Shown here piece by piece: positions 1 to 64,000 of a stretch of DNA of 64,000 bases. Within the stretch, counting starts at the first letter, position 1. Each line of letters begins with the position of its first letter. Both the position numbers and the translations under genes were made by a program. The notes below the pieces were generated by a model. The model was given only the letters and a program-made list of their open reading frames with translations, did not search any database and had not been told where the DNA came from. Origin of the DNA: Poseidonibacter parvus (GTDB lineage: Bacteria > Campylobacterota > Campylobacteria > Campylobacterales > Arcobacteraceae); the NCBI RefSeq assembly GCF_001956695.1, contig NZ_CP019070.1:1240001-1304000 (forward strand), read 5' to 3'.

Positions 1-147
1 AAGAATTTAAGAAGAAATAACAAAATTATAAAAGTAACTTTTGATAAAGATGCTATAGATCCAATTCCTGAAATTGGTAATGAATTAATCTTTTTAAATA
101 ATAAATCTTGTATAGATGCATTTATAGATAGTATTGTAATTGAATAA
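1..147 (+). CDS. C-terminal end of an unknown protein (cut by window start)
   Basis: An open frame runs from the first base to a TAA at 145-147, giving 48 residues of an otherwise unseen protein that ends in SIVIE. Composition (Lys, Ile, Asp, Asn rich) matches the rest of the window. I do not recognise the family. After the stop, the same frame stays open for another 31 codons to a second TAA at 241-243, so the stop at 145 might be a degraded codon inside a longer gene; nothing else supports that. Confidence 0.45.
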   Translation, partial: KNLRRNNKIIKVTFDKDAIDPIPEIGNELIFLNNKSCIDAFIDSIVIE

Positions 148-243
148 TATACAAAAATAAAAAGTAGGGTAGTCACCACCTTTTATGTTTATGCAGCTTG
201 GAATAGTGCTAACTCTACAGTCAATGAAGAATATATAGATTAA

Positions 244-266
244 AAAAGGCGTTTTAAACGCCTTTT
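244..266. terminator. Bidirectional intrinsic terminator
   Basis: A near-perfect palindrome, AAAAGGCGTTT-t-AAACGCCTTTT, has A and T tracts on its two sides, so it can stop transcription from either direction. It overlaps the last codons of the reverse-strand YeeE/YedE gene and follows the truncated forward gene. Confidence 0.75.
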
Positions 267-1344
267 AAATCTGATAGTCGTTGTTGTTATCTTTCCAATC
301 AAAGATAAAACACATAGGTAGTTTATTTTTCTTATTTAGAAGTAGTGCTGTTATGATTCCTGAAACCATAATAGAAACGATTGCTAAAAAAGATGCAAAA
401 GCAAGTGTAGAAAGTCCAGTTAATCCTTGTCCAACTGTACAACCAATTGATAAAACACCACCTGTTCCCATAAGTGCTCCACCAATCATATTATATTTTG
501 TTCTATTAATATTTTGTGCTGCTGTACAACCAAAGCTATATTTTTTATTAATAAATGACATTACAAATGTTCCAAATAAAACACCAATTACAATTGATAT
601 TGCAAATGATAATTCATTTACTTGATAAAACATAAATAGTTCTAAAGATTTTGCAGTTGGATAAACAAAAGTAATACCTGTTAAGTCAATCACTCTTTCC
701 ATACTTTCAGCACCTACAACACCAGTTATATACCAAGCAATTGAGATTAAAATCCCAATAACAACTCCATCCCATAATGTTAATACTCTTTTAACTTTTT
801 TAACTAAAAATAATAGTAAGGCTACTAAAATAGCAAGTACTACAAAAATATTCATTTGTACATTTTCAATATATGATGAAAGATGTATTAAAGTTTCATT
901 ATTGATAATTGGATTTAAAACACCATGAAGAATACCTTTAGTTGTAGCATAAGCAAAGATACCAATAAAGATAATTGTGATTAAAGAGTTTGAATCACCT
1001 TGTGCAAATTTAATTAATTGTCTATTTCCACAACCGTCAGCTAACATCATTCCAATACCAAATAAAGCTCCACCAAAAATGATAATAAAGTAATTGATAT
1101 CTTCTTTAAAGAACACAGTTTCAGTTAAGTCAATTTCAAAATAACTAGATAGTAAAGATGTGGCAATAATTGCAACAATCATTGCCATTACTACAGAAGA
1201 ACCTCTTCTTGTTGATTTTGTAAGAATAAAATCTTTTACAGAACCACTAAAACAAAACTGCTGTTTTTGAGCCACCATTCCAAAAACTGTTCCAAGAAGT
1301 AAAGCTAAGATATTTACTGTTTCAAATATTTCTAAATCAAACAT
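265..1344 (-). CDS. YeeE/YedE (TsuA-like) sulfur-compound transporter
   Basis: A polytopic inner-membrane protein of 359 residues. It has the family's internal two-fold layout: an N-terminal half with Cys31 (QQFCFSGS) and Cys105 (DGCGNRQ), and a C-terminal half with Cys273 (FGCTAAQNI) and Cys302 (IGCTVGQG). Conserved cysteines in these glycine-rich segments are the signature of YeeE/YedE proteins, of which the best studied takes up thiosulfate through a cysteine relay. The acidic small ORF upstream lies one base away. The exported rhodanese and DsrE genes next to it fit import or sorting of reduced sulfur. The substrate is inferred from the family. Confidence 0.85.
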   Translation of the reverse strand: MFDLEIFETVNILALLLGTVFGMVAQKQQFCFSGSVKDFILTKSTRRGSSVVMAMIVAIIATSLLSSYFEIDLTETVFFKEDINYFIIIFGGALFGIGMMLADGCGNRQLIKFAQGDSNSLITIIFIGIFAYATTKGILHGVLNPIINNETLIHLSSYIENVQMNIFVVLAILVALLLFLVKKVKRVLTLWDGVVIGILISIAWYITGVVGAESMERVIDLTGITFVYPTAKSLELFMFYQVNELSFAISIVIGVLFGTFVMSFINKKYSFGCTAAQNINRTKYNMIGGALMGTGGVLSIGCTVGQGLTGLSTLAFASFLAIVSIMVSGIITALLLNKKNKLPMCFIFDWKDNNNDYQI

Positions 1345-1345
1345 A

Positions 1346-1600
1346 CTATTTATCTAATCTCATTTCTTCTAAAACTTCTAATATTTCAATTGCATCTTCA
1401 TCTTTTAAGTTATTGTTTTCAATATCCAAGATCACTTCATCAAAATATAATTTGATATCTTCCATATATTTTAATTCGTCTTTATCTTCTTTAGTAGATT
1501 TTTTACCTTCAGCTATGTCAAGAAGTTCATCAATGTTTTCTTCTACTTCAGGTAGTACATCTTCTTTTAATAGTTTTTCTAATTCTTGAATTTTACTCAT
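1346..1600 (-). CDS. Small acidic helical protein, unknown function
   Basis: This 84-residue, strongly acidic protein is rich in Glu, Asp, Lys and Leu and probably all alpha-helical. It has no signal peptide, cysteines or membrane segment, so it should be cytoplasmic. Its stop codon lies one base upstream of the YeeE/YedE start, so the two are surely co-transcribed and perhaps translationally coupled. I do not recognise a family. Context suggests an accessory or regulatory partner of the transporter, which is inference only. Confidence 0.7.
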   Translation of the reverse strand: MSKIQELEKLLKEDVLPEVEENIDELLDIAEGKKSTKEDKDELKYMEDIKLYFDEVILDIENNNLKDEDAIEILEVLEEMRLDK

Positions 1601-1702
1601 TCTCGTTCCTATATTAGTCTAATTTTTGAGATTATATCAAAATAAGTTCTATAGTAAAGAATAAATGTAAAAAAATTAGTAAATAAAAAGGGATTAACCT
1701 TT

Positions 1703-2218
1703 TTATTTATAACAATGTTCGGCTTTCATTTGACCAAATTTGTTTTTAGTTCCAGCTTTATATTTTTTTGAAGAATAACCAGTTGTTACAGGATTACACG
1801 TATCAATCCAAGAATAAATATCAAATATTTTAACTGTTTTAAATCCCATTAATTTAAAAGTTTCTGCCTCAATAGAAGCTCTTTTTGCTGTGTTACAAAC
1901 AACAATAAGGTTTTGTTTTACAAAATTATCATCATCATCTAATGCAAAGTTCGCAAGAGCTTTTTCAGGTGCTTGTCTTCCAACTCTAACACTTCCTTTT
2001 ATTCTTGCCGAAGCCCATTCTAGTTGAGTTCTAACATCTGCTACAATCCAATCTTTTGAATCAAGAGCTTTTTTTACGTCCTCAATACTTGCATAATTTC
2101 CAGCTTTTTTATTTTCTTTTATAAGCTTTGATGCTATCTCATTATATCCAACAAATTCATTAGCTATTAATGATGTAGTAACAAGAGTAGTAGCTAATAG
2201 TAAATTCTTTAGTTTCAT
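1703..2218 (-). CDS. Exported rhodanese-domain protein
   Basis: The first 20 or so residues form a Sec signal peptide (MKLKNLLLATTL, cleavage near residue 20), so the mature protein should be periplasmic. The body is a single rhodanese domain: DVRTQLEWASARIKGS early, then the catalytic loop VVCNTAKRA with the active-site cysteine that carries persulfide in this family. Two more cysteines lie near the C-terminus. The gene sits about 100 bases upstream of the YeeE/YedE unit on the same strand and diverges from an exported DsrE-like gene, which together suggest sulfur transfer in the periplasm. Exact substrate unknown. Confidence 0.85.
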   Translation of the reverse strand: MKLKNLLLATTLVTTSLIANEFVGYNEIASKLIKENKKAGNYASIEDVKKALDSKDWIVADVRTQLEWASARIKGSVRVGRQAPEKALANFALDDDDNFVKQNLIVVCNTAKRASIEAETFKLMGFKTVKIFDIYSWIDTCNPVTTGYSSKKYKAGTKNKFGQMKAEHCYK

Positions 2219-2360
2219 ACTTAATCCTTAAAATCTCTTTTTAGCATTATATAAAATAAAAATTAATTTATAATAAAAAATTATAATAATATTATAATTA
2301 TTACTAATAAAGTACTTTTACTCTTTGAAAATAATTTAAGAATATCTTGTAAATTTTGTA

Positions 2361-2389
2361 TTGACTTTGATAATACTTATTGATAATAT
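2361..2389 (+). promoter_or_regulatory. Candidate sigma-70 promoter of the DsrE-like gene
   Basis: TTGACT at 2361-2366 and TAATAT at 2384-2389 are separated by 17 bases and lie just upstream of the AAGGAAA ribosome-binding site at 2397-2403. A TTG-initiated reading beginning at 2361 would have to start inside this promoter, which argues for the ATG at 2409 as the true start. Confidence 0.4.
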
Positions 2390-2408
2390 ACTTAAAAAGG
2401 AAAGAAAA

Positions 2409-2843
2409 ATGAAGAAATTTTTTAAAATGGTTTTAATCATGTTATTTATATCTTTTACAAGTGTAAATGCCCAAGATGAAAGCGAAGAAAAAATACATAA
2501 AGTAGTAATCCAAGTTAGCACAGATGATTTAAGAACTCAAAACATCGCACTAAATAATGCAGTAAATTTACAAAAATTATATGGACTAGATAATGTTGAA
2601 ATAGAGATTGTAGCTTATGGTCCTGGATTAACTTTACTAACAACAAAAGGTATACATAATAAAAGAGTTGAAAGCCTAGCTTTACAAAATATAGAGTTTT
2701 CTGCATGTTCTAATACTATTAAGAATATTGAAAGAAAATTTGGTACAAAAATTGTTTTACTTGATGGAGTACAAACAGTAACAGCAGGAGTTGCAAGAAT
2801 TATAGAATTACAAGAAGAAGGTTATTCTTATATTAGACCATAA
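2409..2843 (+). CDS. Exported DsrE/DsrF-like protein
   Basis: From the ATG at 2409, preceded by AAGGAAA at good spacing, the protein has 144 residues. It opens with a Sec signal peptide (MKKFFKMVLIMLFISF, cleavage before QDES). The rest has the DsrE/F alpha/beta fold pattern: an opening strand (HKVVIQVST), a helix with NNAVNLQKLYG, a VEIVAYGPGL strand, and a conserved cysteine in EFSACSNTI at the position used for persulfide binding in DsrE-type proteins. It diverges from the exported rhodanese, so both probably handle sulfane sulfur in the periplasm. Function is inferred from family and context. Confidence 0.8.
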   Translation: MKKFFKMVLIMLFISFTSVNAQDESEEKIHKVVIQVSTDDLRTQNIALNNAVNLQKLYGLDNVEIEIVAYGPGLTLLTTKGIHNKRVESLALQNIEFSACSNTIKNIERKFGTKIVLLDGVQTVTAGVARIIELQEEGYSYIRP

Positions 2844-2849
2844 ACTTAA

Positions 2850-2884
2850 ATTACTAAGTAGATATATTTATACTACTTAGTAAT
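2850..2884. terminator. Bidirectional hairpin between convergent genes
   Basis: ATTACTAAGTAG at 2850-2861 pairs perfectly with CTACTTAGTAAT at 2873-2884. It lies just after the DsrE-like gene and overlaps the end of the convergent thioesterase gene, the usual place for a shared terminator. There is no long T tract. Confidence 0.6.
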
Positions 2885-3313
2885 CACATAAAACCCAGTA
2901 TAAACTACACAAGTTTCATTATTCTCAATAATTTGAGATTCAATTTTAATTGAAGCACTACCTTTTTTATCTATTTTTTCTTTTACTATTAAAATATCTT
3001 CAAAGCTTGGTTTTTTCGTATGACATACAATATCTTTTGTTACAGGTTTAAAAAAAGAAGTTTCATTTTTAATAACTACAATATTTGTACTATTAATTTC
3101 TAATTCTTTTGAAATCAACCAACACATACTCCATGCTGATATAGTTGTTAGTGTACTTAAGCTTCCACCAAAAGCAGTACCTTTATCATTTATATTTATC
3201 TCTAAAGGTATATTTGAAACTAATTCTTCTTTATTATATTTATTAATATTTACTTGCATTAGTTTTGTCAGTGGTATTTCATTATGTAATTTTTCTTGTA
3301 ATTCTTGAATCAA
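2873..3313 (-). CDS. YiiD C-terminal-type thioesterase (hot-dog fold)
   Basis: This 146-residue cytoplasmic protein matches the thioesterase domain found at the C-terminus of YiiD. The key segment GTAFGGSLSTLTTISAW corresponds to the hot-dog central helix region, and a later segment (SFFKPVTKDIVC) resembles the second half of the fold. Members are thought to hydrolyse acyl-CoA or acyl-carrier thioesters; the substrate here is unknown. It stands alone on the reverse strand and converges on the DsrE-like gene. Nothing in the sequence points to regulation. Confidence 0.7.
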   Translation of the reverse strand: MIQELQEKLHNEIPLTKLMQVNINKYNKEELVSNIPLEININDKGTAFGGSLSTLTTISAWSMCWLISKELEINSTNIVVIKNETSFFKPVTKDIVCHTKKPSFEDILIVKEKIDKKGSASIKIESQIIENNETCVVYTGFYVITK

Positions 3314-3659
3314 AATAATCCTTTTTAAATATTTAATAACAAATTATATTAATAAATACTTTAAATTATAGCTCAGCCAAAAGAACAAAAATTGTACACT
3401 AATTATAAGAGTTACAAAATATAAACTATTAAAAATAAAAGTGTGTATAAAAGTAGCTATTTTTAATTGGATATAATAATCTTAGAAGGTACTATAAAAT
3501 AGGACTTGGTATTAGTTTTGTATTTTTACTTTTTAAGTGAATGTAACTTTTATTTACAAAATAAAGAACTTGTACACACGTTTACAATAATTGTACATCT
3601 CTTTTTCTACCTTTATGATATAATTTGAACAATAAAATTAAATAAATAGGAGACAATAT
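3314..3659. other. Intergenic region upstream of acnB with repeated TTGTACA boxes
   Basis: No gene is visible in these 346 very AT-rich bases. TTGTACA occurs at 3392-3398, 3570-3576 and 3591-3597; the last two are exactly 21 bases apart, two helical turns, and sit immediately upstream of the acnB promoter. The left end also contains the promoter of the reverse-strand thioesterase gene. A regulator binding these boxes is plausible but unproven. Confidence 0.5.
3616..3653 (+). promoter_or_regulatory. acnB extended -10 promoter and ribosome-binding site
   Basis: TGATATAAT (TG, one base, TATAAT at 3619-3624) is a textbook extended -10 element. AGGAGA at 3648-3653 stands at optimal distance from the ATG at 3660. 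Both elements suggest strong expression, as expected for a central metabolic enzyme. Confidence 0.75.
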
Positions 3660-6233
3660 ATGAGTTTATTAGTAGATTATAAAGCACATGCACAAGAAAG
3701 AGCAAATGAAGGTGGATTACCTCCATTAGCATTAACTCCTGAGCAAGTTGCAGAATTAGTAGAATTATTAAAAGCTGATACAGTTGCTGAATCTGAGTAC
3801 GTATTAGATTTATTCAACAATAAAATTAACCCAGGTGTTGATGATGCTGCTTACGTTAAAGCTGCATTTTTAAATGACGTGGTTCAAGGTAACGTTACAT
3901 GTTCAGTAATTTCAAAATCTGAAGCTGTAAGAATCTTAGGAACAATGATGGGTGGATTCAATGTTACTCCATTAATCGAAGCACTTAAAATTGACGAAGT
4001 AGCTGCTGATGCTGCAGAACAATTAAAAAACACTATCTTAGTATATGATGCATTTAATGACGTTAAAGATTTAATGGATGCTGGAAATGCAAAAGCTAAA
4101 GAAGTTATTGAATCTTGGGCAAACGCTGAGTGGTTCACTAATAAACCTGCATTAGAAGAAGAAATTACTTTAACAGTATATAAAATTCCTGGTGAAACAA
4201 ATACAGATGATTTATCTCCTGCAACTGTTGCATTTACTAGATCAGATATTCCATTACATGCTACTGCAATGTTACAATCAAGAATGGAAGATCCATTAAA
4301 CAAAATGATTGAACTTAAAGAAAAAGGTCATCCTTTAGCATACGTTGGTGATGTTGTTGGTACTGGTTCATCTAGAAAATCTGGAATTAACTCAGTTCAA
4401 TGGCACATGGGTAGAGATATTCCAGGTGTTCCTAATAAAAGAACTGGTGGTGTTGTAATTGGTTCTATTATTGCTCCAATTTTCTTCAATACTGCAGAAG
4501 ATTCTGGATGTTTACCAATTGAAGCTCCAGTTGATGCTTTAGAAACTGGTGATGTTATTACTGTTAAACCATATGCTGGTGTAATTGAAAAAGATGGTTC
4601 AGTTGTTTCTGAATTTGATTTAGCTCCAAACACATTAACTGATGAAATGAGAGCAGGTGGAAGAATTCCATTAATTATTGGTAAAGGTCTTACTGTTAAA
4701 GCTAGAGAAACTTTAGGATTAGATGCAACTTCTGCATTTGTTGCTCCTACACAACCTGCTGATAATGGTAAAGGATTTACTCAAGCACAAAAAATGGTAG
4801 GAAGAGCTTGTGGTATTGAAGGTGTTAAACCTGGTATGTACGTTGAGCCAATTGCTACAACTGTTGGATCTCAAGATACAACTGGACCAATGACTAGAGA
4901 TGAGATTAAAGAACTTGCTGCACTTAGCTTTGGTGCTGATATGGTTATGCAATCATTCTGTCATACTGCTGCTTATCCAAAACCAGCAGATATTAAATTA
5001 AGACACACTTTACCAGAATTTATTTCTTCAAGAGGTGGAGTTACATTAAGACCAGGTGATGGTGTTATTCACTCATGGTTAAATAGATTATGTTTACCAG
5101 ATACAGTAGGTACTGGTGGAGATTCTCATACTAGATTCCCAATTGGTATTTCATTCCCAGCTGGTTCTGGACTAATCGCATTTGCTGGTGTTACTGGTTC
5201 TATGCCTTTAACTATGCCTGAATCTGTACTTGTTAAATTCAAAGGTGAAATGCAACCAGGAATTACTTTAAGAGATTTAGTAAATGCTATTCCTTACCAA
5301 GCTATTCAAGATGGTTTATTAACTGTTGAGAAAAAAGGTAAAAAGAATGTATTCGCTGGAACAATTATTGAAATTGCAGGTTTACCTGATTTAAAAGTTG
5401 AGCAAGCATTCGAATTATCAGATTCAGCAGCAGAAAGATCAGCAGCAGCTTGTTCTGTTCAATTAGATAAAGAACCAATCATTGAGTACTTATCTTCAAA
5501 TATCGCTTTAATTGAAAAGATGATTGAAGAAGGTTATGAAGATGCTAGAACTTTACAAAGAAGAGCTGATAAAATGAGAGAATGGATTGCTAATCCAGAG
5601 TTATTAACTCCAGATGCAGATGCAGAATATGCAGAAGTAATTGAAATTGATTTAAATACAATTACTGAACCAATCTTAGCTTGTCCAAATGATCCAGATG
5701 ATGTTGATACATTAACTAACATTTTAGCTGACGATAAAAGAATCAAAAATATTGACGAAGTATTCGTAGGTTCTTGTATGACTAATATCGGATTATTCAG
5801 AGCACTTGGTGAAGTACTTAAAGGTGAGGGTGAAGTTCCAACTAAACTATGGGTTGCACCACCAACAAAAATGGATAAAGAACAATTAACTGAAGAAGGG
5901 TACTACTCAATCTTTGCAGCTGCGGGTGCTAGACTTGAAATTCCTGGATGTTCTTTATGTATGGGTAACCAAGCAGCAGTTTCTGAAGGTGCAGCAGTAT
6001 TCTCTACATCTACAAGAAACTTTGATAATAGATTAGGAAAAGGTTCTCAAGTTTACTTAGGATCTGCAGAAGTTGCAGCAGTAACAGCACTTCTTGGAAG
6101 ACTTCCAACTAAAGCTGAGTACATGGAAATTGTACCTAAGAAAATTACTGAAGATAACAAAGATGGTGTTTATAAATACTTAAACTTCCACCAAGTTACA
6201 GGTGATCAATTAACAAACTTAGTTCACTCTTAG
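3660..6233 (+). CDS. acnB: Aconitate hydratase B (bifunctional, 2-methylisocitrate dehydratase)
   Basis: The protein has 857 residues, the usual AcnB length, with the AcnB domain order: N-terminal HEAT-like helical domain, the swivel domain placed early (with [18 protein letters not shown]), then the catalytic domains. The three [4Fe-4S] cluster ligands are visible as Cys706 (VGSCMTNIG), Cys764 and Cys767 (GCSLCMGN). It isomerises citrate to isocitrate in the cytoplasmic TCA cycle and in other bacteria can also bind RNA when the cluster is lost. It is a single-gene unit with its own promoter and a strong terminator. Confidence 0.98.
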
Positions 6234-6246
6234 GAACTAAACTCAA

Positions 6247-6276
6247 ATCAAACTAGGACTTCCTAGTTTGATTTTT
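6247..6276 (+). terminator. acnB intrinsic terminator
   Basis: ATCAAACTAGGA at 6247-6258 pairs perfectly with TCCTAGTTTGAT at 6261-6272 and is followed by a T run, giving a strong rho-independent terminator directly after the acnB stop codon. Confidence 0.9.
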
Positions 6277-6356
6277 ATTTAAAACCTCTTTTCTCAACAA
6301 ATTAATTTTAATTTTTACTTAATAAAAATCTTTTATATTATTAAAAAAACTTACAC

Positions 6357-6377
6357 TATAATAGAAGTTCAAAAGGA
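6357..6377 (+). promoter_or_regulatory. Promoter -10 and RBS of the DUF389 gene
   Basis: TATAAT at 6357-6362 is followed by AAAAGGA at 6371-6377, ten bases before the ATG at 6387. The short leader would be about 20 bases. Confidence 0.5.
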
Positions 6378-6386
6378 TTATTATAA

Positions 6387-8303
6387 ATGTATAAAAAAGT
6401 CTATTTAATTACACAAGAAGAAGATAAGTCAAATATAGAAGATATAGTTGCTAATATAAAAGAAAAATATAATAGTGAAATATTAGAAATTCAAGCAAAT
6501 CAAATGTTTGATATTGATGATAAAAATAAAAACTCTTTATATTTATTATATTTAGATGATACAAATATAAAACAGTTTTTTAAAAAATATCTCAATAGTA
6601 ATATTTCAATTGGAATACTTCCAAATGATAAATGCTCAATTGCTGTAAAAAACTATGCAATTTCAAAAGATTTAGATGAAGCAATTGAGGATGCTTTTAA
6701 TATTGAGCTGTTAAGTAGTATTGATATTTTAAAATGTAATGAAGAAATTGCATTTACAAGAATTTCAATTGGTGATATGCATGGTATGAATAGACTTGAC
6801 TATAATAAAAACACAAGAATAGACAAAATAAAGATTTTTTTAAAAAACTTAAAAGAAATATCTTTTAGAAGTTATACCTTAACGACATCTAAAGATCACT
6901 CAATACAAACAGCAGCATCAGGAATTACGGTACTTGAGCATACAAGTGCCATTAGTGAAGATTCTGCAATACGGGATGAATTATCCATTCATGATGGTAA
7001 ATTAAATGCATATATTTTAGCTCCAACTTCATTAATCTCCTATATTTGGTATTTAATATCAATCTTTTTTTATCAAAAAATATCTTTAATCTCATTACCA
7101 AAGAGTTTAGGGTTTATTAAAACAACTAAGCTTACAGTTACTTCTGATAAAGACTTAGGATATAAAATTGATAATATGGATTTTTATGAAGCTAGAACAA
7201 TTGAACTTGAAGTAGTACAAGATTGCATAAATATACATTTAGGAAGACCTTTATTAGATATTGTAAAAAAAGATGAAAAACAATTAGAAGAAAAAGATGA
7301 AATAAAAATAAACTCTCTACCAAAAGCTGAGTTAAGTAGTATTTTAATAGGTGGAAAACTGCCTTTATTTAAAAAAGCAAGTGATGATGAATTTAAAGAT
7401 TTATTAGTTAGTTTAAAAGATAGCGCAAGTTTTTCTTATACTTATTTAACTTTAATGATTCTAAGTACTTTATTAGCTACTACAGGGCTTTTTGCTAATT
7501 CATCACCTGTAATTATTGGTGCGATGATATTAGCACCTTTAATGGCTCCTATCATCTCTTTATCAATGGGAGTTGCACGTGCTGATGAGTATTTATTAAT
7601 TAAAAGTGCAAAAACATTAGTTATTGGTATTTTTATGGCTTTACTGTTTTCTAGTATTTATACTTTATTTATTCCTTTAGAACAAATAACATCAGAAATG
7701 CAAGGAAGGTTAAATCCAAACTTACTAGATTTAATGGTTGCAATATTCTCAGGAATTGCAGGAGCTTATGCTACTTCAAAAGAAGAGGTTGCTAAATCAC
7801 TTGCTGGGGTTGCAATTGCAGTTGCTTTAGTTCCACCTTTAAGTGTAACAGGAATTGGTCTAGGACTTGGAAATATAGATGTTATACTTGGTTCGTTTTT
7901 ACTATTTATTACAAACTTAGTAGGTATTACATTAAGTGCAACATTAACTTTTATGGTTTTAGGATATGCACCTATTAAAAGAGCAAAAAAAGGAATCTTT
8001 TATACTTCAATTTTAATGGCTTTAATTACAGTACCTTTATTTATTTCATTTATGCAAGTAGTTGAGAAAAATGATTATATGAGTAAATTAAATAGTATAA
8101 AAACACTTGAATTTAATGATAAAAAAATAGAGTTAAATATTAAAAGTCTTGAGAATAAAAGTACTGCAATTTTCTTAGATATTGAAGTAGTGTCAAGTAA
8201 ACATTTAGACTTAGTAAACTACAATTTTATCAAACAAAAATTAGAAGAACAAGTAGACAAAAAAATAGTTTTAAAAATTATACCAATAATAAAAATACAT
8301 TAA
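6387..8303 (+). CDS. DUF389 (TIGR00341-type) membrane protein with N-terminal kinase-like domain
   Basis: The 638-residue protein has two parts. Residues from about 345 to 560 form the DUF389 hydrophobic domain, with several membrane helices and the conserved patterns SSPVIIGAMILAPLMAPI, GIAGAYATSKEEV and AIAVALVPPLSVTGIGL. The first 300 or so residues are soluble. Their arrangement (a Rossmann-like start, GILPNDKCSIAVKNYAIS, later beta-rich ending around LEVVQDCINIHLG) resembles the diacylglycerol/NAD-kinase-like fold, though I see no intact GGDGT motif. A short soluble tail follows the membrane domain. The role is unknown. The gene stands alone with its own promoter. Confidence 0.75.
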   Translation: MYKKVYLITQEEDKSNIEDIVANIKEKYNSEILEIQANQMFDIDDKNKNSLYLLYLDDTNIKQFFKKYLNSNISIGILPNDKCSIAVKNYAISKDLDEAIEDAFNIELLSSIDILKCNEEIAFTRISIGDMHGMNRLDYNKNTRIDKIKIFLKNLKEISFRSYTLTTSKDHSIQTAASGITVLEHTSAISEDSAIRDELSIHDGKLNAYILAPTSLISYIWYLISIFFYQKISLISLPKSLGFIKTTKLTVTSDKDLGYKIDNMDFYEARTIELEVVQDCINIHLGRPLLDIVKKDEKQLEEKDEIKINSLPKAELSSILIGGKLPLFKKASDDEFKDLLVSLKDSASFSYTYLTLMILSTLLATTGLFANSSPVIIGAMILAPLMAPIISLSMGVARADEYLLIKSAKTLVIGIFMALLFSSIYTLFIPLEQITSEMQGRLNPNLLDLMVAIFSGIAGAYATSKEEVAKSLAGVAIAVALVPPLSVTGIGLGLGNIDVILGSFLLFITNLVGITLSATLTFMVLGYAPIKRAKKGIFYTSILMALITVPLFISFMQVVEKNDYMSKLNSIKTLEFNDKKIELNIKSLENKSTAIFLDIEVVSSKHLDLVNYNFIKQKLEEQVDKKIVLKIIPIIKIH

Positions 8304-8653
8304 ATCTGCAAATAGAGTAGGGGATATATGACTTTTTTGAAAGCAAGAAATATCCTCTAAAGAAGAAAACTCGAAATATCCAAAAAACCGATAAAAACTA
8401 AAAAATAAAGTTTATACAAAATGAAAGTGTTTTATATATCTATTATATATTTATAAAATGGATATTTTTATTCTATATGAACTGTATATAAGTATTTATA
8501 GAAAAAATAATTTTTTCAAAAAACACAATAATATAATAAAACTAAAACAGTAAATATTTTCACTTTAGAGTTTTACATATTGTATAAATTTAAATATATT
8601 TAAAATATATACATATAATTTCTAAAAGAAAATAAAATAACCAATATGTTAGA
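8304..8653. other. Long AT-rich intergenic region
   Basis: I see no open frame of note in these 350 bases. The left part contains a weak hairpin (AGGGGATAT near 8319 with ATATCCTCT near 8350, one G-U pair) that could be the terminator of the DUF389 gene. From about 8400 the sequence is almost pure A and T, without a clear promoter match. Confidence 0.4.
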
Positions 8654-9097
8654 ATGAAAAAAAACTCAAGGCGAACACTTATGATAAAAACTACTCATGA
8701 AATATCAAATGAAGATGGATATATTAAATACAATTATTTTGAAATTCATCCAGATTTAGAATCAATAATCGCTGATGATTATTATACTTATTCAACAGAA
8801 AATTTTAAAAAACAAGAATTATGTGAAGCTTTATACAAGCAAAATTTTTATGATAAATATGACAAAACACAATACAAAGAAGTGTATGAAAAATATATTG
8901 ATAATGAAAGTTTTAAATCAAAAGCAATGTTTATTTATTCAATAATTGATTTAGATAAATATACAAAATTTGTAGAGCAAAATGATGAAGTTTCTAATCC
9001 AAATGAATTAACAATAAAATATGCTATTTTAGACAGTTCAGGTGTAAAAGTAGATATTTATAATATTAGTATTGTAGATATTTCTTTTGTTTTTTAA
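8654..9097 (+). CDS. Hypothetical protein
   Basis: An uninterrupted frame of 147 codons, rich in Asp, Glu, Lys and Tyr, with no signal peptide, membrane segment or motif I recognise. The ATG at 8681 (residue 10) is a likelier start because AAGG lies about ten bases before it, while the ATG at 8654 has no ribosome-binding site. It is preceded by a long AT-rich spacer and followed after nine bases by the antiporter remnant. Its position beside decayed sequence suggests a variable locus. Function unknown. Confidence 0.6.
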   Translation: MKKNSRRTLMIKTTHEISNEDGYIKYNYFEIHPDLESIIADDYYTYSTENFKKQELCEALYKQNFYDKYDKTQYKEVYEKYIDNESFKSKAMFIYSIIDLDKYTKFVEQNDEVSNPNELTIKYAILDSSGVKVDIYNISIVDISFVF

Positions 9098-9106
9098 GTA
9101 AAAACA

Positions 9107-9662
9107 ATGGAAACAATAGATTTATATTTTTTAGGACTTGGTATATTATCAGGTTCTGATGGGATTTTGGATATTTATTACCTGTAATATTAAATAGAAT
9201 TCATTTAAGTTTTTATGGTCTTTATCCTGTTTTTACAATTGCTTGGATTTTACTTCTATTTTCTTCAACATTATTATTGGAAGGAAATATTTTTTTAGCA
9301 GTTTATATTGCCGGAATTGTGGCAAATACAAGAGAGTTTGTTCATAAAAAAAATTTAGTTGGTTTTAATGATGGACTATCATGAATTATGTAAATTGCAG
9401 TATTCTTAGCTCTTGGACTGTTAGTTTTTCCTTCTGAATTTCTAGATGTTGCCTTATCAGGACTTGCAATTGCTTTATTGTATTTTTTATTGTTTTATTT
9501 TCAATATTAATTCAAGGTGCAACACTTCCACTTATGGCAAAATGGTTAAAAGTGGAAACTAAAAAGAAAAAAGTTAAAACAGAAGATATTGTTGATTCTC
9601 CTCGTAATAGTGATAGAAAATATAAAAAAGTTTTAAAAACTTTTAAAACAGAAAAGATATAA
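9107..9662 (+). pseudogene. Decayed K+/H+ antiporter (NhaP2/CvrA type)
   Basis: Fragments of a CPA1 antiporter of the NhaP2/CvrA type can be read across frames. The start METIDLYFLG runs straight into LSGSDGI, a join that skips a family segment. After a frame change comes FYGLYPVFTIAWILLLFSST, AVYIAGIVANTREFVHKKN and FNDGLS. Here a TGA and a TAA replace what are normally Trp and Gln, before IAVFLALGLLVFPSEFLD. A second frame change leads to ILIQGATLPLMAKWLKVE and a Lys-rich tail. Large membrane segments are deleted, so no functional transporter can be made. Confidence 0.85.
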
Positions 9663-9687
9663 TTTAATACATTTTCTAAAAGGCTTA

Positions 9688-9696
9688 TGCTATAAT
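9688..9696 (+). promoter_or_regulatory. thiI extended -10 promoter
   Basis: TGCTATAAT (TATAAT at 9691-9696) forms an extended -10 element 30 bases upstream of the thiI start. The bases after it, CGCGA, also follow the -10 element upstream of the ABC-F gene near 50790. Confidence 0.6.
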
Positions 9697-9726
9697 CGCG
9701 ATTAATAAAAACAAGGTACAGTAATA

Positions 9727-11187
9727 ATGGAAAAACCCGAAGTTAAAACACAAAAATTCATAATTAAATTTTTCCCCGAAATTATGATAAAAGGTAGTAA
9801 AGCTAAGAGACAGATGATTAATCAGCTTTACAATAATCTTAAAAAGATGCTAACAAAAATTGATGAAGATATATCAATAAAAAAATTTCATGATAAGATT
9901 GAAGTTGTATGTTTAGTAGATTTTGTAACAGAAATTAGACAAATACTATTACAAACTCCAGGTGCTCAGCTTGTATTAGAAGCATTACAGTTTGATAATA
10001 TCACAACAATAGATCAAATGAAAGTTATAGTTAATGATGTAACAAAAGATCAAGTTATTGGTAAAACTTTTGTTGTTAGAGTAAAGCGTTCAGGAACTCA
10101 TAGTTTTAAATCAACAGAGATCGAAAAAACTATTGGCGGATATATGTTGGCTCATAATGATACAAAAGGAGTGAGTTTAAGAGAAGCAGAAGCTACAATA
10201 AACGTAGAACTTTTTGATAATCAATTAAATATTATCACATTAAAGCATAAAGGTTTAGGTGGTTTTCCAATAGGAACTCAAGGAGATGTATTATCTTTAA
10301 TGTCTGGTGGATTTGATTCTACAGTAGCTTCTTATCTTACAATGAAAAGAGGAATTAAAACTCATTTTATTTTCTTTAATCTTGGTGGTGTTGCACATGA
10401 AATTGGTGTAAAGCAAGTTGCCTTATATCTTTGGAATAAATTTGGCTCATCTCATAATATTACATTTATATCCGTTCCTTTTGATGATGTAGTTACTGAG
10501 ATATTTAGATCTACATCAGATTCGTACATGGGTATTACACTTAAAAGATTAATGATTAAAGCTTCTGAAAAAATTGCAGACGATATGGGAATTGATGCCT
10601 TACTTACAGGTGAGAGTGTGGCTCAAGTATCTAGTCAAACATTAAGAAACTTAGCTTTAATTGATCAAGTTACAAACAAATTAATTTTAAGACCCTTAGC
10701 TACTATGAATAAAACTGATATTATGGATATTGCAAATGATATTGGTACTAGAAGATTTGCAGAAACAATGCCTGAATATTGTGGTGTAATTTCAAAAAAT
10801 CCAAATACTCATGGTTCATTTAAAAGATTAGAAGAAGAAGCAAGAAAGTTTGATTACATAGTATTAGATAAAGCTGTAGAAAATGCAGTAAGTTTAAGAG
10901 TTCATGAAATCGAAGATGATATTTCTGATATTGGACAAATAGAAACTGTTAGTGATTTAAGTAGTGCAGAGTACACAGTTATTGATATTAGACAAAGTGA
11001 TGATTGTATTGAAACTTCTGCTGAAACTATTAAAATTCCATTTTATAAATTAAAAAGTGAATTTAAAAACCTTCCACAAAATAAAGAGTATTTATTTTAC
11101 TGTGATAAAGGTATTTTAAGCCAGTTACATGCTCAATATCTAAGAGATGCAGAGAACTTTACAAACATAAGAGTTTATCGACCATAA
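9727..11187 (+). CDS. thiI: tRNA 4-thiouridine sulfurtransferase ThiI with rhodanese domain
   Basis: The 486-residue protein is the long, E. coli-like ThiI. It has an N-terminal ferredoxin-like/THUMP region that binds tRNA, an adenylating PP-loop SGGFDS at residues 193-198, and a C-terminal rhodanese domain whose catalytic cysteine is Cys459 (FYCDKG). Cys352 (PEYCGV) matches the partner cysteine that forms a disulfide in E. coli ThiI. It makes s4U8 in tRNA and can supply sulfur for thiamine thiazole. Its last 13 bases overlap the end of the convergent cytochrome gene. Confidence 0.96.
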   Translation: MEKPEVKTQKFIIKFFPEIMIKGSKAKRQMINQLYNNLKKMLTKIDEDISIKKFHDKIEVVCLVDFVTEIRQILLQTPGAQLVLEALQFDNITTIDQMKVIVNDVTKDQVIGKTFVVRVKRSGTHSFKSTEIEKTIGGYMLAHNDTKGVSLREAEATINVELFDNQLNIITLKHKGLGGFPIGTQGDVLSLMSGGFDSTVASYLTMKRGIKTHFIFFNLGGVAHEIGVKQVALYLWNKFGSSHNITFISVPFDDVVTEIFRSTSDSYMGITLKRLMIKASEKIADDMGIDALLTGESVAQVSSQTLRNLALIDQVTNKLILRPLATMNKTDIMDIANDIGTRRFAETMPEYCGVISKNPNTHGSFKRLEEEARKFDYIVLDKAVENAVSLRVHEIEDDISDIGQIETVSDLSSAEYTVIDIRQSDDCIETSAETIKIPFYKLKSEFKNLPQNKEYLFYCDKGILSQLHAQYLRDAENFTNIRVYRP

Positions 11188-13007
11188 GCTCTTATATTTA
11201 ATTCTTCTATTATTACAATAGGAGGATTTGGAAGTGCTGGATAAGATTTTTGTACTATATTTGTTACCCATTGTGGATATATTCTAAAGTTCAGTTTTAC
11301 TTCTACATTTAAAGGAAAAGATAGATTTTTAGGGAGTTCATACTTTTCTAGTCTTCTTTCTTTTGCTTTTATTCTTGTATCTCTTAATAATATTTTATAT
11401 CTCCAAAATGCTAAACCAACTTCTTTAGCATTTTCATCTGCAAATACTTTCATATAAGGTCTAGCATCTTTACCTAGATTTCCATCTTTTTTTAATTTAC
11501 CACTTGAAAATATAACTTTATTTTTTGAATCTTTTACTGTAATATCTAACCATAATTCTCTAAAATCTGCAACGCCCGTTGGCAAATGATGTCCTGCACC
11601 TATATTTGTAACTCCAACTTCTAAAATAGTATCTTTAACACTAGCATCAAGCTTTGCAGCAGTTCTTAAAAGTTGAAGTGTTTGGTTTTCATGTTTTTTA
11701 CTTTTTAAACCTGATAAAAAGTGATTTGAACCAGAAAAATAGTGTACTTTTACATCTTTTTTAAGAACTCCTCCTTTAGTTGATGTGCCTACAAGTGGTG
11801 TGAACTTATCATTTTCTAGGTTTGTCATATGACAGTCTATACATGATTTGTGTTTTGTTTTATCTGCAAGATTATTATAAGGCGATTCTTCCCACTCTTT
11901 AAATGTTGATACTATTTGTTTTCCTGTTGTTGGTGATGTTTCATCATGACAAGAAGCACAGTATGCACTTTTTTTATAAAGAGGTTTCATATAGCTTTCT
12001 TTATGTACATTTGGCTTTGCATTTATAAACTTTTTACCTAAATATGAGCCAAGTGTTCCTTCTTCATCTTCAAAAGGATATTTTTTTCTATTTGTTAAGT
12101 CCAATTTATAAGAAGCATTTCCTTTTGAACTTGCATCACTTATTCTATGGCAAGTAAGACAAGATACTCCTTCTTCTAGTCTTGAATTGCCATGTTGTTT
12201 ATAATTATTTATTAATGTTTTAGCCCCTTTATCAAAAAGAGTATTTGCTAAAGAGTTTTCATTCATATAATGTGAAGACTTAGTCAATCCTGTTGTAATA
12301 CCACTTGGATTGTGACAAGACATACACCATTGCCTAAACTCATGACCTTCAAGTTCTCCTGCTAGATTTTCCATAACCATATAGTATGGATTTGAGTCTA
12401 CAAGATTTTTATGATTTGAATCTGCCCATTGATTAAATATTTCACTATGACATGATTTACATTTTGTAGAGTTTGTCCAATCCTCACTATGATACATAGT
12501 TTTACCATCTTCAAGTTCAAAAGAGACAAGTTTTGTTTTATATTCTTGTTCTAAAGAATAAGAAGGTGTTGGATTAATAAATGTAATAGATATACCTACC
12601 ATAAACAATAATACAAGTTTGTTTTTCTTAGGATTTTTTGTATGATAAAATAAAAATGCAAGAAGAATAAAAGATGAATATAGGTGAATATTAAATGAGT
12701 AAATTCCTAATATATTTCCACCTGTATTTCCAATAAAGAACAAATAAAAACCACTTAAGGTAGTTAAGAGTAGAACAAAACCTAAAATCCAACCAATCTT
12801 ACTATTTACTTTTTTTATTACTATATATTTGTAAGCGTGTTTATTCACAAAAGGAATAATATAAAATATTGAAAATAATATAGAAGTAAAAGCATGGATA
12901 ATAGATATATCTGTTAAATATTTCCATTGGATATTAAAAATATCCATTTGTAAGACACCTGTAATAAAAATTAGAATAATTAGTATTTTGATATTAAATA
13001 GTTTCAT
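11175..13007 (-). CDS. Membrane-anchored five-heme cytochrome c
   Basis: The first 150 residues carry about five hydrophobic segments, and the remainder is a periplasmic multiheme region. Five CXXCH heme-attachment motifs are visible at residues 183-187, 228-232, 283-287, 350-354 and 389-393, with extra histidines (for example DSNHKN and SSHYMN) that could be distal ligands. The C-terminal 190 residues lack hemes and look beta-rich. It starts one base inside the stop of the MauG-like gene (TAATG), so the two are translated together. A role in periplasmic electron transfer is likely; the partner and substrate are not evident. Confidence 0.85.
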   Translation of the reverse strand: MKLFNIKILIILIFITGVLQMDIFNIQWKYLTDISIIHAFTSILFSIFYIIPFVNKHAYKYIVIKKVNSKIGWILGFVLLLTTLSGFYLFFIGNTGGNILGIYSFNIHLYSSFILLAFLFYHTKNPKKNKLVLLFMVGISITFINPTPSYSLEQEYKTKLVSFELEDGKTMYHSEDWTNSTKCKSCHSEIFNQWADSNHKNLVDSNPYYMVMENLAGELEGHEFRQWCMSCHNPSGITTGLTKSSHYMNENSLANTLFDKGAKTLINNYKQHGNSRLEEGVSCLTCHRISDASSKGNASYKLDLTNRKKYPFEDEEGTLGSYLGKKFINAKPNVHKESYMKPLYKKSAYCASCHDETSPTTGKQIVSTFKEWEESPYNNLADKTKHKSCIDCHMTNLENDKFTPLVGTSTKGGVLKKDVKVHYFSGSNHFLSGLKSKKHENQTLQLLRTAAKLDASVKDTILEVGVTNIGAGHHLPTGVADFRELWLDITVKDSKNKVIFSSGKLKKDGNLGKDARPYMKVFADENAKEVGLAFWRYKILLRDTRIKAKERRLEKYELPKNLSFPLNVEVKLNFRIYPQWVTNIVQKSYPALPNPPIVIIEELNIRAYGR

Positions 13008-14134
13008 TATTTAATTTCCTTCTTTGATTGTTTAATTACATTCCCCTCTAAGGTCTTCAAAAAAGCTACAATATCATCTATTTGTGTATTTGTAAGATTT
13101 ATTCCTACTTGATGCCTTCCCATTATTTCTACTGCTTTTCTTATTTTATCAACTGAACCATTATGAAAATATGGAGACGTTTTTGTAACGTTCCTTAAAA
13201 TAGGAACCCTAAAAAAGCTTGTATTTGCTCTTCCTTTATATTCTCCTTTATTTTCAAAAGGAAAAGTATTATCAATTATTTCAAAATCAGGAGCAGGACC
13301 AAGATTAGGTCTTAAATCATGAATACCAGCAAAGTTTCTTAAAGGAAACCTTTGAACACTTTGTCCTCCTACACTTCTTCCCGTATGACAACCACTACAC
13401 CCAAAGTTCATAAAATTTACTAAGCCTTGTTTTGCCTGCTTATTAATTGCATTATTGTCACCTTCTAAAAACTCATCAAAACTACTTCTTGTCAAAAGTG
13501 TTTTGATATAAGCTTCTATTGCATCAATTATTTCTTCATAGTTGTAATCAAATCTTTTTTCTAGTTCTTCTGCTGATATATTTAATTTATGTGTTGATTT
13601 AATTGAGTTTATGATTTGTTCTTTTAATATTTTTACTTCGCCGCTCCATGTAAAAGTTTTTGCAAGTGATGAGTTTAAAATAGTTATAGTATTTAGATGG
13701 TGAGGATTTAAAGTATTGTTATCTCCTAGAGAGGAAGAAAATCTATCTGTACCGCTTTCGTCTTTTAAATGGCATCTTACGCAATTATTTGTATCTATTA
13801 ATACTTGCTCTTCTTTTGTTATACTATTTTCTTCTTTACTAATCATATGACAAGTAGTACAAGAAGTTTTTTTATTTAGTGAAAGATTAGGATTAAAAAA
13901 TAACTCTTTTCCTAAAGCTATTTTTTCTTTATTTAAAATAGTATTTTGTTCATATTTTTCTAAATACTCTTCATAAGATTTAGGAATTGATTTAAGTCCT
14001 TTTTTTATAGCTGTTTTTCTTAATGAATCGTCGTTGTATGAGGGAAAATCTCTTTGTTTAAGAAGTGAAGGAAGTGATAATAGTATTGATATTACAACAA
14101 ATGCAAATAACAATATTCTCATAAATATTTTCAT
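13007..14134 (-). CDS. Three-heme cytochrome c peroxidase / MauG-family protein
   Basis: A 375-residue exported or membrane-tethered protein with an N-terminal hydrophobic anchor (residues 3-25). It has three CXXCH motifs at residues 92-96, 118-122 and 246-250. Classical bacterial di-heme peroxidases have two, so this belongs to the tri-heme branch of the CcpA/MauG family. The C-terminal segment FFHNGSVDKIRKAVEIMGRHQ is characteristic of the family. Members reduce H2O2 or oxidise protein side chains; which applies here is unknown. It leads a two-gene unit with the five-heme cytochrome. A long hairpin covers its ribosome-binding site. Confidence 0.88.
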   Translation of the reverse strand: MKIFMRILLFAFVVISILLSLPSLLKQRDFPSYNDDSLRKTAIKKGLKSIPKSYEEYLEKYEQNTILNKEKIALGKELFFNPNLSLNKKTSCTTCHMISKEENSITKEEQVLIDTNNCVRCHLKDESGTDRFSSSLGDNNTLNPHHLNTITILNSSLAKTFTWSGEVKILKEQIINSIKSTHKLNISAEELEKRFDYNYEEIIDAIEAYIKTLLTRSSFDEFLEGDNNAINKQAKQGLVNFMNFGCSGCHTGRSVGGQSVQRFPLRNFAGIHDLRPNLGPAPDFEIIDNTFPFENKGEYKGRANTSFFRVPILRNVTKTSPYFHNGSVDKIRKAVEIMGRHQVGINLTNTQIDDIVAFLKTLEGNVIKQSKKEIK

Positions 14135-14136
14135 AA

Positions 14137-14172
14137 ATAGTATCCAATAAATATATATTTATTAGATACTAT
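14137..14172 (-). promoter_or_regulatory. RBS-covering hairpin of the MauG-like gene
   Basis: Two 18-base arms form an inverted repeat ending two bases before the start codon. On the reverse (transcribed) strand all 18 positions can pair, because the single non-Watson-Crick position is U-G; on the other strand it would be A-C. The right arm contains GGA, the only plausible ribosome-binding site, eight bases from the ATG. It could also be a protein-binding palindrome. Confidence 0.55.
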
Positions 14173-14214
14173 CAAAAAGATAGGTTTTAAAAATTGTAAA
14201 TTATCAATTTTTAT

Positions 14215-14695
14215 TTAAAATAAAAATAAAAATAGATAAATACATACTCCCATTAATGAACTGATCGTAAGTCCTAGAAATATTAACTTACCTAATTTTT
14301 TATGATTTGAGCTTTTAATCTGTTCTAATTGCTTGTTTCTGTATAGTTTAATAAAGGTAATAAATAAATACACCCATGAAATTAAAGCAATAATAGCAAT
14401 AATTATATGAATAATTAAAAAAGATAGCATAAAGGTATATGAAATATTACTAGCTTTTGAGTACTCTAAAAAGCCACCAGAAATTCTAAGTCCAATTTCA
14501 AAAACAATTATAATAGTAATAGTAATAGCTAATAGCTAATAAAAAAGCTTGAGATATAAAATGCTCTTTATATTTTCTTTTAACGGCTAAATATATTGTA
14601 AAAGCCATTAATAGTGGGAATACAGCAAAATATATAGTTACAAAATCTATATAAAAAGGTGCTGCTGTTCCCAAAAAACCCTGATTAAATAGCAT
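14215..14695 (-). pseudogene. DUF420 membrane protein, frameshifted by a 7-bp duplication
   Basis: Two reverse-strand frames together make one DUF420 protein. The N-terminal part starts at 14695 (GFLGTAAPFYIDFVTIYF, then LAVKRKYKEHF), and the C-terminal part (FEIGLRISGGF, then IIHIIIAIIALISWVY and HKKLGKLIFLGL) ends at 14215. They meet at a doubled heptamer at 14526-14539; removing one copy restores an open frame through the whole gene. DUF420 proteins are small four-helix membrane proteins often found near cytochrome oxidases. As read here only a 65-residue fragment followed by a stop is made. It could be a phase-variable switch, a recent mutation or a sequencing error. Confidence 0.8.
14511..14540. 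repeat. Short tandem repeats at the DUF420 frameshift
   Basis: On the + strand, TAATAG occurs three times in a row (14511-14528), followed by a C and TAATAG again, which produces two exact copies of TAGCTAA at 14526-14539. Both repeat types invite slippage; a change of one heptamer shifts the frame. Confidence 0.8.
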
Positions 14696-14699
14696 ACAA

Positions 14700-14996
14700 T
14701 TAATCTTTATTTTGTTTTTTAATTACATTTTCAATTATGATAAAACCAAATGGAATTAATGAATAAACAAATAATTGAAATCCTAAACCTTTGTCCCATT
14801 TACATTTAACCATTACATGAAAAAGTGCCATACAAAATAATATAAATAATACACCATGTCCCATTCCAACTATTTTTACGGGATATGGATTATCGCCTAA
14901 ATACTTAATAGGCATTGCAACAAATACTAATAATAAATATGAAAGACCTTCTATTATTGAAATAAGTCTAAATCTTCCAAATGCTGTTTTTAACAT
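14700..14996 (-). CDS. DUF3817 (YdzA-like) membrane protein
   Basis: A 98-residue inner-membrane protein with three or so hydrophobic helices and the DUF3817 signature: FRLISIIEGLSYLLLVF at the start, the MPIKYLGDNPYPVKIVG loop, and GHGVLFILFCMALFH after it. The function of the family is not established. Its stop lies four bases before the start of the broken DUF420 gene, so the pair forms a small unit of membrane proteins. Confidence 0.8.
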   Translation of the reverse strand: MLKTAFGRFRLISIIEGLSYLLLVFVAMPIKYLGDNPYPVKIVGMGHGVLFILFCMALFHVMVKCKWDKGLGFQLFVYSLIPFGFIIIENVIKKQNKD

Positions 14997-15100
14997 TTTT
15001 ATTCCTTTAAATTTTAAATTTGATTATATGTAAATATACTTAATGATTAACTAAAAACTTTATAAAAAATATGTATAATTAAAAGAAAGAGTTTAAATAT

Positions 15101-15178
15101 ATGAGTACAAATAAAATCATTTTTGCACTATTGGTGTTGTATATATTAGCAGATGTTGTTAAAACATATTTTTTTTAA
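15101..15178 (+). CDS. Possible 25-residue membrane peptide
   Basis: An ATG at 15101 opens a frame encoding 25 residues with a hydrophobic stretch (KIIFALLVLYILADVV) ending in FF. TATAAT at 15074-15079 could be its -10 element, and AAAGAAAGA lies in the leader. It occupies an otherwise empty gap between two reverse-strand genes. Small size makes chance possible, and no family can be assigned. Confidence 0.4.
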   Translation: MSTNKIIFALLVLYILADVVKTYFF

Positions 15179-15190
15179 AAGAAAAAAGAA

Positions 15191-15388
15191 TTAATCTTCT
15201 TTCTTTTCTAAATCACATTTCTTAGAGATAATGCAAGCAGGGCAAAAGTTAGCTAATCCTGCAATTAAAGGAAGTACCCCTAAATAAAACCATGCATTGC
15301 CTGTAAAAAATCCTACTGCAATTAGCACAAGTCCTAAAACAATTCTAAATGGTCTACATACCATTCTCATCTTTTCGAAAAAATTCAT
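15191..15388 (-). CDS. DUF2892 inner-membrane protein
   Basis: A 65-residue protein matching the DUF2892 family, the small membrane unit also found at the end of YgaP-type rhodaneses. It begins with a cytoplasmic MRMVCRPFRIVLG segment, has two membrane helices (VLIAVGFFTGNAWFYLGVLPLIAG), and ends with the cysteine-containing NFCPACIISKKC. Function is unknown; in YgaP the equivalent segment anchors a sulfurtransferase. It is a single-gene unit here. Confidence 0.8.
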   Translation of the reverse strand: MNFFEKMRMVCRPFRIVLGLVLIAVGFFTGNAWFYLGVLPLIAGLANFCPACIISKKCDLEKKED

Positions 15389-15540
15389 AAGTTTTCCTTA
15401 TTATTAATAGTTTAATTTTTATAATTATAGCTTATGAAACTTATAAAAATTTAAAAGTTTATTTAATAGACATGAATCAAGTGTTATTTTTTCAAAAGAT
15501 GATACAATAAAAATATAATTTATAAATCAAAAGTTTTAAT

Positions 15541-16926
15541 ATGAAAAAACACTTCCTCGAACAATCAATTATCTTTTTCTCAGTTAGTAAATGGCTTATT
15601 ATCTCAACAATCATAGGTATAGTAATAGGTGCAATAGTTACTTTTTTTGTGACAGTCTTACAGTATTCAGAAGACTCAAGAGATTTACTAGGCTTTAAAT
15701 ACTACTATTTATTGCCCTTTGCTTTAATGCTTACCATATGGCTTACAAAAACTTTTGCTCCAAATGCAAAAGGTCATGGAACAGAAAAAGTAATAGAAGC
15801 AATTCATAAAAAACATGGAAAAATAGATATTTTAATAATACCTGTGAAATTAATAGCCACTGTTCTTACAATTTTTGCAGGAGGTTCAGCAGGGAAAGAA
15901 GGACCAGCTGCACAAATAGGTGCTGGTGCTGCTTCTTTAATAGCCGATATTTTTAGATTTTCAAAAGAGCATAGAAAAAAAATTGTAATTTGTGGGATAA
16001 GCGCAGGTTTTGCAGCAGTTTTTGGAACACCAATTTCAGGTGCTATTTTTGGTGTTGAAGTATTAATTGTTGGAATTATTATGTATGATGTACTACTTCC
16101 TTCTTTTATAGCGGGCTTTGCAGCTTTTTCTACGGCACAATTTCTTGGTTTAAACTATACATATTTTGATATGAGATTTTCACAAGCTATTCCACTTGAA
16201 CTTACACTTATTAGTCAAGTTGTACTTGCTGGTTTATTTTTTGGAATTATTGCAGATTTCTTTATTACTTTTTTAAAAACTACAGGAAAGTCTATTCAAT
16301 CATTTAAAATGAATGCTTACTTAAAAGCTTTTCTAGGCGGAACATTTTTAATTGTATTATCTTTTTTCTTTGGTGAACAGTATTTTGGTTTAGGATTAGA
16401 AACTGTAAATAGTACATTCTTTTCAGATCAGAGTGTAGTAGAAGAGATACCTTGGTATGCATTTGTTTTAAAAACTATATTTACATCAATTACTCTTGGA
16501 GTTGGTGGAAGTGGAGGAGTTTTAACACCTTTATTTTTTGTAGGTGCAACTAGTGGGAATTTATTTGGTTCTTTAATGGGTGATCATATTGCATTCTTTT
16601 CAGCTATTGGTTTTGTAAGTTTACTAGCAGGTGCTACAAATGCGCCAATAGCTGCTATTATTATGGCAGTTGAACTTTTTGGACTTGAAATTGCTCCTTA
16701 TGCCGCAATTTCTGTTGTAATTACTTTTTTAATTACAGGACATAGAAGTGTTTTTCCATCTCAAATATTAAAAATGAAAAAAAGTGAAATGCTTGATATT
16801 TCAATGGGTGAAGATATGGATCATTCTTCTGCAAATGTACGAGCTGAAGATAAACAAAAGTTCAAAGATTTAAAACAAAGATTAAGAAGTAAAAGTAAAA
16901 ATACAAATAAAAGGTTACCAAAATGA
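15541..16926 (+). CDS. CLC-type chloride channel or Cl-/H+ antiporter
   Basis: A 461-residue polytopic membrane protein of the CLC family. The selectivity-filter segment GSAGKEGPAAQIG carries the gating glutamate at Glu120, and the second filter region appears as GVGGSGGVLTPLFFVGATSGN. Family members move chloride or fluoride, either passively or in exchange for protons; which applies cannot be told from these motifs. The charged C-terminal tail after residue 415 lacks CBS domains. It overlaps the following DsrE gene by four bases (ATGA), so they form an operon. Confidence 0.9.
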   Translation: MKKHFLEQSIIFFSVSKWLIISTIIGIVIGAIVTFFVTVLQYSEDSRDLLGFKYYYLLPFALMLTIWLTKTFAPNAKGHGTEKVIEAIHKKHGKIDILIIPVKLIATVLTIFAGGSAGKEGPAAQIGAGAASLIADIFRFSKEHRKKIVICGISAGFAAVFGTPISGAIFGVEVLIVGIIMYDVLLPSFIAGFAAFSTAQFLGLNYTYFDMRFSQAIPLELTLISQVVLAGLFFGIIADFFITFLKTTGKSIQSFKMNAYLKAFLGGTFLIVLSFFFGEQYFGLGLETVNSTFFSDQSVVEEIPWYAFVLKTIFTSITLGVGGSGGVLTPLFFVGATSGNLFGSLMGDHIAFFSAIGFVSLLAGATNAPIAAIIMAVELFGLEIAPYAAISVVITFLITGHRSVFPSQILKMKKSEMLDISMGEDMDHSSANVRAEDKQKFKDLKQRLRSKSKNTNKRLPK

Positions 16927-17273
16927 TTAAAGAAGAACAAAATACAGCAAAAATTTTATGGACAACAGACAATAAAGATACAGCAATAAACATGATATGT
17001 TTATATGCACATAATGCAAAACTAAAAGGTTGGATACAAAATGTTCAAATACTTGTTTGGGGTGCTTCTCAAACACTAATAAGTCAAGATAAAGAATTAC
17101 AAGACAAAATCCAAGAAATGATTAAAGATGGTGTTGAAGTAATAGCTTGTAAAAAGTGTGCAGAAGATTTAGGTGTTAGTGATACTTTACAAGCTTGTGA
17201 TATGCAAGTATATTACACAGGTGAGTTATTAAGCTCATGGGTAAAAGAAGGTAATAGTATTATCTCTGTATAA
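16923..17273 (+). CDS. DsrE family protein (cytoplasmic)
   Basis: A 116-residue protein with the DsrE/F pattern: an opening strand ILWTTDNKDTAINMI, the central NVQILVWGASQTLI strand and turn, and the cysteine loop VIACKKCAEDLGV. It has no signal peptide, so it is cytoplasmic, unlike the exported paralogue at 2.4 kb. Similar stand-alone DsrE proteins are annotated in many Campylobacterota without a known partner. It is translationally coupled to the CLC gene, an unexplained pairing. Confidence 0.8.
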   Translation: MIKEEQNTAKILWTTDNKDTAINMICLYAHNAKLKGWIQNVQILVWGASQTLISQDKELQDKIQEMIKDGVEVIACKKCAEDLGVSDTLQACDMQVYYTGELLSSWVKEGNSIISV

Positions 17274-17297
17274 AATAGAACAAATAGTTCTATTTTA
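17271..17297. terminator. Bidirectional terminator
   Basis: TAAAATAGAAC at 17271-17281 pairs perfectly with GTTCTATTTTA at 17287-17297 across a five-base loop. It overlaps the stop codons of the convergent DsrE and MFS genes and serves both. Confidence 0.8.
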
Positions 17298-18429
17298 TTT
17301 TGATATATATAAAAGATGAAAAAACAATAATAAGTAATGATATACCAATAGCTAAAAAGAAATGCTGTACACCTAAAAAATCAACAGGCCAATGAAATAT
17401 AATAGGTGAACTAAACTGTCCTAAAAAAATTGCACTTGTGAAATATCCAGAAGTTTTGACTCTTTTTTTTGCACTTGTACGACTTAACATCCAAGCAGTT
17501 ATATTTGTCATCATCAAACCACCACCAAAGCCAAGTAATGGACTTGTTAAAAAGAAATAGTAAGTATGATTTACAAAACCAACACCTGCAAATCCAATAC
17601 CAATAATTGCTAAACCTATAATGTAAATTATAGAGAATGAAAACTTTTGTTTTAACTTTGAAAAAGTAATAGCTCCCAAAGCATTACATAAAAAAGCAAT
17701 TGCAATAATAGTTCCAGCAAAACTTCCACTAGCTTTAAATGTTTCAATTAATAAAAATGGAATTTGAGTAGGTAGTATAAAGAAAATCAACATATAAAAA
17801 AAAGCAAGAAAATATATATAAAACATATTAGAATTAATTTCAATATCTTCATCTTTCTCATCTTTTACTATAACTTCTTTAAGTTGTGTAATAGCAAGAG
17901 GAACAAGTAAAAAACCAATTAAGTATATACCAAAAGAGTAACGCCAAGAAATATCAGATAAAACTCCACCGCCTATTACAAATACAACTCCACCTAAAGC
18001 CATAAAAGCACTTTGATACCCCATAAACTTGTGTCTATCTTGTTCTTTAAAATAATCCCCAATAAGAGAAGTTGATACAATCATTAACGTTGCTACACAT
18101 ACACCAAATAAGGCCCTTGAAAATAAAAGCATTTCGATATCTTGTAAATATAATCCTGCACTTCCTGTTATAGAAAAAGCACTAAGTGCGATAATAACAG
18201 CACGCTTCTTTCCATACTTAAAAATTAAATGTCCAAGAAAAGGTGCTAATATAGCAATAACAAGAGAAGGAATTGTTAACATAAGCCTTGAGTAAAATTC
18301 AATATTTGCTATATCTGTAAAGTACTCTTTTAGATGAGGTAAGGCTGTTACTATTGCAACATTTGACATTGATGTTGTCATTGCAATTAGTAATAAAGTA
18401 AGCATTGTAAGTTTTTTGATATTTTTCAT
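17290..18429 (-). CDS. Major facilitator superfamily transporter
   Basis: A 379-residue membrane protein with about twelve hydrophobic helices. The loop between helices 2 and 3 reads GHLIFKYGKKRAVI, close to the MFS signature, and helix 4 contains SRALFGVCVA as in drug-efflux members. It is somewhat short for the family but complete at both ends. Drug or small-molecule efflux is the usual role; the substrate cannot be inferred. It is separated by about 60 bases from msrA upstream on the same strand. Confidence 0.85.
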   Translation of the reverse strand: MKNIKKLTMLTLLLIAMTTSMSNVAIVTALPHLKEYFTDIANIEFYSRLMLTIPSLVIAILAPFLGHLIFKYGKKRAVIIALSAFSITGSAGLYLQDIEMLLFSRALFGVCVATLMIVSTSLIGDYFKEQDRHKFMGYQSAFMALGGVVFVIGGGVLSDISWRYSFGIYLIGFLLVPLAITQLKEVIVKDEKDEDIEINSNMFYIYFLAFFYMLIFFILPTQIPFLLIETFKASGSFAGTIIAIAFLCNALGAITFSKLKQKFSFSIIYIIGLAIIGIGFAGVGFVNHTYYFFLTSPLLGFGGGLMMTNITAWMLSRTSAKKRVKTSGYFTSAIFLGQFSSPIIFHWPVDFLGVQHFFLAIGISLLIIVFSSFIYIKIK

Positions 18430-18490
18430 TTTTGGATTATAGGGTAAATTTTATTATTTACCCAATATTAAAAGGTCAGTTATAAAAAGA

Positions 18491-19093
18491 TTAGTCAAAA
18501 ATCTTTTTATAAACATGACAATAAGGACTTTTTCCAGTTCTTATATAATAGTTTTGATGATATCCTTCTGCTGCATAAAAAGGAGTGTCTTTTGTACTTT
18601 TAAGTGTAGTTGCCACATCTATACCTTTTGATTTTAAAATATCAATTAGTTTTTCTGTTATTTTCTTTTCTTCTTCATTATTATAAAATACTACAGACAA
18701 ATACTGACTTCCAATATCTGGACCTTGTCCATTTTTTTGTGTTGAGTCATGTATTTCAAAAAATAGCTTTGCTAAACTTTCATAAGAAATTTCACTAGGG
18801 TCATATATAACTTCAACAGTTTCAACATGTCCTGTATCACCTTTTATTACACCATAATAATCAGGGTTTTCTTTATGACCACCCATATATCCACTAATTA
18901 CATCTTTTACACCTGCTTGTTTTTCAAATAAGTGTTCAACTCCCCAAAAACAACCACCTGCAAAATGTGCAGTCTTCATTTTTGTATAGTCAATGTTTTT
19001 ATTTTGTGGAACTACAACTTCTTTACTAAAATTTGTAGAGATAAACGCTAATAGACCAAGAGCTATAATTACTGCATATTTATTAATCTTCAT
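18491..19093 (-). CDS. msrA: Peptide methionine sulfoxide reductase MsrA, exported
   Basis: The 200-residue protein has the MsrA catalytic motif AGGCFWGVE with the reactive Cys48, the GYMGGHKENPDY and GHVETVEVIYDP segments, and EGYHQNYYIRTG near the end. Cys192 (SPYCHV) could be the resolving cysteine. A hydrophobic N-terminus (MKINKYAVIIALGLLAFIST) is a likely signal sequence or anchor, so this form should repair oxidised methionines of periplasmic proteins. It reduces the S-epimer of methionine sulfoxide. It lies between the MFS and APC genes on the same strand. Confidence 0.93.
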   Translation of the reverse strand: MKINKYAVIIALGLLAFISTNFSKEVVVPQNKNIDYTKMKTAHFAGGCFWGVEHLFEKQAGVKDVISGYMGGHKENPDYYGVIKGDTGHVETVEVIYDPSEISYESLAKLFFEIHDSTQKNGQGPDIGSQYLSVVFYNNEEEKKITEKLIDILKSKGIDVATTLKSTKDTPFYAAEGYHQNYYIRTGKSPYCHVYKKIFD

Positions 19094-19141
19094 TTTTTAT
19101 CCTTTTTGTATTTTATATTTTAGTGAAGTTTTGTTTAGTGC

Positions 19142-20440
19142 TTATTTATCAAAAAAGTTCTTTCTAATTATCTTTCCATATATTGCTTCAAATAAAATAG
19201 CAAAAGCTATAAAAGCAAAAAATATCATAATTGCATTTTTATCACTACTGTATGTATGAACTAGTAAAGTAATAAGTGCAAGAAAACTTACTATACAAGA
19301 TAGAAGAACTATTATTCTATTTGCATTTAAGAGCTTATATAGTTTTAAAGCTGCAATATTAACTATAAAGAAAATAAGTAAAAAACTAGCACTTCCTATT
19401 ATTGCTATTTGAGTTAGTTCAATACTGTTTGCAATAATCAAAGAAAAAAACGCAGTTACTAAAATACTAGTACTAGGAATACTTTTTTTCTCTTTATTAA
19501 GTTTTGAAGGAAGCTCGCCTTCTTTTGCTAGTATAAATCCTAGTCTTCCATTGCCATATATAGTTGCATTAATAGCAGAAAAGGTTGCTAATAGTGCAGC
19601 AATAGAAACAATAGTAAAACCAATTTGTCCTAAAGCCGGTTTTGCTGCAATTGCCAAAGCATAATCTTTAGCTTCTAATAATGCACTTTCTTCAACAGTT
19701 CCTACTGTAATTAATGCAATTAGTATATATAGAAAGATAACTATAATAACGCAAGCATAAAAAGCTCTTGGTAAATTTTGCTTAGGATTTTTAATATCTT
19801 CTGCTGCATTAGCAATTAACTCAAAACCTTCATAAGCTACAAAGATAATCATACCAGCAACTAAGATAGAAAAGCTATCGCTCCATTGTGAAGGTGATAA
19901 TCTTTGTGTATCTACATAAGAAAAACTTGATAGAATAATTACTACTAAAAGTACTACTTTAATTACAACTATAATAGTCTCAGACCGACTTACAAAAGAA
20001 GCACTAATTAAGTTAATAAGTAAAGGGAGTATAATAGCAAGAGAAATAAACAAATGCTTACTTAATAAAGTAGACTCTTTGAAAAACAAAACTTCAGCAT
20101 AAGAAGAAAAAGCAACTGCATATAAAGAAATTGTAACAAGATAAGATAACCATAGTATAAAGTTTACAGCTCCTGATAAAAAGTTATGACCAAAAGCATT
20201 ATCTATGAAACTAACTGTCCCACCTTTACTTTGAAATTTTACAGATAGTTTTGCATAAGAGTATGAAGTAAGTAGGGCAACGATTCCTGCAAATAAAAAA
20301 GCAATTAAAGTTGCTCCTTTTGCTAAAGATACAGCTTCACCTAAAACAGCAAAGATTCCACCTCCTACCATTCCTCCTATACCAATTGAAATTGCACCTA
20401 TTAATCCAATTGTTCTTTTGTTATCATTTTCGTTATTCAA
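19142..20440 (-). CDS. APC-superfamily amino acid permease
   Basis: A 432-residue protein with twelve or so membrane helices. The N-terminal helix carries the substrate-binding signature IGIGGMVGGGIFAVLGE, and helix 6 contains IFVAYEGFELIANAAEDIKNP, both hallmarks of APC permeases. It probably imports an amino acid or related amine by proton coupling; specificity is not evident. It diverges from the AAA ATPase gene, and the shared 150-bp promoter region is full of repeated AGTATT/AATACT motifs. Confidence 0.88.
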   Translation of the reverse strand: MNNENDNKRTIGLIGAISIGIGGMVGGGIFAVLGEAVSLAKGATLIAFLFAGIVALLTSYSYAKLSVKFQSKGGTVSFIDNAFGHNFLSGAVNFILWLSYLVTISLYAVAFSSYAEVLFFKESTLLSKHLFISLAIILPLLINLISASFVSRSETIIVVIKVVLLVVIILSSFSYVDTQRLSPSQWSDSFSILVAGMIIFVAYEGFELIANAAEDIKNPKQNLPRAFYACVIIVIFLYILIALITVGTVEESALLEAKDYALAIAAKPALGQIGFTIVSIAALLATFSAINATIYGNGRLGFILAKEGELPSKLNKEKKSIPSTSILVTAFFSLIIANSIELTQIAIIGSASFLLIFFIVNIAALKLYKLLNANRIIVLLSCIVSFLALITLLVHTYSSDKNAIMIFFAFIAFAILFEAIYGKIIRKNFFDK

Positions 20441-20575
20441 GTACTTACCTTAGTATTTTTAAAATATTATAGTATAAATATTTAGTATTTAAAATAAAAT
20501 ACTTTTAATATGTAATTAATATAAGCAATGATAAAATACTAAAAGTACTAAAAAATAAATACTGATAAAAGTATT
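20440..20575. promoter_or_regulatory. Divergent promoter region with repeated AGTATT/AATACT motifs
   Basis: AGTATT occurs at 20452, 20484 and 20570, AATACT at 20498, 20535 and 20558, and the palindromic variant AGTACT at 20440 and 20544. Eight copies in about 140 bases between two divergent genes is more than I would expect even at this AT content, and may be an operator array. Confidence 0.35.
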
Positions 20576-20590
20576 AAAAAAAGGCATAAA

Positions 20591-21691
20591 ATGAAATCAC
20601 CATTTCCTTATGAGATAATAGCAGATAGTAAAACATTCTATGGAAGAGTAGAAGAGATAGAAAAAATAAACGATTTTATTAAAACTTCAAACAATATATT
20701 AATACACTCAAAAAGAAGAATGGGTAAATCAACTTTAATACAAGAAGTACTAAGACGTAATAGTAATGAGTATACTTGCATATATTGTGACATCTTTGAT
20801 ATTACTTCAAAAGAAGATTTTATAAAGTTACTATTAAAGGGCATATCAAACATAGAAGAGAGTGATTTCAAAGTAATGTATAAAAAATTTAGTGAGATGT
20901 TTAAACGTGTAAGAGTAGAACCATCATTTGATCCTAATACTTCAAAATTCTCATTAAGACCAATAGTAGCAACACTTTCTTTTGATGAGATGATAGAAGA
21001 CTTCTTTTTAGCACTAGAGGAAATATCAAAAGATAAGCAAGTAGTATTTGCAATAGATGAGTTTCAACAAATATCACTAATAACAGATATAAAGCTAGAT
21101 GCGCTATTAAGAAAGTATATACAAACACTGCAAAATGTATCATGGATATTCTTAGGTTCAAAAAGACATTTATTAACTTCACTGTTTGAATACAAAGCAC
21201 CACTATATGAAATGGCAACGCATTTAGAATTACAACCTTTAGCTTTAGAAGAAGTATATACATATACAAAGAAACATATAAATATATCAAAAGAGTTAAT
21301 GTCTTATATATATGAAGTATCTGATAGTGAAACAAAACTCTTACAAAACATATGTCATATCTTATGGTTAGAAAAGAAAAATGAGGAAATTAGTAAAGAG
21401 TATATCGATGAGGTTGTAAAACAAATTGTAAATTCTAAAGATTCAAGTTATAGATTAATATATGATATGTTAAACAATAATCAAAAGATTGCACTAAAAA
21501 TATTATCAAAATATAAAAAGAAAATATATACACAAGATGTACTTAATGAATTTAATATAAAGAAGCAAACTTTACAATCAGCAATAAAGGCACTATTTGA
21601 AAAAGAGATATGTGATAAAAATGATGATGTAATATATATTCCAGATAGAACATTTGAATTGTGGTTACAAAAAACATTTACTAGAATCTAA
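20591..21691 (+). CDS. AAA+/archaeal-type ATPase
   Basis: A 366-residue ATP-binding protein. FYGRVEEIEKI at the N-terminus is typical of STAND/archaeal ATPases. The Walker A motif is HSKRRMGKST (residues 39-48), and Walker B is VVFAIDEFQQI near residue 155. The last 80 residues look like a winged-helix domain (QDVLNEFNIKKQTLQSAIKALFEKEI). Proteins of this kind are often stand-alone genes in variable loci, sometimes linked to a PD-(D/E)XK nuclease-like partner; none is adjacent, although a DUF234 protein lies at 54 kb. Function unknown. Confidence 0.8.
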   Translation: MKSPFPYEIIADSKTFYGRVEEIEKINDFIKTSNNILIHSKRRMGKSTLIQEVLRRNSNEYTCIYCDIFDITSKEDFIKLLLKGISNIEESDFKVMYKKFSEMFKRVRVEPSFDPNTSKFSLRPIVATLSFDEMIEDFFLALEEISKDKQVVFAIDEFQQISLITDIKLDALLRKYIQTLQNVSWIFLGSKRHLLTSLFEYKAPLYEMATHLELQPLALEEVYTYTKKHINISKELMSYIYEVSDSETKLLQNICHILWLEKKNEEISKEYIDEVVKQIVNSKDSSYRLIYDMLNNNQKIALKILSKYKKKIYTQDVLNEFNIKKQTLQSAIKALFEKEICDKNDDVIYIPDRTFELWLQKTFTRI

Positions 21692-21837
21692 AAAAATTGC
21701 AGAAGAAGTGTCTAAATAATAATCACTATTATGCATAAAATTTGTAACTTTTGTATATATTATATAAATAAATAAGCTGTTTTTACAGATTTTTTACATA
21801 GAATATAACAAATTGTTAAAATACAAAAGGAGATTCA

Positions 21838-22953
21838 ATGAAGAAAATGTTAAGTATTGCACTTGCATCTGCATTAACTTGTGGTGTTGTAATGGCAAAA
21901 GAGATTAAAGTAGGGGCAGTTATGCCAATGTCTGGACCAATAGCTGCTTATGGTCAAGTAACTCACTTAGGTTTAGAACTTGCAAATAAATTACAACCAA
22001 CTTTAGCAAATGGTGATACTGTTAAATTAGTATTATTAGATAACAAAGGTGATAAAGTTGAAACTGCAACTGCTACAACTAGACTTATCTCTTCTGATAA
22101 AGTTGTTGCTATTTTAGGTGCTTTAACTTCTACAAATACTGCGCAAACAATTGCTATTGCTGATAAGAAAAAAATTCCAGTAATCGCTTCTGTTGCTACA
22201 AATGATAAATTAACTGCTAAGAGAACTTTTGCAAATAGAGTTTGTTTTACAGATAGTTTCCAAGGTGAAGTTGTTGCAAACTTTGCTATTGAATCAGGTT
22301 ATAAAACTGCTGTTGTTGTAATTGATCAAGCACAAGTTTATTCTTTAGGTCTTTCAAAAGCATTCCAAAAAGCTTTTAAAGCTAAAGGTGGAAAAATTGT
22401 TAAAAAAATCAAAGTTACTTCAGGTGATAAAGACTTTAAAGCTGTAGTTTCTCAAATTAAGAAAATTAATCCAGACTTTATGTTTATGCCTTTATATCAC
22501 CCAGAAGCTTCTATGATTGCTAGACAATCTAAGCAATTAGGTTTAGATAAACCAATGTTCTCAGGTGACGGTGTTGCAAATCAAACATTTATTGATTTAG
22601 GTGGAAAATCTGTTGAAGGATATATGTTTACAGACTTCTTTGATTACAAAAACCCTCCATCAAAAACTTCAGCTGATTTCGTAGCTTTCCACGAAAAAGA
22701 AACAGGAAATGCTGAAATGAATTCATTTACTGCTTTAGGTGCTGATACTTATAATGTATTAATTGCAGCAATGAATAAATGTGAAGACCCAACAAACTCT
22801 GTTTGTATTAATAATGAAATTAAAAAAACAGTTGATTTTGATGGTGTTTCAGGAAAAATTTCTATTAATAGTGAAGGAAATGCAACAAGATCTGCAGTTA
22901 TTAAAGAAATTAAAGATGGTAAAGCTGGATTTAAAGCGACAGTTAACCCATAA
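21838..22953 (+). CDS. Branched-chain amino acid ABC transporter, periplasmic binding protein
   Basis: The 371-residue protein begins with a Sec signal peptide (MKKMLSIALASALTCGVVMA). It continues with the LivJ/LivK-type periplasmic-binding fold: EIKVGAVMPMSGPIAAYGQ, ILGALTSTNTAQTIAIADK and PDFMFMPLYHPEA. A strong AAAAGGAG ribosome-binding site precedes the ATG. It is the first gene of the liv cluster and is followed by a strong terminator, which should give it more transcript than the membrane and ATPase genes. Ligand is probably Leu/Ile/Val or another neutral amino acid. Confidence 0.92.
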   Translation: MKKMLSIALASALTCGVVMAKEIKVGAVMPMSGPIAAYGQVTHLGLELANKLQPTLANGDTVKLVLLDNKGDKVETATATTRLISSDKVVAILGALTSTNTAQTIAIADKKKIPVIASVATNDKLTAKRTFANRVCFTDSFQGEVVANFAIESGYKTAVVVIDQAQVYSLGLSKAFQKAFKAKGGKIVKKIKVTSGDKDFKAVVSQIKKINPDFMFMPLYHPEASMIARQSKQLGLDKPMFSGDGVANQTFIDLGGKSVEGYMFTDFFDYKNPPSKTSADFVAFHEKETGNAEMNSFTALGADTYNVLIAAMNKCEDPTNSVCINNEIKKTVDFDGVSGKISINSEGNATRSAVIKEIKDGKAGFKATVNP

Positions 22954-22970
22954 TAAAAATATAAATATAG

Positions 22971-23005
22971 AAAAAATCTAGCAAGAAATTGCTAGATTTT
23001 TTTTT
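22971..23005 (+). terminator. Terminator between binding-protein gene and livH
   Basis: TCTAGCAA and TTGCTAGA, with A/T extensions, form a stem of about 14 bp closed by GAAA and followed by a T run. Being inside the operon, it probably acts as a partial terminator that keeps binding protein in excess over permease. Confidence 0.85.
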
Positions 23006-23074
23006 GTAATAGTAAAAGTAATAATGTTGTTTTTACTATTAGAAAAGAAGTTTGTAAAAAAATCAGGAGATTTA

Positions 23075-23971
23075 ATGGATTTATTAACATTAATGCAACA
23101 ACTAGTAAACGGATTCTCTTTAGGATCTATGTACGCTTTAATTGCAATTGGTTATACAATGGTATACGGAGTGCTTAGGCTTATTAACTTTGCACATGGT
23201 GATATTATGATGGTTGGTGCCTTTTTAGGTTATACATTTATGGCAGTATTTGAATTGTCTTTCCCTGTTACAATGTTATTATCAATTGTAATAGCTGCAC
23301 TTTTAGGGGTGCTTATGGACAAGATTGCATATAAGCCTTTAAGAGAAGCTCCAAAAATTTCATTACTTATTACTGCAATTGGTATTTCATTTTTTCTAGA
23401 AAATACATTTACAGTTTTTGCTGGTGGAACTCCAAGAGCTTTTCCAGTTCCTGAGTATATGGAAAAAATATTTGATGTTTCAGGTGTAGTATTTTCAGTA
23501 GCATCTATTACTGTTCCAATTGTTACATTAGGATTATTACTAGGTATTTTGTATATATTATATAAAACAAAATATGGAATGGCAATTAGAGCTTTATCAT
23601 TTGATATTAAAACTGTAAATTTAATGGGTATTGATGCAAATAGAATTATTGCAATTGTATTTGGATTGGGTTCTGCTCTTGCTGCTGTTGGTGGTTTATT
23701 TTGGGCAGTTAATTACCCTAGTGTTGAACCAATGATGGGAGTTTTAGTAGGACTTAAAGCCTTTGCAGCAGCTGTTGTTGGGGGTATTGGTTCAGTTACA
23801 GGGGCTGTTATAGGTGGATTTATTATTGGGTTTACTGAAGTTGTATTTATTGCTTTTTGGCCAGAACTTGGTGGTTATAAAGATGCCTTTGCATTTATTT
23901 TATTAATATTTGTATTACTTTTTAAACCAACTGGAATAATGGGTGAAGACCTTGAAAAGAGTAGGTTCTAA
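23075..23971 (+). CDS. livH: Branched-chain amino acid ABC transporter permease LivH
   Basis: From the ATG at 23075, with AGGAGA seven bases or so upstream, the protein has 298 residues, the normal LivH length. An earlier in-frame start at 23024 lacks a ribosome-binding site and adds a charged leader, so I reject it. Motifs include SLGSMYALIAIGYTMVYGVLRLINFAHGD near the start, which is highly conserved, and AAVVGGIGSVTGAVIGG near the end, the ATPase-contact region. About eight membrane helices. It pairs with LivM. Confidence 0.94.
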   Translation: MDLLTLMQQLVNGFSLGSMYALIAIGYTMVYGVLRLINFAHGDIMMVGAFLGYTFMAVFELSFPVTMLLSIVIAALLGVLMDKIAYKPLREAPKISLLITAIGISFFLENTFTVFAGGTPRAFPVPEYMEKIFDVSGVVFSVASITVPIVTLGLLLGILYILYKTKYGMAIRALSFDIKTVNLMGIDANRIIAIVFGLGSALAAVGGLFWAVNYPSVEPMMGVLVGLKAFAAAVVGGIGSVTGAVIGGFIIGFTEVVFIAFWPELGGYKDAFAFILLIFVLLFKPTGIMGEDLEKSRF

Positions 23972-23972
23972 T

Positions 23973-25013
23973 ATGATTGAAGATAAAATATTTACTAAAC
24001 AAAGATTAATTAATCTAGCAATTATAGTAACTGCTATTTGGTTTACGTGGTTTGCACAGGTTACTTTTGATGAATATACAGTAAGAATTATAAATAATGT
24101 TGCAATTTTTATTATTCTTGCAGTTTCGTATAACCTTATTAATGGTGTTACTGGTCAGTTTTCTCTTGAACCAAATGGATTTGTTGCTATTGGTGCATAT
24201 GTTACTTCTATTTTGATTGTTGATGCTGATACGATGCTTTATCAATATGATATTGAAGACCCATCAGCTTGGGTTTTAGCTATGCAAGCAGATTTTGCAT
24301 GGGCATTATTATTTGCAGGTATTATCTCAGCGTTGGTTGCTTTATCTTTATCTTTTCCTGTATTTAGAGTAAGAGGAGATTATCTTGCAATTGTAACATT
24401 AGGATTTGGTTTTATTATTAAAATTTTAGCTATTAATAATCCTCAAATCACAAATGGTTCTTTAGGTATAAATGATATTCCTGAATATTCAAACCTTTAT
24501 TGGACAGGCGGTATTGCTATATTTACTGTTCTTGCTATTTTAAATATTATCTATTCAAAATATGGACGGGCTATGAAAGCTGTTAGGGACGATGAAGATG
24601 CCGCAACTGCAATGGGTGTTAATACTTTTAAGATTAAAACTTTAGCGTTTTCTACTTCAGCTTTTTTTGAAGGTGTTGGAGGTGGTTTATTAGCTGCATT
24701 ATTAACATCTATATCACCAGATTTATTTACATTCTTCTTAACATTCCAATTACTAATTATTATTGTATTAGGTGGATTAGGAAGTACAACAGGTGCAATA
24801 TTAGGAACTATTTTTGTAATGGCAGGTTTAGAATATATGAGATTCTTAGATGAACCTATGAGTTTTATGGGAATAGAAACAGAAGGAACACCTGGAATGA
24901 GAATGGTTGTATTCTCACTTATTTTAATTCTTGTAATGCTTTTTGCAAGAGAAGGATTAACAGGTAAAAAAGAATTAAAAGACTTCTTCAAAAAGAAAAA
25001 GGCTGACAAATGA
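23973..25013 (+). CDS. livM: Branched-chain amino acid ABC transporter permease LivM
   Basis: The ATG at 23973 lies one base after the livH stop and gives 346 residues; a longer reading from 23943 would run inside livH. The protein shows the LivM pattern with membrane helices, the FRVRGDYLAIVTLGFG segment, GRAMKAVRDDEDAATAMGVN as the ATPase-contact loop, and LLIIIVLGGLGSTTGA. It forms the transmembrane pore with LivH. Its stop overlaps the livG start (ATGA), which indicates translational coupling. Confidence 0.94.
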   Translation: MIEDKIFTKQRLINLAIIVTAIWFTWFAQVTFDEYTVRIINNVAIFIILAVSYNLINGVTGQFSLEPNGFVAIGAYVTSILIVDADTMLYQYDIEDPSAWVLAMQADFAWALLFAGIISALVALSLSFPVFRVRGDYLAIVTLGFGFIIKILAINNPQITNGSLGINDIPEYSNLYWTGGIAIFTVLAILNIIYSKYGRAMKAVRDDEDAATAMGVNTFKIKTLAFSTSAFFEGVGGGLLAALLTSISPDLFTFFLTFQLLIIIVLGGLGSTTGAILGTIFVMAGLEYMRFLDEPMSFMGIETEGTPGMRMVVFSLILILVMLFAREGLTGKKELKDFFKKKKADK

Positions 25014-25777
25014 TATTAGAAGTATGTAATGTTACTAAAAAGTTTGGTGGAGTAACTGCCATTAAGGACACATCTTTTAGTGTAAAAGCAAAAGAAATAT
25101 ATGGTCTTATTGGTCCAAATGGTGCTGGTAAAACTACAATGTTTAATATTATTACTGGAAATTATGAACCTACAGAAGGTGATATTAAATTTCATGGACA
25201 AAAAATAAATGGAATAAAACCATATAAAATTGTTCATCGTGGAATTGCAAGAACTTTCCAAAATATTAGACTTTTTACATCAATGACAGTATTAGATAAT
25301 ATTTTAATTGGATTTGATTATCAAGCATCATATACTTATCTAGAAACTATTTTTAGATTGCCTAGATTTTTCAAAGAAGAAAGACGTGTTAAACAAAGAG
25401 CTTTTGAAATCATGGAAGTACTTGGCATAGCAGAGTATGCAGATGAATTAGCAACTTCACTTTCTTATGGACAACAAAGAAAAGTAGAGATTGCTCGTGC
25501 ACTTGCTGCAAATCCTCAACTTTTACTTTTAGATGAACCAGCAGCTGGTATGAATCCACAAGAAACACATGAGCTTGCAGAATTATTCTTTAAAATAAGA
25601 GATGAATTTGATATTACTATTTTATTAATTGAACATGATATGAAGTTTGTAAATAAACTATGTGATAGAGTTATGGTTTTAGATTATGGAAAAACGATTT
25701 TTGAAGGTGATATTAAAGATGCTATTAAAGATGAAGAAGTAATAAAAGCCTACCTAGGAGATTTTAAACATGCTTAA
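25010..25777 (+). CDS. livG: Branched-chain amino acid ABC transporter ATPase LivG
   Basis: A 255-residue ABC ATPase with Walker A GPNGAGKTT at residues 35-43, the signature LSYGQQRKVEIARAL, and Walker B LLLLDEPAAGMNP, all in LivG form. The ARTFQNIRLFTSMTVLDN stretch after Walker A is typical of LivG rather than LivF. It powers uptake with LivF on the cytoplasmic side. Overlaps livM by four bases and livF by eight. Confidence 0.95.
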   Translation: MILEVCNVTKKFGGVTAIKDTSFSVKAKEIYGLIGPNGAGKTTMFNIITGNYEPTEGDIKFHGQKINGIKPYKIVHRGIARTFQNIRLFTSMTVLDNILIGFDYQASYTYLETIFRLPRFFKEERRVKQRAFEIMEVLGIAEYADELATSLSYGQQRKVEIARALAANPQLLLLDEPAAGMNPQETHELAELFFKIRDEFDITILLIEHDMKFVNKLCDRVMVLDYGKTIFEGDIKDAIKDEEVIKAYLGDFKHA

Positions 25778-26465
25778 AGTTAAAAATTTAGAAGTATTTT
25801 ACGGACTTATCAAAGGTGTTAAAGATGTAAACTTTGAAGTTAAAGAAGGTCAAATTGTTTCATTAATTGGATCTAATGGTGCTGGTAAAACTTCGACTTT
25901 ACAATCAATTGTAAATGATGTTAAGAAAAATGGTGAAATCACATTTAGAAATGAAGATATTTCTAAAATGAAAACTCATACAATTATTCAAAATGATATA
26001 GCGCTTGTTCCTGAGGGAAGAAGATGTTTTCAAAACTTAACAATTGAAGAAAACCTCAGAATGGGTGCTTTTAACAATGATGACAAATATGAAGAGCTTC
26101 AAGAAGAGATGTTTAAACTTTTTCCAAGACTTGTTGCTAAGAAAGGTCAATTAGCAGGAACAATGAGTGGAGGGGAGCAACAAATGCTTGCAATTGCAAG
26201 AGCTTTAATGTCAAGCCCAAAACTTTTAATGCTTGATGAACCATCTTTAGGATTAGCTCCTAAAATTATTGGTGAACTTTTTGAAACAATCGTACGACTA
26301 AAAGAAGAGGGTATAACTATTTTATTAGTTGAACAAAATGCTTTTGCTGCTTTAGAAGTATCTGATTATGCTTATGTACTTGAAAATGGTGTAGTTGCAC
26401 TTGAAGGACCAGGATCTGAGCTTATTGATTCTGATGAAATTAGAGCTAAATACTTAGGTGCTTAA
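25770..26465 (+). CDS. livF: Branched-chain amino acid ABC transporter ATPase LivF
   Basis: A 231-residue ABC ATPase with Walker A GSNGAGKTS at residues 34-42, ALVPEGRRCFQNLTIEENL, signature MSGGEQQMLAIARAL, and Walker B LLMLDEPSLGLAP, which is the LivF-specific form. It starts inside the end of livG and closes the operon, followed by a clear terminator. Confidence 0.95.
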   Translation: MLKVKNLEVFYGLIKGVKDVNFEVKEGQIVSLIGSNGAGKTSTLQSIVNDVKKNGEITFRNEDISKMKTHTIIQNDIALVPEGRRCFQNLTIEENLRMGAFNNDDKYEELQEEMFKLFPRLVAKKGQLAGTMSGGEQQMLAIARALMSSPKLLMLDEPSLGLAPKIIGELFETIVRLKEEGITILLVEQNAFAALEVSDYAYVLENGVVALEGPGSELIDSDEIRAKYLGA

Positions 26466-26481
26466 TACTCTAATATAGATA

Positions 26482-26518
26482 ATAGATAGTATTTTTATAC
26501 TATCTATCTACTTTTTTT
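26482..26518 (+). terminator. liv operon terminator
   Basis: ATAGATAGTAT at 26482-26492 pairs perfectly with ATACTATCTAT at 26497-26507 and is followed by a run of seven T residues at 26512-26518. Confidence 0.85.
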
Positions 26519-26531
26519 GATTTAATTTATA

Positions 26532-26630
26532 ATTGATTAACGTTTAACCATTATAATAGATTATATAAATATAAAATAGGATTTTAATATATGTTATTAA
26601 TGCAATTAGAAGCAAGAGAAAAGTTTTCAT
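26532..26630 (+). repeat. Left direct repeat: copy of the TerB-like gene promoter and first codons
   Basis: The segment matches 38742-38843 in the same orientation. The last 75 bases or so, from ATAAAATAGGATTTTAATAT through the first 13 codons of the TerB-like gene, are nearly identical. The first part (ATTGATTAAC, then a TATAATAGA element) is recognisably similar but diverged. Similarity stops abruptly at codon 13 or 14. The two copies bracket the two-component system and the giant lipoprotein gene. Confidence 0.85.
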
Positions 26631-26668
26631 TGGATTTAATACTATCTATACTTCTTAATAACTTTTAA
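26591..26668 (+). pseudogene. Truncated copy of the TerB-like gene start
   Basis: The ATG at 26591 opens MLLMQLEAREKFS, identical in protein to the first 13 residues of the gene at 38804, and then diverges into an unrelated 12-residue tail ending at TAA 26666-26668. It retains the same upstream AATAGGA ribosome-binding site, so a 25-residue peptide could be made, but it is best read as a leftover from duplication or insertion. Confidence 0.8.
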
Positions 26669-26723
26669 TATATTTATTACTTTTTTAATTATATAATGAT
26701 TTATATATCTATAAAGAAAATTA

Positions 26724-28496
26724 ATGAAAAAATATAATCAAATTCTTCTTATACTTATTTTCCTAAACTCTTTTTTATATGCTAATAATCAAATATCTAT
26801 TAGTAATTCTTCTATTTTTATTGATAAAGAAAATTTAAATATCGAAGCTATTAAAACTAAAACCTTTGAGCCTTTAAATAATATTCACAAGAACTTTGGG
26901 TTTAATAAAAACCTTACTGTTTGGTTAAAAATACAAATAAAAAATAATACAAATAAAAAGATACAAAAAATACTAGATCTTGACAATCCTTTATTAGAGG
27001 AAATTGTTTTATACTCAAATAAAGATATTAGAAGAAGTGGTATGTTATATATAGATGAAAAAAGAAAGACAATCAATCCTTCTTTTACTTTAAATATTTC
27101 TGCAAATTCAACGCAATCTTATTATGTTAAAATCAAAAATAACACAACAGCCTTACAGTTTTCTATTAAGCTTGAAGATGAAGAAGTATTTTTAAAAAAA
27201 GATTTTGCTAAACAATTCTCTATTATATTATTAATAGGAGTTATTAGTTCTTTTCTTATTTATGCAATGGTTTTATTCTTTTATGCAAAGGATATAAGCT
27301 ATTTATATTATTCCTTTTATATTATTGTCTTACTCTTTCAGCAACTCACTTATATTGGTTTACTACCCTTATACATGCCCTTATGGTTTACTAGAATTGA
27401 TAATTTGATAGTTGTTCCTAAAGTTGGTGCTGTAATAATTATGGGGATAGTTTTTGCAAGAAGTTTTTTAAAAACAAAGAATTATGAGAACATAGATAAA
27501 ATATATAAATATCTTATATATATAGTACTTTTGCAAATAGTATTTATTTCAAGTCCTTATTTTTATTATCCAGAAATTACCGTTTTAACTGGTTTAGTAT
27601 TTATATTTTTTAATTATTATGCTGCAATCTATGTTTATAAAAGAGGGAATAAGCAAGCTAGATTCTTTATAGTAGGTTGGAGTTTTCTTATAATTGGATT
27701 TTTTCTTACAATTATTGATGCCTTAGGAATTTATTCTATTATGTATAATATTCCAATTTTAGTTTTAGTTTTTACAGCAATTGAAGCTTTATTTTTATTA
27801 CTTGCATTTGTTGATAAGTTAAATATTTTACAAAAACAAAAAGATTCAATTGATAATAAATTAGTAGAAGAGCTACATGAACGAAATGCAATTATCAAAG
27901 AAGAAGTTGAAAATAGAACTTTAATGTTAAAGAATCTATACAGAGAACTTCATCATAGAGTTAAAAATAATTTACAAGTTATGCTTTCAATTATCAGATT
28001 GCAAAGTAATAAAATTGATAATATTGAAACAAAAGAACAGTTTTTAAAGCTTGAAAATAGAATCAAATCTATATCTAAAACACATGAGATTCTAAGTTTA
28101 AATGATGATATTGAAAAAATTGATATGTATGAATATATTTATAGTTTAAGTGAAGATATTGAAACTTCATATTCTAAAGAGATAGATTTTGATATAAGAA
28201 CTGTTGTTTTCATATCCTTGAAAGATGCTGTATATATAGGTATTATAATAAATGAATTACTTACTAATAGTATGAAATATTCTGAATGTACGAAAATCTC
28301 AATTTACTTAACTCAAAAGAAAAATGAATTATTTTTGCATATATCAGATAATGGAAAAGGTTTTAAAAGCTCAGATATAAATGAAAAGTCTTTAGGTTTA
28401 GAACTTGTTAATAGTTTAGTTGTAGGACAACTAAATGGTACTATATCAAAAGATATAGATAATAAATGTGAATACAATATAAAGTTGAAAATATGA
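26724..28496 (+). CDS. Sensor histidine kinase, 7TMR-DISM sensor with HisKA_2 core
   Basis: A signal peptide (to about residue 20) leads into a periplasmic 7TMR-DISMED2-type beta domain (VWLKIQIKNNT, YYVKIKNNT), then seven membrane helices (residues 165-370), a short coiled coil, and a HisKA_2 dimerisation domain with the motif LHHRVKNNLQ around His410-His411. The HATPase domain follows, with NELLTNSMKYS (N box) and HISDNGKGF (G1 box). The input domain usually senses carbohydrate-like ligands. The stop overlaps the response-regulator start by four bases, so they are partners. TATAAT at 26692-26697 may be its promoter. Confidence 0.92.
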   Translation: MKKYNQILLILIFLNSFLYANNQISISNSSIFIDKENLNIEAIKTKTFEPLNNIHKNFGFNKNLTVWLKIQIKNNTNKKIQKILDLDNPLLEEIVLYSNKDIRRSGMLYIDEKRKTINPSFTLNISANSTQSYYVKIKNNTTALQFSIKLEDEEVFLKKDFAKQFSIILLIGVISSFLIYAMVLFFYAKDISYLYYSFYIIVLLFQQLTYIGLLPLYMPLWFTRIDNLIVVPKVGAVIIMGIVFARSFLKTKNYENIDKIYKYLIYIVLLQIVFISSPYFYYPEITVLTGLVFIFFNYYAAIYVYKRGNKQARFFIVGWSFLIIGFFLTIIDALGIYSIMYNIPILVLVFTAIEALFLLLAFVDKLNILQKQKDSIDNKLVEELHERNAIIKEEVENRTLMLKNLYRELHHRVKNNLQVMLSIIRLQSNKIDNIETKEQFLKLENRIKSISKTHEILSLNDDIEKIDMYEYIYSLSEDIETSYSKEIDFDIRTVVFISLKDAVYIGIIINELLTNSMKYSECTKISIYLTQKKNELFLHISDNGKGFKSSDINEKSLGLELVNSLVVGQLNGTISKDIDNKCEYNIKLKI

Positions 28497-29176
28497 AAAT
28501 ACCTGTAATGATAATAGAAGATGAAATGATTGTTGCTATGGAAATAGCTGATTATTTGGAAAACCTTGGATATGAAGTTGTAAATATTTCAAATAACTCA
28601 TTAGATGGATATAACAATGCCTTAAAATACCAACCACATATTATAATGATGGATATAAGAATCAAAGGTGATAAAGATGGTATTGATACAGCTTCAATGA
28701 TACAAAAAAAGATAAATACAAGTATTATTTATTTAACTGCATATTGTGATGAAACTACAGTTGAGAGAGCTATTAAAACTAACCCAAGTGCCTATTTAAC
28801 AAAGCCTTTTAATAAACAAGAATTATTTGTTTCTCTTAAAATGGCAGTATCTTCGTATGATAATAATATTAAAAGAGAAGATCATAAAGTCGGAGATATA
28901 CTATTTGATAATGAGTTTAGTTATGACTCTAAAAATAATCAACTTATTTATAATAATGAATACCTACATCTTACAAAAAGAGAAATTCAACTTCTAAATC
29001 TTTTAGTTATTTCTAAAAACTGCATTATTTCAATTTATGAAATGGAGAATAAAATATGGCCAGATAAATTTCCCAATGAAAATACTAGAAGAGCCTTAGT
29101 TAGTAGACTTAGAGCTAAAATGAAGTATAAATTCATTGAAACTATCCCTTCTATTGGTTATAGAATAAATATCTAA
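28493..29176 (+). CDS. Response regulator with winged-helix DNA-binding domain
   Basis: The receiver domain occupies residues 1-120 with acidic pocket Asp10, phospho-acceptor Asp54 (MMDIRIKG) and Lys104 (YLTKPF). The C-terminal 90 residues form an OmpR/PhoB-type winged helix (LTKREIQLLNLLVISKN, ENTRRALVSRLRAKMK, IPSIGYRINI). Overlaps the kinase gene (ATGA). The tandem 11-bp repeat about 60 bases downstream, over the -35 of the giant lipoprotein gene, is a natural binding site for this protein. HisKA_2 kinases paired with a winged-helix regulator are somewhat unusual. Confidence 0.93.
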   Translation: MKIPVMIIEDEMIVAMEIADYLENLGYEVVNISNNSLDGYNNALKYQPHIIMMDIRIKGDKDGIDTASMIQKKINTSIIYLTAYCDETTVERAIKTNPSAYLTKPFNKQELFVSLKMAVSSYDNNIKREDHKVGDILFDNEFSYDSKNNQLIYNNEYLHLTKREIQLLNLLVISKNCIISIYEMENKIWPDKFPNENTRRALVSRLRAKMKYKFIETIPSIGYRINI

Positions 29177-29234
29177 ATCTTTTGTTTATAACTCTAATCA
29201 TAATTATTTTATAATTTAATATTTTTTTTATTAT

Positions 29235-29270
29235 TTTTGCAATGCTTTTGCAATGCCTTTTTCTTATACT
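29235..29270 (+). promoter_or_regulatory. Tandem 11-bp activator box and -10 of the giant lipoprotein gene
   Basis: TTTTGCAATGC occurs twice without spacing at 29235-29245 and 29246-29256. TATACT at 29265-29270 is a good -10 element, which puts the second repeat over the -35 position. No TTGACA-like -35 is present. This is the layout of promoters activated by OmpR/PhoB-family regulators, one of which is encoded directly upstream. Confidence 0.65.
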
Positions 29271-29298
29271 TAGTAACAAGAAAAATAAAGGATTAAGC

Positions 29299-32200
29299 AT
29301 GAAGAATATTAAGATATCTATACTATTATTAATATTTACAATAGTATTAATTGGTTGTAATAGTGGTAATAAAGTATCATCATCAAGTTCAAGTGGTATT
29401 GCACAAAAAGGTCCATTTTTAGATGGCTCTACTGTAACGGCATACAAGCTTAATAATGGTGAAAGAAGTACTACTGATAAGAAAAGTACAACAACAAATG
29501 ATGATAAAGGTTCTTTCTTACTTCCTCTACCATGGTCAGGTGCAACTGAATATGAAATTAAAGGTGAGTATTTAGATGAGAATACTGGTAATTATGTAAG
29601 TAATGGGATACTATCTGCGATTGTTAATCTCCAAGCCAATTCTTCTCCTAATATAAATATAAATATTTTTACTCATATTGCTGCAGCACAAATAAAAGAC
29701 ATGTTAAAAAATGGTGAAAATATTAATGTTGCAAAAGAAAATGCAAGAGAAAAAATAAAAGAAATGTTTTCTTTAGAATTATCAAATGATACTCAATTAG
29801 AAGACCTAGATTTAACAGATGGAATAAGTTCTAATAAATCTGATAATGCACAGCTTTTAAAAATTTCAGCTGCAATACTAGCTTCTGATAATCCAGATAC
29901 TTCATTAGATAAGTTAACTAAACTTATTACTGTTGAGGGAGATATAAATACTGATGTTATAAATACTTATAATGATATATTAGAAAAAGCTGATAATGTA
30001 GATTTATTTAGTGTTAGTAATATCTTATCTTCTACAATTGGTGTATCAAACGCTCCTAGTGAAAATACAAGACAAGGTAGCTTACCTTTTAATCATAATC
30101 TATCTTTTGATACAAAAGTTGACCAAGATATAAATAAAGGTTTAATTTCTAATTATATTGTAATTAACAAGCTTTCTTCAACTGCAAAATTAACTATAAA
30201 CAATGGTTATTATAGTTTAAATGATGGTGAGTTTACTGATATAGAAACAACTGTAAAAAATGGTGATTCTATAAGAGTAAAACATTATTCATTAGATTCT
30301 TTTTCTAGTGAAAATATAAGTACTTTAAATATTGGAGTTTCACGAATTACTTTTAAATCAATTACAAAAGCAAATCCAACTTTAAATATAACAAGTCCAA
30401 ATAAGTTTTCTTTTCCAATTAGAATAAATGCTCCTTTAGGAGGACTTATTACAAGTGATGAAATTATTGTAAGTGGTTTAAGTAATGGAGTTGTTTCAAA
30501 AGTTGGAATAACAAGTGGTGCTTCATATAAAATCAACGATGGAACTTGGAAAAGCAATCAATATGAAGATACTTTACAATTTGCAAGTGTTAGAAATGGT
30601 GATATTGTAAAAGTTAGTAAAGCTGCTAGTTCTTCTTATGGTGGAAAAGAAGAAGCAACTTTAACTATTGGTGGTATTGAGGGGAAATTTATCATTTTCT
30701 CAAAAGAAAAAGATTTAAAACCTGATTTATTCTTTCCTAAAACTGTATATTTAGCTGAGTTAAATACTAAATATGAAACTTCATATTTTAAAATGAGTGG
30801 ATATGAGGGTGGTTTAGATATTAAAGTTACAAATGGTGAAGTTCAACTTGAAGGTGAAAAAATTTGGTTGAGTGAACTTTCTCAAGTACCTACAGGCTAT
30901 AAAGTTAAATTTAGACAAACATCTTCATCATCGTATGGAACAATAAAAAATACTCATATTGAAGTAGGTAAAAGTATAGTAAACTTTGAAACTAAAACAA
31001 TAGATAATCCTAGTGTTCCAAGTTCAAATGTTGATAAAATAGAGTTTAAAACAGTTTTTGATGCAGATTTTAATAGCTTTGTTGAAAGTGAAGAGAGAAT
31101 TATCTCCGGAATCAATGATACTGCAACTTATGCTTATGTTTCGAATGGAGCACAAATGAGTGTAAATGGTTCTGCTTGGACGAGTGAAGCTATGGACATT
31201 GGTGCAGGAAGTAAAATAAAACTAAGAATAAAAACAGCTTTAGATAATAATAGTACAAATGCGGGATATCTTTATTATGGACCTGAAAAAAAATTATTCG
31301 CTAGTTTTCATGTTTATAATAAAAAAATTGATACTAAAATAGATAGTATAGATTTTATTGATAAAGAAAATGCTGCTATTAATACTTATTATGAATCAAA
31401 TATTGTTACAATAAAAGGTATTGATTCTTATACTAATGTAAAAATTGTAAATGCTGAATTTAAAATTAATGGTGGTGAATGGAAAACAAGTTCTGATAAA
31501 TTGTTGCTTTATGTTGATAATACATTACAATTAAGACATAAAAGTTCACAAGAAGCAAATGATATTGTAAGAAGTATTGTTAGTTTTGATAACGCACAGT
31601 ATGAATTTAAAACAAAAACTTCAAATGCTCCTGTACTTCTAAATGAAATTCCTACAAGAGTAAATCAAAATTCTAATTATACTTTTATTCCAAATGTAAG
31701 TGATTTTCATACTTTAACTTATTCTTTAATAAGTAAACCAACTTGGATGAGTATAAATACTCAAACAGGAGAAATAAATGGAACTGCAGGTCAAAATGAT
31801 ATTGGACAATCTGATACTATTTCTTTATTAATTAAAAGTTCAAGTGGACTTGAAACAAATATAGATTTTAAAGTTATGGTAGATGATGTTAATGATGCCC
31901 CAATTTTAAGTGATATTTGGACTTCATCTACTACAGATGAAAATAGAAATTATTCTAAACAAGCAAGAGCTATAGATATTGAAGGTGGAGACTTAACTTG
32001 GAGTATTTCTAATAATCCTACTTGGTTGAATATCAATACTCAAACAGGAGAATTAACAGGAATTCCAAGACAAACTGATGTTGGAATAAAAAAAGATATT
32101 AAAGTAATTGTAAGTGAAGAAGGTGGACTATCTAGTTCTTTTACTTTTAATTTAACAGTTATTGATAAAAATTCTAATGTTACATTATCAGCAATATCTG

Positions 32201-35200
32201 ATAAAACAGTAAATGAAAATGAAGAACTAACCGTACAAATTCATGCAAATGATTTAGATGGAGATATTTTAATTTTTAATATACAAAATCAACCATCTTG
32301 GCTTACTTTTGATAAAGAAGCACAAACTCTTAGTGGAACACCAACTAAAGATGATATTGGAGATATAAATATCACTATTAGTGTAACAGATGGAAAGGGT
32401 TCAACTCGTTTTGAAAGTTTTAAAATCACTGTTATAGATGTAAATGAAGTACCAATTATTACTAGTGCTGACTTTAAAAAAGAGTTTATTCTAGATGATA
32501 CAAGTGCAACTCCTAATAATTATACTTTCACTTTTGATATATCAGATAATGATAATACTTTAAACTCATCAAATGTAACTTATGCTGGTGTTATAACTGA
32601 AACAAGAGTAGGTTTTGCAAAAACAGCTAATTTTTCAAACACCACTTTAGAATGTCTTAGAGGAAAATGTACTGCAATTATAAGTTTTGCTTTTCAAGAT
32701 ATTGATGATTTTCATCCAAGTTTAAAAACAAGACATACTTTTACTGTAAGTGATGGTGATAAAAGTGTAAGTAATTATATAGATATTTGGTATGCTCCAA
32801 CTACTCCTATTCTTAGTGGAGAGCTTTCACATACAATTGAACCTAAAGACAAAACATCTTATGAAGCATTCTCATTTACTCCTACAAATAGTGGAAACAA
32901 AGCTAGAACATGGGAAATAAAAAATATGCCAAATGGTTTTGAATTTAATAAAAGTACTGGAGAACTTAAATATTCACGATTAATTAAAGGTTTATTATCA
33001 GATGATACAACTTTTAAAGGTATAGAAATAACAGCAACAAATGATAGAGGTACAAGTGAAAAGTTTATATTTAATATTCTAGTAAAAGGAAAACCAGCTA
33101 CACCGAAATTTCAATTTAATGATAAAGTAGGAGTTGAAATACAACAATGGTTTGATTCTAGTGTTACAGTTGATTGGTTAGAAACAGGTCTTAGTAAAGC
33201 TGTTATAAGTAGTGGATATCTTGGGCAAAACGTACATTTCGGTTTTAAAGTAAATGGACAAGATGGAATATCAGGAACTACTACTGTTCAAAATGGTGAT
33301 ATTCTTACAGTTTGGCATAAATCATCAAATGAATATGATACTACTTTAGATACGACTATTACAATTGGTAATGATAGTGATACTTTTAGTACTACAACTA
33401 AAGAAAATGAAAATACAAAATTACCTTTAATCGTAGGTGCTCCTAATACTAGAGCTAATGTCGGTGAAGTTTATTCTTATATTCCACAACTTAGTACAGA
33501 TTATACAAAATTCGCAGCAGTTACAAAACCTTTTACTATTGAAAATAAACCTTCATGGGCAACATTTAATACAGTTACTGGAGCGTTAAATGGAACACCT
33601 AGAGAAATTAATGTTTATAATCAAGTAAGAATCACTGCATTTGGAGATAATGGATTAGATGATATTACATTTAACATTACAGTTTCTAATGATGCACCTT
33701 ATATAAATGGAGCAGGGCATAGTTTAGAAAACCCAGATTTATCATTTAATTTTACTGATAATGCTACTTGGAGAGATTCAATTACAGAAGTTTCTATGTT
33801 TGGATGTTATGATGAAAGTACGAGTGTTATTTTAAATCCTAGTGATTATACATTTTCAGAAGGAAGTTTAAAACTTCATGCTTCAACTACTACAAATCCA
33901 ATTCTACTTACTCCATATATTGGTGGAGCTGGACTTGTTGTAAAAGCAAGTAATTATCCAAATAGTGAAGTTATTATCAATATGGTTGAAGATGGTCAAT
34001 ATGCAGTAAAAGCAACAAGTATTGAATTTGCTGATAATAAACCAATAACAGAGGCTAATTTAAATGAGGCAAGAATAAATATACATTTATCAAATCATTT
34101 AAAATTTATTGATAATTCACTTTCAAAAAATAACTTCTCACTTTATAGTTCACCAAATGGAGTATCAATATCTAATGTAGCTTATATAAATGAATCAATT
34201 GCTCAAGTAACACTTCAGTTTGATGGTACAGATTTTGATGAAGATAAATTAATACAAATATCAATAGCAGCAAATGAATTAAATATTTGTCAAGAAGTTA
34301 TCACTAATAGTCTTGATGTAACAGCAGTAGTTGAAATACCTTGGTCAAATGTTATTTATCCAAGTGATCCAATAGATAATGCACATTTTGGAAACTCTGT
34401 AGATGTAAAAGATGGAACAGCTGCAGTGATAGCAAGATCAGGAATTTATATTTACAATAAAGATATAAATGGAGATTATCAAGAAACTCAAAAAATAGCT
34501 GCATTTGAAGGGACAGAAATTCTTGGCGCTTCAATAGCTTTAGACGGAGATTATTTAGTTGCTGGTAATGGAAATTATTATGTTGAAGGTAATGGTTTAG
34601 AAGGCAGAGTAGAGCTTTATAAAAAGAATGAAAATGGAATTTATTCTTTAATTCAAAATATAACAGTTTCAGGTTTAAGTGACTCAGCTCATTTTGGTGC
34701 ATCTGTTGATATTAGTGGTGATTTATTACTAATTGGTGCTTATAATGATGATAATCATAAAGGAGCTGCTTACTTATTTAAAAATAATGGAAGTGATAAT
34801 TTTGCTTTAGTTGAAACAATAAAAAGAGCTGATGGAAAAAGTTCAGATAGTTTTGGTTTTGATGTAGCAATTGATGGAGATTATTTTGTAATCGGTTCTT
34901 CGGTATTTCCAGATTTAGGAGCAACCCCAATAGATACAAAACCTGAATTAGGTGCAGGATTTGCAAATTATTACACTTATTTAAATGATACTTTAGAGTT
35001 AATAAGTGTAATTACTCCAAGTGATTCTTCAAGATTAGCTGATCATTTTGGATTTGGTGTTGCAATTTCAGGAGATCATATAGCTATTTCTTCTTTTGGA
35101 AATAATGATACAGGTTCAGTATATTTATATAAAAGAGCTTTTAATACAGTGATTTCTAATGGAAAAATAGAAAATACACAAGCAATAACAGGTAGTGTTG

Positions 35201-38200
35201 GTATATATCATGATGCTTTAAATTATATAGTTGCAGGTAATAATTCTTATACACCTCAAGGTAATGATTATATAAAAAGTACAGTACCTAGTGTTTATGG
35301 ATATGATGTAGCAATTGACCAAAATGAGGTAATTTTTGGAAACTGGAAAAATGATGATAAAGCAATTGATGGTGGAGCTGTTTTAATTACAAATATTGGT
35401 GAAACAATTAGTGAAGAAGTAAATGATACTATTCCTCATCAATTTACTTTTACAGATAAAACTGATGCTTCCTTAGATGAAGTAGTAAGTTCATCTATAA
35501 CAATTACGGGAATAAATCAAGAGACACCTGTATCAATAATAAATGGTGAATATTCATTAGATGATGGTATAACTTGGCAAACTGAAGCATTAACTCTAGA
35601 AAATAATCAATTAGTAAAAGTAAGACATCAATCTTCTTCTTTTTATGCAACTAGTGTCGATACAATTTTAACAGTTGGAACTATAAGTGATACTTTCTCT
35701 TCTAGTACAATTACAGAGCCTTTAAAAACAGTTCCTACAATAATTGGAAAAGTTGGATACAGTTTAGAAAATGATGCTTTTATCTTCTCTTTTGAAGAGG
35801 ATGAAGCTTGGGAAAGTGCTATTAGTCAAGTTTATTACAAAGCTGGAGTAAATAGTGAATATTCATTATTAAAAACATATGAATATGAAATAACAAGCGG
35901 ACAAATAAAACTTATAATCAATAGTTCAACAACAGTTGATTTAAGAACACCATATTCAGTTAATGATACAAATGGATCAATAAAAATTATTGCAGATGGA
36001 TATGAAGACAATACTCATTCAATAGCGTCTGTAACAAGTGGTAAAAATGCTATTAAAATAGAAAATAGTCCACATCAAGATAATACTACAATAACAGAAG
36101 CAAATCTTGATGCTGCAAAGATTTATGTAATTTTAGGAAATTCTTTAGAGTTTAAAGACAACATCTTAGATGTAAATAACTTCACTTTAAATCTTGCACC
36201 AATAGGTACTACAATTTCATCTGTAACTTATAATGATAGTAGTTCTGCAATTGTTACTTTAGCTTACGATGGAAGCGATTTTGATACTAATGCTGAAGTA
36301 AATGTAGTTGTTAATAAAAATGAATTAAATACTAATGTAACTGTAAGCGGGAAATATCCAATTACAGTTACTGCTATAGATGAACAAAACGGTGGTTCAA
36401 CTAGAGGACAAGCAATAGACCCATATATTGTAAATGCAAGATTTTGGTATGATGCAGATGGTGATTCACAAGAAGATGAAGATGAAATATCTTCTTACTC
36501 AAATGAAAATGGTGAGTTTATTTTTAACATTCAAGTTCCTGAAAATGCATTGATTACAATGCTTGATAAAGGTTTACATAATGGTAAGGTTTTTGATGGT
36601 AATTTAAGTGCTAAATATTCTAGTTCAAAACAAGGACTTATTTCACCTATTACATCAATTAGTACTTTAGGTTTCACGAATCAAGAAATTATTAGCTTAT
36701 TAGTTACTAATGGTTTTGATGCAAATTTAAGTGTAGAAGAACTTTATTTGGATCCTTTTGATTCAAGTATTTTACTTGAAGATATGAGTATAGCTACAGA
36801 TGAACAAAAAGCAAAACTTAGAAGAGTATTACTTTCAAATGTAATAATTAACTCTGCAATTATGGCAAATTCAAGTGGATATGACATAACTAAATCAAAT
36901 TTAGAAGATTTTTTTAATACAGTTTATTCAGCTAGTGAGGAAGGTGATTTTGAAGGTGCACCCCAAGATACTACAATCTTAAAATTCCTAATATCTTTGG
37001 GAAATGAGGTTTTATCAAATGATAAATTAGGTTCACAATCGAAAATAAGAGCAAGAATCTTTGTAACAGTTTCTGAATATGTAAGTAAAAGATTAAAAGA
37101 TTCTATTTCAGGAGGAGGAAATCCGATTTGGGAGTTTGGATCTATACTTTCGGAATCTCAAAATATGATATATCCTTTATCTTATGCATATACAAAATCT
37201 TTATTCAACAATATGACTAATCCAAAATTTGCTTGGGTAGAAATTGATTTTAATTATAGACCAATATTAATGGTAAATAATCAAATATTAGGTGATTTTA
37301 AAAAGCTTACACTTATTTACAAAGACAGCTCAAACGATGAACAAACAATAGAATTTATAAGAGATAATCAAGATTTTACTGAAAATGATGTTACATCAGG
37401 ACAATGGATGATTCAAGATAGAAAAGTTCTAGCAAATGGAAAAGAATACGAGATTTTAGGAGATAAAATCATTGTAAATGGTGAAACTTTTGATATTCGT
37501 GATGTAATAGTTCAAAAAGAAGATGATAGTTTAGAAAACTACTATGAAGAACTTCCTCAATTTGAAAGTTCAAACTTAACTAATAATGAAACATATGTTG
37601 ATTTAGATACTAATATTATATTTAATTATGACAAGGTTTTAGAAGCAATTCATGTTAATAATACTAAGTGTTATATACAAAAAGCAAATGAATATAATGC
37701 CGTTGAAGTTACACCACAGCAATTTTCAGGAGCTAGTATAATATATAAACCAAGTGAAGATTTACTTTACAATCAAAAATACTCTTTTACTTGTTCTATT
37801 TCTTATGGAGAACAATCTTCGTATAAAAGTATAAGTTTTACAACTCTTCCAAAACCTTTACCTATTGTAAAAACAGGACAAGAAGATAACTTCTCTTTAA
37901 ACAATGATATAAGTAGATCTAGAAACGGAAATATTGTAAAAGATGAGAATACAGGTTTAATGTGGAATGATGATGGTTTCAATGAAACAAGAACAAACTC
38001 TTCTGCAAAACTATATTGTAGTGCTTTAACTGTAGATACATATGATGACTGGAGATTACCAAGTGCAAAAGAGATGCAAACACTTATTATTTTTGATGAT
38101 ACTTCTCCTTCAAATATAGATAGTTTCGTTAATTTGATTCATTTTGATTATTGGACTAGTACAAAAAGTGTTGAATCAAGTACTTGGAATTCAGATCAAT

Positions 38201-38628
38201 ATATAAAAATTAAATTTCCGAATGAAATGGGAACAGAAATTGAAGCAGGTGGAAATAAATTTATTTGTGTAAGAGATTATGAACCCAGTGAAGAAATCAC
38301 TGTAACAGAACTACAATGGCAAGATTTATCAAATGATGCAAAAACTTGGGCAGAAGCAAACACTTATTGTGAAAGTTTAGCAGGAACATGGAGATTACCA
38401 AGTATTCAAGAGTTATTAACGACAGCAGGAGGAAAAGAAGTTATTAATGATACTTATTTAAATTCATTAAACTCAAGCTTTCAAGGCTCTTTAGTTGATA
38501 ACTATTGGTCTTCAACTATTTATAATTCGGATAATACAAGAGCTTATAAAATGTCTGCAAGATATGGTTCAATTAGTACAAGTTCAAAAGACACTACTAA
38601 TAAAGTGCTTTGTGTTGGTGCTTTATAA
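29299..38628 (+). CDS. Giant multidomain surface lipoprotein
   Basis: From the ATG at 29299, with AAAGGA upstream, the protein has 3,109 residues; a longer reading from 29242 would begin inside the promoter. A lipobox (IVLIGC, Cys20) predicts lipid anchoring. Then come an IAQKGPFLDGSTVTAYKL domain, five or so divergent beta repeats of 80-100 residues (NGDxVxVxHxSS...TLxIG...F), three cadherin-like/He_PIG repeats (about residues 780-1050) and more mixed repeats. FG-GAP propeller repeats follow around residues 1680-2030, flanked by repeats of the ITEANL...F type. Two DUF1566 domains (GLMWND...DWRLPS; WRLPSIQELL) end the protein. Likely surface-exposed and adhesive; ligand unknown. Confidence 0.88.
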   Translation: MKNIKISILLLIFTIVLIGCNSGNKVSSSSSSGIAQKGPFLDGSTVTAYKLNNGERSTTDKKSTTTNDDKGSFLLPLPWSGATEYEIKGEYLDENTGNYVSNGILSAIVNLQANSSPNININIFTHIAAAQIKDMLKNGENINVAKENAREKIKEMFSLELSNDTQLEDLDLTDGISSNKSDNAQLLKISAAILASDNPDTSLDKLTKLITVEGDINTDVINTYNDILEKADNVDLFSVSNILSSTIGVSNAPSENTRQGSLPFNHNLSFDTKVDQDINKGLISNYIVINKLSSTAKLTINNGYYSLNDGEFTDIETTVKNGDSIRVKHYSLDSFSSENISTLNIGVSRITFKSITKANPTLNITSPNKFSFPIRINAPLGGLITSDEIIVSGLSNGVVSKVGITSGASYKINDGTWKSNQYEDTLQFASVRNGDIVKVSKAASSSYGGKEEATLTIGGIEGKFIIFSKEKDLKPDLFFPKTVYLAELNTKYETSYFKMSGYEGGLDIKVTNGEVQLEGEKIWLSELSQVPTGYKVKFRQTSSSSYGTIKNTHIEVGKSIVNFETKTIDNPSVPSSNVDKIEFKTVFDADFNSFVESEERIISGINDTATYAYVSNGAQMSVNGSAWTSEAMDIGAGSKIKLRIKTALDNNSTNAGYLYYGPEKKLFASFHVYNKKIDTKIDSIDFIDKENAAINTYYESNIVTIKGIDSYTNVKIVNAEFKINGGEWKTSSDKLLLYVDNTLQLRHKSSQEANDIVRSIVSFDNAQYEFKTKTSNAPVLLNEIPTRVNQNSNYTFIPNVSDFHTLTYSLISKPTWMSINTQTGEINGTAGQNDIGQSDTISLLIKSSSGLETNIDFKVMVDDVNDAPILSDIWTSSTTDENRNYSKQARAIDIEGGDLTWSISNNPTWLNINTQTGELTGIPRQTDVGIKKDIKVIVSEEGGLSSSFTFNLTVIDKNSNVTLSAISDKTVNENEELTVQIHANDLDGDILIFNIQNQPSWLTFDKEAQTLSGTPTKDDIGDINITISVTDGKGSTRFESFKITVIDVNEVPIITSADFKKEFILDDTSATPNNYTFTFDISDNDNTLNSSNVTYAGVITETRVGFAKTANFSNTTLECLRGKCTAIISFAFQDIDDFHPSLKTRHTFTVSDGDKSVSNYIDIWYAPTTPILSGELSHTIEPKDKTSYEAFSFTPTNSGNKARTWEIKNMPNGFEFNKSTGELKYSRLIKGLLSDDTTFKGIEITATNDRGTSEKFIFNILVKGKPATPKFQFNDKVGVEIQQWFDSSVTVDWLETGLSKAVISSGYLGQNVHFGFKVNGQDGISGTTTVQNGDILTVWHKSSNEYDTTLDTTITIGNDSDTFSTTTKENENTKLPLIVGAPNTRANVGEVYSYIPQLSTDYTKFAAVTKPFTIENKPSWATFNTVTGALNGTPREINVYNQVRITAFGDNGLDDITFNITVSNDAPYINGAGHSLENPDLSFNFTDNATWRDSITEVSMFGCYDESTSVILNPSDYTFSEGSLKLHASTTTNPILLTPYIGGAGLVVKASNYPNSEVIINMVEDGQYAVKATSIEFADNKPITEANLNEARINIHLSNHLKFIDNSLSKNNFSLYSSPNGVSISNVAYINESIAQVTLQFDGTDFDEDKLIQISIAANELNICQEVITNSLDVTAVVEIPWSNVIYPSDPIDNAHFGNSVDVKDGTAAVIARSGIYIYNKDINGDYQETQKIAAFEGTEILGASIALDGDYLVAGNGNYYVEGNGLEGRVELYKKNENGIYSLIQNITVSGLSDSAHFGASVDISGDLLLIGAYNDDNHKGAAYLFKNNGSDNFALVETIKRADGKSSDSFGFDVAIDGDYFVIGSSVFPDLGATPIDTKPELGAGFANYYTYLNDTLELISVITPSDSSRLADHFGFGVAISGDHIAISSFGNNDTGSVYLYKRAFNTVISNGKIENTQAITGSVGIYHDALNYIVAGNNSYTPQGNDYIKSTVPSVYGYDVAIDQNEVIFGNWKNDDKAIDGGAVLITNIGETISEEVNDTIPHQFTFTDKTDASLDEVVSSSITITGINQETPVSIINGEYSLDDGITWQTEALTLENNQLVKVRHQSSSFYATSVDTILTVGTISDTFSSSTITEPLKTVPTIIGKVGYSLENDAFIFSFEEDEAWESAISQVYYKAGVNSEYSLLKTYEYEITSGQIKLIINSSTTVDLRTPYSVNDTNGSIKIIADGYEDNTHSIASVTSGKNAIKIENSPHQDNTTITEANLDAAKIYVILGNSLEFKDNILDVNNFTLNLAPIGTTISSVTYNDSSSAIVTLAYDGSDFDTNAEVNVVVNKNELNTNVTVSGKYPITVTAIDEQNGGSTRGQAIDPYIVNARFWYDADGDSQEDEDEISSYSNENGEFIFNIQVPENALITMLDKGLHNGKVFDGNLSAKYSSSKQGLISPITSISTLGFTNQEIISLLVTNGFDANLSVEELYLDPFDSSILLEDMSIATDEQKAKLRRVLLSNVIINSAIMANSSGYDITKSNLEDFFNTVYSASEEGDFEGAPQDTTILKFLISLGNEVLSNDKLGSQSKIRARIFVTVSEYVSKRLKDSISGGGNPIWEFGSILSESQNMIYPLSYAYTKSLFNNMTNPKFAWVEIDFNYRPILMVNNQILGDFKKLTLIYKDSSNDEQTIEFIRDNQDFTENDVTSGQWMIQDRKVLANGKEYEILGDKIIVNGETFDIRDVIVQKEDDSLENYYEELPQFESSNLTNNETYVDLDTNIIFNYDKVLEAIHVNNTKCYIQKANEYNAVEVTPQQFSGASIIYKPSEDLLYNQKYSFTCSISYGEQSSYKSISFTTLPKPLPIVKTGQEDNFSLNNDISRSRNGNIVKDENTGLMWNDDGFNETRTNSSAKLYCSALTVDTYDDWRLPSAKEMQTLIIFDDTSPSNIDSFVNLIHFDYWTSTKSVESSTWNSDQYIKIKFPNEMGTEIEAGGNKFICVRDYEPSEEITVTELQWQDLSNDAKTWAEANTYCESLAGTWRLPSIQELLTTAGGKEVINDTYLNSLNSSFQGSLVDNYWSSTIYNSDNTRAYKMSARYGSISTSSKDTTNKVLCVGAL

Positions 38629-38637
38629 ATAATTAAT

Positions 38638-38677
38638 ATAACATGAAGAAATTTAATCAAAGATTTTTTCGTGTTAT
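38638..38677 (+). terminator. Hairpin after the giant lipoprotein gene
   Basis: A 15-bp stem joins 38638-38652 with 38663-38677. Its two non-Watson-Crick positions are G-U on the forward strand, which suggests an RNA hairpin in the forward transcript. No long T tract follows, so it may be a weak terminator or a 3'-end stabiliser. Confidence 0.55.
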
Positions 38678-38741
38678 GACTCACTCACAAGTATAACTAT
38701 TCAACAAAGAATTCTAAGTGCTGAAATTATGATTATTTATT

Positions 38742-38843
38742 ATTGATTAACTTAAAATGAATATAATAGAATACAAGATAAACATAAAATAGGATTTTAA
38801 TATATGTTATTAATGCAATTAGAAGCAAGAGAAAAATTTTCAT
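38742..38843 (+). repeat. Right direct repeat: promoter and start of the intact TerB-like gene
   Basis: This is the copy connected to the full gene. It matches 26532-26630, starting at ATTGATTAAC and becoming nearly identical from ATAAAATAGGA to codon 13. It marks the right edge of a segment of about 12.1 kb. Confidence 0.85.
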
Positions 38844-39211
38844 TTTTACAATTAGCTCATTATTTAGCTAGAATTGATAAGAGTTATGGAAAAAGAGAAG
38901 AAGAAGTGATCTTAGATTATTGTACTGAAATGGGAATTGAGAATTTAGATTCATTTGAAATTGACACTTTTTGTTTAGAAGAGAATTTAAATAACTATAA
39001 ATCTACTCGAAGTCAAAGAATAATTCTTTTAGAACTAATGATTTTAATTCACATTGATAATAATTTTCATGTTAATGAAAAACATTTAATAAAGAAAATG
39101 ACAGAAAAATTTGGATTTGATTTAAAAGATATTGATGACTATTCTCAATGGGGAAAATCAGTAGCAATGCTTTCACAAGTTGCAAATATCTTTATAAATG
39201 AAGGAAATTAG
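38804..39211 (+). CDS. TerB-like helical protein
   Basis: A 135-residue, probably all-helical cytoplasmic protein. The pattern of an acidic start (HYLARIDKSYGKREEEVILDY) followed by LLELMILIHIDNNFHVNEKHLIKKM resembles the repeated helical pairs of TerB/tellurite-resistance-like domains, with acidic residues at turn positions. Function unknown. AATAGGA serves as ribosome-binding site. Its promoter and first 13 codons are duplicated at 26.6 kb, which shows that DNA was inserted or duplicated here. It is followed after 55 bases by the ZapA-like operon. Confidence 0.6.
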   Translation: MLLMQLEAREKFSFLQLAHYLARIDKSYGKREEEVILDYCTEMGIENLDSFEIDTFCLEENLNNYKSTRSQRIILLELMILIHIDNNFHVNEKHLIKKMTEKFGFDLKDIDDYSQWGKSVAMLSQVANIFINEGN

Positions 39212-39266
39212 TAAAATAACAATTATTTAAATTTTTTTACTAGGAAAATTTAGGTAGAATGCGATT

Positions 39267-39467
39267 ATGGAAATAATAGAAACATTAAATAATAAACTTG
39301 ATAAATTATTACATGATTACGAAAGATTAAAGCTTGAGAATCAATCATTAAAGCAAGAACTTGAATCAATGCAAAATGATAATGATGAATTAGCTAGAAA
39401 TAATCAAGATATGTTTCTTCGAATTGATAGTACATTAGCTCTAATAAAGGCACAAAAAGGTGAATAA
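39267..39467 (+). CDS. Small coiled-coil protein (ZapB-like)
   Basis: A 66-residue protein made almost wholly of heptad repeats (LNNKLDKLLHDYERLKLENQ, then LKQELESMQ), so it should form a coiled coil. It overlaps by eight bases a short protein with ZapA-like features, a combination reminiscent of the ZapA/ZapB division-ring stabilisers. The resemblance is in size, fold and context, not in clear sequence identity. First gene of the operon ending in priA. Confidence 0.6.
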   Translation: MEIIETLNNKLDKLLHDYERLKLENQSLKQELESMQNDNDELARNNQDMFLRIDSTLALIKAQKGE

Positions 39468-39669
39468 AGACATAACTTTTCATATTAATAATATGGCTTA
39501 TACTATAAATGTTACTCCTGATATGGAAAAAGAACTTACTAAATTTTTAGACTTAAATAAAAACAATGATACTAAAGATTTACTAGCTGCATATATTAGA
39601 ATCACACAAGAATACTCAACATTTAAAGAAGATGTTAATCAACTTTCAACAAAATTAGCAAGATTTTAA
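39460..39669 (+). CDS. ZapA-like small protein
   Basis: A 69-residue protein opening with a beta strand pair (KDITFHINNMAYTINVTPDME) followed by helices ending in QLSTKLARF. This strand-strand-helix start is like the N-terminal head of ZapA, though the coiled-coil tail is short. It lies between the coiled-coil gene (8-base overlap) and the pseudopilin gene (TAATG overlap). A role in cell division is an inference from architecture and pairing. Confidence 0.5.
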   Translation: MNKDITFHINNMAYTINVTPDMEKELTKFLDLNKNNDTKDLLAAYIRITQEYSTFKEDVNQLSTKLARF

Positions 39670-40103
39670 TGGCTAAAGCCTTCTCTTTATTAGAAGTTTT
39701 ACTTGTAATTGCAACAATTTCAATAGTTTTAACATTTGCTATTCCTAAGTTTACAAATATCATCTCAAATTCAAATATCTCAGACTTAAAATCAAATCTT
39801 GCAATTATTAGAAATAACATAAGCAAATTAAAAACTTCACAAGTTTTATTAAATAAAAGTACAATAATAGATAGTTTAGACAATGCAACAATTGATAAAA
39901 AAGATGAACTACTATTTACAGAAGTTCTAGACTTTTCAATAATTTCCACAAATTCAGCTATAAATGAAGTTGGTAAATGGTTAAAGGTATCAAATAATTC
40001 ATATAAATATATATTATCTTCAAGTAAAAATGTTGTGTTTTTACTTGAAGATAATAGTTTTAAATGTAAAAGCAGTTTTGAAATATGTAAGGAAATAGAA
40101 TAA
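39669..40103 (+). CDS. Type IV pilin-like / pseudopilin protein
   Basis: A 144-residue protein with a prepilin N-terminus: short leader MAKA, then FSLLEVLLVIATISIVLTFA, with the phenylalanine and the glutamate at mature position 5 expected for prepilin peptidase processing. The residue before the cleavage site is Ala rather than the usual Gly. Two cysteines near the C-terminus (FKCKSSFEICKE) could form a disulfide. Overlaps its neighbours by one base on both sides (TAATG). Probably a minor pilin or type II secretion pseudopilin; no other pilus genes are in view. Confidence 0.8.
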   Translation: MAKAFSLLEVLLVIATISIVLTFAIPKFTNIISNSNISDLKSNLAIIRNNISKLKTSQVLLNKSTIIDSLDNATIDKKDELLFTEVLDFSIISTNSAINEVGKWLKVSNNSYKYILSSSKNVVFLLEDNSFKCKSSFEICKEIE

Positions 40104-41950
40104 TGTTTTATTATGAAGTATCACTATTAAAATCTCCGCTTAATCCTCTTACATACCAAAGCGAAGAAGAACTACAAGTAGGTAGAAAAGTAGCTGTAAA
40201 AATACGAAATAGAAAAACTTTAAGTGATGGTGTAATAATAAAAGTAGTAGAAAAACCAGAATTTAAATGTGTAGATATTGAAGAAATTACAAATGAATAT
40301 TATGATAGTAAAATGCTTGAAATTTCTCATTTTGTATCTCAGTACTATGTATGTTCTTTAGGCGAAGCTTTAAGTGTTTATGCACCTTTTAATAATGAAA
40401 TCAAAGATAAAGAAGAAGAACTAACTTTTGATTGCCAAATTAGCTTATCAACTCAGCAGTCAAAAGCATATGATTTTTTAAATGAAAAAAAGCAAGCACT
40501 ACTTTTTGCAAATACAGGTTCTGGAAAAACTGAGATTTATATTAAAATAATAGAAAAACATTTAAATGAAAATAAACAAGCAATTTTATTAATGCCTGAA
40601 ATCTCACTAACTCCTCAAATGCAAAAAAGACTTGAAAAAGTTTTTGATAAAAGCGTTGCTATTTGGCACTCAAAAATCACAAAAAAGAAAAAAACAGAAA
40701 TACTTCAAGGTTTACAAGAAGGAAGTATAAAGTTAATAGCAGGTGCTAGGTCTGCTTTATTCTTGCCATATTCTAACTTAGGCGTAATAGTTGTAGATGA
40801 AGAGCATGATGAGTCTTATAAGAGTGATTCAAAGCCAAGATTTCATACAAAAGATTTATCTATTTATATGGCTAAGAAATTTGATATTCAGCTTGTACTT
40901 GGAAGTGCGACAGTATCAACAAGTTCTTTTCATAAAATACCATTTTTTAGACTTACACAAACATATCATGATACTAGTAAAAAATACAGCTTTGATGATA
41001 GTGACGATAGCTTATCAGTAAGTGTTTTAAATCAAATTTCAAAAACATTAGAATCAAAAAATCAAGTGATTATATTTTTGCCAACACGAGCAAATTTTAA
41101 GTATCAAATATGTACATCTTGTGGTAAATCAGTTGAGTGTCCTTATTGTTCTGTTTCTATGAGTTTACATAAAAATGATTTAGCTTTAAAATGCCATTAT
41201 TGTGGCTATGCACAGCAAATTCCACAAGTTTGTCCTTCTTGTAATACAGGGATTATCCATAATTTAAGAGTAGGAACTGCTCAAATAGAAGAAGAGTTAA
41301 ACGAAATCTTTAAAGACAAAGTAATCAAAAGATTTGATAGAGATAAGGTAAAAACAAATACGCAGTTAAAAACTATATTAAATGAGTTTAATAAAGGTGA
41401 TATTGATATCTTAGTTGGAACACAAATGCTTTCAAAAGGACATGATTATCATAATGTAAAATTAGCAGTAGTTCTAGGAATTGACTCACTACTTAATATG
41501 AACTCATACAAAGCAAGAGAGCGAGCCTTATCTTTACTTATTCAGATATCAGGAAGAAGTGGAAGAAAAGGTGAGGGTGAAGTAATCATCCAAACTAAGA
41601 ATGAAGAGTTTTTTGACTTTTATTTAAATGAATCAAATTATGAAGAGTTTTTAGAAACAGAATTAGAGTTTAGAGAGGGTCTTTATCCTCCATATTTAAA
41701 AATGGCAAAAGTAATATTTGCACATACAAATGGACTAAAAGTAAAAGATGAACTTGATTTTTATGTAAAAAAATTAAAAGAAAATAAAGATATTGAAGTA
41801 GTGGGATTTGGACAATCACCAATTTTTAAAATGGCAAATAAGTTTAGATATGAAATTATTTTACGTTCATCAAATGTAAAAGCTCTTTTAACCTCTCTTC
41901 ATAGTATTACGTCGCCTATGGCTTCTATTGATATGGATACTATTTATTAG
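40103..41950 (+). CDS. priA: Primosomal protein N' (replication restart helicase PriA)
   Basis: A 615-residue superfamily-2 DNA helicase that reloads the replisome at collapsed forks. Walker A ANTGSGKT lies at residues 136-143, and the DEEH box at 232-235. Zinc-binding cysteine pairs CTSCGKSVECPYC and CHYCG...CPSC sit near the middle, as in all PriA proteins. Helicase motifs V and VI are in GTQMLSKGHDYHNV and QISGRSGRKG. It is shorter than E. coli PriA (732 residues), with a reduced N-terminal domain, as is common in this phylum. Last gene of a tightly overlapped operon. Confidence 0.95.
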   Translation: MFYYEVSLLKSPLNPLTYQSEEELQVGRKVAVKIRNRKTLSDGVIIKVVEKPEFKCVDIEEITNEYYDSKMLEISHFVSQYYVCSLGEALSVYAPFNNEIKDKEEELTFDCQISLSTQQSKAYDFLNEKKQALLFANTGSGKTEIYIKIIEKHLNENKQAILLMPEISLTPQMQKRLEKVFDKSVAIWHSKITKKKKTEILQGLQEGSIKLIAGARSALFLPYSNLGVIVVDEEHDESYKSDSKPRFHTKDLSIYMAKKFDIQLVLGSATVSTSSFHKIPFFRLTQTYHDTSKKYSFDDSDDSLSVSVLNQISKTLESKNQVIIFLPTRANFKYQICTSCGKSVECPYCSVSMSLHKNDLALKCHYCGYAQQIPQVCPSCNTGIIHNLRVGTAQIEEELNEIFKDKVIKRFDRDKVKTNTQLKTILNEFNKGDIDILVGTQMLSKGHDYHNVKLAVVLGIDSLLNMNSYKARERALSLLIQISGRSGRKGEGEVIIQTKNEEFFDFYLNESNYEEFLETELEFREGLYPPYLKMAKVIFAHTNGLKVKDELDFYVKKLKENKDIEVVGFGQSPIFKMANKFRYEIILRSSNVKALLTSLHSITSPMASIDMDTIY

Positions 41951-41998
41951 TAACCAATACTATTACCCCAGAAAATGAATCTGCACTTTTTACTTTTA

Positions 41999-42007
41999 TG
42001 ATATAAT
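41999..42007 (+). promoter_or_regulatory. Extended -10 upstream of the HlyD fragment
   Basis: TGATATAAT, with TATAAT at 42002-42007, is an extended -10 element 36 bases before the ATG of the HlyD-like fragment, so the fragment is probably transcribed. Confidence 0.5.
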
Positions 42008-42042
42008 GAGATAAGTTATTATATTTACAAAATAGGATAGTC

Positions 42043-42756
42043 ATGTCTAAAAGAATAGAAGCCTTACTTGATAATAAAGCACTATTTCTAAACTCTGCTT
42101 TAAAAGAAGCACAAGAAGAAAAATCAAGACTATCTATGCTTTTATCAAGAAATAAACAAAGAATAAATGAAATCCAAGAAGAAAAAGCTAGCTTTATTAG
42201 CCAGTTTAAAGATACAAAATACCAAGAACTACTAGCTATAAAAAAAGAACAAAGAAACGTAGAATCAGAAATAAACGCAATAAAATTCCAAAATAAAAAA
42301 CAATCTATTATTTCTCCAACAGATGGCTTTGTAGCAAAAATGATGATAAATACAATAGGTGGTGTAGTAACACCAGCTGAAAAACTAATATCAATAGTTC
42401 CAAAAGACGCACAACTAATAGTAAAAGTAAATGTACTAAACCAAGATATAGGTTTTATAAAAAATGATATGATTTCAAAAATCAAAATAGATACCTTCTC
42501 TTTTCAAAAGTATGGATTCTTTGAAGGAACTATCATAAACGTAGGAAGCTTTTCCCTTGATGATGAGAAACTTGGACCAATTTATGAAGTGAAAATTGAA
42601 CCAAATGGTAAAACTTTGATGGTAGAAGGGAAAGAGCGATATTTAGAAGCTGGTATGAGTCTAACTGCTGAGATAAAAGTAGGTAAGAGAAGAGTTATTG
42701 AGTTCTTTATATATCCAATTATTCGGTATTTGGATGAAGGGTTGAGTGTTAGATGA
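42043..42756 (+). pseudogene. C-terminal half of an HlyD-family type I secretion adaptor
   Basis: The 237 residues correspond to the second half of a periplasmic adaptor: a long coiled coil (residues 5-85, for example ALKEAQEEKSRLSMLLSRN), the second lipoyl half (IISPTDGFVAKMMINTIGG), the PAEKLISIVPKDAQLIVKV strand, and the C-terminal beta-barrel and membrane-proximal domain. Complete adaptors are about 430 residues and begin with a membrane helix, which is missing here. No ABC exporter or outer-membrane partner is nearby. Either a relic or a short product starting at a real ATG with a promoter of its own. Confidence 0.7.
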
Positions 42757-42802
42757 TGAAAATAATATGTAATAAAAAAATTAAACTAAAAAAGGAAAAA
42801 AG

Positions 42803-43402
42803 ATGAGCCTTGAATTAGAAGATATTGAAGAGATGGATAAGGTAGTAGAAATAGTTGAAAAAAATGGAAAAAGATATATAGATGATGAAGAGATACTTAT
42901 AGAACTTAGATTAATTACTTTAGGTAATTTCTCGATTAAGATATTTTTGTTTTTATGTGGATTAGTTACATTATTAGCTTTTATTGATAAAGGAGAATAT
43001 GCTAATCCTATTACATATATCGTGTTTGGGATATGTTTATATATTTTTATTATGACAATAAATATGTTTATAAATATTTATAAATATAAACTATATATTA
43101 CAGAAAATCATTTTATTACATATAGATATGTAAAGATTCATAAAAATGATATATATTTTAAACATATGTCTAATCTGGAGTCAAAATTTTTAGGAAAACA
43201 ATGGAAGTTATATACTAACAATTTTTTTATATGTAATTATTTTGAAGAATCAAATTATGATAAACCAAATTTTAGAGATGTGATGTACAAAATCTCAAAA
43301 AATGATTTTTTTTATAAAGATCCTGCCTCGGATCTTTATAAAAAAATAAGTATTCTTAATAATAATATAAAGATAAAACTAATTAAAAAAGGAGAAGAAT
43401 AG
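42803..43402 (+). CDS. Unknown membrane protein
   Basis: A 199-residue protein with an acidic N-terminal 50 residues, two membrane helices (residues 54-68 region IKIFLFLCGLVTLLAF and TYIVFGICLYIFIMTINMF), and a basic C-terminal domain of about 100 residues with alternating strands. The two-helix plus beta-domain plan is like PH-domain membrane proteins, but no motif is decisive. AAAAAGGAAAA precedes the ATG. It lies between the HlyD remnant and the transposase scar, in a region of accessory character. Confidence 0.6.
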   Translation: MSLELEDIEEMDKVVEIVEKNGKRYIDDEEILIELRLITLGNFSIKIFLFLCGLVTLLAFIDKGEYANPITYIVFGICLYIFIMTINMFINIYKYKLYITENHFITYRYVKIHKNDIYFKHMSNLESKFLGKQWKLYTNNFFICNYFEESNYDKPNFRDVMYKISKNDFFYKDPASDLYKKISILNNNIKIKLIKKGEE

Positions 43403-43403
43403 A

Positions 43404-43529
43404 ATGGCAATTGGAGAATATACAAATATAGGTGGAAATGCTGGTAATTATATCCCTATAACGATAGTGAATGAAAATAGGGGTCAGGTCATGAATTTCC
43501 ACTTTTCAAACAAGAACACTTTTTTTTAA
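43404..43529 (+). pseudogene. N-terminal fragment of an unknown protein, cut by a repeat
   Basis: With AAAGGAGAAG upstream, an ATG at 43404 starts MAIGEYTNIGGNAGNYIPIT, which reaches a 97-bp repeat at 43473 and then reads NRGQVMNFHFSNKNTFF from the repeat before stopping. The first 23 residues look like the start of a real protein whose remainder is lost; I cannot name it. The start directly follows the preceding gene's stop, so it was part of that operon. Confidence 0.55.
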
Positions 43530-43569
43530 TTAAATAAGATATAATATTATTAAAAATCCAAAAGGGTTT
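43473..43569 (+). repeat. RAYT-associated repeat, copy 1
   Basis: This 97-bp sequence begins GAAAATAGGGGTCAGGTCAT, contains a T8 tract and a TATAAT element (43540-43545), and ends in AAAGGGTTT just before the transposase start. Copy 2 at 43705-43800 differs only by one T in the tract and one C/T change. GGGGTCAGGTC-type ends are typical next to REP-associated tyrosine transposases. The repeat supplies promoter and ribosome-binding site for the transposase. Confidence 0.85.
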
Positions 43570-43572
43570 CTA

Positions 43573-43764
43573 ATGCCAAGACGAGTAAGAATTGAATTAG
43601 CAGGTTATCATCACGTATATAATAGAGCCGTAGAAAGAAAATACATATTGCAGAACATATCTGATAAAGATAAGTTTTTAGAGATATTAAATGAAGTGAG
43701 TGAGGAAAATAGGGGTCAGGTCATGAATTTCCACTTTTCAAACAAGAACACTTTTTTTAATTAA
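43573..43764 (+). pseudogene. REP-associated tyrosine (Y1) transposase, truncated
   Basis: The first 45 or so residues, MPRRVRIELAGYHHVYNRAV then ERKYILQNISDKDKFLEILNEV, are the standard start of a TnpA_REP/RAYT transposase. The full protein has about 200 residues or more with an HUH motif and catalytic Tyr; here the frame runs into repeat copy 2 and ends in the repeat-encoded tail NRGQVMNFHFSNKNTFFN. The catalytic part is missing, so this copy is dead. Confidence 0.85.
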
Positions 43765-43800
43765 ATAAGATATAATATTATTAAAAATCTAAAAGGGTTT
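43705..43800 (+). repeat. RAYT-associated repeat, copy 2
   Basis: This is nearly identical to 43473-43569 in the same orientation (96 bp, T7 in place of T8, and one transition near the end). It interrupts the first transposase fragment and is followed by a second, degenerate transposase start, so the unit is tandemly arranged. Confidence 0.85.
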
Positions 43801-43803
43801 ATT

Positions 43804-43854
43804 ATACCAACTAAAATAAGAATAGATTTAGTCGTATATCACCATGGGATATAA
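43804..43854 (+). pseudogene. Second degenerate RAYT start
   Basis: Directly after repeat copy 2 the sequence reads (ATA)PTKIRIDLVVYHHG, matching MPRRVRIELAGYHHV of the first copy. The start codon has become ATA, and the frame ends after 16 codons. It is a more diverged remnant of the same transposase family. Confidence 0.7.
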
Positions 43855-43922
43855 TTAAAAATAATACCAAATTAAGACTAAATTTAATACAATATATTAT
43901 CTTAAATTTAAAGGTGGATAAA

Positions 43923-44195
43923 ATGCATTTGAGTCAAGATATAAAACCAATTAGTTATTTAAAAACAAAAACAGCTGATATTATAAATAGTGTAAATGAA
44001 AATCAAAGAACTATAATCATAACGCAAAATGGTGAGGCTAAAGCAGTTGTTCAAGATATTAAAACTTATGAAAACTTACAGAATTCTTTAAATTTATTAA
44101 AATTAATTGTTCAAAGTGAAAATGATATCGAGAACAATAATACAACAAAACAAGAAAAAATGTTTGATAATTTAGAGCATAAGCTATTTGGATAA
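43923..44195 (+). CDS. Phd/YefM-family antitoxin
   Basis: From the ATG at 43923, with AAAGGTGG upstream, the protein has 90 residues. The N-terminal DNA-binding and dimerisation domain is typical: IKPISYLKTKTADIINSV, then QRTIIITQNGEAKAVVQDIKTYE. The C-terminal half is the flexible toxin-binding tail. It lies six bases before the ParE-like toxin gene. Antitoxins of this family repress their own operon and neutralise the partner. A longer reading from 43914 adds three residues without a better start. Confidence 0.9.
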   Translation: MHLSQDIKPISYLKTKTADIINSVNENQRTIIITQNGEAKAVVQDIKTYENLQNSLNLLKLIVQSENDIENNNTTKQEKMFDNLEHKLFG

Positions 44196-44201
44196 AATCA
44201 T

Positions 44202-44531
44202 ATGAACCAATTTGAAGTGATATGGACAAATAGTGCCCAATTTGATTTAGAATCAATTATTGAATACATTAAAATTGATAGTTTAAGTATTGCAAAGAAA
44301 ATATTTTTTGAAATTAAAGAAGAGTGTAATAGTTTATATACTTTTCCAAAAAGAAAAAGAATTGTACCCGAGTTACAGCAAATAGGTATTTTAAAATATA
44401 GAGAAATTATATATAAAAGATGGCGAATAATATATAAATTTGATGATAAAAAAGTATATATTTTATTAGTAGTAGATTCAAGTAGAAATTTAGAAGATGT
44501 ACTATTTCAAAGATTACTTAAAACAAAATGA
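44202..44531 (+). CDS. ParE/RelE-family toxin
   Basis: A 109-residue protein with the ParE/RelE pattern: VIWTNSAQFDLESIIEYIK at the start, FPKRKRIVPEL in the middle, and YREIIYKRWRIIYKFDDKKVYILLVVDSSRN at the end, the basic beta strands that form the active surface. ParE members poison gyrase and RelE members cut mRNA; the sequence favours the ParE side but does not settle it. It forms a type II toxin-antitoxin operon with the gene before it, next to transposase remnants. Confidence 0.9.
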   Translation: MNQFEVIWTNSAQFDLESIIEYIKIDSLSIAKKIFFEIKEECNSLYTFPKRKRIVPELQQIGILKYREIIYKRWRIIYKFDDKKVYILLVVDSSRNLEDVLFQRLLKTK

Positions 44532-44644
44532 TAACAAGCTAGAGAAAGGGAATAGGAATAAAAGAAATAATAGGTATGAATTAAAAATAGAAAATATTAT
44601 TCATAAAGAATTATTAGCAAAAATCTATGACTAATAAACAGAAC

Positions 44645-44669
44645 ATCTATCTAGTATATTTAGATAGAT
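44645..44669. terminator. Hairpin between the toxin gene and the convergent PhoX gene
   Basis: ATCTATCTA at 44645-44653 pairs with TAGATAGAT at 44661-44669, with T-rich sequence on the downstream side. It is placed between converging transcription units. Confidence 0.55.
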
Positions 44670-44690
44670 ATTCTTATTTAGTTTTTTATT

Positions 44691-46880
44691 TTATGAACCA
44701 ACAATTCCATTATCATTTTTTGTAATAACAACAGTAGCAGACCTAGGCCTAGCTGTTCCTTTATCTGGCCAATTACTTCCATATAATGATGCATTCTTTA
44801 AATCTTTAGTTTTTTCACCTGGGTGTTGGATATTTACAAAGATTGTTTTTCCATCAGGAGTTTCAGCAATTCCAGTAATCTCACACTCTTTTGGACCAAC
44901 TAAAAATCTTTTTAGATTTTTAGTAGAAGCTTCTGCTCCTACTTTTGTAGTTATTGTTTCATCTTGATTATTATTTGTAGGAACATTTTTATTTGTGATT
45001 TGTTTACTTCCTCCATCATTGTGTTTTCCAGGAAGAGCAGCAAGCATCATACAGTTTGAGACATCTGTATAAGCACTATCATCAGTTTGTAGCCACATTA
45101 ACCCTTTTGAAGCCTGACTAAAATATAATCCATCAGGACTTGAAAAGTCATTATCATCTGTTAGTTTTGAAATATTTATATTTCCATTAGCATCAGCTTG
45201 TGCACCAAATAAATAAATATCCCAGTTAAAAGTGCTTGCACTTGGATTATTTTCTAGCTCTTGAATTCTCATTATTTGACCATTAACATTTCCATCTCTT
45301 GAAGAACTATTTTTTGTATCAGAATAATATCTTGGATTTGATGCATCTAATTGCATACTATTTCCTCTTTTTGAATTATTAGTTAATGTTACGTAGATAT
45401 CTCCTGTGTTTGGATGAACTCCTGCCCATTCTGGTCTGTCCATTGGAGTTGCTCCTACTGCATCAGCTGCATGTCTAGTATTTACTAATAAATCTCCTAA
45501 ATCATCAAATGAATATTTTTTATAAGATTTAATATCTTCATTTGACATTGAAAGTTCTAACCACTCTCCTGAACCATCTTCATTAAACTTTGCAACAAAA
45601 AGTTTTCCATCATCTAAGTATTTATTTCCAATATCTAATCCACCATTTCTATCTTTTTCATTCCATTTTAATCTTGATACATATTTATAAACATATTCAC
45701 CTTTTGAATCATCACCCATATAATAAACTAAAGGTTCTCCTTCTTTTACATTTCCTGGCATTGCACCTTCATGTCCCATTCTTCCAAGTGCTGTTCTTTT
45801 TCTAGGAGTCATTGTTGGGTTAAAAGGATCAATTTCAACTACCCAACCAAATGTATTTGCTGCATTTCTGTAATCTTCATTTGCTTGTTTTGCATTAGGA
45901 ATAATATTCCATCTATCATAAAGATCATTATTAGTTTTAGAATTTGCCCAACCATAAGAGCCATCTGACTCTTTTGATCCCATATATCTATTTTGTGTAC
46001 TAGCTGCTTTTTTATCAGATAATAAAGTACTATTAGATCTTTTAAAATATCCCGCCCAATTTTCTTCACATGTAAGATAAGTTCCCCATGGAGTTAATCC
46101 ACTAGCACAGTTATTTAAAGTTCCTCTTGTTTGTGAACCATCTTTTGAGTATTTAGTTTTTACTAAATCATGATTTTGTAAAGGACCGTTAATATCTATT
46201 GGAGTTTGTGCAGTAATTCTTTTATTAAAAACTGAATTTTTATTTAAATTAAAGCCATTTTTACCTTTTTTGATTTCAATAACTGATACACCATGAGCTG
46301 ATACTTCTTTATCTATTTGTGCAGCTGTTCTACTTGTTCTATCGTAATTATCCCATTCTTTTTCAGTATGTAAAAATATCTCTGTAATATTTTCATGATT
46401 CATACATAATAATCCTCTATTAGAATTATTTAAATCTTTTGCTGTTCCTTCATCATTCATTCCAAAATAAAACATTCCATCATGATGATCTCCAGCTCTA
46501 TTATTAAAGTCTGTATCTGTTCCATCATTTTTATACTCAGAAGTAAAGTTATTTATAGGATCACCTAATCTATATAATACATCTATGCTATAACCTTCAG
46601 GTATTGTAACTACATCATTTAAGTTTTTTGGCACTGGATTAAAATCTAATAGGGCATTTGCTACTGCATTTGAAATACTATTTTTATTACTAGCATGTGC
46701 TGTTGAATTTAAACCTAAGAAACTTCCTGCAACAAGTGCTAAACTTCCTTTTATTAAGGTTCTTCTAGAAACTCTAGATTCAATAATTTCTTCTAATGAT
46801 AGACTATTTGAATTGTTTTTAGAAATTGAATCTTGACCATTTGGTGACATTGGATGATTTTTACTAAGTGGAGTATTCAT
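44691..46880 (-). CDS. PhoX-family (DUF839) alkaline phosphatase, Tat-exported
   Basis: The 729-residue protein has a twin-arginine signal (SRRTLIKGSLALVAGSFLG, Arg39-Arg40), with cleavage likely after STAHA near residue 63. The mature part matches the PhoX/DUF839 family, with LLCMNHENITEIF, TPWGTYLTCEENWAGYF, MGHEGAMPG, RPEWAGVHPNTGDIYVTLTNN and FSSPDGLYF. PhoX enzymes are calcium- and iron-dependent phosphatases exported folded to the periplasm. Direct repeats upstream suggest phosphate-dependent control. It stands alone. Phosphomonoesterase activity is the family expectation. Confidence 0.92.
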   Translation of the reverse strand: MNTPLSKNHPMSPNGQDSISKNNSNSLSLEEIIESRVSRRTLIKGSLALVAGSFLGLNSTAHASNKNSISNAVANALLDFNPVPKNLNDVVTIPEGYSIDVLYRLGDPINNFTSEYKNDGTDTDFNNRAGDHHDGMFYFGMNDEGTAKDLNNSNRGLLCMNHENITEIFLHTEKEWDNYDRTSRTAAQIDKEVSAHGVSVIEIKKGKNGFNLNKNSVFNKRITAQTPIDINGPLQNHDLVKTKYSKDGSQTRGTLNNCASGLTPWGTYLTCEENWAGYFKRSNSTLLSDKKAASTQNRYMGSKESDGSYGWANSKTNNDLYDRWNIIPNAKQANEDYRNAANTFGWVVEIDPFNPTMTPRKRTALGRMGHEGAMPGNVKEGEPLVYYMGDDSKGEYVYKYVSRLKWNEKDRNGGLDIGNKYLDDGKLFVAKFNEDGSGEWLELSMSNEDIKSYKKYSFDDLGDLLVNTRHAADAVGATPMDRPEWAGVHPNTGDIYVTLTNNSKRGNSMQLDASNPRYYSDTKNSSSRDGNVNGQIMRIQELENNPSASTFNWDIYLFGAQADANGNINISKLTDDNDFSSPDGLYFSQASKGLMWLQTDDSAYTDVSNCMMLAALPGKHNDGGSKQITNKNVPTNNNQDETITTKVGAEASTKNLKRFLVGPKECEITGIAETPDGKTIFVNIQHPGEKTKDLKNASLYGSNWPDKGTARPRSATVVITKNDNGIVGS

Positions 46881-46910
46881 GTATTTTCCTTTTTTTTATT
46901 GATGACATTG

Positions 46911-46941
46911 TATATATTGGAAATTACAAAATGATTACAAA
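46911..46941 (-). promoter_or_regulatory. Pho-box-like direct repeat and -10 of the PhoX gene
   Basis: Read on the reverse strand, TTTGTAAT occurs twice with an 11-base period (46941-46934 and 46930-46923), followed after six bases by TATATA (46916-46911). The repeats cover the expected -35 position, the standard geometry for a PhoB/OmpR-type activator. AAAGGAAAA precedes the ATG. Confidence 0.5.
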
Positions 46942-47003
46942 TACTAAGAGTTGTTATTAAGATATATTTATATCTTTTAAACTTGCTTTATTTTACTTTA
47001 TAG

Positions 47004-47028
47004 TATAATCCCCAAAAAAATTATGGAG
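47004..47028 (+). promoter_or_regulatory. dapD -10 element and RBS
   Basis: TATAAT at 47004-47009 and GGAG at 47025-47028. The GGAG stands six bases before the ATG at 47035 and lies inside the first codons of the longer reading from 47023, which fixes the start at 47035. Confidence 0.6.
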
Positions 47029-47034
47029 TTTTTA

Positions 47035-48222
47035 ATGGCTAACACTAAAGAAGAATTTAAACAATTAATAGAAGACGTACAATCACAAGACTGGTATAGA
47101 AACCCAATTGGATTTGGTATTGCAAGAATAGATAGAGGTCAATTAGACTCATCTAAAGTATTACAAGCAACTTTCCCAATCATTAACTGGAACGAAAACT
47201 TTGGAAGTGCAGCTGTTTTATTAAATGCACTTAAAATTGCTGGAGAAAATGTTGATACAAAAGGTACTGAACTTGTTTGTAATATTTCTGATGTATTTTT
47301 AGAAGAATGTGTTAAAGCATTTAGTCCTTATATATCTGAAGCAAAAGGTGAAGACCATAAAAATGTTCAAGTTATTTCAACACTTGCATCTTTACCAATT
47401 GATTCTGGATTTACTGCTGATGATTACAAAGCTGTATTTATTTTTGAAGATGAAAATGCACAATCGGTTGAAACTTCATATTTAAAATTATATGCATTAT
47501 CAACTGGAAAAGCAGCAATTCGATCTTTAAATCTAAATGGAATCTTTGGTCAATTACATAATGTTGCTTGGACTGGTAGTACACCAATTGAATTAGATTG
47601 GTTAAGAGCAAATGAAATTGCATTAAAATTATCAGGTAAATATCCTACTATTGATATGGTTGATAAATTCCCAAGATTCTTATCTCATGTAATTCCTGCA
47701 GATAATACAAGAATTCTAGAAACTTCAAAAGTTAGAATGGGTGCACAATTAGCAGCAGGAACTACTGTAATGCCAGGTGCTGCATACATTAACTTTAATG
47801 CTGGAACTGAAGGTTCTGTAATGGTTGAAGGAAGAATTTCTTCATCTGCTGTTGTTGGTGCTGGTTCTGATGTTGGTGGTGGAGCTTCTATTTTAGGTGT
47901 TCTTTCAGGAACTGATGGAGTACCTGTTTCTATTGGTGAAAATACATTATTAGGTGCAAATTCTTGTACGGGTACTGCTATTGGAGATGCTTGTATCTTA
48001 GATGCAGGTGTAACTATTTTACCAGGAACAAAAATAACATTATCTGAAAAAGCAGTTGCTGCAATCGCAGAAGCTAATCCAGAAAAAGAAATCAAAACTC
48101 TAATGAGAGGTATGGATTTCTTAGGTGTTAATGGTGTTCACTTTAGACAAAACTCTGTAAATGGTCAAATTATTGCAATGAGATCAACAAGAGAAATCAA
48201 ATTAAACGCTGACTTACACTAA
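47035..48222 (+). CDS. dapD: Tetrahydrodipicolinate N-succinyltransferase (long type)
   Basis: The ATG at 47035 gives 395 residues, the length of the DapD form found in Campylobacterota. The left-handed beta-helix is visible as repeated hexapeptides from about residue 230 on: VRMGAQLAAGTTVMPGAAYI, then SAVVGAGSDVGGGASILG, ENTLLGANSCTGTAIGDACI and LDAGVTILPGTKI. It transfers succinyl from succinyl-CoA to tetrahydrodipicolinate in lysine and meso-diaminopimelate synthesis, needed for peptidoglycan. It has its own promoter. Confidence 0.95.
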   Translation: MANTKEEFKQLIEDVQSQDWYRNPIGFGIARIDRGQLDSSKVLQATFPIINWNENFGSAAVLLNALKIAGENVDTKGTELVCNISDVFLEECVKAFSPYISEAKGEDHKNVQVISTLASLPIDSGFTADDYKAVFIFEDENAQSVETSYLKLYALSTGKAAIRSLNLNGIFGQLHNVAWTGSTPIELDWLRANEIALKLSGKYPTIDMVDKFPRFLSHVIPADNTRILETSKVRMGAQLAAGTTVMPGAAYINFNAGTEGSVMVEGRISSSAVVGAGSDVGGGASILGVLSGTDGVPVSIGENTLLGANSCTGTAIGDACILDAGVTILPGTKITLSEKAVAAIAEANPEKEIKTLMRGMDFLGVNGVHFRQNSVNGQIIAMRSTREIKLNADLH

Positions 48223-48247
48223 AAATTAACAAATACTAAACATAGTT

Positions 48248-48277
48248 ATCCTAATATGTATTATTATATATTAGGAT
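48248..48277 (+). promoter_or_regulatory. Hairpin covering the RBS of the thioredoxin-domain gene
   Basis: ATCCTAATAT at 48248-48257 pairs perfectly with ATATTAGGAT at 48268-48277. The right arm holds AGGA, the ribosome-binding site, seven bases before the ATG at 48284. It could be the dapD terminator, a translational switch, or both. Confidence 0.5.
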
Positions 48278-48283
48278 GCTATT

Positions 48284-50311
48284 ATGAAATTAAAACTTCT
48301 TACATTTACAATATTTTCAATTCTTTTTCTTAATCTTAATGCAAATGAAACTTATACTAATAATCTTATAAATGAAGATTCACCTTATTTAAAACAACAT
48401 AGTACTAATCCTGTAAATTGGTACGCTTGGAATCAAACAGCTTTTTCAAAAGCTAAAAAAGAAAATAAACCAATATTTTTATCAATTGGTTATAGCACTT
48501 GTCATTGGTGTCATATTATGGAAGAAGAATCCTTTGAAAATAAAGAAGTTGCCAAAATATTAAATAAAAACTATGTATCAATTAAAATTGATAGAGAAGA
48601 AATGCCTCACATTGATAAATACTATCAAAATGTTCATAGTTTGTTAAATAATACAAGTGGAGGATGGCCACTTACAGTGATTTTAACTCCAAATAAAAAA
48701 GCTTTTTTCGCAAATACATATATTCCTTATGATGCTAGAAATGGTAGTGTTGGAATAAGAGAAGTTTTAAAAAACATTAATGATATTTTCATTAATGAAA
48801 ATGAAAAAGTTGTAAAAACTGCAAATCAAATCGAAGAAGTTTTAAAAGAATATTCCAATGAAAATATAAAAACTAGTAATATTGATATAAAATTATTAAA
48901 TAAGTTCATAAAACAAATAGATAAAAATTATGACAAAGAAAACAATGGCTTTACATTAAGACCAAAATTCCCTCAAGCATCAAAAATAGAAACACTTTTA
49001 GACATTTATACTGTTACGAAAAATAAAAAAGCCTTAGATATTGCACTAAAAACATTAACAACTATGGCAAAAGGTGGAATATATGACCAAATTGAAGGTG
49101 GCTTTTACAGATACAGTGTAGATAAAAACTGGATGATTCCACATTTTGAAAAAATGCTTTACACAAATGCTGAGTTAATAAGCGCATATTCAAAAGCTTA
49201 TAAAATTACTAATGATAAGTTTTATAAAAAGATTGCAAAAGAGATTATCTCTTTTGTAGAAAAAAGATTTGAAGTGAATAATCTTTATTATAGTGCAAGT
49301 GATGCTAGTAGTATTTTTGAAGGAAAAAAAGAAGAAGGATTTTATTTTGTATTTGTTTATGATGAAGTAGAAGAGTTTTTAGAAGATAAGGGTTACAAAC
49401 AAAAAGAGATTTTAAAAATTTTAAAATATTTTAATATTATATATGAAGGGAATTTTGGACATCATTATAATAATACATATCTAAGTGACAAATCACTAAT
49501 AAAGATACCAAATAACTTAGAAAAAGTAAAAAAAGATTTAGCATCTTTAAGAAGTAAAAAAGAGTATCCCTTTATTGATTATAAAATCTTAACATCTTGG
49601 AATTCTATGTATATTTCTTCTTTATTAGATGCTGGAAAGTTTGATGATAAATATAGTAAAAAAGCACTTCTCAGTCTTGATACAATGATTAAAAAAATAT
49701 ATGTAAATAATACTTTATACCATCAAATAATCAATAATAAACCAGTAAAAGTAAAAGCTTTATTAGAAGATTATTCTTTTTTGATTACTGCACTTTTAAA
49801 AGCTTATGATTATTCTCTTGAATCTTACTATCTTACTTTTGCAAAAAAATTAACAAAAGAAGCAATATCAAAATTTTATAAAGATAAAAAATGGAATATG
49901 AGTAATGATGATTTCGTTTCAATTGCAGAAATTTACGATGATGCATATAAAAGTCCATTGTCTAATATGCTTGATAATATTCTAAAAATCGCAGTTTTAA
50001 ATGATGATTTTGCAATGCAAGATATTGCAAAAGAAACTTTTACTTCTAGTTCTTCAATATTATCAACAAGTCCTAGTTCTTCAGCATGGTTAGTTAGAAA
50101 TTATATAGCTTTTAATAATTCTTATATAGTTTTAAAAGCTACAAAAGATATGTTAAAAGATAAAAATATAGAAAATCTTCCTTTTGTATTGAAAAAAGAA
50201 AATATTGATGAAAAGTATTTAGCTTGCAAAATTGGGGTTTGTTTTTCTTATAGTGATAGTTTTAATTCTATAATAAAAAGTATAAAAAAAGAAGCAATTT
50301 TAGATAAATAA
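48284..50311 (+). CDS. Exported thioredoxin-domain (DUF255, YyaL-like) protein
   Basis: A Sec signal peptide ([20 protein letters not shown]) is followed by the DUF255 thioredoxin-like domain with [20 protein letters not shown] and a CHWC active-site pair at Cys73 and Cys76. The remaining 500 residues form the alpha/alpha-toroid part usual in YyaL/SPATA20-type proteins ([33 protein letters not shown]). Most family members are cytoplasmic, but this one should be periplasmic. Function is unresolved in the family; a redox or sugar-related role has been proposed. A hairpin masks its ribosome-binding site. Confidence 0.88.
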
Positions 50312-50371
50312 ATATACCTATTAATTATTTTGTATTCTAAAAAGGTATATAATATAAAAAAAGGATGCAAA

Positions 50372-50749
50372 ATGTTAAAAGTTGATTTAAAACAAAAAGA
50401 ATCTATTGTTATTTTGGAACCTGATGGTGACTTATGTAAGAGTGATTTTAAAAGAGCTAGTGCAATAATTGATCCATATATTTTAGAAAATGACAAACTT
50501 AATGGTCTTATTATTCATGTTGAATCTTTTCCTTCTTGGGATAGCTTTTCATCTTTACTTGAGCATTTAAAATTTGTTAATAATCATCACGAAAAAATAT
50601 CTTATCTTGCTTTTGTAACAGATTCTAGTTTAGGAATTTTTGCAGAAAAGTTTATGGATTTTTTTATTGGTGCAGAAATAAAAACTTTTCCTTTTAATGA
50701 TATGCAAAAAGCAAAAGATTGGATTTTACAATTGGATAATGAAAAATAA
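50372..50749 (+). CDS. SpoIIAA-like (STAS/SEC14 fold) protein
   Basis: The ATG at 50372 with AAAAAAGGA upstream gives 125 residues; the reading from 50330 begins with unlikely basic residues. The pattern VILEPDGDLCKSDFKRASAIIDPYI, then NGLIIHVESFPSWDSFSSLLEHLKFV and KISYLAFVTDSSLGIFAEKF, is typical of the SpoIIAA-like family of small STAS-related proteins. Probably cytoplasmic; function unknown. It lies between the thioredoxin-domain gene and the ABC-F gene on the same strand. Confidence 0.8.
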   Translation: MLKVDLKQKESIVILEPDGDLCKSDFKRASAIIDPYILENDKLNGLIIHVESFPSWDSFSSLLEHLKFVNNHHEKISYLAFVTDSSLGIFAEKFMDFFIGAEIKTFPFNDMQKAKDWILQLDNEK

Positions 50750-50784
50750 GAGATATTTTAATTAGCCTATAAATGAGTATTGCG

Positions 50785-50790
50785 TATAAT
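50785..50790 (+). promoter_or_regulatory. -10 element of the ABC-F gene
   Basis: TATAAT, followed by CGCGA, lies 31 bases before the ATG at 50822. The sequence TATAATCGCGA matches the thiI promoter at 9691. Confidence 0.55.
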
Positions 50791-50821
50791 CGCGAATACT
50801 AAATAAATAAAAAAGAGTAAT

Positions 50822-52651
50822 ATGATAGAGCTATCAAATATTTCAAAATCTTATGCACAAAAAGAGTTGTTTTCAAATTTAAATTTTAGATTAAATTCTG
50901 GAAATAAAATTGGATTAGTAGGAAGAAATGGTAGTGGAAAATCTACACTATTTAAGATAATATTAGGCGAAGAACATAGTGATGATGGAACTATAAGCAT
51001 TCCAAAAGGTTATAAAATTGGTTCACTTAAACAGCATTTAGTTTTTACTGAAAAAACTGTAAGACAAGAGGGTGCTTTAGCTTTAAGTGAAGAAGACCAA
51101 TATAATGTTTATAAAGTAGAAAAAATTCTGTTTGGGCTTGGTTTTACACAAGATGATTTAGAAAAAGATCCTATGAGTTTCTCAGGTGGTTATCAAATTA
51201 GAATCAATCTTGCAAAACTTTTAGTTACTGAACCAAACTTACTTTTACTCGATGAGCCTACAAACTACCTTGATATTCTTTCTTTAAGATGGTTAAAATC
51301 TTTTCTAAAAACATTTCCTGGTGAAGTAATCATTATTACACATGATAGAAACTTTATGGATAGTGTAACTACTCATACAATGGGATTAGTTCGAAGAAAC
51401 TTAGAGATAATACCAGGAAATACTCATAAGTTTTATGCACAATTAGCAAGTAATGATGAACATTTTGAAAAACAAAAACTTTCACAAGATAGAAAAAGAA
51501 AAGAGCTTGAAGAGTTTATTGCTAAAAATAAAGCGAGAGCTTCAACAGCAGCACAAGCACAATCAAAACAAAAAGAGCTAGATAAAATGGAAGATTTGGG
51601 TTCACTTGTTCATGATAGTACTTTAGATTTTGATTTTAATTACAAAGATACTCCTGCAAAAGTTTTACTTGATATTAAAGATGTAAGCTTTGGTTATAGT
51701 AGTGATAATATTTTATTTAAAGATATCTCTTTTACATTAAAAAAAGGCGAAACATTAGGAATCATTGGAAAAAATGGTAAGGGTAAATCTACACTATTAA
51801 ATGTAATAGCAGGTGAATTAAAACAATTAAGTGGGAAAGTTGATTATCATGGAAGCTCAACTTTTGGTCATTTTGGGCAAACAAATATTGATCATTTAAA
51901 TCCAGCAAATACTATTATGGATGAAATTTATTTAGGTAATCCAAAACTCCCAGAAGCAATTGTACGAGGTATATCAGCTTCAATGATGTTTACAGGAGAT
52001 GATATAAAAAAGAAAGTATCACTTCTTTCAGGTGGAGAAAAATCAAGAGTAATGCTTGGAAAAATTTTAGCTACTGATGTTAATATTTTGTTTCTTGATG
52101 AGCCTACAAACCACCTTGATATGGAATCTATTGATTCTTTAACAAAAGCAATTGAGAATTTCGATGGCTCTTGTATTGTTGTAACGCATAGTGAAGAGTT
52201 ACTTCGTAGAGTTTGTGATAGACTGATAATCTTCTCAAAAGGTGGAGCAGATTACTTTGATGGTGGATATGATGACTTCTTAGAAAAAATTGGTTGGGAA
52301 GATGAAGATTTAGGAGAAAAAGTTAAAAAAGCTCCTAAAATAAATAAAAAAGATAATAAGAAACAAAGAACATTTTTGATTAATGAAAGAAATAAATTAA
52401 CATCACCATTAAAGAAAAAAGTTGATAAGTTAGAGTCTGAAATTATGGAAATTGAAGACATAATCGAAACAGAACAACACGAACTAATTCAAGCATCGAA
52501 TGCAGGTGATAACTCAAAAGTAATTGAACTATCAAAAACTGTACGAGAAAATGAACAAAAAGTTGAAGATAAATTCGAAGAATTAGAAATTTCACAATTA
52601 AAACTTGATGAAATTACAGAAGAATACGAAGAAAAATTAAATCACTTATAA
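50822..52651 (+). CDS. ABC-F family ATPase (ribosome-associated)
   Basis: A 609-residue soluble protein with two ABC domains and no membrane segments. Walker A motifs are GRNGSGKST (residues 34-42) and GKNGKGKST in the second half. Signatures are FSGGYQIRINLAKLL and LSGGEKSRVMLGKIL, and both Walker B motifs end in LLDEPTNYLD or FLDEPTNHLD. A linker rich in Lys, Arg and Ala (IAKNKARASTAAQAQSK) separates the domains, as in all ABC-F factors. The C-terminus (from about residue 520) is a coiled coil, closer to Uup/YheS than EttA. Members act on the ribosomal E site. Confidence 0.92.
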   Translation: MIELSNISKSYAQKELFSNLNFRLNSGNKIGLVGRNGSGKSTLFKIILGEEHSDDGTISIPKGYKIGSLKQHLVFTEKTVRQEGALALSEEDQYNVYKVEKILFGLGFTQDDLEKDPMSFSGGYQIRINLAKLLVTEPNLLLLDEPTNYLDILSLRWLKSFLKTFPGEVIIITHDRNFMDSVTTHTMGLVRRNLEIIPGNTHKFYAQLASNDEHFEKQKLSQDRKRKELEEFIAKNKARASTAAQAQSKQKELDKMEDLGSLVHDSTLDFDFNYKDTPAKVLLDIKDVSFGYSSDNILFKDISFTLKKGETLGIIGKNGKGKSTLLNVIAGELKQLSGKVDYHGSSTFGHFGQTNIDHLNPANTIMDEIYLGNPKLPEAIVRGISASMMFTGDDIKKKVSLLSGGEKSRVMLGKILATDVNILFLDEPTNHLDMESIDSLTKAIENFDGSCIVVTHSEELLRRVCDRLIIFSKGGADYFDGGYDDFLEKIGWEDEDLGEKVKKAPKINKKDNKKQRTFLINERNKLTSPLKKKVDKLESEIMEIEDIIETEQHELIQASNAGDNSKVIELSKTVRENEQKVEDKFEELEISQLKLDEITEEYEEKLNHL

Positions 52652-52662
52652 AAGGAAATAGA

Positions 52663-53013
52663 ATGATAACAAGAAAAGAAGTAAATGAAAGAATGAGTAG
52701 GGTAGTTGAACACAATGGAACAGTATATTTAGCTGGAATCGTATCAGATGATAAAACATTAGATATCAAAGGACAAGCGCAAAGAGTTTTAGCAATCGCT
52801 GAAAAAAGACTTGAAGATATTGGAAGCTCAAAGCATGACATTTTAAGAGTTGAAATTTTTGTAAAAGATATTTATAGAGATTTTGCTGGATTTAACTCTG
52901 TTTGGGACGAATGGGTTTCAAAAGAAAATCCTCCTGCACGTGCTTGTGTTGAAACAAATATGGCAAGTGTTGAAACTTTAGTTGAAATTATTGTAACAGC
53001 TGCTAAGTCTTAA
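52663..53013 (+). CDS. RidA-family (YjgF/YoaB-like) protein
   Basis: A 116-residue protein with the RidA pattern: a beta strand start (VVEHNGTVYLAGIVSDD), then QAQRVLAIAEKRLEDIGSSKHDILRVEIFVKDI and PPARACVETNMAS, where the arginine is the conserved substrate-binding residue of the family. Enzymes of this group hydrolyse reactive enamine/imine intermediates released by amino acid dehydratases. It follows the ABC-F gene after 11 bases and probably shares its transcript. The terminator at 53020 follows. Confidence 0.9.
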   Translation: MITRKEVNERMSRVVEHNGTVYLAGIVSDDKTLDIKGQAQRVLAIAEKRLEDIGSSKHDILRVEIFVKDIYRDFAGFNSVWDEWVSKENPPARACVETNMASVETLVEIIVTAAKS

Positions 53014-53019
53014 AAAATC

Positions 53020-53051
53020 AAATAGAAAAAGATAAAACTCTTTTTCTATTT
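53020..53051. terminator. Bidirectional terminator
   Basis: AAATAGAAAAAGA at 53020-53032 pairs perfectly with TCTTTTTCTATTT at 53039-53051, with T-rich sequence after it. It overlaps the stop codon of the convergent FkbM gene. Confidence 0.8.
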
Positions 53052-54113
53052 ATTTGGAATAAAATACATAACACTTTCGTATATACCTTCCATATAATGC
53101 CGTATAAAGACCTTATAATCATTTCTAATTTCTAGTACTATTTGTGGTACTTTGTACCAATCTTGGGCTTTATGATAGATACAAATGGCAAGAATAGGGT
53201 GATATTTTAATATAGTTTGTTTTGAACCCATAATTGCATCTTGCTCTGCACCTTCAATATCAAGTTTTATAAAATCTACTTTTTCTTTTATTAGATTATC
53301 TAAAGTGTTTATATCTTCAGCTTGATAGTCATGGTAGCAATTATCTTTTACTTCTTGTTCTTGTATAGCCTTAATCTCTTCTTTTCCTAATCCACAGTTT
53401 ATGAACTTTATATCTCTTTGATTTGGAAAGTTTTTTTTAGCAATTCCTATATGTAAATTATTTGGTTCAATACAATATATTTTATTATAGTCAGGAAATT
53501 CTTTTATTATTTGAGGAAGAGTATCTCCAATATAAGCTCCACCATCAACGAAGTTTATATTTTCAATTTTAGGAATGATATCTTTATCGAAATATTGTTC
53601 TTCATGATTATTAGTAAAACCCTCCATAAAGTCTAAATCAAATGATATTTTAAAGTTGATTACTTTAGTAAATACTTCTTTTGATTTTTCATCTTCTAAT
53701 AAATCATAAGTTTGTTTGTATTTTGATTCATTTTTTAGAAAATCTTCTTTAAAATCCATAATAAAAGGAGGGTGAACTAAATCAAGTTTTGAATATTTTA
53801 TAAGTGCAAGATAGTTAAAGTGTGTATATCCTAGCTCATCTAGTTTATTTTTTACTTCAAGAGGACTTCCTGATGCAGTTACAAGAATAATAGAGTCTTT
53901 AGGAACTTCTTCAATTTGTAGAATAGATTTTTTTCTAGAAGTATGAACTCTTGAAAAATCATCGATAATACCATCAACTTCAATTTGTTTTGCTACGCAT
54001 TTACCAAGCTTATTGATTCCTAGAATATATTTCTTTATTTTTGAATCAGAGATAAAAAGTTCAACTAACTTTTTATCTTTTTCATTAATATAATCAAGTC
54101 CTACTAAATTCAT
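53046..54113 (-). CDS. FkbM-family methyltransferase
   Basis: The 355-residue protein has an N-terminal domain of about 150 residues (with KKYILGINKLGKCVAKQIEVDG, a possible nucleotide-binding fold). A C-terminal FkbM methyltransferase domain follows: the SAM-binding loop FVDGGAYIGDTLPQII, the acidic strand IYCIEPNNLHI, and VDFIKLDIEGAEQDAIMG. Such proteins often O-methylate sugars or glycan components. It starts three bases after the stop of the DUF234 gene. No glycan cluster surrounds it, so the acceptor is unknown. Confidence 0.87.
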   Translation of the reverse strand: MNLVGLDYINEKDKKLVELFISDSKIKKYILGINKLGKCVAKQIEVDGIIDDFSRVHTSRKKSILQIEEVPKDSIILVTASGSPLEVKNKLDELGYTHFNYLALIKYSKLDLVHPPFIMDFKEDFLKNESKYKQTYDLLEDEKSKEVFTKVINFKISFDLDFMEGFTNNHEEQYFDKDIIPKIENINFVDGGAYIGDTLPQIIKEFPDYNKIYCIEPNNLHIGIAKKNFPNQRDIKFINCGLGKEEIKAIQEQEVKDNCYHDYQAEDINTLDNLIKEKVDFIKLDIEGAEQDAIMGSKQTILKYHPILAICIYHKAQDWYKVPQIVLEIRNDYKVFIRHYMEGIYESVMYFIPNK

Positions 54114-54116
54114 ATA

Positions 54117-54929
54117 TTAATCTTCAAGTAAAAGTTTAAAACTTTTTTCTGTATACAGTTTTAAAGTATCACCTTTTAAAGATTTTAATTCATTTGAAAA
54201 ACCAGTTTTTGTAAATAGTACAAAGATATCAGGTTCAAAACCTATTTCTTTACAAGTATTTTTTAAATTTGTAAGTTCACTTTTTTTAACTTTTGAGTTT
54301 GAATATTTACAAGAGGCTGCTATTAATTTTCCTGATGTTGTTCTTGCTATTAAATCAATATTATTGTTTTCATCCCAATATTTACCACTATTTTTTAACT
54401 TATCATCTTTATAAAGATCTGTTAGTAATTCAAGACATAATTCTTCAAAAACAAAATCTGTAAATTCAGCTTCTCTGTTTTCATAGTTTTTATAAAACTC
54501 TTCATACTTACCTTCTTTAATTCCTTTATAAATTGGAGAAATAAAAGCATACCAAAATCTTAAAAATGGAGTTGTAAATAATAGCTTTTTAGCAACTTTA
54601 TTATCACCTCTTTGATTTGTGATAAAGTGTTGTGAAGCTTCAACTTCAATAACTCCACGTTCACTTAATTTTTCAACACATTTCATACCTTCTTCAAAGC
54701 TTACAAAAGCTCTTTTAAAAGATGTAGTTGTTCTTCTATCACCAAGTGCTATTCCACTTAAAATGGCTTGGTCAACATTATAACCACCTGTAAAAAGTGT
54801 AAGTTCATTTTTTAAGTATGAGTATTTGTTTAAAATTTCTTTTTCAATTAATTCTTTTAAAGGAATAGTTGTATCAATTTTTATATCTAAACCTCCAAAG
54901 ATTGTGAAGTATTTAATGGCAGTTTCCAT
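54117..54929 (-). CDS. DUF234-family protein, possible PD-(D/E)XK nuclease
   Basis: A 270-residue protein in the form found as the C-terminal partner of archaeal-type ATPases. A winged-helix N-terminal half (AFVSFEEGMKCVEKLSERGVIEVEASQ) is followed by FLRFWYAFISPIYKGIKEGKYEEFY, then a nuclease-like core with NIDLIARTTSGKLIAASCKY (Asp...Lys). Coding sequence continues in frame upstream of the ATG for 23 codons (DDATKKQFKKFCEKNKPKD) to an ATC at 54998-54996 behind AAAGGA, so the true start may be there on a non-standard codon. It follows yaiI by about 90 bases. Confidence 0.8.
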   Translation of the reverse strand: METAIKYFTIFGGLDIKIDTTIPLKELIEKEILNKYSYLKNELTLFTGGYNVDQAILSGIALGDRRTTTSFKRAFVSFEEGMKCVEKLSERGVIEVEASQHFITNQRGDNKVAKKLLFTTPFLRFWYAFISPIYKGIKEGKYEEFYKNYENREAEFTDFVFEELCLELLTDLYKDDKLKNSGKYWDENNNIDLIARTTSGKLIAASCKYSNSKVKKSELTNLKNTCKEIGFEPDIFVLFTKTGFSNELKSLKGDTLKLYTEKSFKLLLED

Positions 54930-55021
54930 ATCTTTTGGTTTGTTTTTTTCACAGAACTTTTTGAATTGTTTTTTAGTTGCATCGTCTATTAGTAAGATGG
55001 TAAATCCTTTGTATTATATTT

Positions 55022-55468
55022 CTATTTGTATTTTTGCAAAAAACTGTTTAAAGAGTTTGCAAATTGTTGTGAATCTTTAGCGCTAAAAGCAGCAGGGCCT
55101 TTTGTCATTTCTCCACTATCTCGTATTTCTTGCATAAGGTTTCTGTATGCAAGATACTGTTTTATATTATCTTCTGTATACATAGCACCTCTATGATCAA
55201 TTGCATGTGCTTTTTTAGATATAACTCTATCTGCTAGAGGAATATCTGCTGTTATTACTAAATCATTTTCTTTTAATAGTTCAACGATTTTATTATCAGC
55301 TTCATCGGCTCCTGCTTCTACAATCATATATTTTACATATTGTGATTTTCCTATATTTATTTTTTTATTTGCTATTACAATTGTTTCAAGTTTTAATCTT
55401 TCAATTGCTCTTATAACAATAGGTTTTAAAAGGTTCGGGAAAGCATCTCCATCTATATATAATATCAT
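55022..55468 (-). CDS. YaiI/YqxD (DUF188) family protein
   Basis: The ATG at 55468 gives 148 residues, the usual length; a reading from 55513 adds a basic leader not found in the family. The hallmarks are MILYIDGDAFPNLLKPIVIRA at the start, EAGADEADNKIVELL in the middle and DIPLADRVISKKAHAIDHRG near the end, consistent with a PIN-like fold with clustered acidic residues. Function unproven; a nuclease has been proposed for the family. Its start overlaps the end of the upstream membrane-protein gene by four bases. Confidence 0.85.
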   Translation of the reverse strand: MILYIDGDAFPNLLKPIVIRAIERLKLETIVIANKKINIGKSQYVKYMIVEAGADEADNKIVELLKENDLVITADIPLADRVISKKAHAIDHRGAMYTEDNIKQYLAYRNLMQEIRDSGEMTKGPAAFSAKDSQQFANSLNSFLQKYK

Positions 55469-56205
55469 AATTTTTCTCTTTTTATTTTTTGTAAATTCCG
55501 TAATCTTTGCCATTTTATTTTATTAAATTGTCTATAAATAAGTAAACATCCAATATCAAAACCAAAGTAAAAAACGCTGATTCCACTTGGTGGATTTGCA
55601 CTACTTATAAATGTAATCTTATCAAACCAAACCTCTGGCCAAACCCAACATTCAAAGTATGTTCCTAAAAGTTCTAAGTAAACTATCATAAAAAACATAA
55701 CAAGAAAGAAAAGTTTTGTATGTGGCTTTTTATTTAGTAAATAAATAATTACTAACATACAAATAAAACCAAATACATCATTTGCAAAGATTAACCATGC
55801 TGTTGAGTATATTATCATTAATACATAAAGTATTTTGATAACTAGCTCTTTATTCTCTTTTAAAACAGCTTCTTTTGAAATATAAAAAACTCCTGCATAT
55901 ATAATACTATGTCCCAAAGGAACATAAAAAGGCAGGTTTTCTAGTCTATAAGTATACATACCAAGAACAAGAGAAAAAAACACTTCACCAAAAAATGCTA
56001 AAATAAGACCATAAAGCATAAGCTTTTTTATTTTTGCAGATACTTTAAAATATATCCATATAAAAGTAATAAGTGTAATAAAATTAGCTATAAATTGACT
56101 ATTAATAAATTTATTTGAAATATCTTTACTATCTAGAAAAAGTCCTAAGAAGAGTGCAAATAATACAGGTAAATAAATATGTGAATATTTATACTTATAC
56201 ATCAA
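55465..56205 (-). CDS. Multi-spanning membrane protein, unknown
   Basis: A 246-residue protein with about seven hydrophobic helices. Distinctive features are a NLPFYVPLGHSIIYAGVFY segment and an aromatic-rich LLGTYFECWVWPEVW stretch followed by SANPPSGISVFYFGFD. I cannot name a family. It overlaps both neighbours by four bases (EnvC-like gene upstream, yaiI downstream), so it belongs to the same transcript as the ftsEX genes. Confidence 0.7.
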   Translation of the reverse strand: MMYKYKYSHIYLPVLFALFLGLFLDSKDISNKFINSQFIANFITLITFIWIYFKVSAKIKKLMLYGLILAFFGEVFFSLVLGMYTYRLENLPFYVPLGHSIIYAGVFYISKEAVLKENKELVIKILYVLMIIYSTAWLIFANDVFGFICMLVIIYLLNKKPHTKLFFLVMFFMIVYLELLGTYFECWVWPEVWFDKITFISSANPPSGISVFYFGFDIGCLLIYRQFNKIKWQRLRNLQKIKREKL

Positions 56206-57548
56206 ATTCTAAATAAATCTTTTGGGTTAATATGTGCTGAATTTTTTGTTGCTTGAAATGTTAAGTTTTTGTTCACTCTTCCTACTACATAACCTTTTTT
56301 AATCCATTTACCAACCTTTAGTGTTGGTGCAATTTCATCTAAATGTGAATAAATAGTATGTAGTCCATTTTCATGTTGTATTATCACAACATTTTCAAGC
56401 ATTCCTGAGTTCTTCTTTGCATATACTACTTTTCCATTTAAAACAGATACAACCTTTGCTTTTGGTCTTTTTGTCTTTAAAACAATAGATTCATTGAATA
56501 GTTTAATTTTATAAATAGGGTCATAATATGTTCCAAACTTTTTAACTACATTAAAAGATTTTAATGGAGCTATTGTTCTTTTACCTCTATATCTAACAAC
56601 TTTAACACCTGAAGTAGAAGAACCTATTTTCTTTACATCCAAGTTTAAATTTTTAGCATATTTTTGGTTTCTTACTTCTGCTGTTTGAATTGTTTCTTCT
56701 TTTGCTTGCGTTTTACTTTTGCTTTTACTTTTCTTTGCATTTCTTCTTTTTTTCGCTTCTGCTTTTTTCTTTTTTAATGCAAGAAGTCTTTGAATTTTTG
56801 CTCTTCTAATTCTTTCTTTTTTTAGTTCTGCTTCTTTTAAAATATTTAAATTTGATAAAAGTTTTTTAAGTGATTCTTGCTGTTCTACAACTTTTTTTAA
56901 TTCTTTTTGATATGACTTGTGTTGATCTTCTAAATTAACTAAAGACTTAGAGTGCTTATTTTTTAGAGTATTTAATGTCTTTTTTGTTTTCTTTCTTTTT
57001 TCAATATAAGAAGAGATTTTTTCAATTTTCTTTTTATTTATTTTTGTATTGTTTGTTAGTAAATCATAGTTATTATCAAGTTTTAAAATTTGATCTTTAG
57101 AATTTTCTGAAAGAATAGTATATATCTCGCTATCAATTAACTCTCCTAGCGTATTTTTAGAAGCTAATTTGAGTGCAATAGAGGTAGAAAAGTCTTCAAT
57201 AATAGTATCAACTATTTGTTCTTCGTTACCTTTTTTTTCTTTTATTAAGTTTGAAGATTTTGTTCTTAGTTGAGCAAGTTTTGATTTTGATTCTTCTAAT
57301 AAAACTTCATGTTCATTAATATCTGAGTTTACTTTTTTTATATCTTTTTCTAACTTAATAATATTTTTATTTTGATCTGCAATTTTATTTGCAAGAGATT
57401 TTACTTTTTGTGATGTTTGTTTCTTCTTTGATGCACTTTTATTTAAGTTACTTTTATTACTTTTAATTTTTTTATCAATTACTTGTGTTGATGAAAATGA
57501 AATACTACTAAAAATAAATAGCAGTAAGAATAATATTTTATTCATCAT
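56202..57548 (-). CDS. EnvC-like murein hydrolase activator (degenerate LytM)
   Basis: A signal peptide (MMNKILFLLLFIFSSISFSS) is followed by long coiled coils (residues 30-130 and 170-270), a Lys/Ala/Arg-rich stretch, and a C-terminal LytM/M23 domain. The M23 zinc site is incomplete: YSHLD retains one histidine of the HxH motif, but the upstream HxxxD and the final HxHF segment are absent (LTFQATKN). Such domains do not cut peptidoglycan themselves but activate amidases at the division site. Directly downstream of ftsE and ftsX, as expected for an FtsEX partner. Confidence 0.88.
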   Translation of the reverse strand: MMNKILFLLLFIFSSISFSSTQVIDKKIKSNKSNLNKSASKKKQTSQKVKSLANKIADQNKNIIKLEKDIKKVNSDINEHEVLLEESKSKLAQLRTKSSNLIKEKKGNEEQIVDTIIEDFSTSIALKLASKNTLGELIDSEIYTILSENSKDQILKLDNNYDLLTNNTKINKKKIEKISSYIEKRKKTKKTLNTLKNKHSKSLVNLEDQHKSYQKELKKVVEQQESLKKLLSNLNILKEAELKKERIRRAKIQRLLALKKKKAEAKKRRNAKKSKSKSKTQAKEETIQTAEVRNQKYAKNLNLDVKKIGSSTSGVKVVRYRGKRTIAPLKSFNVVKKFGTYYDPIYKIKLFNESIVLKTKRPKAKVVSVLNGKVVYAKKNSGMLENVVIIQHENGLHTIYSHLDEIAPTLKVGKWIKKGYVVGRVNKNLTFQATKNSAHINPKDLFRI

Positions 57549-58356
57549 TTATTTTATACTTTAACAATACACCAAGTATTGTAAAAATTGAAATAGTAAA
57601 AGATAAAATAAATAGTTTAAATAGTTCATAATTTAAATCAATTTGAACATTTATTATCTCATGTAACTCAATTGGAAATAGCAAAATCATATTATTTGAA
57701 ATATAATATAAGAAAGCACCAACAATTAAGAAAGCTAAAAATGAACTTATAATTGCATAGTTTAAAACAGTAGAGGCACTATATAAAACAGATGCACCAT
57801 GTAATCTTAAAATTGCAATTCTAGTGCTATGTTCATGAAACCATAGTTTAATTTGTTTTGCAATTATTATAATTGCAAAAATTGTAATAATAAAAAATAG
57901 TATAAAAGAGATACTACTTAAAAGAACTAAAAGTAAATAAGTTTGATTATGGTTTTTATAAAAAACTTCTACTTTTCTTATATTTTTATTCTGAAGTAGA
58001 GTTTCTTTTATAGTTTCAAGTTCACTTGTAGTTGGGAAAACTTCTAAATATATTTGATAAAAATGCGGAAGTTTCTTTTTTAATAACTCTACTGAACTAG
58101 TAGATAGATTTGATTTTATGTCATTTATAATTTTTTCATTAGGTAAGGTTTGAATTCTTTCAACTTTTATACCTGCTAATTCATCTATGTTTTCTTTAAT
58201 CAATGGTGTGTTTGTAACTATTACTATTGAATAGTCTCTTGATATTTTCTTCTTGTAATTTTCTACTACATTATCAATTAATAAATATAGTGAAAATGTA
58301 AGAAGCATCGCACATAAAGGAATTAAAAAAGCAAATATATTTTTAAGAAACTTCAT
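57538..58356 (-). CDS. ftsX: Cell division protein FtsX
   Basis: The ATG at 58356 (272 residues) fits best, since AGAGGA lies about ten bases before it; an ATG four codons earlier directly abuts that site. Topology is FtsX-like: one N-terminal helix, a periplasmic domain of about 110 residues (residues 30-145), and three more helices, with WFHEHSTRIAILRLHGAS as the cytoplasmic loop that contacts FtsE. It relays the ATPase state of FtsE to the periplasmic EnvC-like factor. Starts inside the end of ftsE. Confidence 0.88.
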   Translation of the reverse strand: MKFLKNIFAFLIPLCAMLLTFSLYLLIDNVVENYKKKISRDYSIVIVTNTPLIKENIDELAGIKVERIQTLPNEKIINDIKSNLSTSSVELLKKKLPHFYQIYLEVFPTTSELETIKETLLQNKNIRKVEVFYKNHNQTYLLLVLLSSISFILFFIITIFAIIIIAKQIKLWFHEHSTRIAILRLHGASVLYSASTVLNYAIISSFLAFLIVGAFLYYISNNMILLFPIELHEIINVQIDLNYELFKLFILSFTISIFTILGVLLKYKINDE

Positions 58357-59005
58357 ATACCATACCATCCTCTAAAGATAACTGTCTAAATTTTATTCCT
58401 AAGTTTTTAGGAACTCTATGTGTTACAACAACTATTGTAATTCCAAGTTGTTCATTTGCACCTTTTAATAAATTCCATACAACTTCAGCTGAATAATCAT
58501 CAAGATTTCCTGTTGGTTCATCTGCAATGATTATTTTTGGATTATGTGCTAAAGCTCTTGCAACTGCAACTCTTTGTTGCTCTCCACCACTTAATTCGTT
58601 TGGATAATATCCCGCACGATGTGATAGTTTTACATGTGATAGTAGTTTTTTAGCTTGGTCTTTTGATATTTCATTTGAATAGCCATTAATTTTTAATGGA
58701 ATCATAATATTTTCTTCAATTGTATATTCATTTACAAGTTTATAGTCTTGAAAAATTACTCCAATATCTTTTCTTAAAACTCTAAGTCTTTTCCCTTTTA
58801 TACCAAAAACTTCAACACCATCAATTTTTAAACTACCATGTTTTAATGGAATTTCTCCATAAAAAGATTTTAATAAAGTAGATTTCCCACTACCTGAATT
58901 TCCACCAATAAAGATGAATTCTTTTGGTTTAATAGAAAAGTTTCCTTTTTTTATAATATATTTATTATCATCATAAGATAAGTATATATTTTTAGCTTCA
59001 AGCAT
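58343..59005 (-). CDS. ftsE: Cell division ATP-binding protein FtsE
   Basis: A 220-residue ABC ATPase with Walker [11 protein letters not shown] (residues 34-43), [20 protein letters not shown] after it, signature [16 protein letters not shown], and Walker [14 protein letters not shown]. Size and order match FtsE. With FtsX it forms a complex that controls peptidoglycan splitting during division. Its start overlaps the trmB stop by one base (TAATG) and its end overlaps ftsX. Confidence 0.93.
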
Positions 59006-60195
59006 TAGTTTAGAATCTCTTTTAGCTTTTTATGAGCTTTAATATTTGAGCTTGTTGGAAGAGGTGAACCTTGATAGTAATCTAATTTACCATTTCTAAT
59101 TATTATATATTTACTTACAGGTCTATCAAAATTACCCATTGTAATTTGAATTAAACCAGAATTTTCTTCATTTAGAATTGTAAATAAATCCTCAATATGT
59201 ACAAAGAAATCTTTTTCTACAATTGATTTTGTAGGAAGTTTTGATATCTTTTCTTCATAATTGATTTCAAAATCAAAAGTAAAATCTTTTTCGATTACAA
59301 GTGCTTTATCTTCTGTATGAGATAATAAAACGACATCATAAATGTTTTTACCTTGTTTTTTCCATCTATCTTCATATTTACTTGAAATTTCTAAATCTTT
59401 GTTTATGTCAATTGTAATTTTTCCAGTAGGCAAGTTTGTTAATAACTCAGTACAATAATCAAAATACTTTCTACTATCAGTTCTAAGCTCAAGCGTACCT
59501 TCAACTTTTAAAACTCTTAATGCTTCATTTATAAACTCATTTGAATAGATTCTTCTATGAGGTTTTTTATCCCAAGGAACAGGGAAGTGTACGAATATTC
59601 TTCCTACTTTATTTGAATCAATAAATTCCATGAAAAGTCTTGCATCATAATTTACAATCAATACATTTGTTATATCTTGCATTTTCATTTGTTTTAAAGC
59701 TTGTTCAATTGATGGAGTATGAATTTCTAAACCAATAAATTGAATATTAGGATTATTTTTTGCTTGATGTAAAAGATGCCTTCCGCTACCAAATCCAACT
59801 TCAATTTGTATTTCTTTATCTGTTTGAAATTCATCAACAAAATAGTTGATATCTTTTAAAAACTCTTTTTGAGGTGGAGCTTTTTGATGAATACTATGAG
59901 TATTTGAAAATACAATTGTTGGTTTAATAGAATCTGTATATGCATTTAATGCATCCTTTACAACAGTAATAGGTGCAACTCTTGTTATCTTGTCGATTTT
60001 GATCATTTGATCATCATCTTTATCTTTTAGTGTTAATAAAAAATCTTTGTTTTCATTTTTAACTGCAATTTTATATTCAGTATTTCTTTGGTGTGAGGTA
60101 AAGTTATATGATTTTGCAATAAATTTAAAATCTACACCATCTTTTGAAGATGGTGTATTAATTAATTCTGCTTTGTTAAATACAATATGAGGCAT
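59005..60195 (-). CDS. trmB: tRNA (guanine-N7-)-methyltransferase TrmB, long form
   Basis: The methyltransferase core lies in the middle of this 396-residue protein: IEVGFGSGRHLLHQA (SAM motif), FIGLEIHTPSIEQAL, then VHFPVPWDKKPHRR and the TLELRTDSRKYF segment, all TrmB landmarks. The enzyme makes m7G46 in tRNA. It is longer than most TrmB proteins (about 220-240 residues), having an N-terminal domain of about 120 and a C-terminal domain of about 100 residues, a form seen in Campylobacterota. First gene of the ftsEX unit. Confidence 0.93.
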   Translation of the reverse strand: MPHIVFNKAELINTPSSKDGVDFKFIAKSYNFTSHQRNTEYKIAVKNENKDFLLTLKDKDDDQMIKIDKITRVAPITVVKDALNAYTDSIKPTIVFSNTHSIHQKAPPQKEFLKDINYFVDEFQTDKEIQIEVGFGSGRHLLHQAKNNPNIQFIGLEIHTPSIEQALKQMKMQDITNVLIVNYDARLFMEFIDSNKVGRIFVHFPVPWDKKPHRRIYSNEFINEALRVLKVEGTLELRTDSRKYFDYCTELLTNLPTGKITIDINKDLEISSKYEDRWKKQGKNIYDVVLLSHTEDKALVIEKDFTFDFEINYEEKISKLPTKSIVEKDFFVHIEDLFTILNEENSGLIQITMGNFDRPVSKYIIIRNGKLDYYQGSPLPTSSNIKAHKKLKEILN

Positions 60196-60204
60196 ATTCT
60201 AAAA

Positions 60205-61488
60205 CTACTTTTTTACAGATATTTTTGGAAGAATTAATGATGCATCATCAGTTTTTTCAGACATTAATCCATAAGTATCATTTGCTTGAATTGAATATCT
60301 ATATTCAACTCCTGTTATAATATTATTATCTTCAAATCTTGTATCTCTAACATCTGTAAACTTTTCAGTTTTTGATTCGAAGAAATTTAACATTGTTTTT
60401 TTATAAACATTATATGAAATAGCTCTATTATCAGCAGCTGTCCAATTTAAAATTGCTTTTGAACCTTGAATTTGAGCTAATGTAATAGTTGGTTTCCCTG
60501 GTTTATTTAAACTAGTACCTTTAACTGCATCAATTTTTGATGAACTTTTTAAGTTGTCTTTATCAACTGCTATTACTTTATAAAAATACTCTTTTCCATC
60601 TTCATCAACTTTATCAGTGTAAACAAAAGTATTTTTATTAACTTCTTTTACTTTTGAAAAACCAAAAGATTTAATAGAACTTCTATGAATTTCATATTTT
60701 AATACATCATGTGTTGATGATGCGTCCCAAGATACTAATATTTTTTTAGGTTCAGTTGTTGTTGCTGCTAAGTTTTGAACACCCATTGGTAAAGCTTTTG
60801 TTTTAGCTGTTACAACTTCACTAGGCTTTGTTGAAACATCTTCAAAAGTATAAGCAGTAACTCTATATTTAAAAGTTTCATTATTATCTAAACTATCATC
60901 GATATATTCAGATTGAAGTCTTCCTTTTACTTTTTCTTCAGTATTCCATTCATTTAGTGTTGAGTTGAATTTTTCAATTTTATAATATTCAACTCTTAAA
61001 TCAGGATGCGGTCTCCAAATAACTTTAATTCTATTTGGTAAATCTGATAATGCTTGAACAAAACTAACAGGAACTATTCTTGGTAGAGTTTGTGTTATGT
61101 ATGCACTTGTAGTATTTGATTCTACGCCATTAGCAGCTTTAGAAGAAATTTGGTAAACATATTTTGTATTTGGTTCAAGTTCCGTATCAACGAAATGAGT
61201 AGCATATTTATTTTTTACAGTATCAATAAGCTTAAGTCTTCTACCATCTTTGTGCATATTAGCTCTGTAAAAATTATAACCAATAACTCTAGGATCTTCT
61301 ACTTTTTTCCATTCAAAAGCAATTGCTGTCATATCAGAAATTGATTTTAATGTTGTGTTGTCAATAATTTCTAGTGTTTCATCAATTTTTGGTTTTGCTG
61401 GTGTATTTAAATTATTGTTTAAGTTATTACAACCACTAAGTAAAAGAAGTAAAGCTGTTAATGATGTTGTTTGCATCAATTTTGTCAT
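60205..61488 (-). CDS. Lipoprotein with fibronectin type III domains
   Basis: GGAG eight bases upstream supports the ATG at 61488. A lipobox (LLLLLSGC, Cys20) marks a lipoprotein. Four fibronectin type III domains follow at intervals of about 95 residues, each with the Trp/Tyr pattern (AFEWKKVEDPRVIGYNFYRA; IKVIWRPHPDLRVEYYKIEKF; ILVSWDASSTHDVLKYEIHRS; AILNWTAADNRAISYNVYKK). The role is probably structural or in binding at the cell envelope. The gene starts inside the last 53 bases of the pseudouridine synthase gene. Confidence 0.9.
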   Translation of the reverse strand: MTKLMQTTSLTALLLLLSGCNNLNNNLNTPAKPKIDETLEIIDNTTLKSISDMTAIAFEWKKVEDPRVIGYNFYRANMHKDGRRLKLIDTVKNKYATHFVDTELEPNTKYVYQISSKAANGVESNTTSAYITQTLPRIVPVSFVQALSDLPNRIKVIWRPHPDLRVEYYKIEKFNSTLNEWNTEEKVKGRLQSEYIDDSLDNNETFKYRVTAYTFEDVSTKPSEVVTAKTKALPMGVQNLAATTTEPKKILVSWDASSTHDVLKYEIHRSSIKSFGFSKVKEVNKNTFVYTDKVDEDGKEYFYKVIAVDKDNLKSSSKIDAVKGTSLNKPGKPTITLAQIQGSKAILNWTAADNRAISYNVYKKTMLNFFESKTEKFTDVRDTRFEDNNIITGVEYRYSIQANDTYGLMSEKTDDASLILPKISVKK

Positions 61489-62422
61489 GTATGTTCTCCA
61501 TTTGAAAATGTTTTTTTAAAAATTCATTCATGTCATCTGGTAAATCCGCTTTAAATGTCATTAACTCTCCGCTTCTTGGATGAATTAAATACAGATTATA
61601 TGCATGTAAATAAAATCTATTTATTGTATTTAAATCGCCCTTAAAACCATATAAATTATCACCGAGTATGTGCCTATTCATCGAACTTAAGTGAACTCTT
61701 ATTTGATGAGTTCTACCTGTGAATAATTTCGCTGCAATTAATTCAAAATTTTCATTTTTTGATAGATCAATTTTTTTAAATGCTGACTTTGCATTTCTTC
61801 CATTTTCTTCAATTGACATTTTAAGTCTATTATTTGCATTTCTTCCAATTGGTTTATCTACTATTACATCATCTTTTAAAGGTAAATCAGTAATAGCAAG
61901 GTAATATCTACCCATTGTTTTATCTTGCAATTGTTCTGATAAAAGTGCGTGTGCTTCGTTTGTCTTTGCAACAACCATAACGCCAGTTGTTCCTTTATCT
62001 AGTCTATGAACAATTCCATGTCTTTCTTCGCCACTAATAGTGGAAAGGGATATTTTTTTCAATTTTAACCAATCAACTAGTGTTGCATCTTTTACACTTG
62101 GTGCATCATGAATTGTTAAATTTGCAGGTTTATTTAATACTAAAATATCTTCATCTTCATAAATTATTTTTACATCTTTGCCTTCTAAAGATTTCTTAAT
62201 AAATTCTTCATCTTTTACTGGATTTATTTCTGCTTGTGGAAAATGAACATCGATTATTTGATTTTCTTTAAGTTTTAAACCTGATTTTACAACAGTTTTA
62301 CCATCTACTTTTACAAACTCTTTTTTTATAAGTTGTTCTATTTGATTTCTTGAAGCATCAATTTGTGATGCTAAGAATTTATCTAATCTATTTGCTTCTT
62401 GAACAATAAAATTTTTATACAT
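61436..62422 (-). CDS. RluA-family 23S rRNA pseudouridine synthase
   Basis: Starting at the ATG at 62422, with AAAGAG upstream, the protein has 328 residues; a GTG six codons earlier is less likely. An S4 RNA-binding domain (RLDKFLASQIDASRNQIEQLIKK) is followed by the synthase domain with the RluA motif HRLDKGTTGVMVVAKT, in which the aspartate is the catalytic residue. FTGRTHQIRVHLSSMNRHILGDNLYG is the RluC/RluD-like second motif. Which uridines it modifies is not decided by the sequence; S4-containing members include RluC and RluD. Confidence 0.93.
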   Translation of the reverse strand: MYKNFIVQEANRLDKFLASQIDASRNQIEQLIKKEFVKVDGKTVVKSGLKLKENQIIDVHFPQAEINPVKDEEFIKKSLEGKDVKIIYEDEDILVLNKPANLTIHDAPSVKDATLVDWLKLKKISLSTISGEERHGIVHRLDKGTTGVMVVAKTNEAHALLSEQLQDKTMGRYYLAITDLPLKDDVIVDKPIGRNANNRLKMSIEENGRNAKSAFKKIDLSKNENFELIAAKLFTGRTHQIRVHLSSMNRHILGDNLYGFKGDLNTINRFYLHAYNLYLIHPRSGELMTFKADLPDDMNEFLKKHFQMENIHDKIDANNIINSFTSFT

Positions 62423-62441
62423 TTTTAGATACTCTTTCACT

Positions 62442-63548
62442 ATGCGTTTATTTGATAAGAGAATTATTTCCCATTTTGATTATTTGTTAATACTTTTTGT
62501 TTTACCTTTGATATATTTATCATATCATCTAATTAGTGAAACAAATGAAATATTAGCGAATAAACAATTAATATACTTTACACTTTCATTTTTTGCTTTT
62601 ATTATAGTATTTATTTTACCAATTAGAAAAAAACTTCGATGGATTCCTTTTCTTTATTGGCTAGGAATCTTTCTTTTAATTGCAGTTGAATTCTGGGGTG
62701 TTACAAAACTAGGTGCTAAAAGGTGGCTTCCTTTACCTATTTTAAATACAACAATGCAGCCTTCTGAACTAATCAAACCTATATACATTTTGATGCTTGG
62801 GTATTTAATTCATAATAGACCTCCACCAAAAAATGGTTATGGTTTTAACGATTTTGTGTATTTTTCTTTTTATATATTATTACCTTTTGTTTTAATTGCT
62901 AAAGAGCCTGATTTAGGTACTGCATTAGTATTATTACTTGTGGGTTATGGAATTTTATTTATTGTTGGAGTTAATTGGAAAATTTGGACTTCTATACTTT
63001 TAGTTATTGGAATATCATCACCTTTTATTTATACATATTTAATCAAAGATTATCAAAAGAAAAGAATAAAAGATTTTATTTCTGAAAAACCAAGTTATCA
63101 CGTACAACAATCAATCATCGCAATTGGTTCAGGTGGTTTAGTTGGAAAATTAAGTGAAGAAGCAACACAAACACAGCTAAAGTTTTTGCCTATTGCTACA
63201 AGTGATTTTATTTTTGCATATTTTGTTGAAAGATACGGATTTTTAGGTGCAATTGGATTAATCTTTTTATATGGATTATTAATAGCTCATTTGCTAACTT
63301 TAAATTATTACTTTAAAGATGATTACGTCATCCGGGTATTTGCCTCAGGATTGGGGCTATTACTGTTTTTTAATATGAGTGTAAATATTTTAATGGTTAT
63401 TGGTTTTGCACCTGTAGTTGGTCTTCCTTTACCTTTATTTTCATATGGGGGAAGTTCTTTTATTAATTTTATTGTGATTTTTGCAATTTTGGAGAACTTA
63501 TTAGCCTTTAGATATATGGATTTATATAATTATGAAAGAAAACTATAA
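62442..63548 (+). CDS. rodA: Rod-shape determining protein RodA (SEDS glycosyltransferase)
   Basis: A 368-residue membrane protein with ten or so helices of the SEDS family. Typical segments are GAKRWLPLPILNTTMQPSELIKP, KEPDLGTALVLLLVGYGILF (including the essential aspartate), and APVVGLPLPLFSYGGSSFI near the C-terminus. Length and the PSELIKP sequence favour RodA over FtsW. It polymerises lipid II during elongation together with PBP2. It diverges from the pseudouridine synthase gene, with only 19 bases between start codons. Confidence 0.93.
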   Translation: MRLFDKRIISHFDYLLILFVLPLIYLSYHLISETNEILANKQLIYFTLSFFAFIIVFILPIRKKLRWIPFLYWLGIFLLIAVEFWGVTKLGAKRWLPLPILNTTMQPSELIKPIYILMLGYLIHNRPPPKNGYGFNDFVYFSFYILLPFVLIAKEPDLGTALVLLLVGYGILFIVGVNWKIWTSILLVIGISSPFIYTYLIKDYQKKRIKDFISEKPSYHVQQSIIAIGSGGLVGKLSEEATQTQLKFLPIATSDFIFAYFVERYGFLGAIGLIFLYGLLIAHLLTLNYYFKDDYVIRVFASGLGLLLFFNMSVNILMVIGFAPVVGLPLPLFSYGGSSFINFIVIFAILENLLAFRYMDLYNYERKL

Positions 63549-63568
63549 AAAGCCTTTACAGGCTTTTT
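63547..63568. terminator. Terminator after rodA (bidirectional)
   Basis: AAAAAGCCT at 63547-63555 pairs with AGGCTTTTT at 63560-63568 across TTAC. T and A tracts on both sides allow it to serve rodA and the convergent gene at 63570. Confidence 0.85.
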
Positions 63569-63569
63569 A

Positions 63570-64000
63570 TTATTCTATTATTTCTAAGATTCTTTCGATT
63601 CTTTGAAGATTACCTTCTAAAACTAAATTATCATTATTTTCCTCATAGGCATTTTGATTAAAAAGTAATAGTTCTTCTAATTTTCTTTTTATTTGTAACT
63701 CTTTTTCATTTATGTTTTTTGTTTCAAAATCTTTTTCAAGTTTGTAGCTTAGATTTGAATTGACTTCAAGTAAAAAACTTAAAGAGTATTCAACTTCTTC
63801 GCCTTCATAATAACTTCTATTTATAATAAAATGATCAGATGAAAAGCTAATATCATCCATTTCTCTTGAAAGATAAGCCATTTTAACTAGACCTTTTATA
63901 TTATTAATTAAATCTTCTTTGAAATAAATTTCATCTAATTTATCTAAAATATCCATCACTTTTTTTAAGTCAAATTCACTTAAAAGTTTTTCTTGTATTT
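63570..64000 (-). CDS. Unknown helical protein, N-terminus beyond the window
   Basis: The frame is open from the window edge to the stop at 63570, and the codons before the internal ATG read QEKLLSEFDLKKVMDILD, which looks like coding sequence. The gene is therefore cut by the window end rather than starting at 63959. The visible 140 or so residues are acidic and mostly helical (LDKLDEIYFKEDLINNIKGLV, then KRKLEELLLFNQNAYEENND). No motif that I recognise. Confidence 0.65.
   Translation of the reverse strand, partial: IQEKLLSEFDLKKVMDILDKLDEIYFKEDLINNIKGLVKMAYLSREMDDISFSSDHFIINRSYYEGEEVEYSLSFLLEVNSNLSYKLEKDFETKNINEKELQIKRKLEELLLFNQNAYEENNDNLVLEGNLQRIERILEIIE

Follow-up and report, generated by a model that had tools for sequence, protein, structure and literature searches.

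The DUF420 (PF04238) gene described here is split between two reading frames in Poseidonibacter parvus, and the frames change at a doubled heptamer. The question is whether this site is a phase-variable switch, a recent loss of the gene, an error of the assembly, or a gene that is still expressed. The stretch analysed, referred to as the window, comprises 64,000 nucleotides. The disrupted gene occupies 14215–14695 on the minus strand and, according to the DNA alignment and Pfam, is 481 nt long, a multiple of three plus one. Its N-terminal half (14498–14695, minus strand) starts at ATG 14695 and continues for 65 codons, with out-of-frame residues at the end, to a stop at 14498. The C-terminal half (14215–14523, minus strand) lies in a shifted frame of 102 codons and a stop; this frame is open from 14535, and the first ATG within it, at 14430, starts an ORF of 71 aa. 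The N and C frames share an overlap of 38 nt, so the frame change that the original prediction placed between two DUF420 halves is real.

The identification of the gene as DUF420 is supported by the Pfam match of the C-terminal half, which scores 40.9 bits against a cut-off of 30.5 and covers profile positions 47–130. The N-terminal half alone gave no match in the Pfam search. In the nearest congener, G002, the intact protein scores 51.9 bits over profile positions 3–130, and it is about 78–80% identical to the N-terminal half (78% across residues 1–55) and 81–82% identical to the C-terminal half. An AlphaFold model of the DUF420 protein of P. ostreae (L021; mean pLDDT 86) has helices at residues 14–38, 42–69, 84–117 and 129–155, and the break near codon 55, when placed on this model, is inside predicted helix 2 of 4. 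The N-terminal product retains a single predicted transmembrane segment, segment 1, and with the split in helix 2 the window gene does not encode four transmembrane helices in one chain. Sequence and model together indicate that the window gene descends from the DUF420 family and that the chain now encoded would be incomplete. No second DUF420 copy able to cover the loss was found in the genome.

The heptamer TAGCTAA is present at 14526 and again at 14533, and the two adjoining exact copies span 14526–14539, as predicted originally, within a repeat that is larger than was described. Both copies lie in a 19-bp tract with a perfect period of 7 and 2.7 units (14523–14541, no strand assigned). Overlapping it, three perfect TAATAG units form a frame-neutral period-6 tract of 18 bp (14511–14528, no strand assigned). 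The 14-mer formed by the doubled TAGCTAA is single-copy in the genome of 2,866,429 bases. Compared with first-order Markov expectations from 5 to 100 resamplings, period-7 tracts of at least 14 bp number 9 in the window versus 11.4 expected, and doubled heptamers number 74 versus 70 expected in 464 kb (the window and a 400-kb sample). Period-7 tracts of at least 19 bp were found once in the window versus 0.05 expected and twice in the 464 kb versus 0.4 expected, and the second of these falls between open frames. Doubled heptamers occur at chance frequency and are ordinary in this AT-rich genome. The significance of the doubled TAGCTAA is its location, as a 7-nt insertion relative to all eight aligned relatives.

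The search covered 100 genomes, the window's genome and 99 relatives of the same order. A DUF420 match was present in 28 of them, above the cut-off in 27, and the gene is open across nearly the whole profile in 26 of the 27 other genomes; in the 27th it runs off its locus. Seven of the nine congeners carry the gene, all open across nearly the whole profile, and the two without it have genomes that are 88% and 85% complete. P. ostreae SJOD-M-5 (G005) and P. lekithochrous A1R12 (G001) are both congeneric with the window's genome. No viral relatives were found in viral contigs. The DNA alignment included eight of the 17 relative loci, those of the seven congeners with a match and of G011, with L008 and L012–L019 left out. 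In this alignment the gene is 474 nt long in seven of the eight relatives and 471 nt in the eighth, no period-7 tract at this position exceeds 10 nt in any of them, and the aligner places the gap for the extra 7 nt opposite the edge of the repeat. It had been proposed that deletion of one copy joins QAFLLAI directly to VFEIG. The 7-bp duplication stands, but the join omits TITIII, which is encoded by the C frame and aligns with the relatives.

With a probability of roughly 75%, we consider that one recent and private 7-bp duplication, produced by replication slippage, has inactivated a DUF420 gene that the strain could dispense with. The ancestral gene would have encoded an ordinary four-helix inner-membrane protein of the DUF420 (CtaM) family. 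Slippage between short direct repeats is a standard route to such duplications, and here it may have doubled one 7-bp unit in the strain or its recent ancestors; the extra 7 bp would then cause a frameshift within predicted helix 2, inactivating the gene. The description of the mutation as a simple 7-bp slippage was correct for the duplication, and slippage would be its natural origin. That slippage was the cause, that function was lost, that this was recent and that the strain tolerates it are our inferences. A private recent loss is preferred because the tract would be short for a switch and is not conserved in relatives, the hexamers are frame-neutral and a G9 tract is lacking. The same slippage could delete a perfect tandem copy, and rare reversion would be expected. 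Some product could still arise from the 71-aa ORF of the C-terminal half or through +1 frameshifting at a low level. The gene appears to be dispensable in the lineage, as 72 of the 100 genomes, some of them incomplete, have no DUF420 match. The mutation is most likely an ordinary one, in which one dispensable gene was lost by a common route.

The claim of a recent loss fits the state of the C-terminal half, in which decay is little advanced because its 102 codons contain no stop and its dN/dS relative to G002 is about 0.17 (dN 0.10, dS 0.59). The N-terminal half gave a ratio of about 0.20 in the same comparison (dN 0.13, dS 0.68). Over five relatives, dN/dS was 0.17–0.32 for the C half and 0.17–0.55 for the N half, and among intact pairs it was 0.07–0.30 and 0.15–0.80, respectively; such pairwise ratios cannot time the lesion. 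Constraint is not clearly relaxed, although two C-half values reach or slightly exceed the upper end seen among intact pairs, and slight relaxation of the C half may have occurred. The gene differs from intact orthologues by one frame-disrupting change and is otherwise conserved, as in a frameshift pseudogene with little decay.

The main rival is that the cell's genome lacks the extra 7-bp unit, which would then be an assembly or consensus error. We regard this as unlikely, although the allele is known here from a single assembly and the tract is low-complexity and AT-rich. The typical errors of long reads are single-base indels in homopolymers, and the clean gain of a 7-bp unit would be unusual as a sequencing error. 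The assembly also consists of a single contig, with 100% completeness and 0.4% contamination, and the neighbouring genes found in four compared relatives each align in one piece, most of them near full length.

A phase-variable on/off switch had been suggested for this site; slippage of the heptamer would then toggle DUF420 at a high rate favoured by selection. In favour of a switch, the coding sequence contains a perfect tandem repeat with a unit length not divisible by three, and the frame downstream of it is preserved and constrained. However, the suggestion is not supported, since none of the eight aligned relatives carries the repeat at this position, whereas in a contingency locus it would be kept there, and we consider such a switch improbable. 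A switch would be expected to have a longer tract, to keep its repeat in related genomes or to show variants within one strain, and two to three units, as in this 19-bp tract of 2.7 units, would be short for a contingency locus. Doubled heptamers are no more than chance-frequent in the 464 kb, the product is predicted to be an inner-membrane protein and probably not a surface antigen, and no G9 or C9 tract was found on either strand of the genome. The adjoining TAATAG repeats had been seen as a risk of further slips, but they cannot switch the frame because their length changes by six. In the literature collection searched, no paper joined Poseidonibacter with phase variation.

Known systems resemble this site in part. 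In Campylobacter, which belongs to related bacteria, slippage at the poly-G tracts of contingency loci likewise alters the reading frame, and the tracts of C. jejuni are mainly G9 and G10 (PMC8355987). The unit here, by contrast, is 7 bp in 2.7 copies, is not found in relatives and is accompanied by no G9 tract. The "frameshift scars" of Mycobacterium tuberculosis are frameshift indels in low-complexity DNA that may silence genes reversibly (PMC8339072). The likeness is that a gene is disrupted by a small indel within repetitive DNA and that a second indel could undo it; the difference is that here one genome carries one event and no reversal has been seen. It is very improbable that the doubled heptamer acts as a low-rate, reversible switch in a bacterium without heme A, with the DUF420 protein serving the cbb3 oxidase or copper handling instead of an aa3 oxidase. 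If it did, slippage would yield subpopulations with and without the DUF420 membrane protein. The case cautions against reading phase variation from a short, perfect repeat where a frame breaks, unless the repeat is conserved or variants are seen.

Continued expression of the gene is very improbable, either by a +1 ribosomal shift where the two frames overlap for 38 nt or by reinitiation of the C half at ATG 14430. The N frame ends with TGT TTT TGA followed by A; at this TTT-TGA, for instance, which resembles the prfB shift site, the Phe tRNA could pass into the C frame by slipping one base. The T run before the stop, however, consists of codons read in frame by relatives and is no special signal, so that the slip-like end of the frame is likely a coincidence, and reinitiation would give helices 3 and 4 only.

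The heme-copper oxidases of Staphylococcus aureus and Bacillus subtilis depend for their function on CtaM/YozB proteins of the DUF420 family (PMC4958251, PMC13344008, PMC8239418), and one of these papers, from 2026, proposes copper export. One published statement is that CtaM proteins are found only alongside aa3-type oxidases (PMC4958251). No match to the heme A synthase COX15-CtaA was found in any of the 100 genomes, including the window's; seven of 14 controls matched. The pairing of a CtaM-type factor with an aa3-type oxidase and heme A synthesis was not found here. DUF420 does not appear to be tied to heme A synthase in the order searched, because DUF420 is present in 28 of the 100 genomes and COX15-CtaA in none. 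The aa3-only view needs widening because DUF420 is intact in an order whose 100 genomes gave no heme A synthase match. Like CtaM/YozB, the window gene belongs to this Pfam family, and four transmembrane helices are predicted for a relative. It differs in that its copy is broken and in that its genome, which encodes a cbb3 oxidase and a NorB-like protein, gave no match to heme A synthase. DUF420 may instead have a role with the cbb3 oxidase or copper, and a strain with a natural DUF420 break could help to test its role.

The COX1-family matches in the window's genome are CcoN of the cbb3 oxidase, a NorB-like protein and a third match below the cut-off. The NorB-like protein adjoins a cytochrome c subunit, was named by its sequence features and a weak Pfam match on the neighbour, and received no name from NCBIfam. 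The only COX2 match in this genome is below the cut-off and lies in an 879-aa frame that is probably NosZ. CuA-type COX2 above 50 bits was found in 13 of the 100 genomes, in 7/28 with DUF420 versus 6/72 without (p = 0.04), a weak association that ignores kinship. A tie of DUF420 to nitric oxide reductase was considered and rejected: NorB-like matches, counted from genome lists taken by eye at E values up to 0.001 and including identities of 32–41%, occurred in 17 of the 28 genomes with DUF420 versus 33 of the 72 without (p = 0.27). A fold comparison of the DUF420 model with Foldseek gave no match at E 0.001 or below. VIA-align matched the model to chains of oxidase subunit III (Z about 11, rmsd about 3, 129–136 aligned) and to designed helical bundles (Z 12–13), and heme A synthase was not among the described matches listed.

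The DUF420 gene lies directly downstream of a DUF3817 gene (14700–14996, minus strand; 89.2 bits), which adjoins it in the seven congeners carrying DUF420 as well. Further downstream are a gene for a di-haem cytochrome c peroxidase of the MauG type (13007–14134, minus strand; CCP_MauG, 90.6 bits) and, on the same strand, a multihaem cytochrome c gene (11175–13007, minus strand). G005 and G003 have the same cytochrome pair about 2.6–2.8 kb from DUF420, whereas a stretch of 16 kb from each of G002 and G001 gave no match to the pair. In G005 and G003 a short-chain dehydrogenase (Pfam, for the G005 copy) and a further gene lie between DUF420 and the peroxidase. Both are missing from the corresponding interval of the window (14135–14214), and no close relative of the dehydrogenase was found elsewhere in the window's genome, where the best match is 39% identical. 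The DUF3817 protein is 98% identical to that of G005 (DNA 90%), whereas the DUF420 halves are 71% and 61% identical to the G005 protein (DNA 75%). DUF420 is nearest to G002 (80% and 81%), and these identities suggest a mosaic boundary between the two genes.

Just ahead of the start codon of the peroxidase gene (14134), the window contains a near-perfect 36-bp palindrome (14137–14172). This stretch folds as RNA with −16.8 kcal/mol (z −5.8) and has one copy in the genome. The palindrome was not seen in the approximately 60–100 nt upstream of the peroxidase gene in G003 and G005. No structured RNA matched Rfam at the gathering threshold in 11000–16000, and in 14000–15600 there were no terminator-like sites and promoter-like matches were at shuffle level (14 versus 14.1).

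Two other short repeats were noted. An 11-bp unit is doubled at 29235–29256 of the window inside a stop-free frame of 3137 codons; it is not covered by any ATG-started ORF of at least 100 aa and probably lies ahead of the first ATG of its frame. Elsewhere in the genome, at G000:C1:1011752-1011783 (L078 11752-11783), an 11-bp direct repeat of 2.9 copies lies between two divergent genes, whose products look by eye like an exported protein of 394 aa and a response regulator of 231 aa, and the repeat units are possibly binding sites of a regulator.

What the first reader, a model, noticed from the sequence alone, without database searches (positions are those of the whole stretch)
26532..38843. 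A segment of about 12 kb with a sensor-regulator pair and giant lipoprotein lies between two direct copies of a neighbouring gene's 5' end
The promoter and first 13 codons of the TerB-like gene at 38804 are present again at 26532-26630, same orientation. They are nearly identical over the last 75 bases and diverged further upstream. Between the copies lie only the histidine kinase, response regulator and lipoprotein of about 3,100 residues. The simplest reading is that this module was gained by insertion or by a duplication with replacement, leaving a truncated 25-codon copy on the left. No integrase or transposase is present, so the mechanism would be recombination-based. The repeats could still support deletion of the module.
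Basis: partly seen in the sequence, partly recalled or inferred. Interest (0 to 1): 0.68.

Follow-up and report, generated by a model that had tools for sequence, protein, structure and literature searches.

The report
Recombination scar beside a swappable module
A 12-kb sensor-regulator and giant surface-lipoprotein module sits in a chromosomal slot that relatives fill with other genes or leave empty, and the extra piece of the neighbouring gene is most likely the scar of an imperfect recombination between a chromosome that carried the module and one that did not.

Summary
The repeat is real. The promoter and first 13 codons of the weakly TerB-like gene (38804) recur at 26525-26631, same strand, with a 52-bp perfect core. 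The genome is Arcobacteraceae-like. The livF-terB interval is a variable slot in this family: empty, marC, other genes, or histidine kinase + response regulator + giant proteins. All six family genomes with close kin of this kinase carry it in this slot, in two genera, with two unrelated cargo types. Only this genome has a second terB 5' end.

Two findings explain the copy. (1) The copies are about 97-98% identical in leader and start codons but 69% in the promoter, and each promoter is closer to another species' terB promoter than to the other copy: two orthologous alleles, not a within-genome duplicate. (2) The DNA just after the truncated copy matches, 18/18, the second arm of the livF terminator hairpin between livF and the kinase in relative G099. 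The left end therefore joins a module-less livF-terB allele to a module-bearing livF-kinase allele: the signature of homology-facilitated illegitimate recombination. ComEC and DprA homologues are present. Which parent was the recipient is unresolved. Recombination at the repeat could delete the module and leave terB intact.

The parts
25770..26465 (+). livF, left core-gene flank of the variable slot
   Evidence: ORF; tblastn 77-96% in relatives
26476..26518 (+). complete livF terminator-like hairpin plus T run (module-less-allele side)
   Evidence: RNA fold -11.9 kcal/mol; similar hairpin after livF in G099, -11.5 kcal/mol
26525..26631 (+). left copy: terB promoter, leader and first 13 codons plus 2 bases
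26591..26668 (+). truncated terB ORF, 25 codons, terB-like only to codon 13
26631..26632 (.). hybrid junction: terB codon 14 joined to livF-HK spacer
26634..26651 (+). orphan second arm of a livF terminator, 18/18 identical to the G099 livF-HK spacer; hairpin lost here
   Evidence: (0 of 1000 shuffles reach the score)
26724..28496 (+). histidine kinase: 7TMR-DISMED2, 7TMR-DISM_7TM, HisKA_2/HATPase
   Evidence: Pfam; orthologues in the same slot
28493..29176 (+). OmpR-type response regulator (Response_reg + Trans_reg_C)
   Evidence: Pfam
29296..38628 (+). giant lipoprotein, 3110 aa from ATG 29296 (3128 aa from 29242): He_PIG, FG-GAP_2, Shr-like_HID, two Lcl_C domains
   Evidence: Pfam; N-terminal 1690 aa 66% identical to the G060 protein in the same slot
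38735..38844 (+). right copy of the repeat (promoter and 5' end of the intact gene)
38804..39211 (+). intact weakly TerB-like gene, right core-gene flank
   Evidence: 77 of 104 family genomes, almost always single copy; PF05099 E 0.0011, below cut-off

Best explanation
The livF-terB interval is an exchangeable chromosomal slot. A chromosome carrying livF-HK-RR-lipoprotein-terB and a related chromosome carrying livF-terB without the module recombined. One end joined by ordinary homology in the shared flanking core genes. The other end joined illegitimately, with terB codon 14 of the module-less allele fused to the livF-terminator loop of the module-bearing allele, leaving a complete livF terminator, a terB promoter and a 25-codon terB stub in front of the module. 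Shown: the hybrid junction sequence, the two-allele pattern, the slot-specific distribution. Inferred: uptake by natural transformation, the short microhomology used, and the direction. Gain of the module by an empty recipient is slightly favoured, because the two species closest in acnB have empty slots. Functionally the module is most likely a surface-sensing two-component system that controls its adjacent giant surface cargo, with the cargo swapped between lineages (inferred from adjacency). The 52-bp repeat allows a clean 12,213-bp deletion that would restore terB behind the left promoter.
For: The 18/18 match of 26634-26651 to the G099 livF-HK spacer begins 2 bases after the terB stub; no dinucleotide shuffle of 1000 reached the score. 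That arm forms a strong hairpin in G099 and is orphaned here. Promoters: LEFT-RIGHT 69%, LEFT-G091 82%, RIGHT-G099 85%; leader 96%, codons 98%, while different species share 95-100% of these codons in most pairs. Mismatches are concentrated in the promoter (12/39 vs 2/66, Fisher p about 1e-4), unlike uniform decay of a dead copy. All six family genomes with close HK have HK-RR between livF and terB; empty, marC and other slots are common. No second terB 5' end in 13 other genomes. Flank gene trees disagree, as expected with recombination at hotspot-flanking core genes (PMC5635113). ComEC and DprA homologues present; Aliarcobacter butzleri is transformable (PMC8308473).
Against: The promoter comparison rests on about 40 bp and the junction match on 18 bp. 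No same-species strain was available. The actual donor and recipient are not identified, and right-flank genes do not group with G099. The other product or an intermediate was not seen. Assembly error at the repeat cannot be excluded without reads. Competence of this organism is untested.
Confidence: 0.77

Rival explanations
1. Within-genome event: a piece of the local terB promoter and 5' end was copied (templated insertion or tandem duplication) into the livF-HK spacer of a chromosome that already carried the module, with no second parent.
For: It also yields the stub followed by half a livF terminator, and needs no foreign donor. The leader and codons are nearly identical between copies.
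Against: The left copy is preceded by its own complete livF terminator, so livF-terminator-promoter-stub is contiguous as in a module-less allele. The copies differ at 31% of promoter sites but only about 3% downstream, and each promoter is nearer another species' allele than its partner.
Confidence: 0.14
2. Site-specific insertion of a mobile element into the 5' end of terB, the repeat being an attachment-site duplication.
For: A direct repeat of a gene's 5' end at both edges of a 12-kb segment, with the gene restored on the right, resembles an integrated island.
Against: No integrase or transposase in the segment. The same module in G099, G067, G065, G055 and G060 has no such repeat. The inner left edge is a livF-terminator fragment, so the module already sat beside livF before the event.
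Confidence: 0.03
3. Assembly artefact: reads from two strains or two allelic states were joined wrongly at the 52-bp repeat.
For: The repeat could confuse short-read assembly, and no raw reads were available.
Against: The genome is one contig, estimated 100% complete. The hybrid junction is unique sequence with a precise livF-HK spacer match, and the module lies in the same slot as in five relatives.
Confidence: 0.05

Closest known systems
Homology-facilitated illegitimate recombination (Acinetobacter, Streptococcus pneumoniae, Pseudomonas stutzeri; PMC3240628)
   Same: One end of incoming DNA joins by homology, the other by an illegitimate join that leaves a hybrid junction; no integrase needed.
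   Different: Known mainly from laboratory transformation or conjugation; here inferred from a natural scar, with donor and recipient unknown.
Displacement arrays in Vibrio cholerae type VI secretion clusters (PMC5361080)
   Same: Cassette exchange at a fixed locus anchored by conserved flanking sequence, leaving leftover fragments of the previous arrangement.
   Different: Leftovers there are whole immunity genes; here the leftover is a promoter and a 25-codon stub of a core gene.
Integrase-free gene-transfer hotspots flanked by recombining core genes (PMC5635113)
   Same: Variable content between conserved core genes, no integrase, incongruent flank trees.
   Different: Defined there within species; here the same slot and cargo types are shared across genera.
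7TMR-DISM histidine kinase two-component systems
   Same: DISMED2 + 7TM + HisKA_2 kinase next to an OmpR-type regulator.
   Different: Here tied to one chromosomal slot, with two unrelated giant-protein cargoes.

Membership tests
Homology-facilitated illegitimate recombination product | hybrid junction between two non-homologous sites of two parental alleles | tested here: met
   terB codon 14 joined to livF-HK spacer arm
Homology-facilitated illegitimate recombination product | extensive homology available at the other end | tested here: met
   liv genes and terB-priA genes are about 85-91% identical among close genus members
Homology-facilitated illegitimate recombination product | short microhomology at the illegitimate end | tested here: inconclusive
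Homology-facilitated illegitimate recombination product | foreign (donor) origin of one side | tested here: inconclusive
   promoter alleles point to two lineages, but flank gene trees do not name a donor
Integrase-free horizontal-transfer hotspot | different accessory genes between the same two core genes in relatives | tested here: met
   empty, marC-like, oxidoreductase-like, other genes, or module in the slot
Integrase-free horizontal-transfer hotspot | no integrase or transposase in the segment | tested here: met
Integrated island with attachment-site repeat | integrase gene within the element | tested here: not met
Integrated island with attachment-site repeat | same repeat flanks the element in relatives | tested here: not met
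7TMR-DISM histidine kinase | DISM 7TM domain with extracellular DISMED2 and kinase core | tested here: met
TerB | Pfam TerB above the curated cut-off | tested here: not met
   PF05099 19.7 bits versus 24.4; NCBIfam DjlA 0.0056, far below cut-off; the structure model was too poor to decide

The most novel reading that the evidence does not exclude
The livF-terB slot holds a cargo-swapping surface-sensing cassette: a constant kinase-regulator pair whose giant surface cargo is exchanged across genera, and in this genome the leftover terB 5' copy makes the whole module deletable and re-gainable, with the captured terB promoter now feeding the kinase. That would be a reversible on/off state at population level.
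Probability: 0.15. Interest if true: 0.6.

Novelty: new member of a known kind. Interest (0 to 1): 0.45.

Why it matters
Natural products of illegitimate recombination are seldom caught with both parental alleles still legible. This scar shows how a large surface-protein cassette can enter or leave a core-gene slot without any mobile-element enzyme. It also exposes a slot in Arcobacteraceae-like bacteria where one sensor-regulator pair is paired with two unrelated giant surface cargoes in two genera, which makes cargo exchange directly testable.

Tried and rejected
marC remnant before the right terB copy: aligned, none found. terB 5' copies in relatives: none (the one score above shuffles, G059, is a short gapped AT-rich match). 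Donor/recipient assignment by flank identity and gene trees: flanks disagree (liv block places G000 beside G099/G093/G094; terB-priA block beside G094), so unresolved; acnB is closest to module-less G094 and G098, the ABC-F-like gene to G091 and G098. Plasmid carriage: only about 29-30% identical kinases and 25-30% partial lipoprotein matches. TerB fold: single-sequence model pLDDT 62, no significant structural match. Genome-contig scan for named relatives gave one contig, the same stretch as G067.

Full report
OBSERVATION. The direct repeat exists as described. Ungapped comparison gives 26550-26631 against 38763-38844 at 89%. A gapped local alignment extends it to 26525-26631 against 38735-38844, with score 150 against a maximum of 45 in shuffles. 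The core is a 52-bp perfect run, then one mismatch and eight matches. The left ATG is at 26591; the stub ORF 26591-26668 encodes MLLMQLEAREKFSLDLILSILLNNF, and is terB-like to residue 13. A search of the whole 2.87-Mb genome found only these two copies (two further 37-49-bp hits lie outside the homologous part of the query). Between the copies are only the kinase, the regulator and the giant lipoprotein.

THE SLOT. The terB-like gene is single copy in nearly all of the 77 of 104 family genomes that have it, and in the 30 loci checked it is followed by the same orf66-orf69-pilin-like-priA genes. What precedes it varies. In the window's genus the livF-terB gap is 90 bp in G098 and 30 bp in G094; in G097 the livF 3' end is visible directly upstream of terB. 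It holds one marC gene in G091, G096, G095 and G092 and two marC-like genes in G093. G036 of another genus is empty (124 bp). In genus g10 most fetched genomes are empty, G059 has a marC-like gene, and in genus g16 three have marC-like genes; G084 has an oxidoreductase-like gene. Labels of marC-like genes other than that of G099 rest on sequence resemblance; only the G099 gene was run against Pfam (PF01914).

THE MODULE IS NATIVE TO THE SLOT. Close relatives of the kinase (56-71% identical) occur in five other family genomes: G099 (same genus) and G067, G065, G060, G055 (genus g10). In all of them the kinase and regulator lie between livF and terB. Cargo comes in two unrelated types. Type A (G099, G067, G065, G055) is a CARDB protein, a beta-barrel-like protein, a 2700-residue protein, an fn3 protein and a small protein. 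Type B (this genome and G060) is a giant lipoprotein, 66% identical over the first 1690 residues and divergent after that. The kinase of this genome groups with that of G099 (support 100/99) although the cargoes differ, so cargo has been exchanged under a conserved kinase; the regulator tree is less clear on this. Outside the family, G138 has the kinase-regulator pair with type A cargo at another locus and G224 has the pair alone. Pfam: kinase 7TMR-DISMED2, 7TMR-DISM_7TM, HisKA_2, HATPase_c; regulator Response_reg and Trans_reg_C; lipoprotein He_PIG, FG-GAP_2, Shr-like_HID, Lcl_C. Control of the cargo by the pair is inferred from adjacency.

THE TWO COPIES ARE ALLELES. Identity between left and right is 69% in the promoter (-65 to -26), 96% in the leader and 98% in the first codons. 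The left promoter is 82% identical to that of G091, the right promoter 85% to that of G099 and 82% to that of G096. Different species of the genus share 95-100% of the first codons in most comparisons, so high identity there does not mean a recent duplication. Mismatches are 12/39 in the promoter and 2/66 downstream (Fisher p about 1e-4); a dead duplicate should decay evenly. These comparisons use short stretches and are supportive, not conclusive.

THE JUNCTION. The bases directly after the stub, 26634-26651 (ATTTAATACTATCTATAC), are identical over 18/18 to the spacer between livF and the kinase of G099, and no shuffle of 1000 reached the score. In G099 this is the second arm of a livF terminator-like hairpin (-11.5 kcal/mol). 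In this genome livF has its own complete hairpin at 26476-26518 (-11.9), and the arm after the stub is orphaned. So the left edge reads: livF, complete terminator, terB promoter, terB stub, half of a second livF terminator, kinase. This is a join of a module-less allele to a module-bearing allele. The structure is symmetric: an empty recipient gaining the module by homology on the right, or a module-bearing recipient receiving module-less DNA by homology on the left, give the same result. Flank trees do not decide. acnB is closest to the module-less G094 and G098 (94%), which slightly favours gain.

MECHANISM AND LITERATURE. This matches homology-facilitated illegitimate recombination, known from three naturally competent species and, rarely, from E. 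coli conjugation (PMC3240628), and proposed for cassette displacement in Vibrio cholerae (PMC5361080). Integrase-free hotspots flanked by recombining core genes are a known general pattern (PMC5635113). Aliarcobacter butzleri, a relative, is naturally transformable (PMC8308473), and this genome has ComEC and DprA homologues. Uptake by transformation is therefore plausible but inferred.

CONSEQUENCES. Recombination at the 52-bp run would delete 12,213 bp and leave an intact terB behind the left promoter. The left terB promoter now lies upstream of the kinase; consensus scans of the region are no better than shuffles, so promoter capture is an idea only. The gene called TerB-like scores below the Pfam TerB cut-off and its structure could not be modelled well.

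VERDICT. Observation confirmed. The insertion/duplication reading is replaced by a hybrid recombination scar in a variable slot. The kind of event is known; this is a clear natural example, with an additional pattern of cargo exchange under a conserved kinase-regulator pair.

Noticed in passing
window 43573-43764: 63-aa ORF resembling the start of a REP-associated transposase, apparently truncated; no Pfam or NCBIfam hit.
   Followed up: partly
window 43914-44531: Phd/YefM antitoxin (PF02604) and ParE-family toxin (PF05016) pair downstream of priA.
   Followed up: partly
window 42043-43402: HlyD-family fragment (42043-42756) and the next gene (42803-43402) had no blastn match in the relatives' fetched flanks, so the stretch after priA also looks variable.
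   Followed up: no
L057 8788-9999 and L055 17690-18910 (coordinates with terB on the + strand): A receiver-plus-kinase-like protein of about 403-406 aa sits before the kinase in G060 but just before terB in G067, so it moves within the slot.
   Followed up: no
window 29296-38628 (residues 2144-2363 of the lipoprotein): The giant lipoprotein carries internal partial repeats; relative to the G060 protein its C-terminal part looks extended by duplicated domains.
   Followed up: no
L086 (G138): A genome of another family keeps the kinase-regulator pair with type A cargo at a different locus, next to an aspartase-like gene; the CARDB-like gene appears duplicated.
   Followed up: partly
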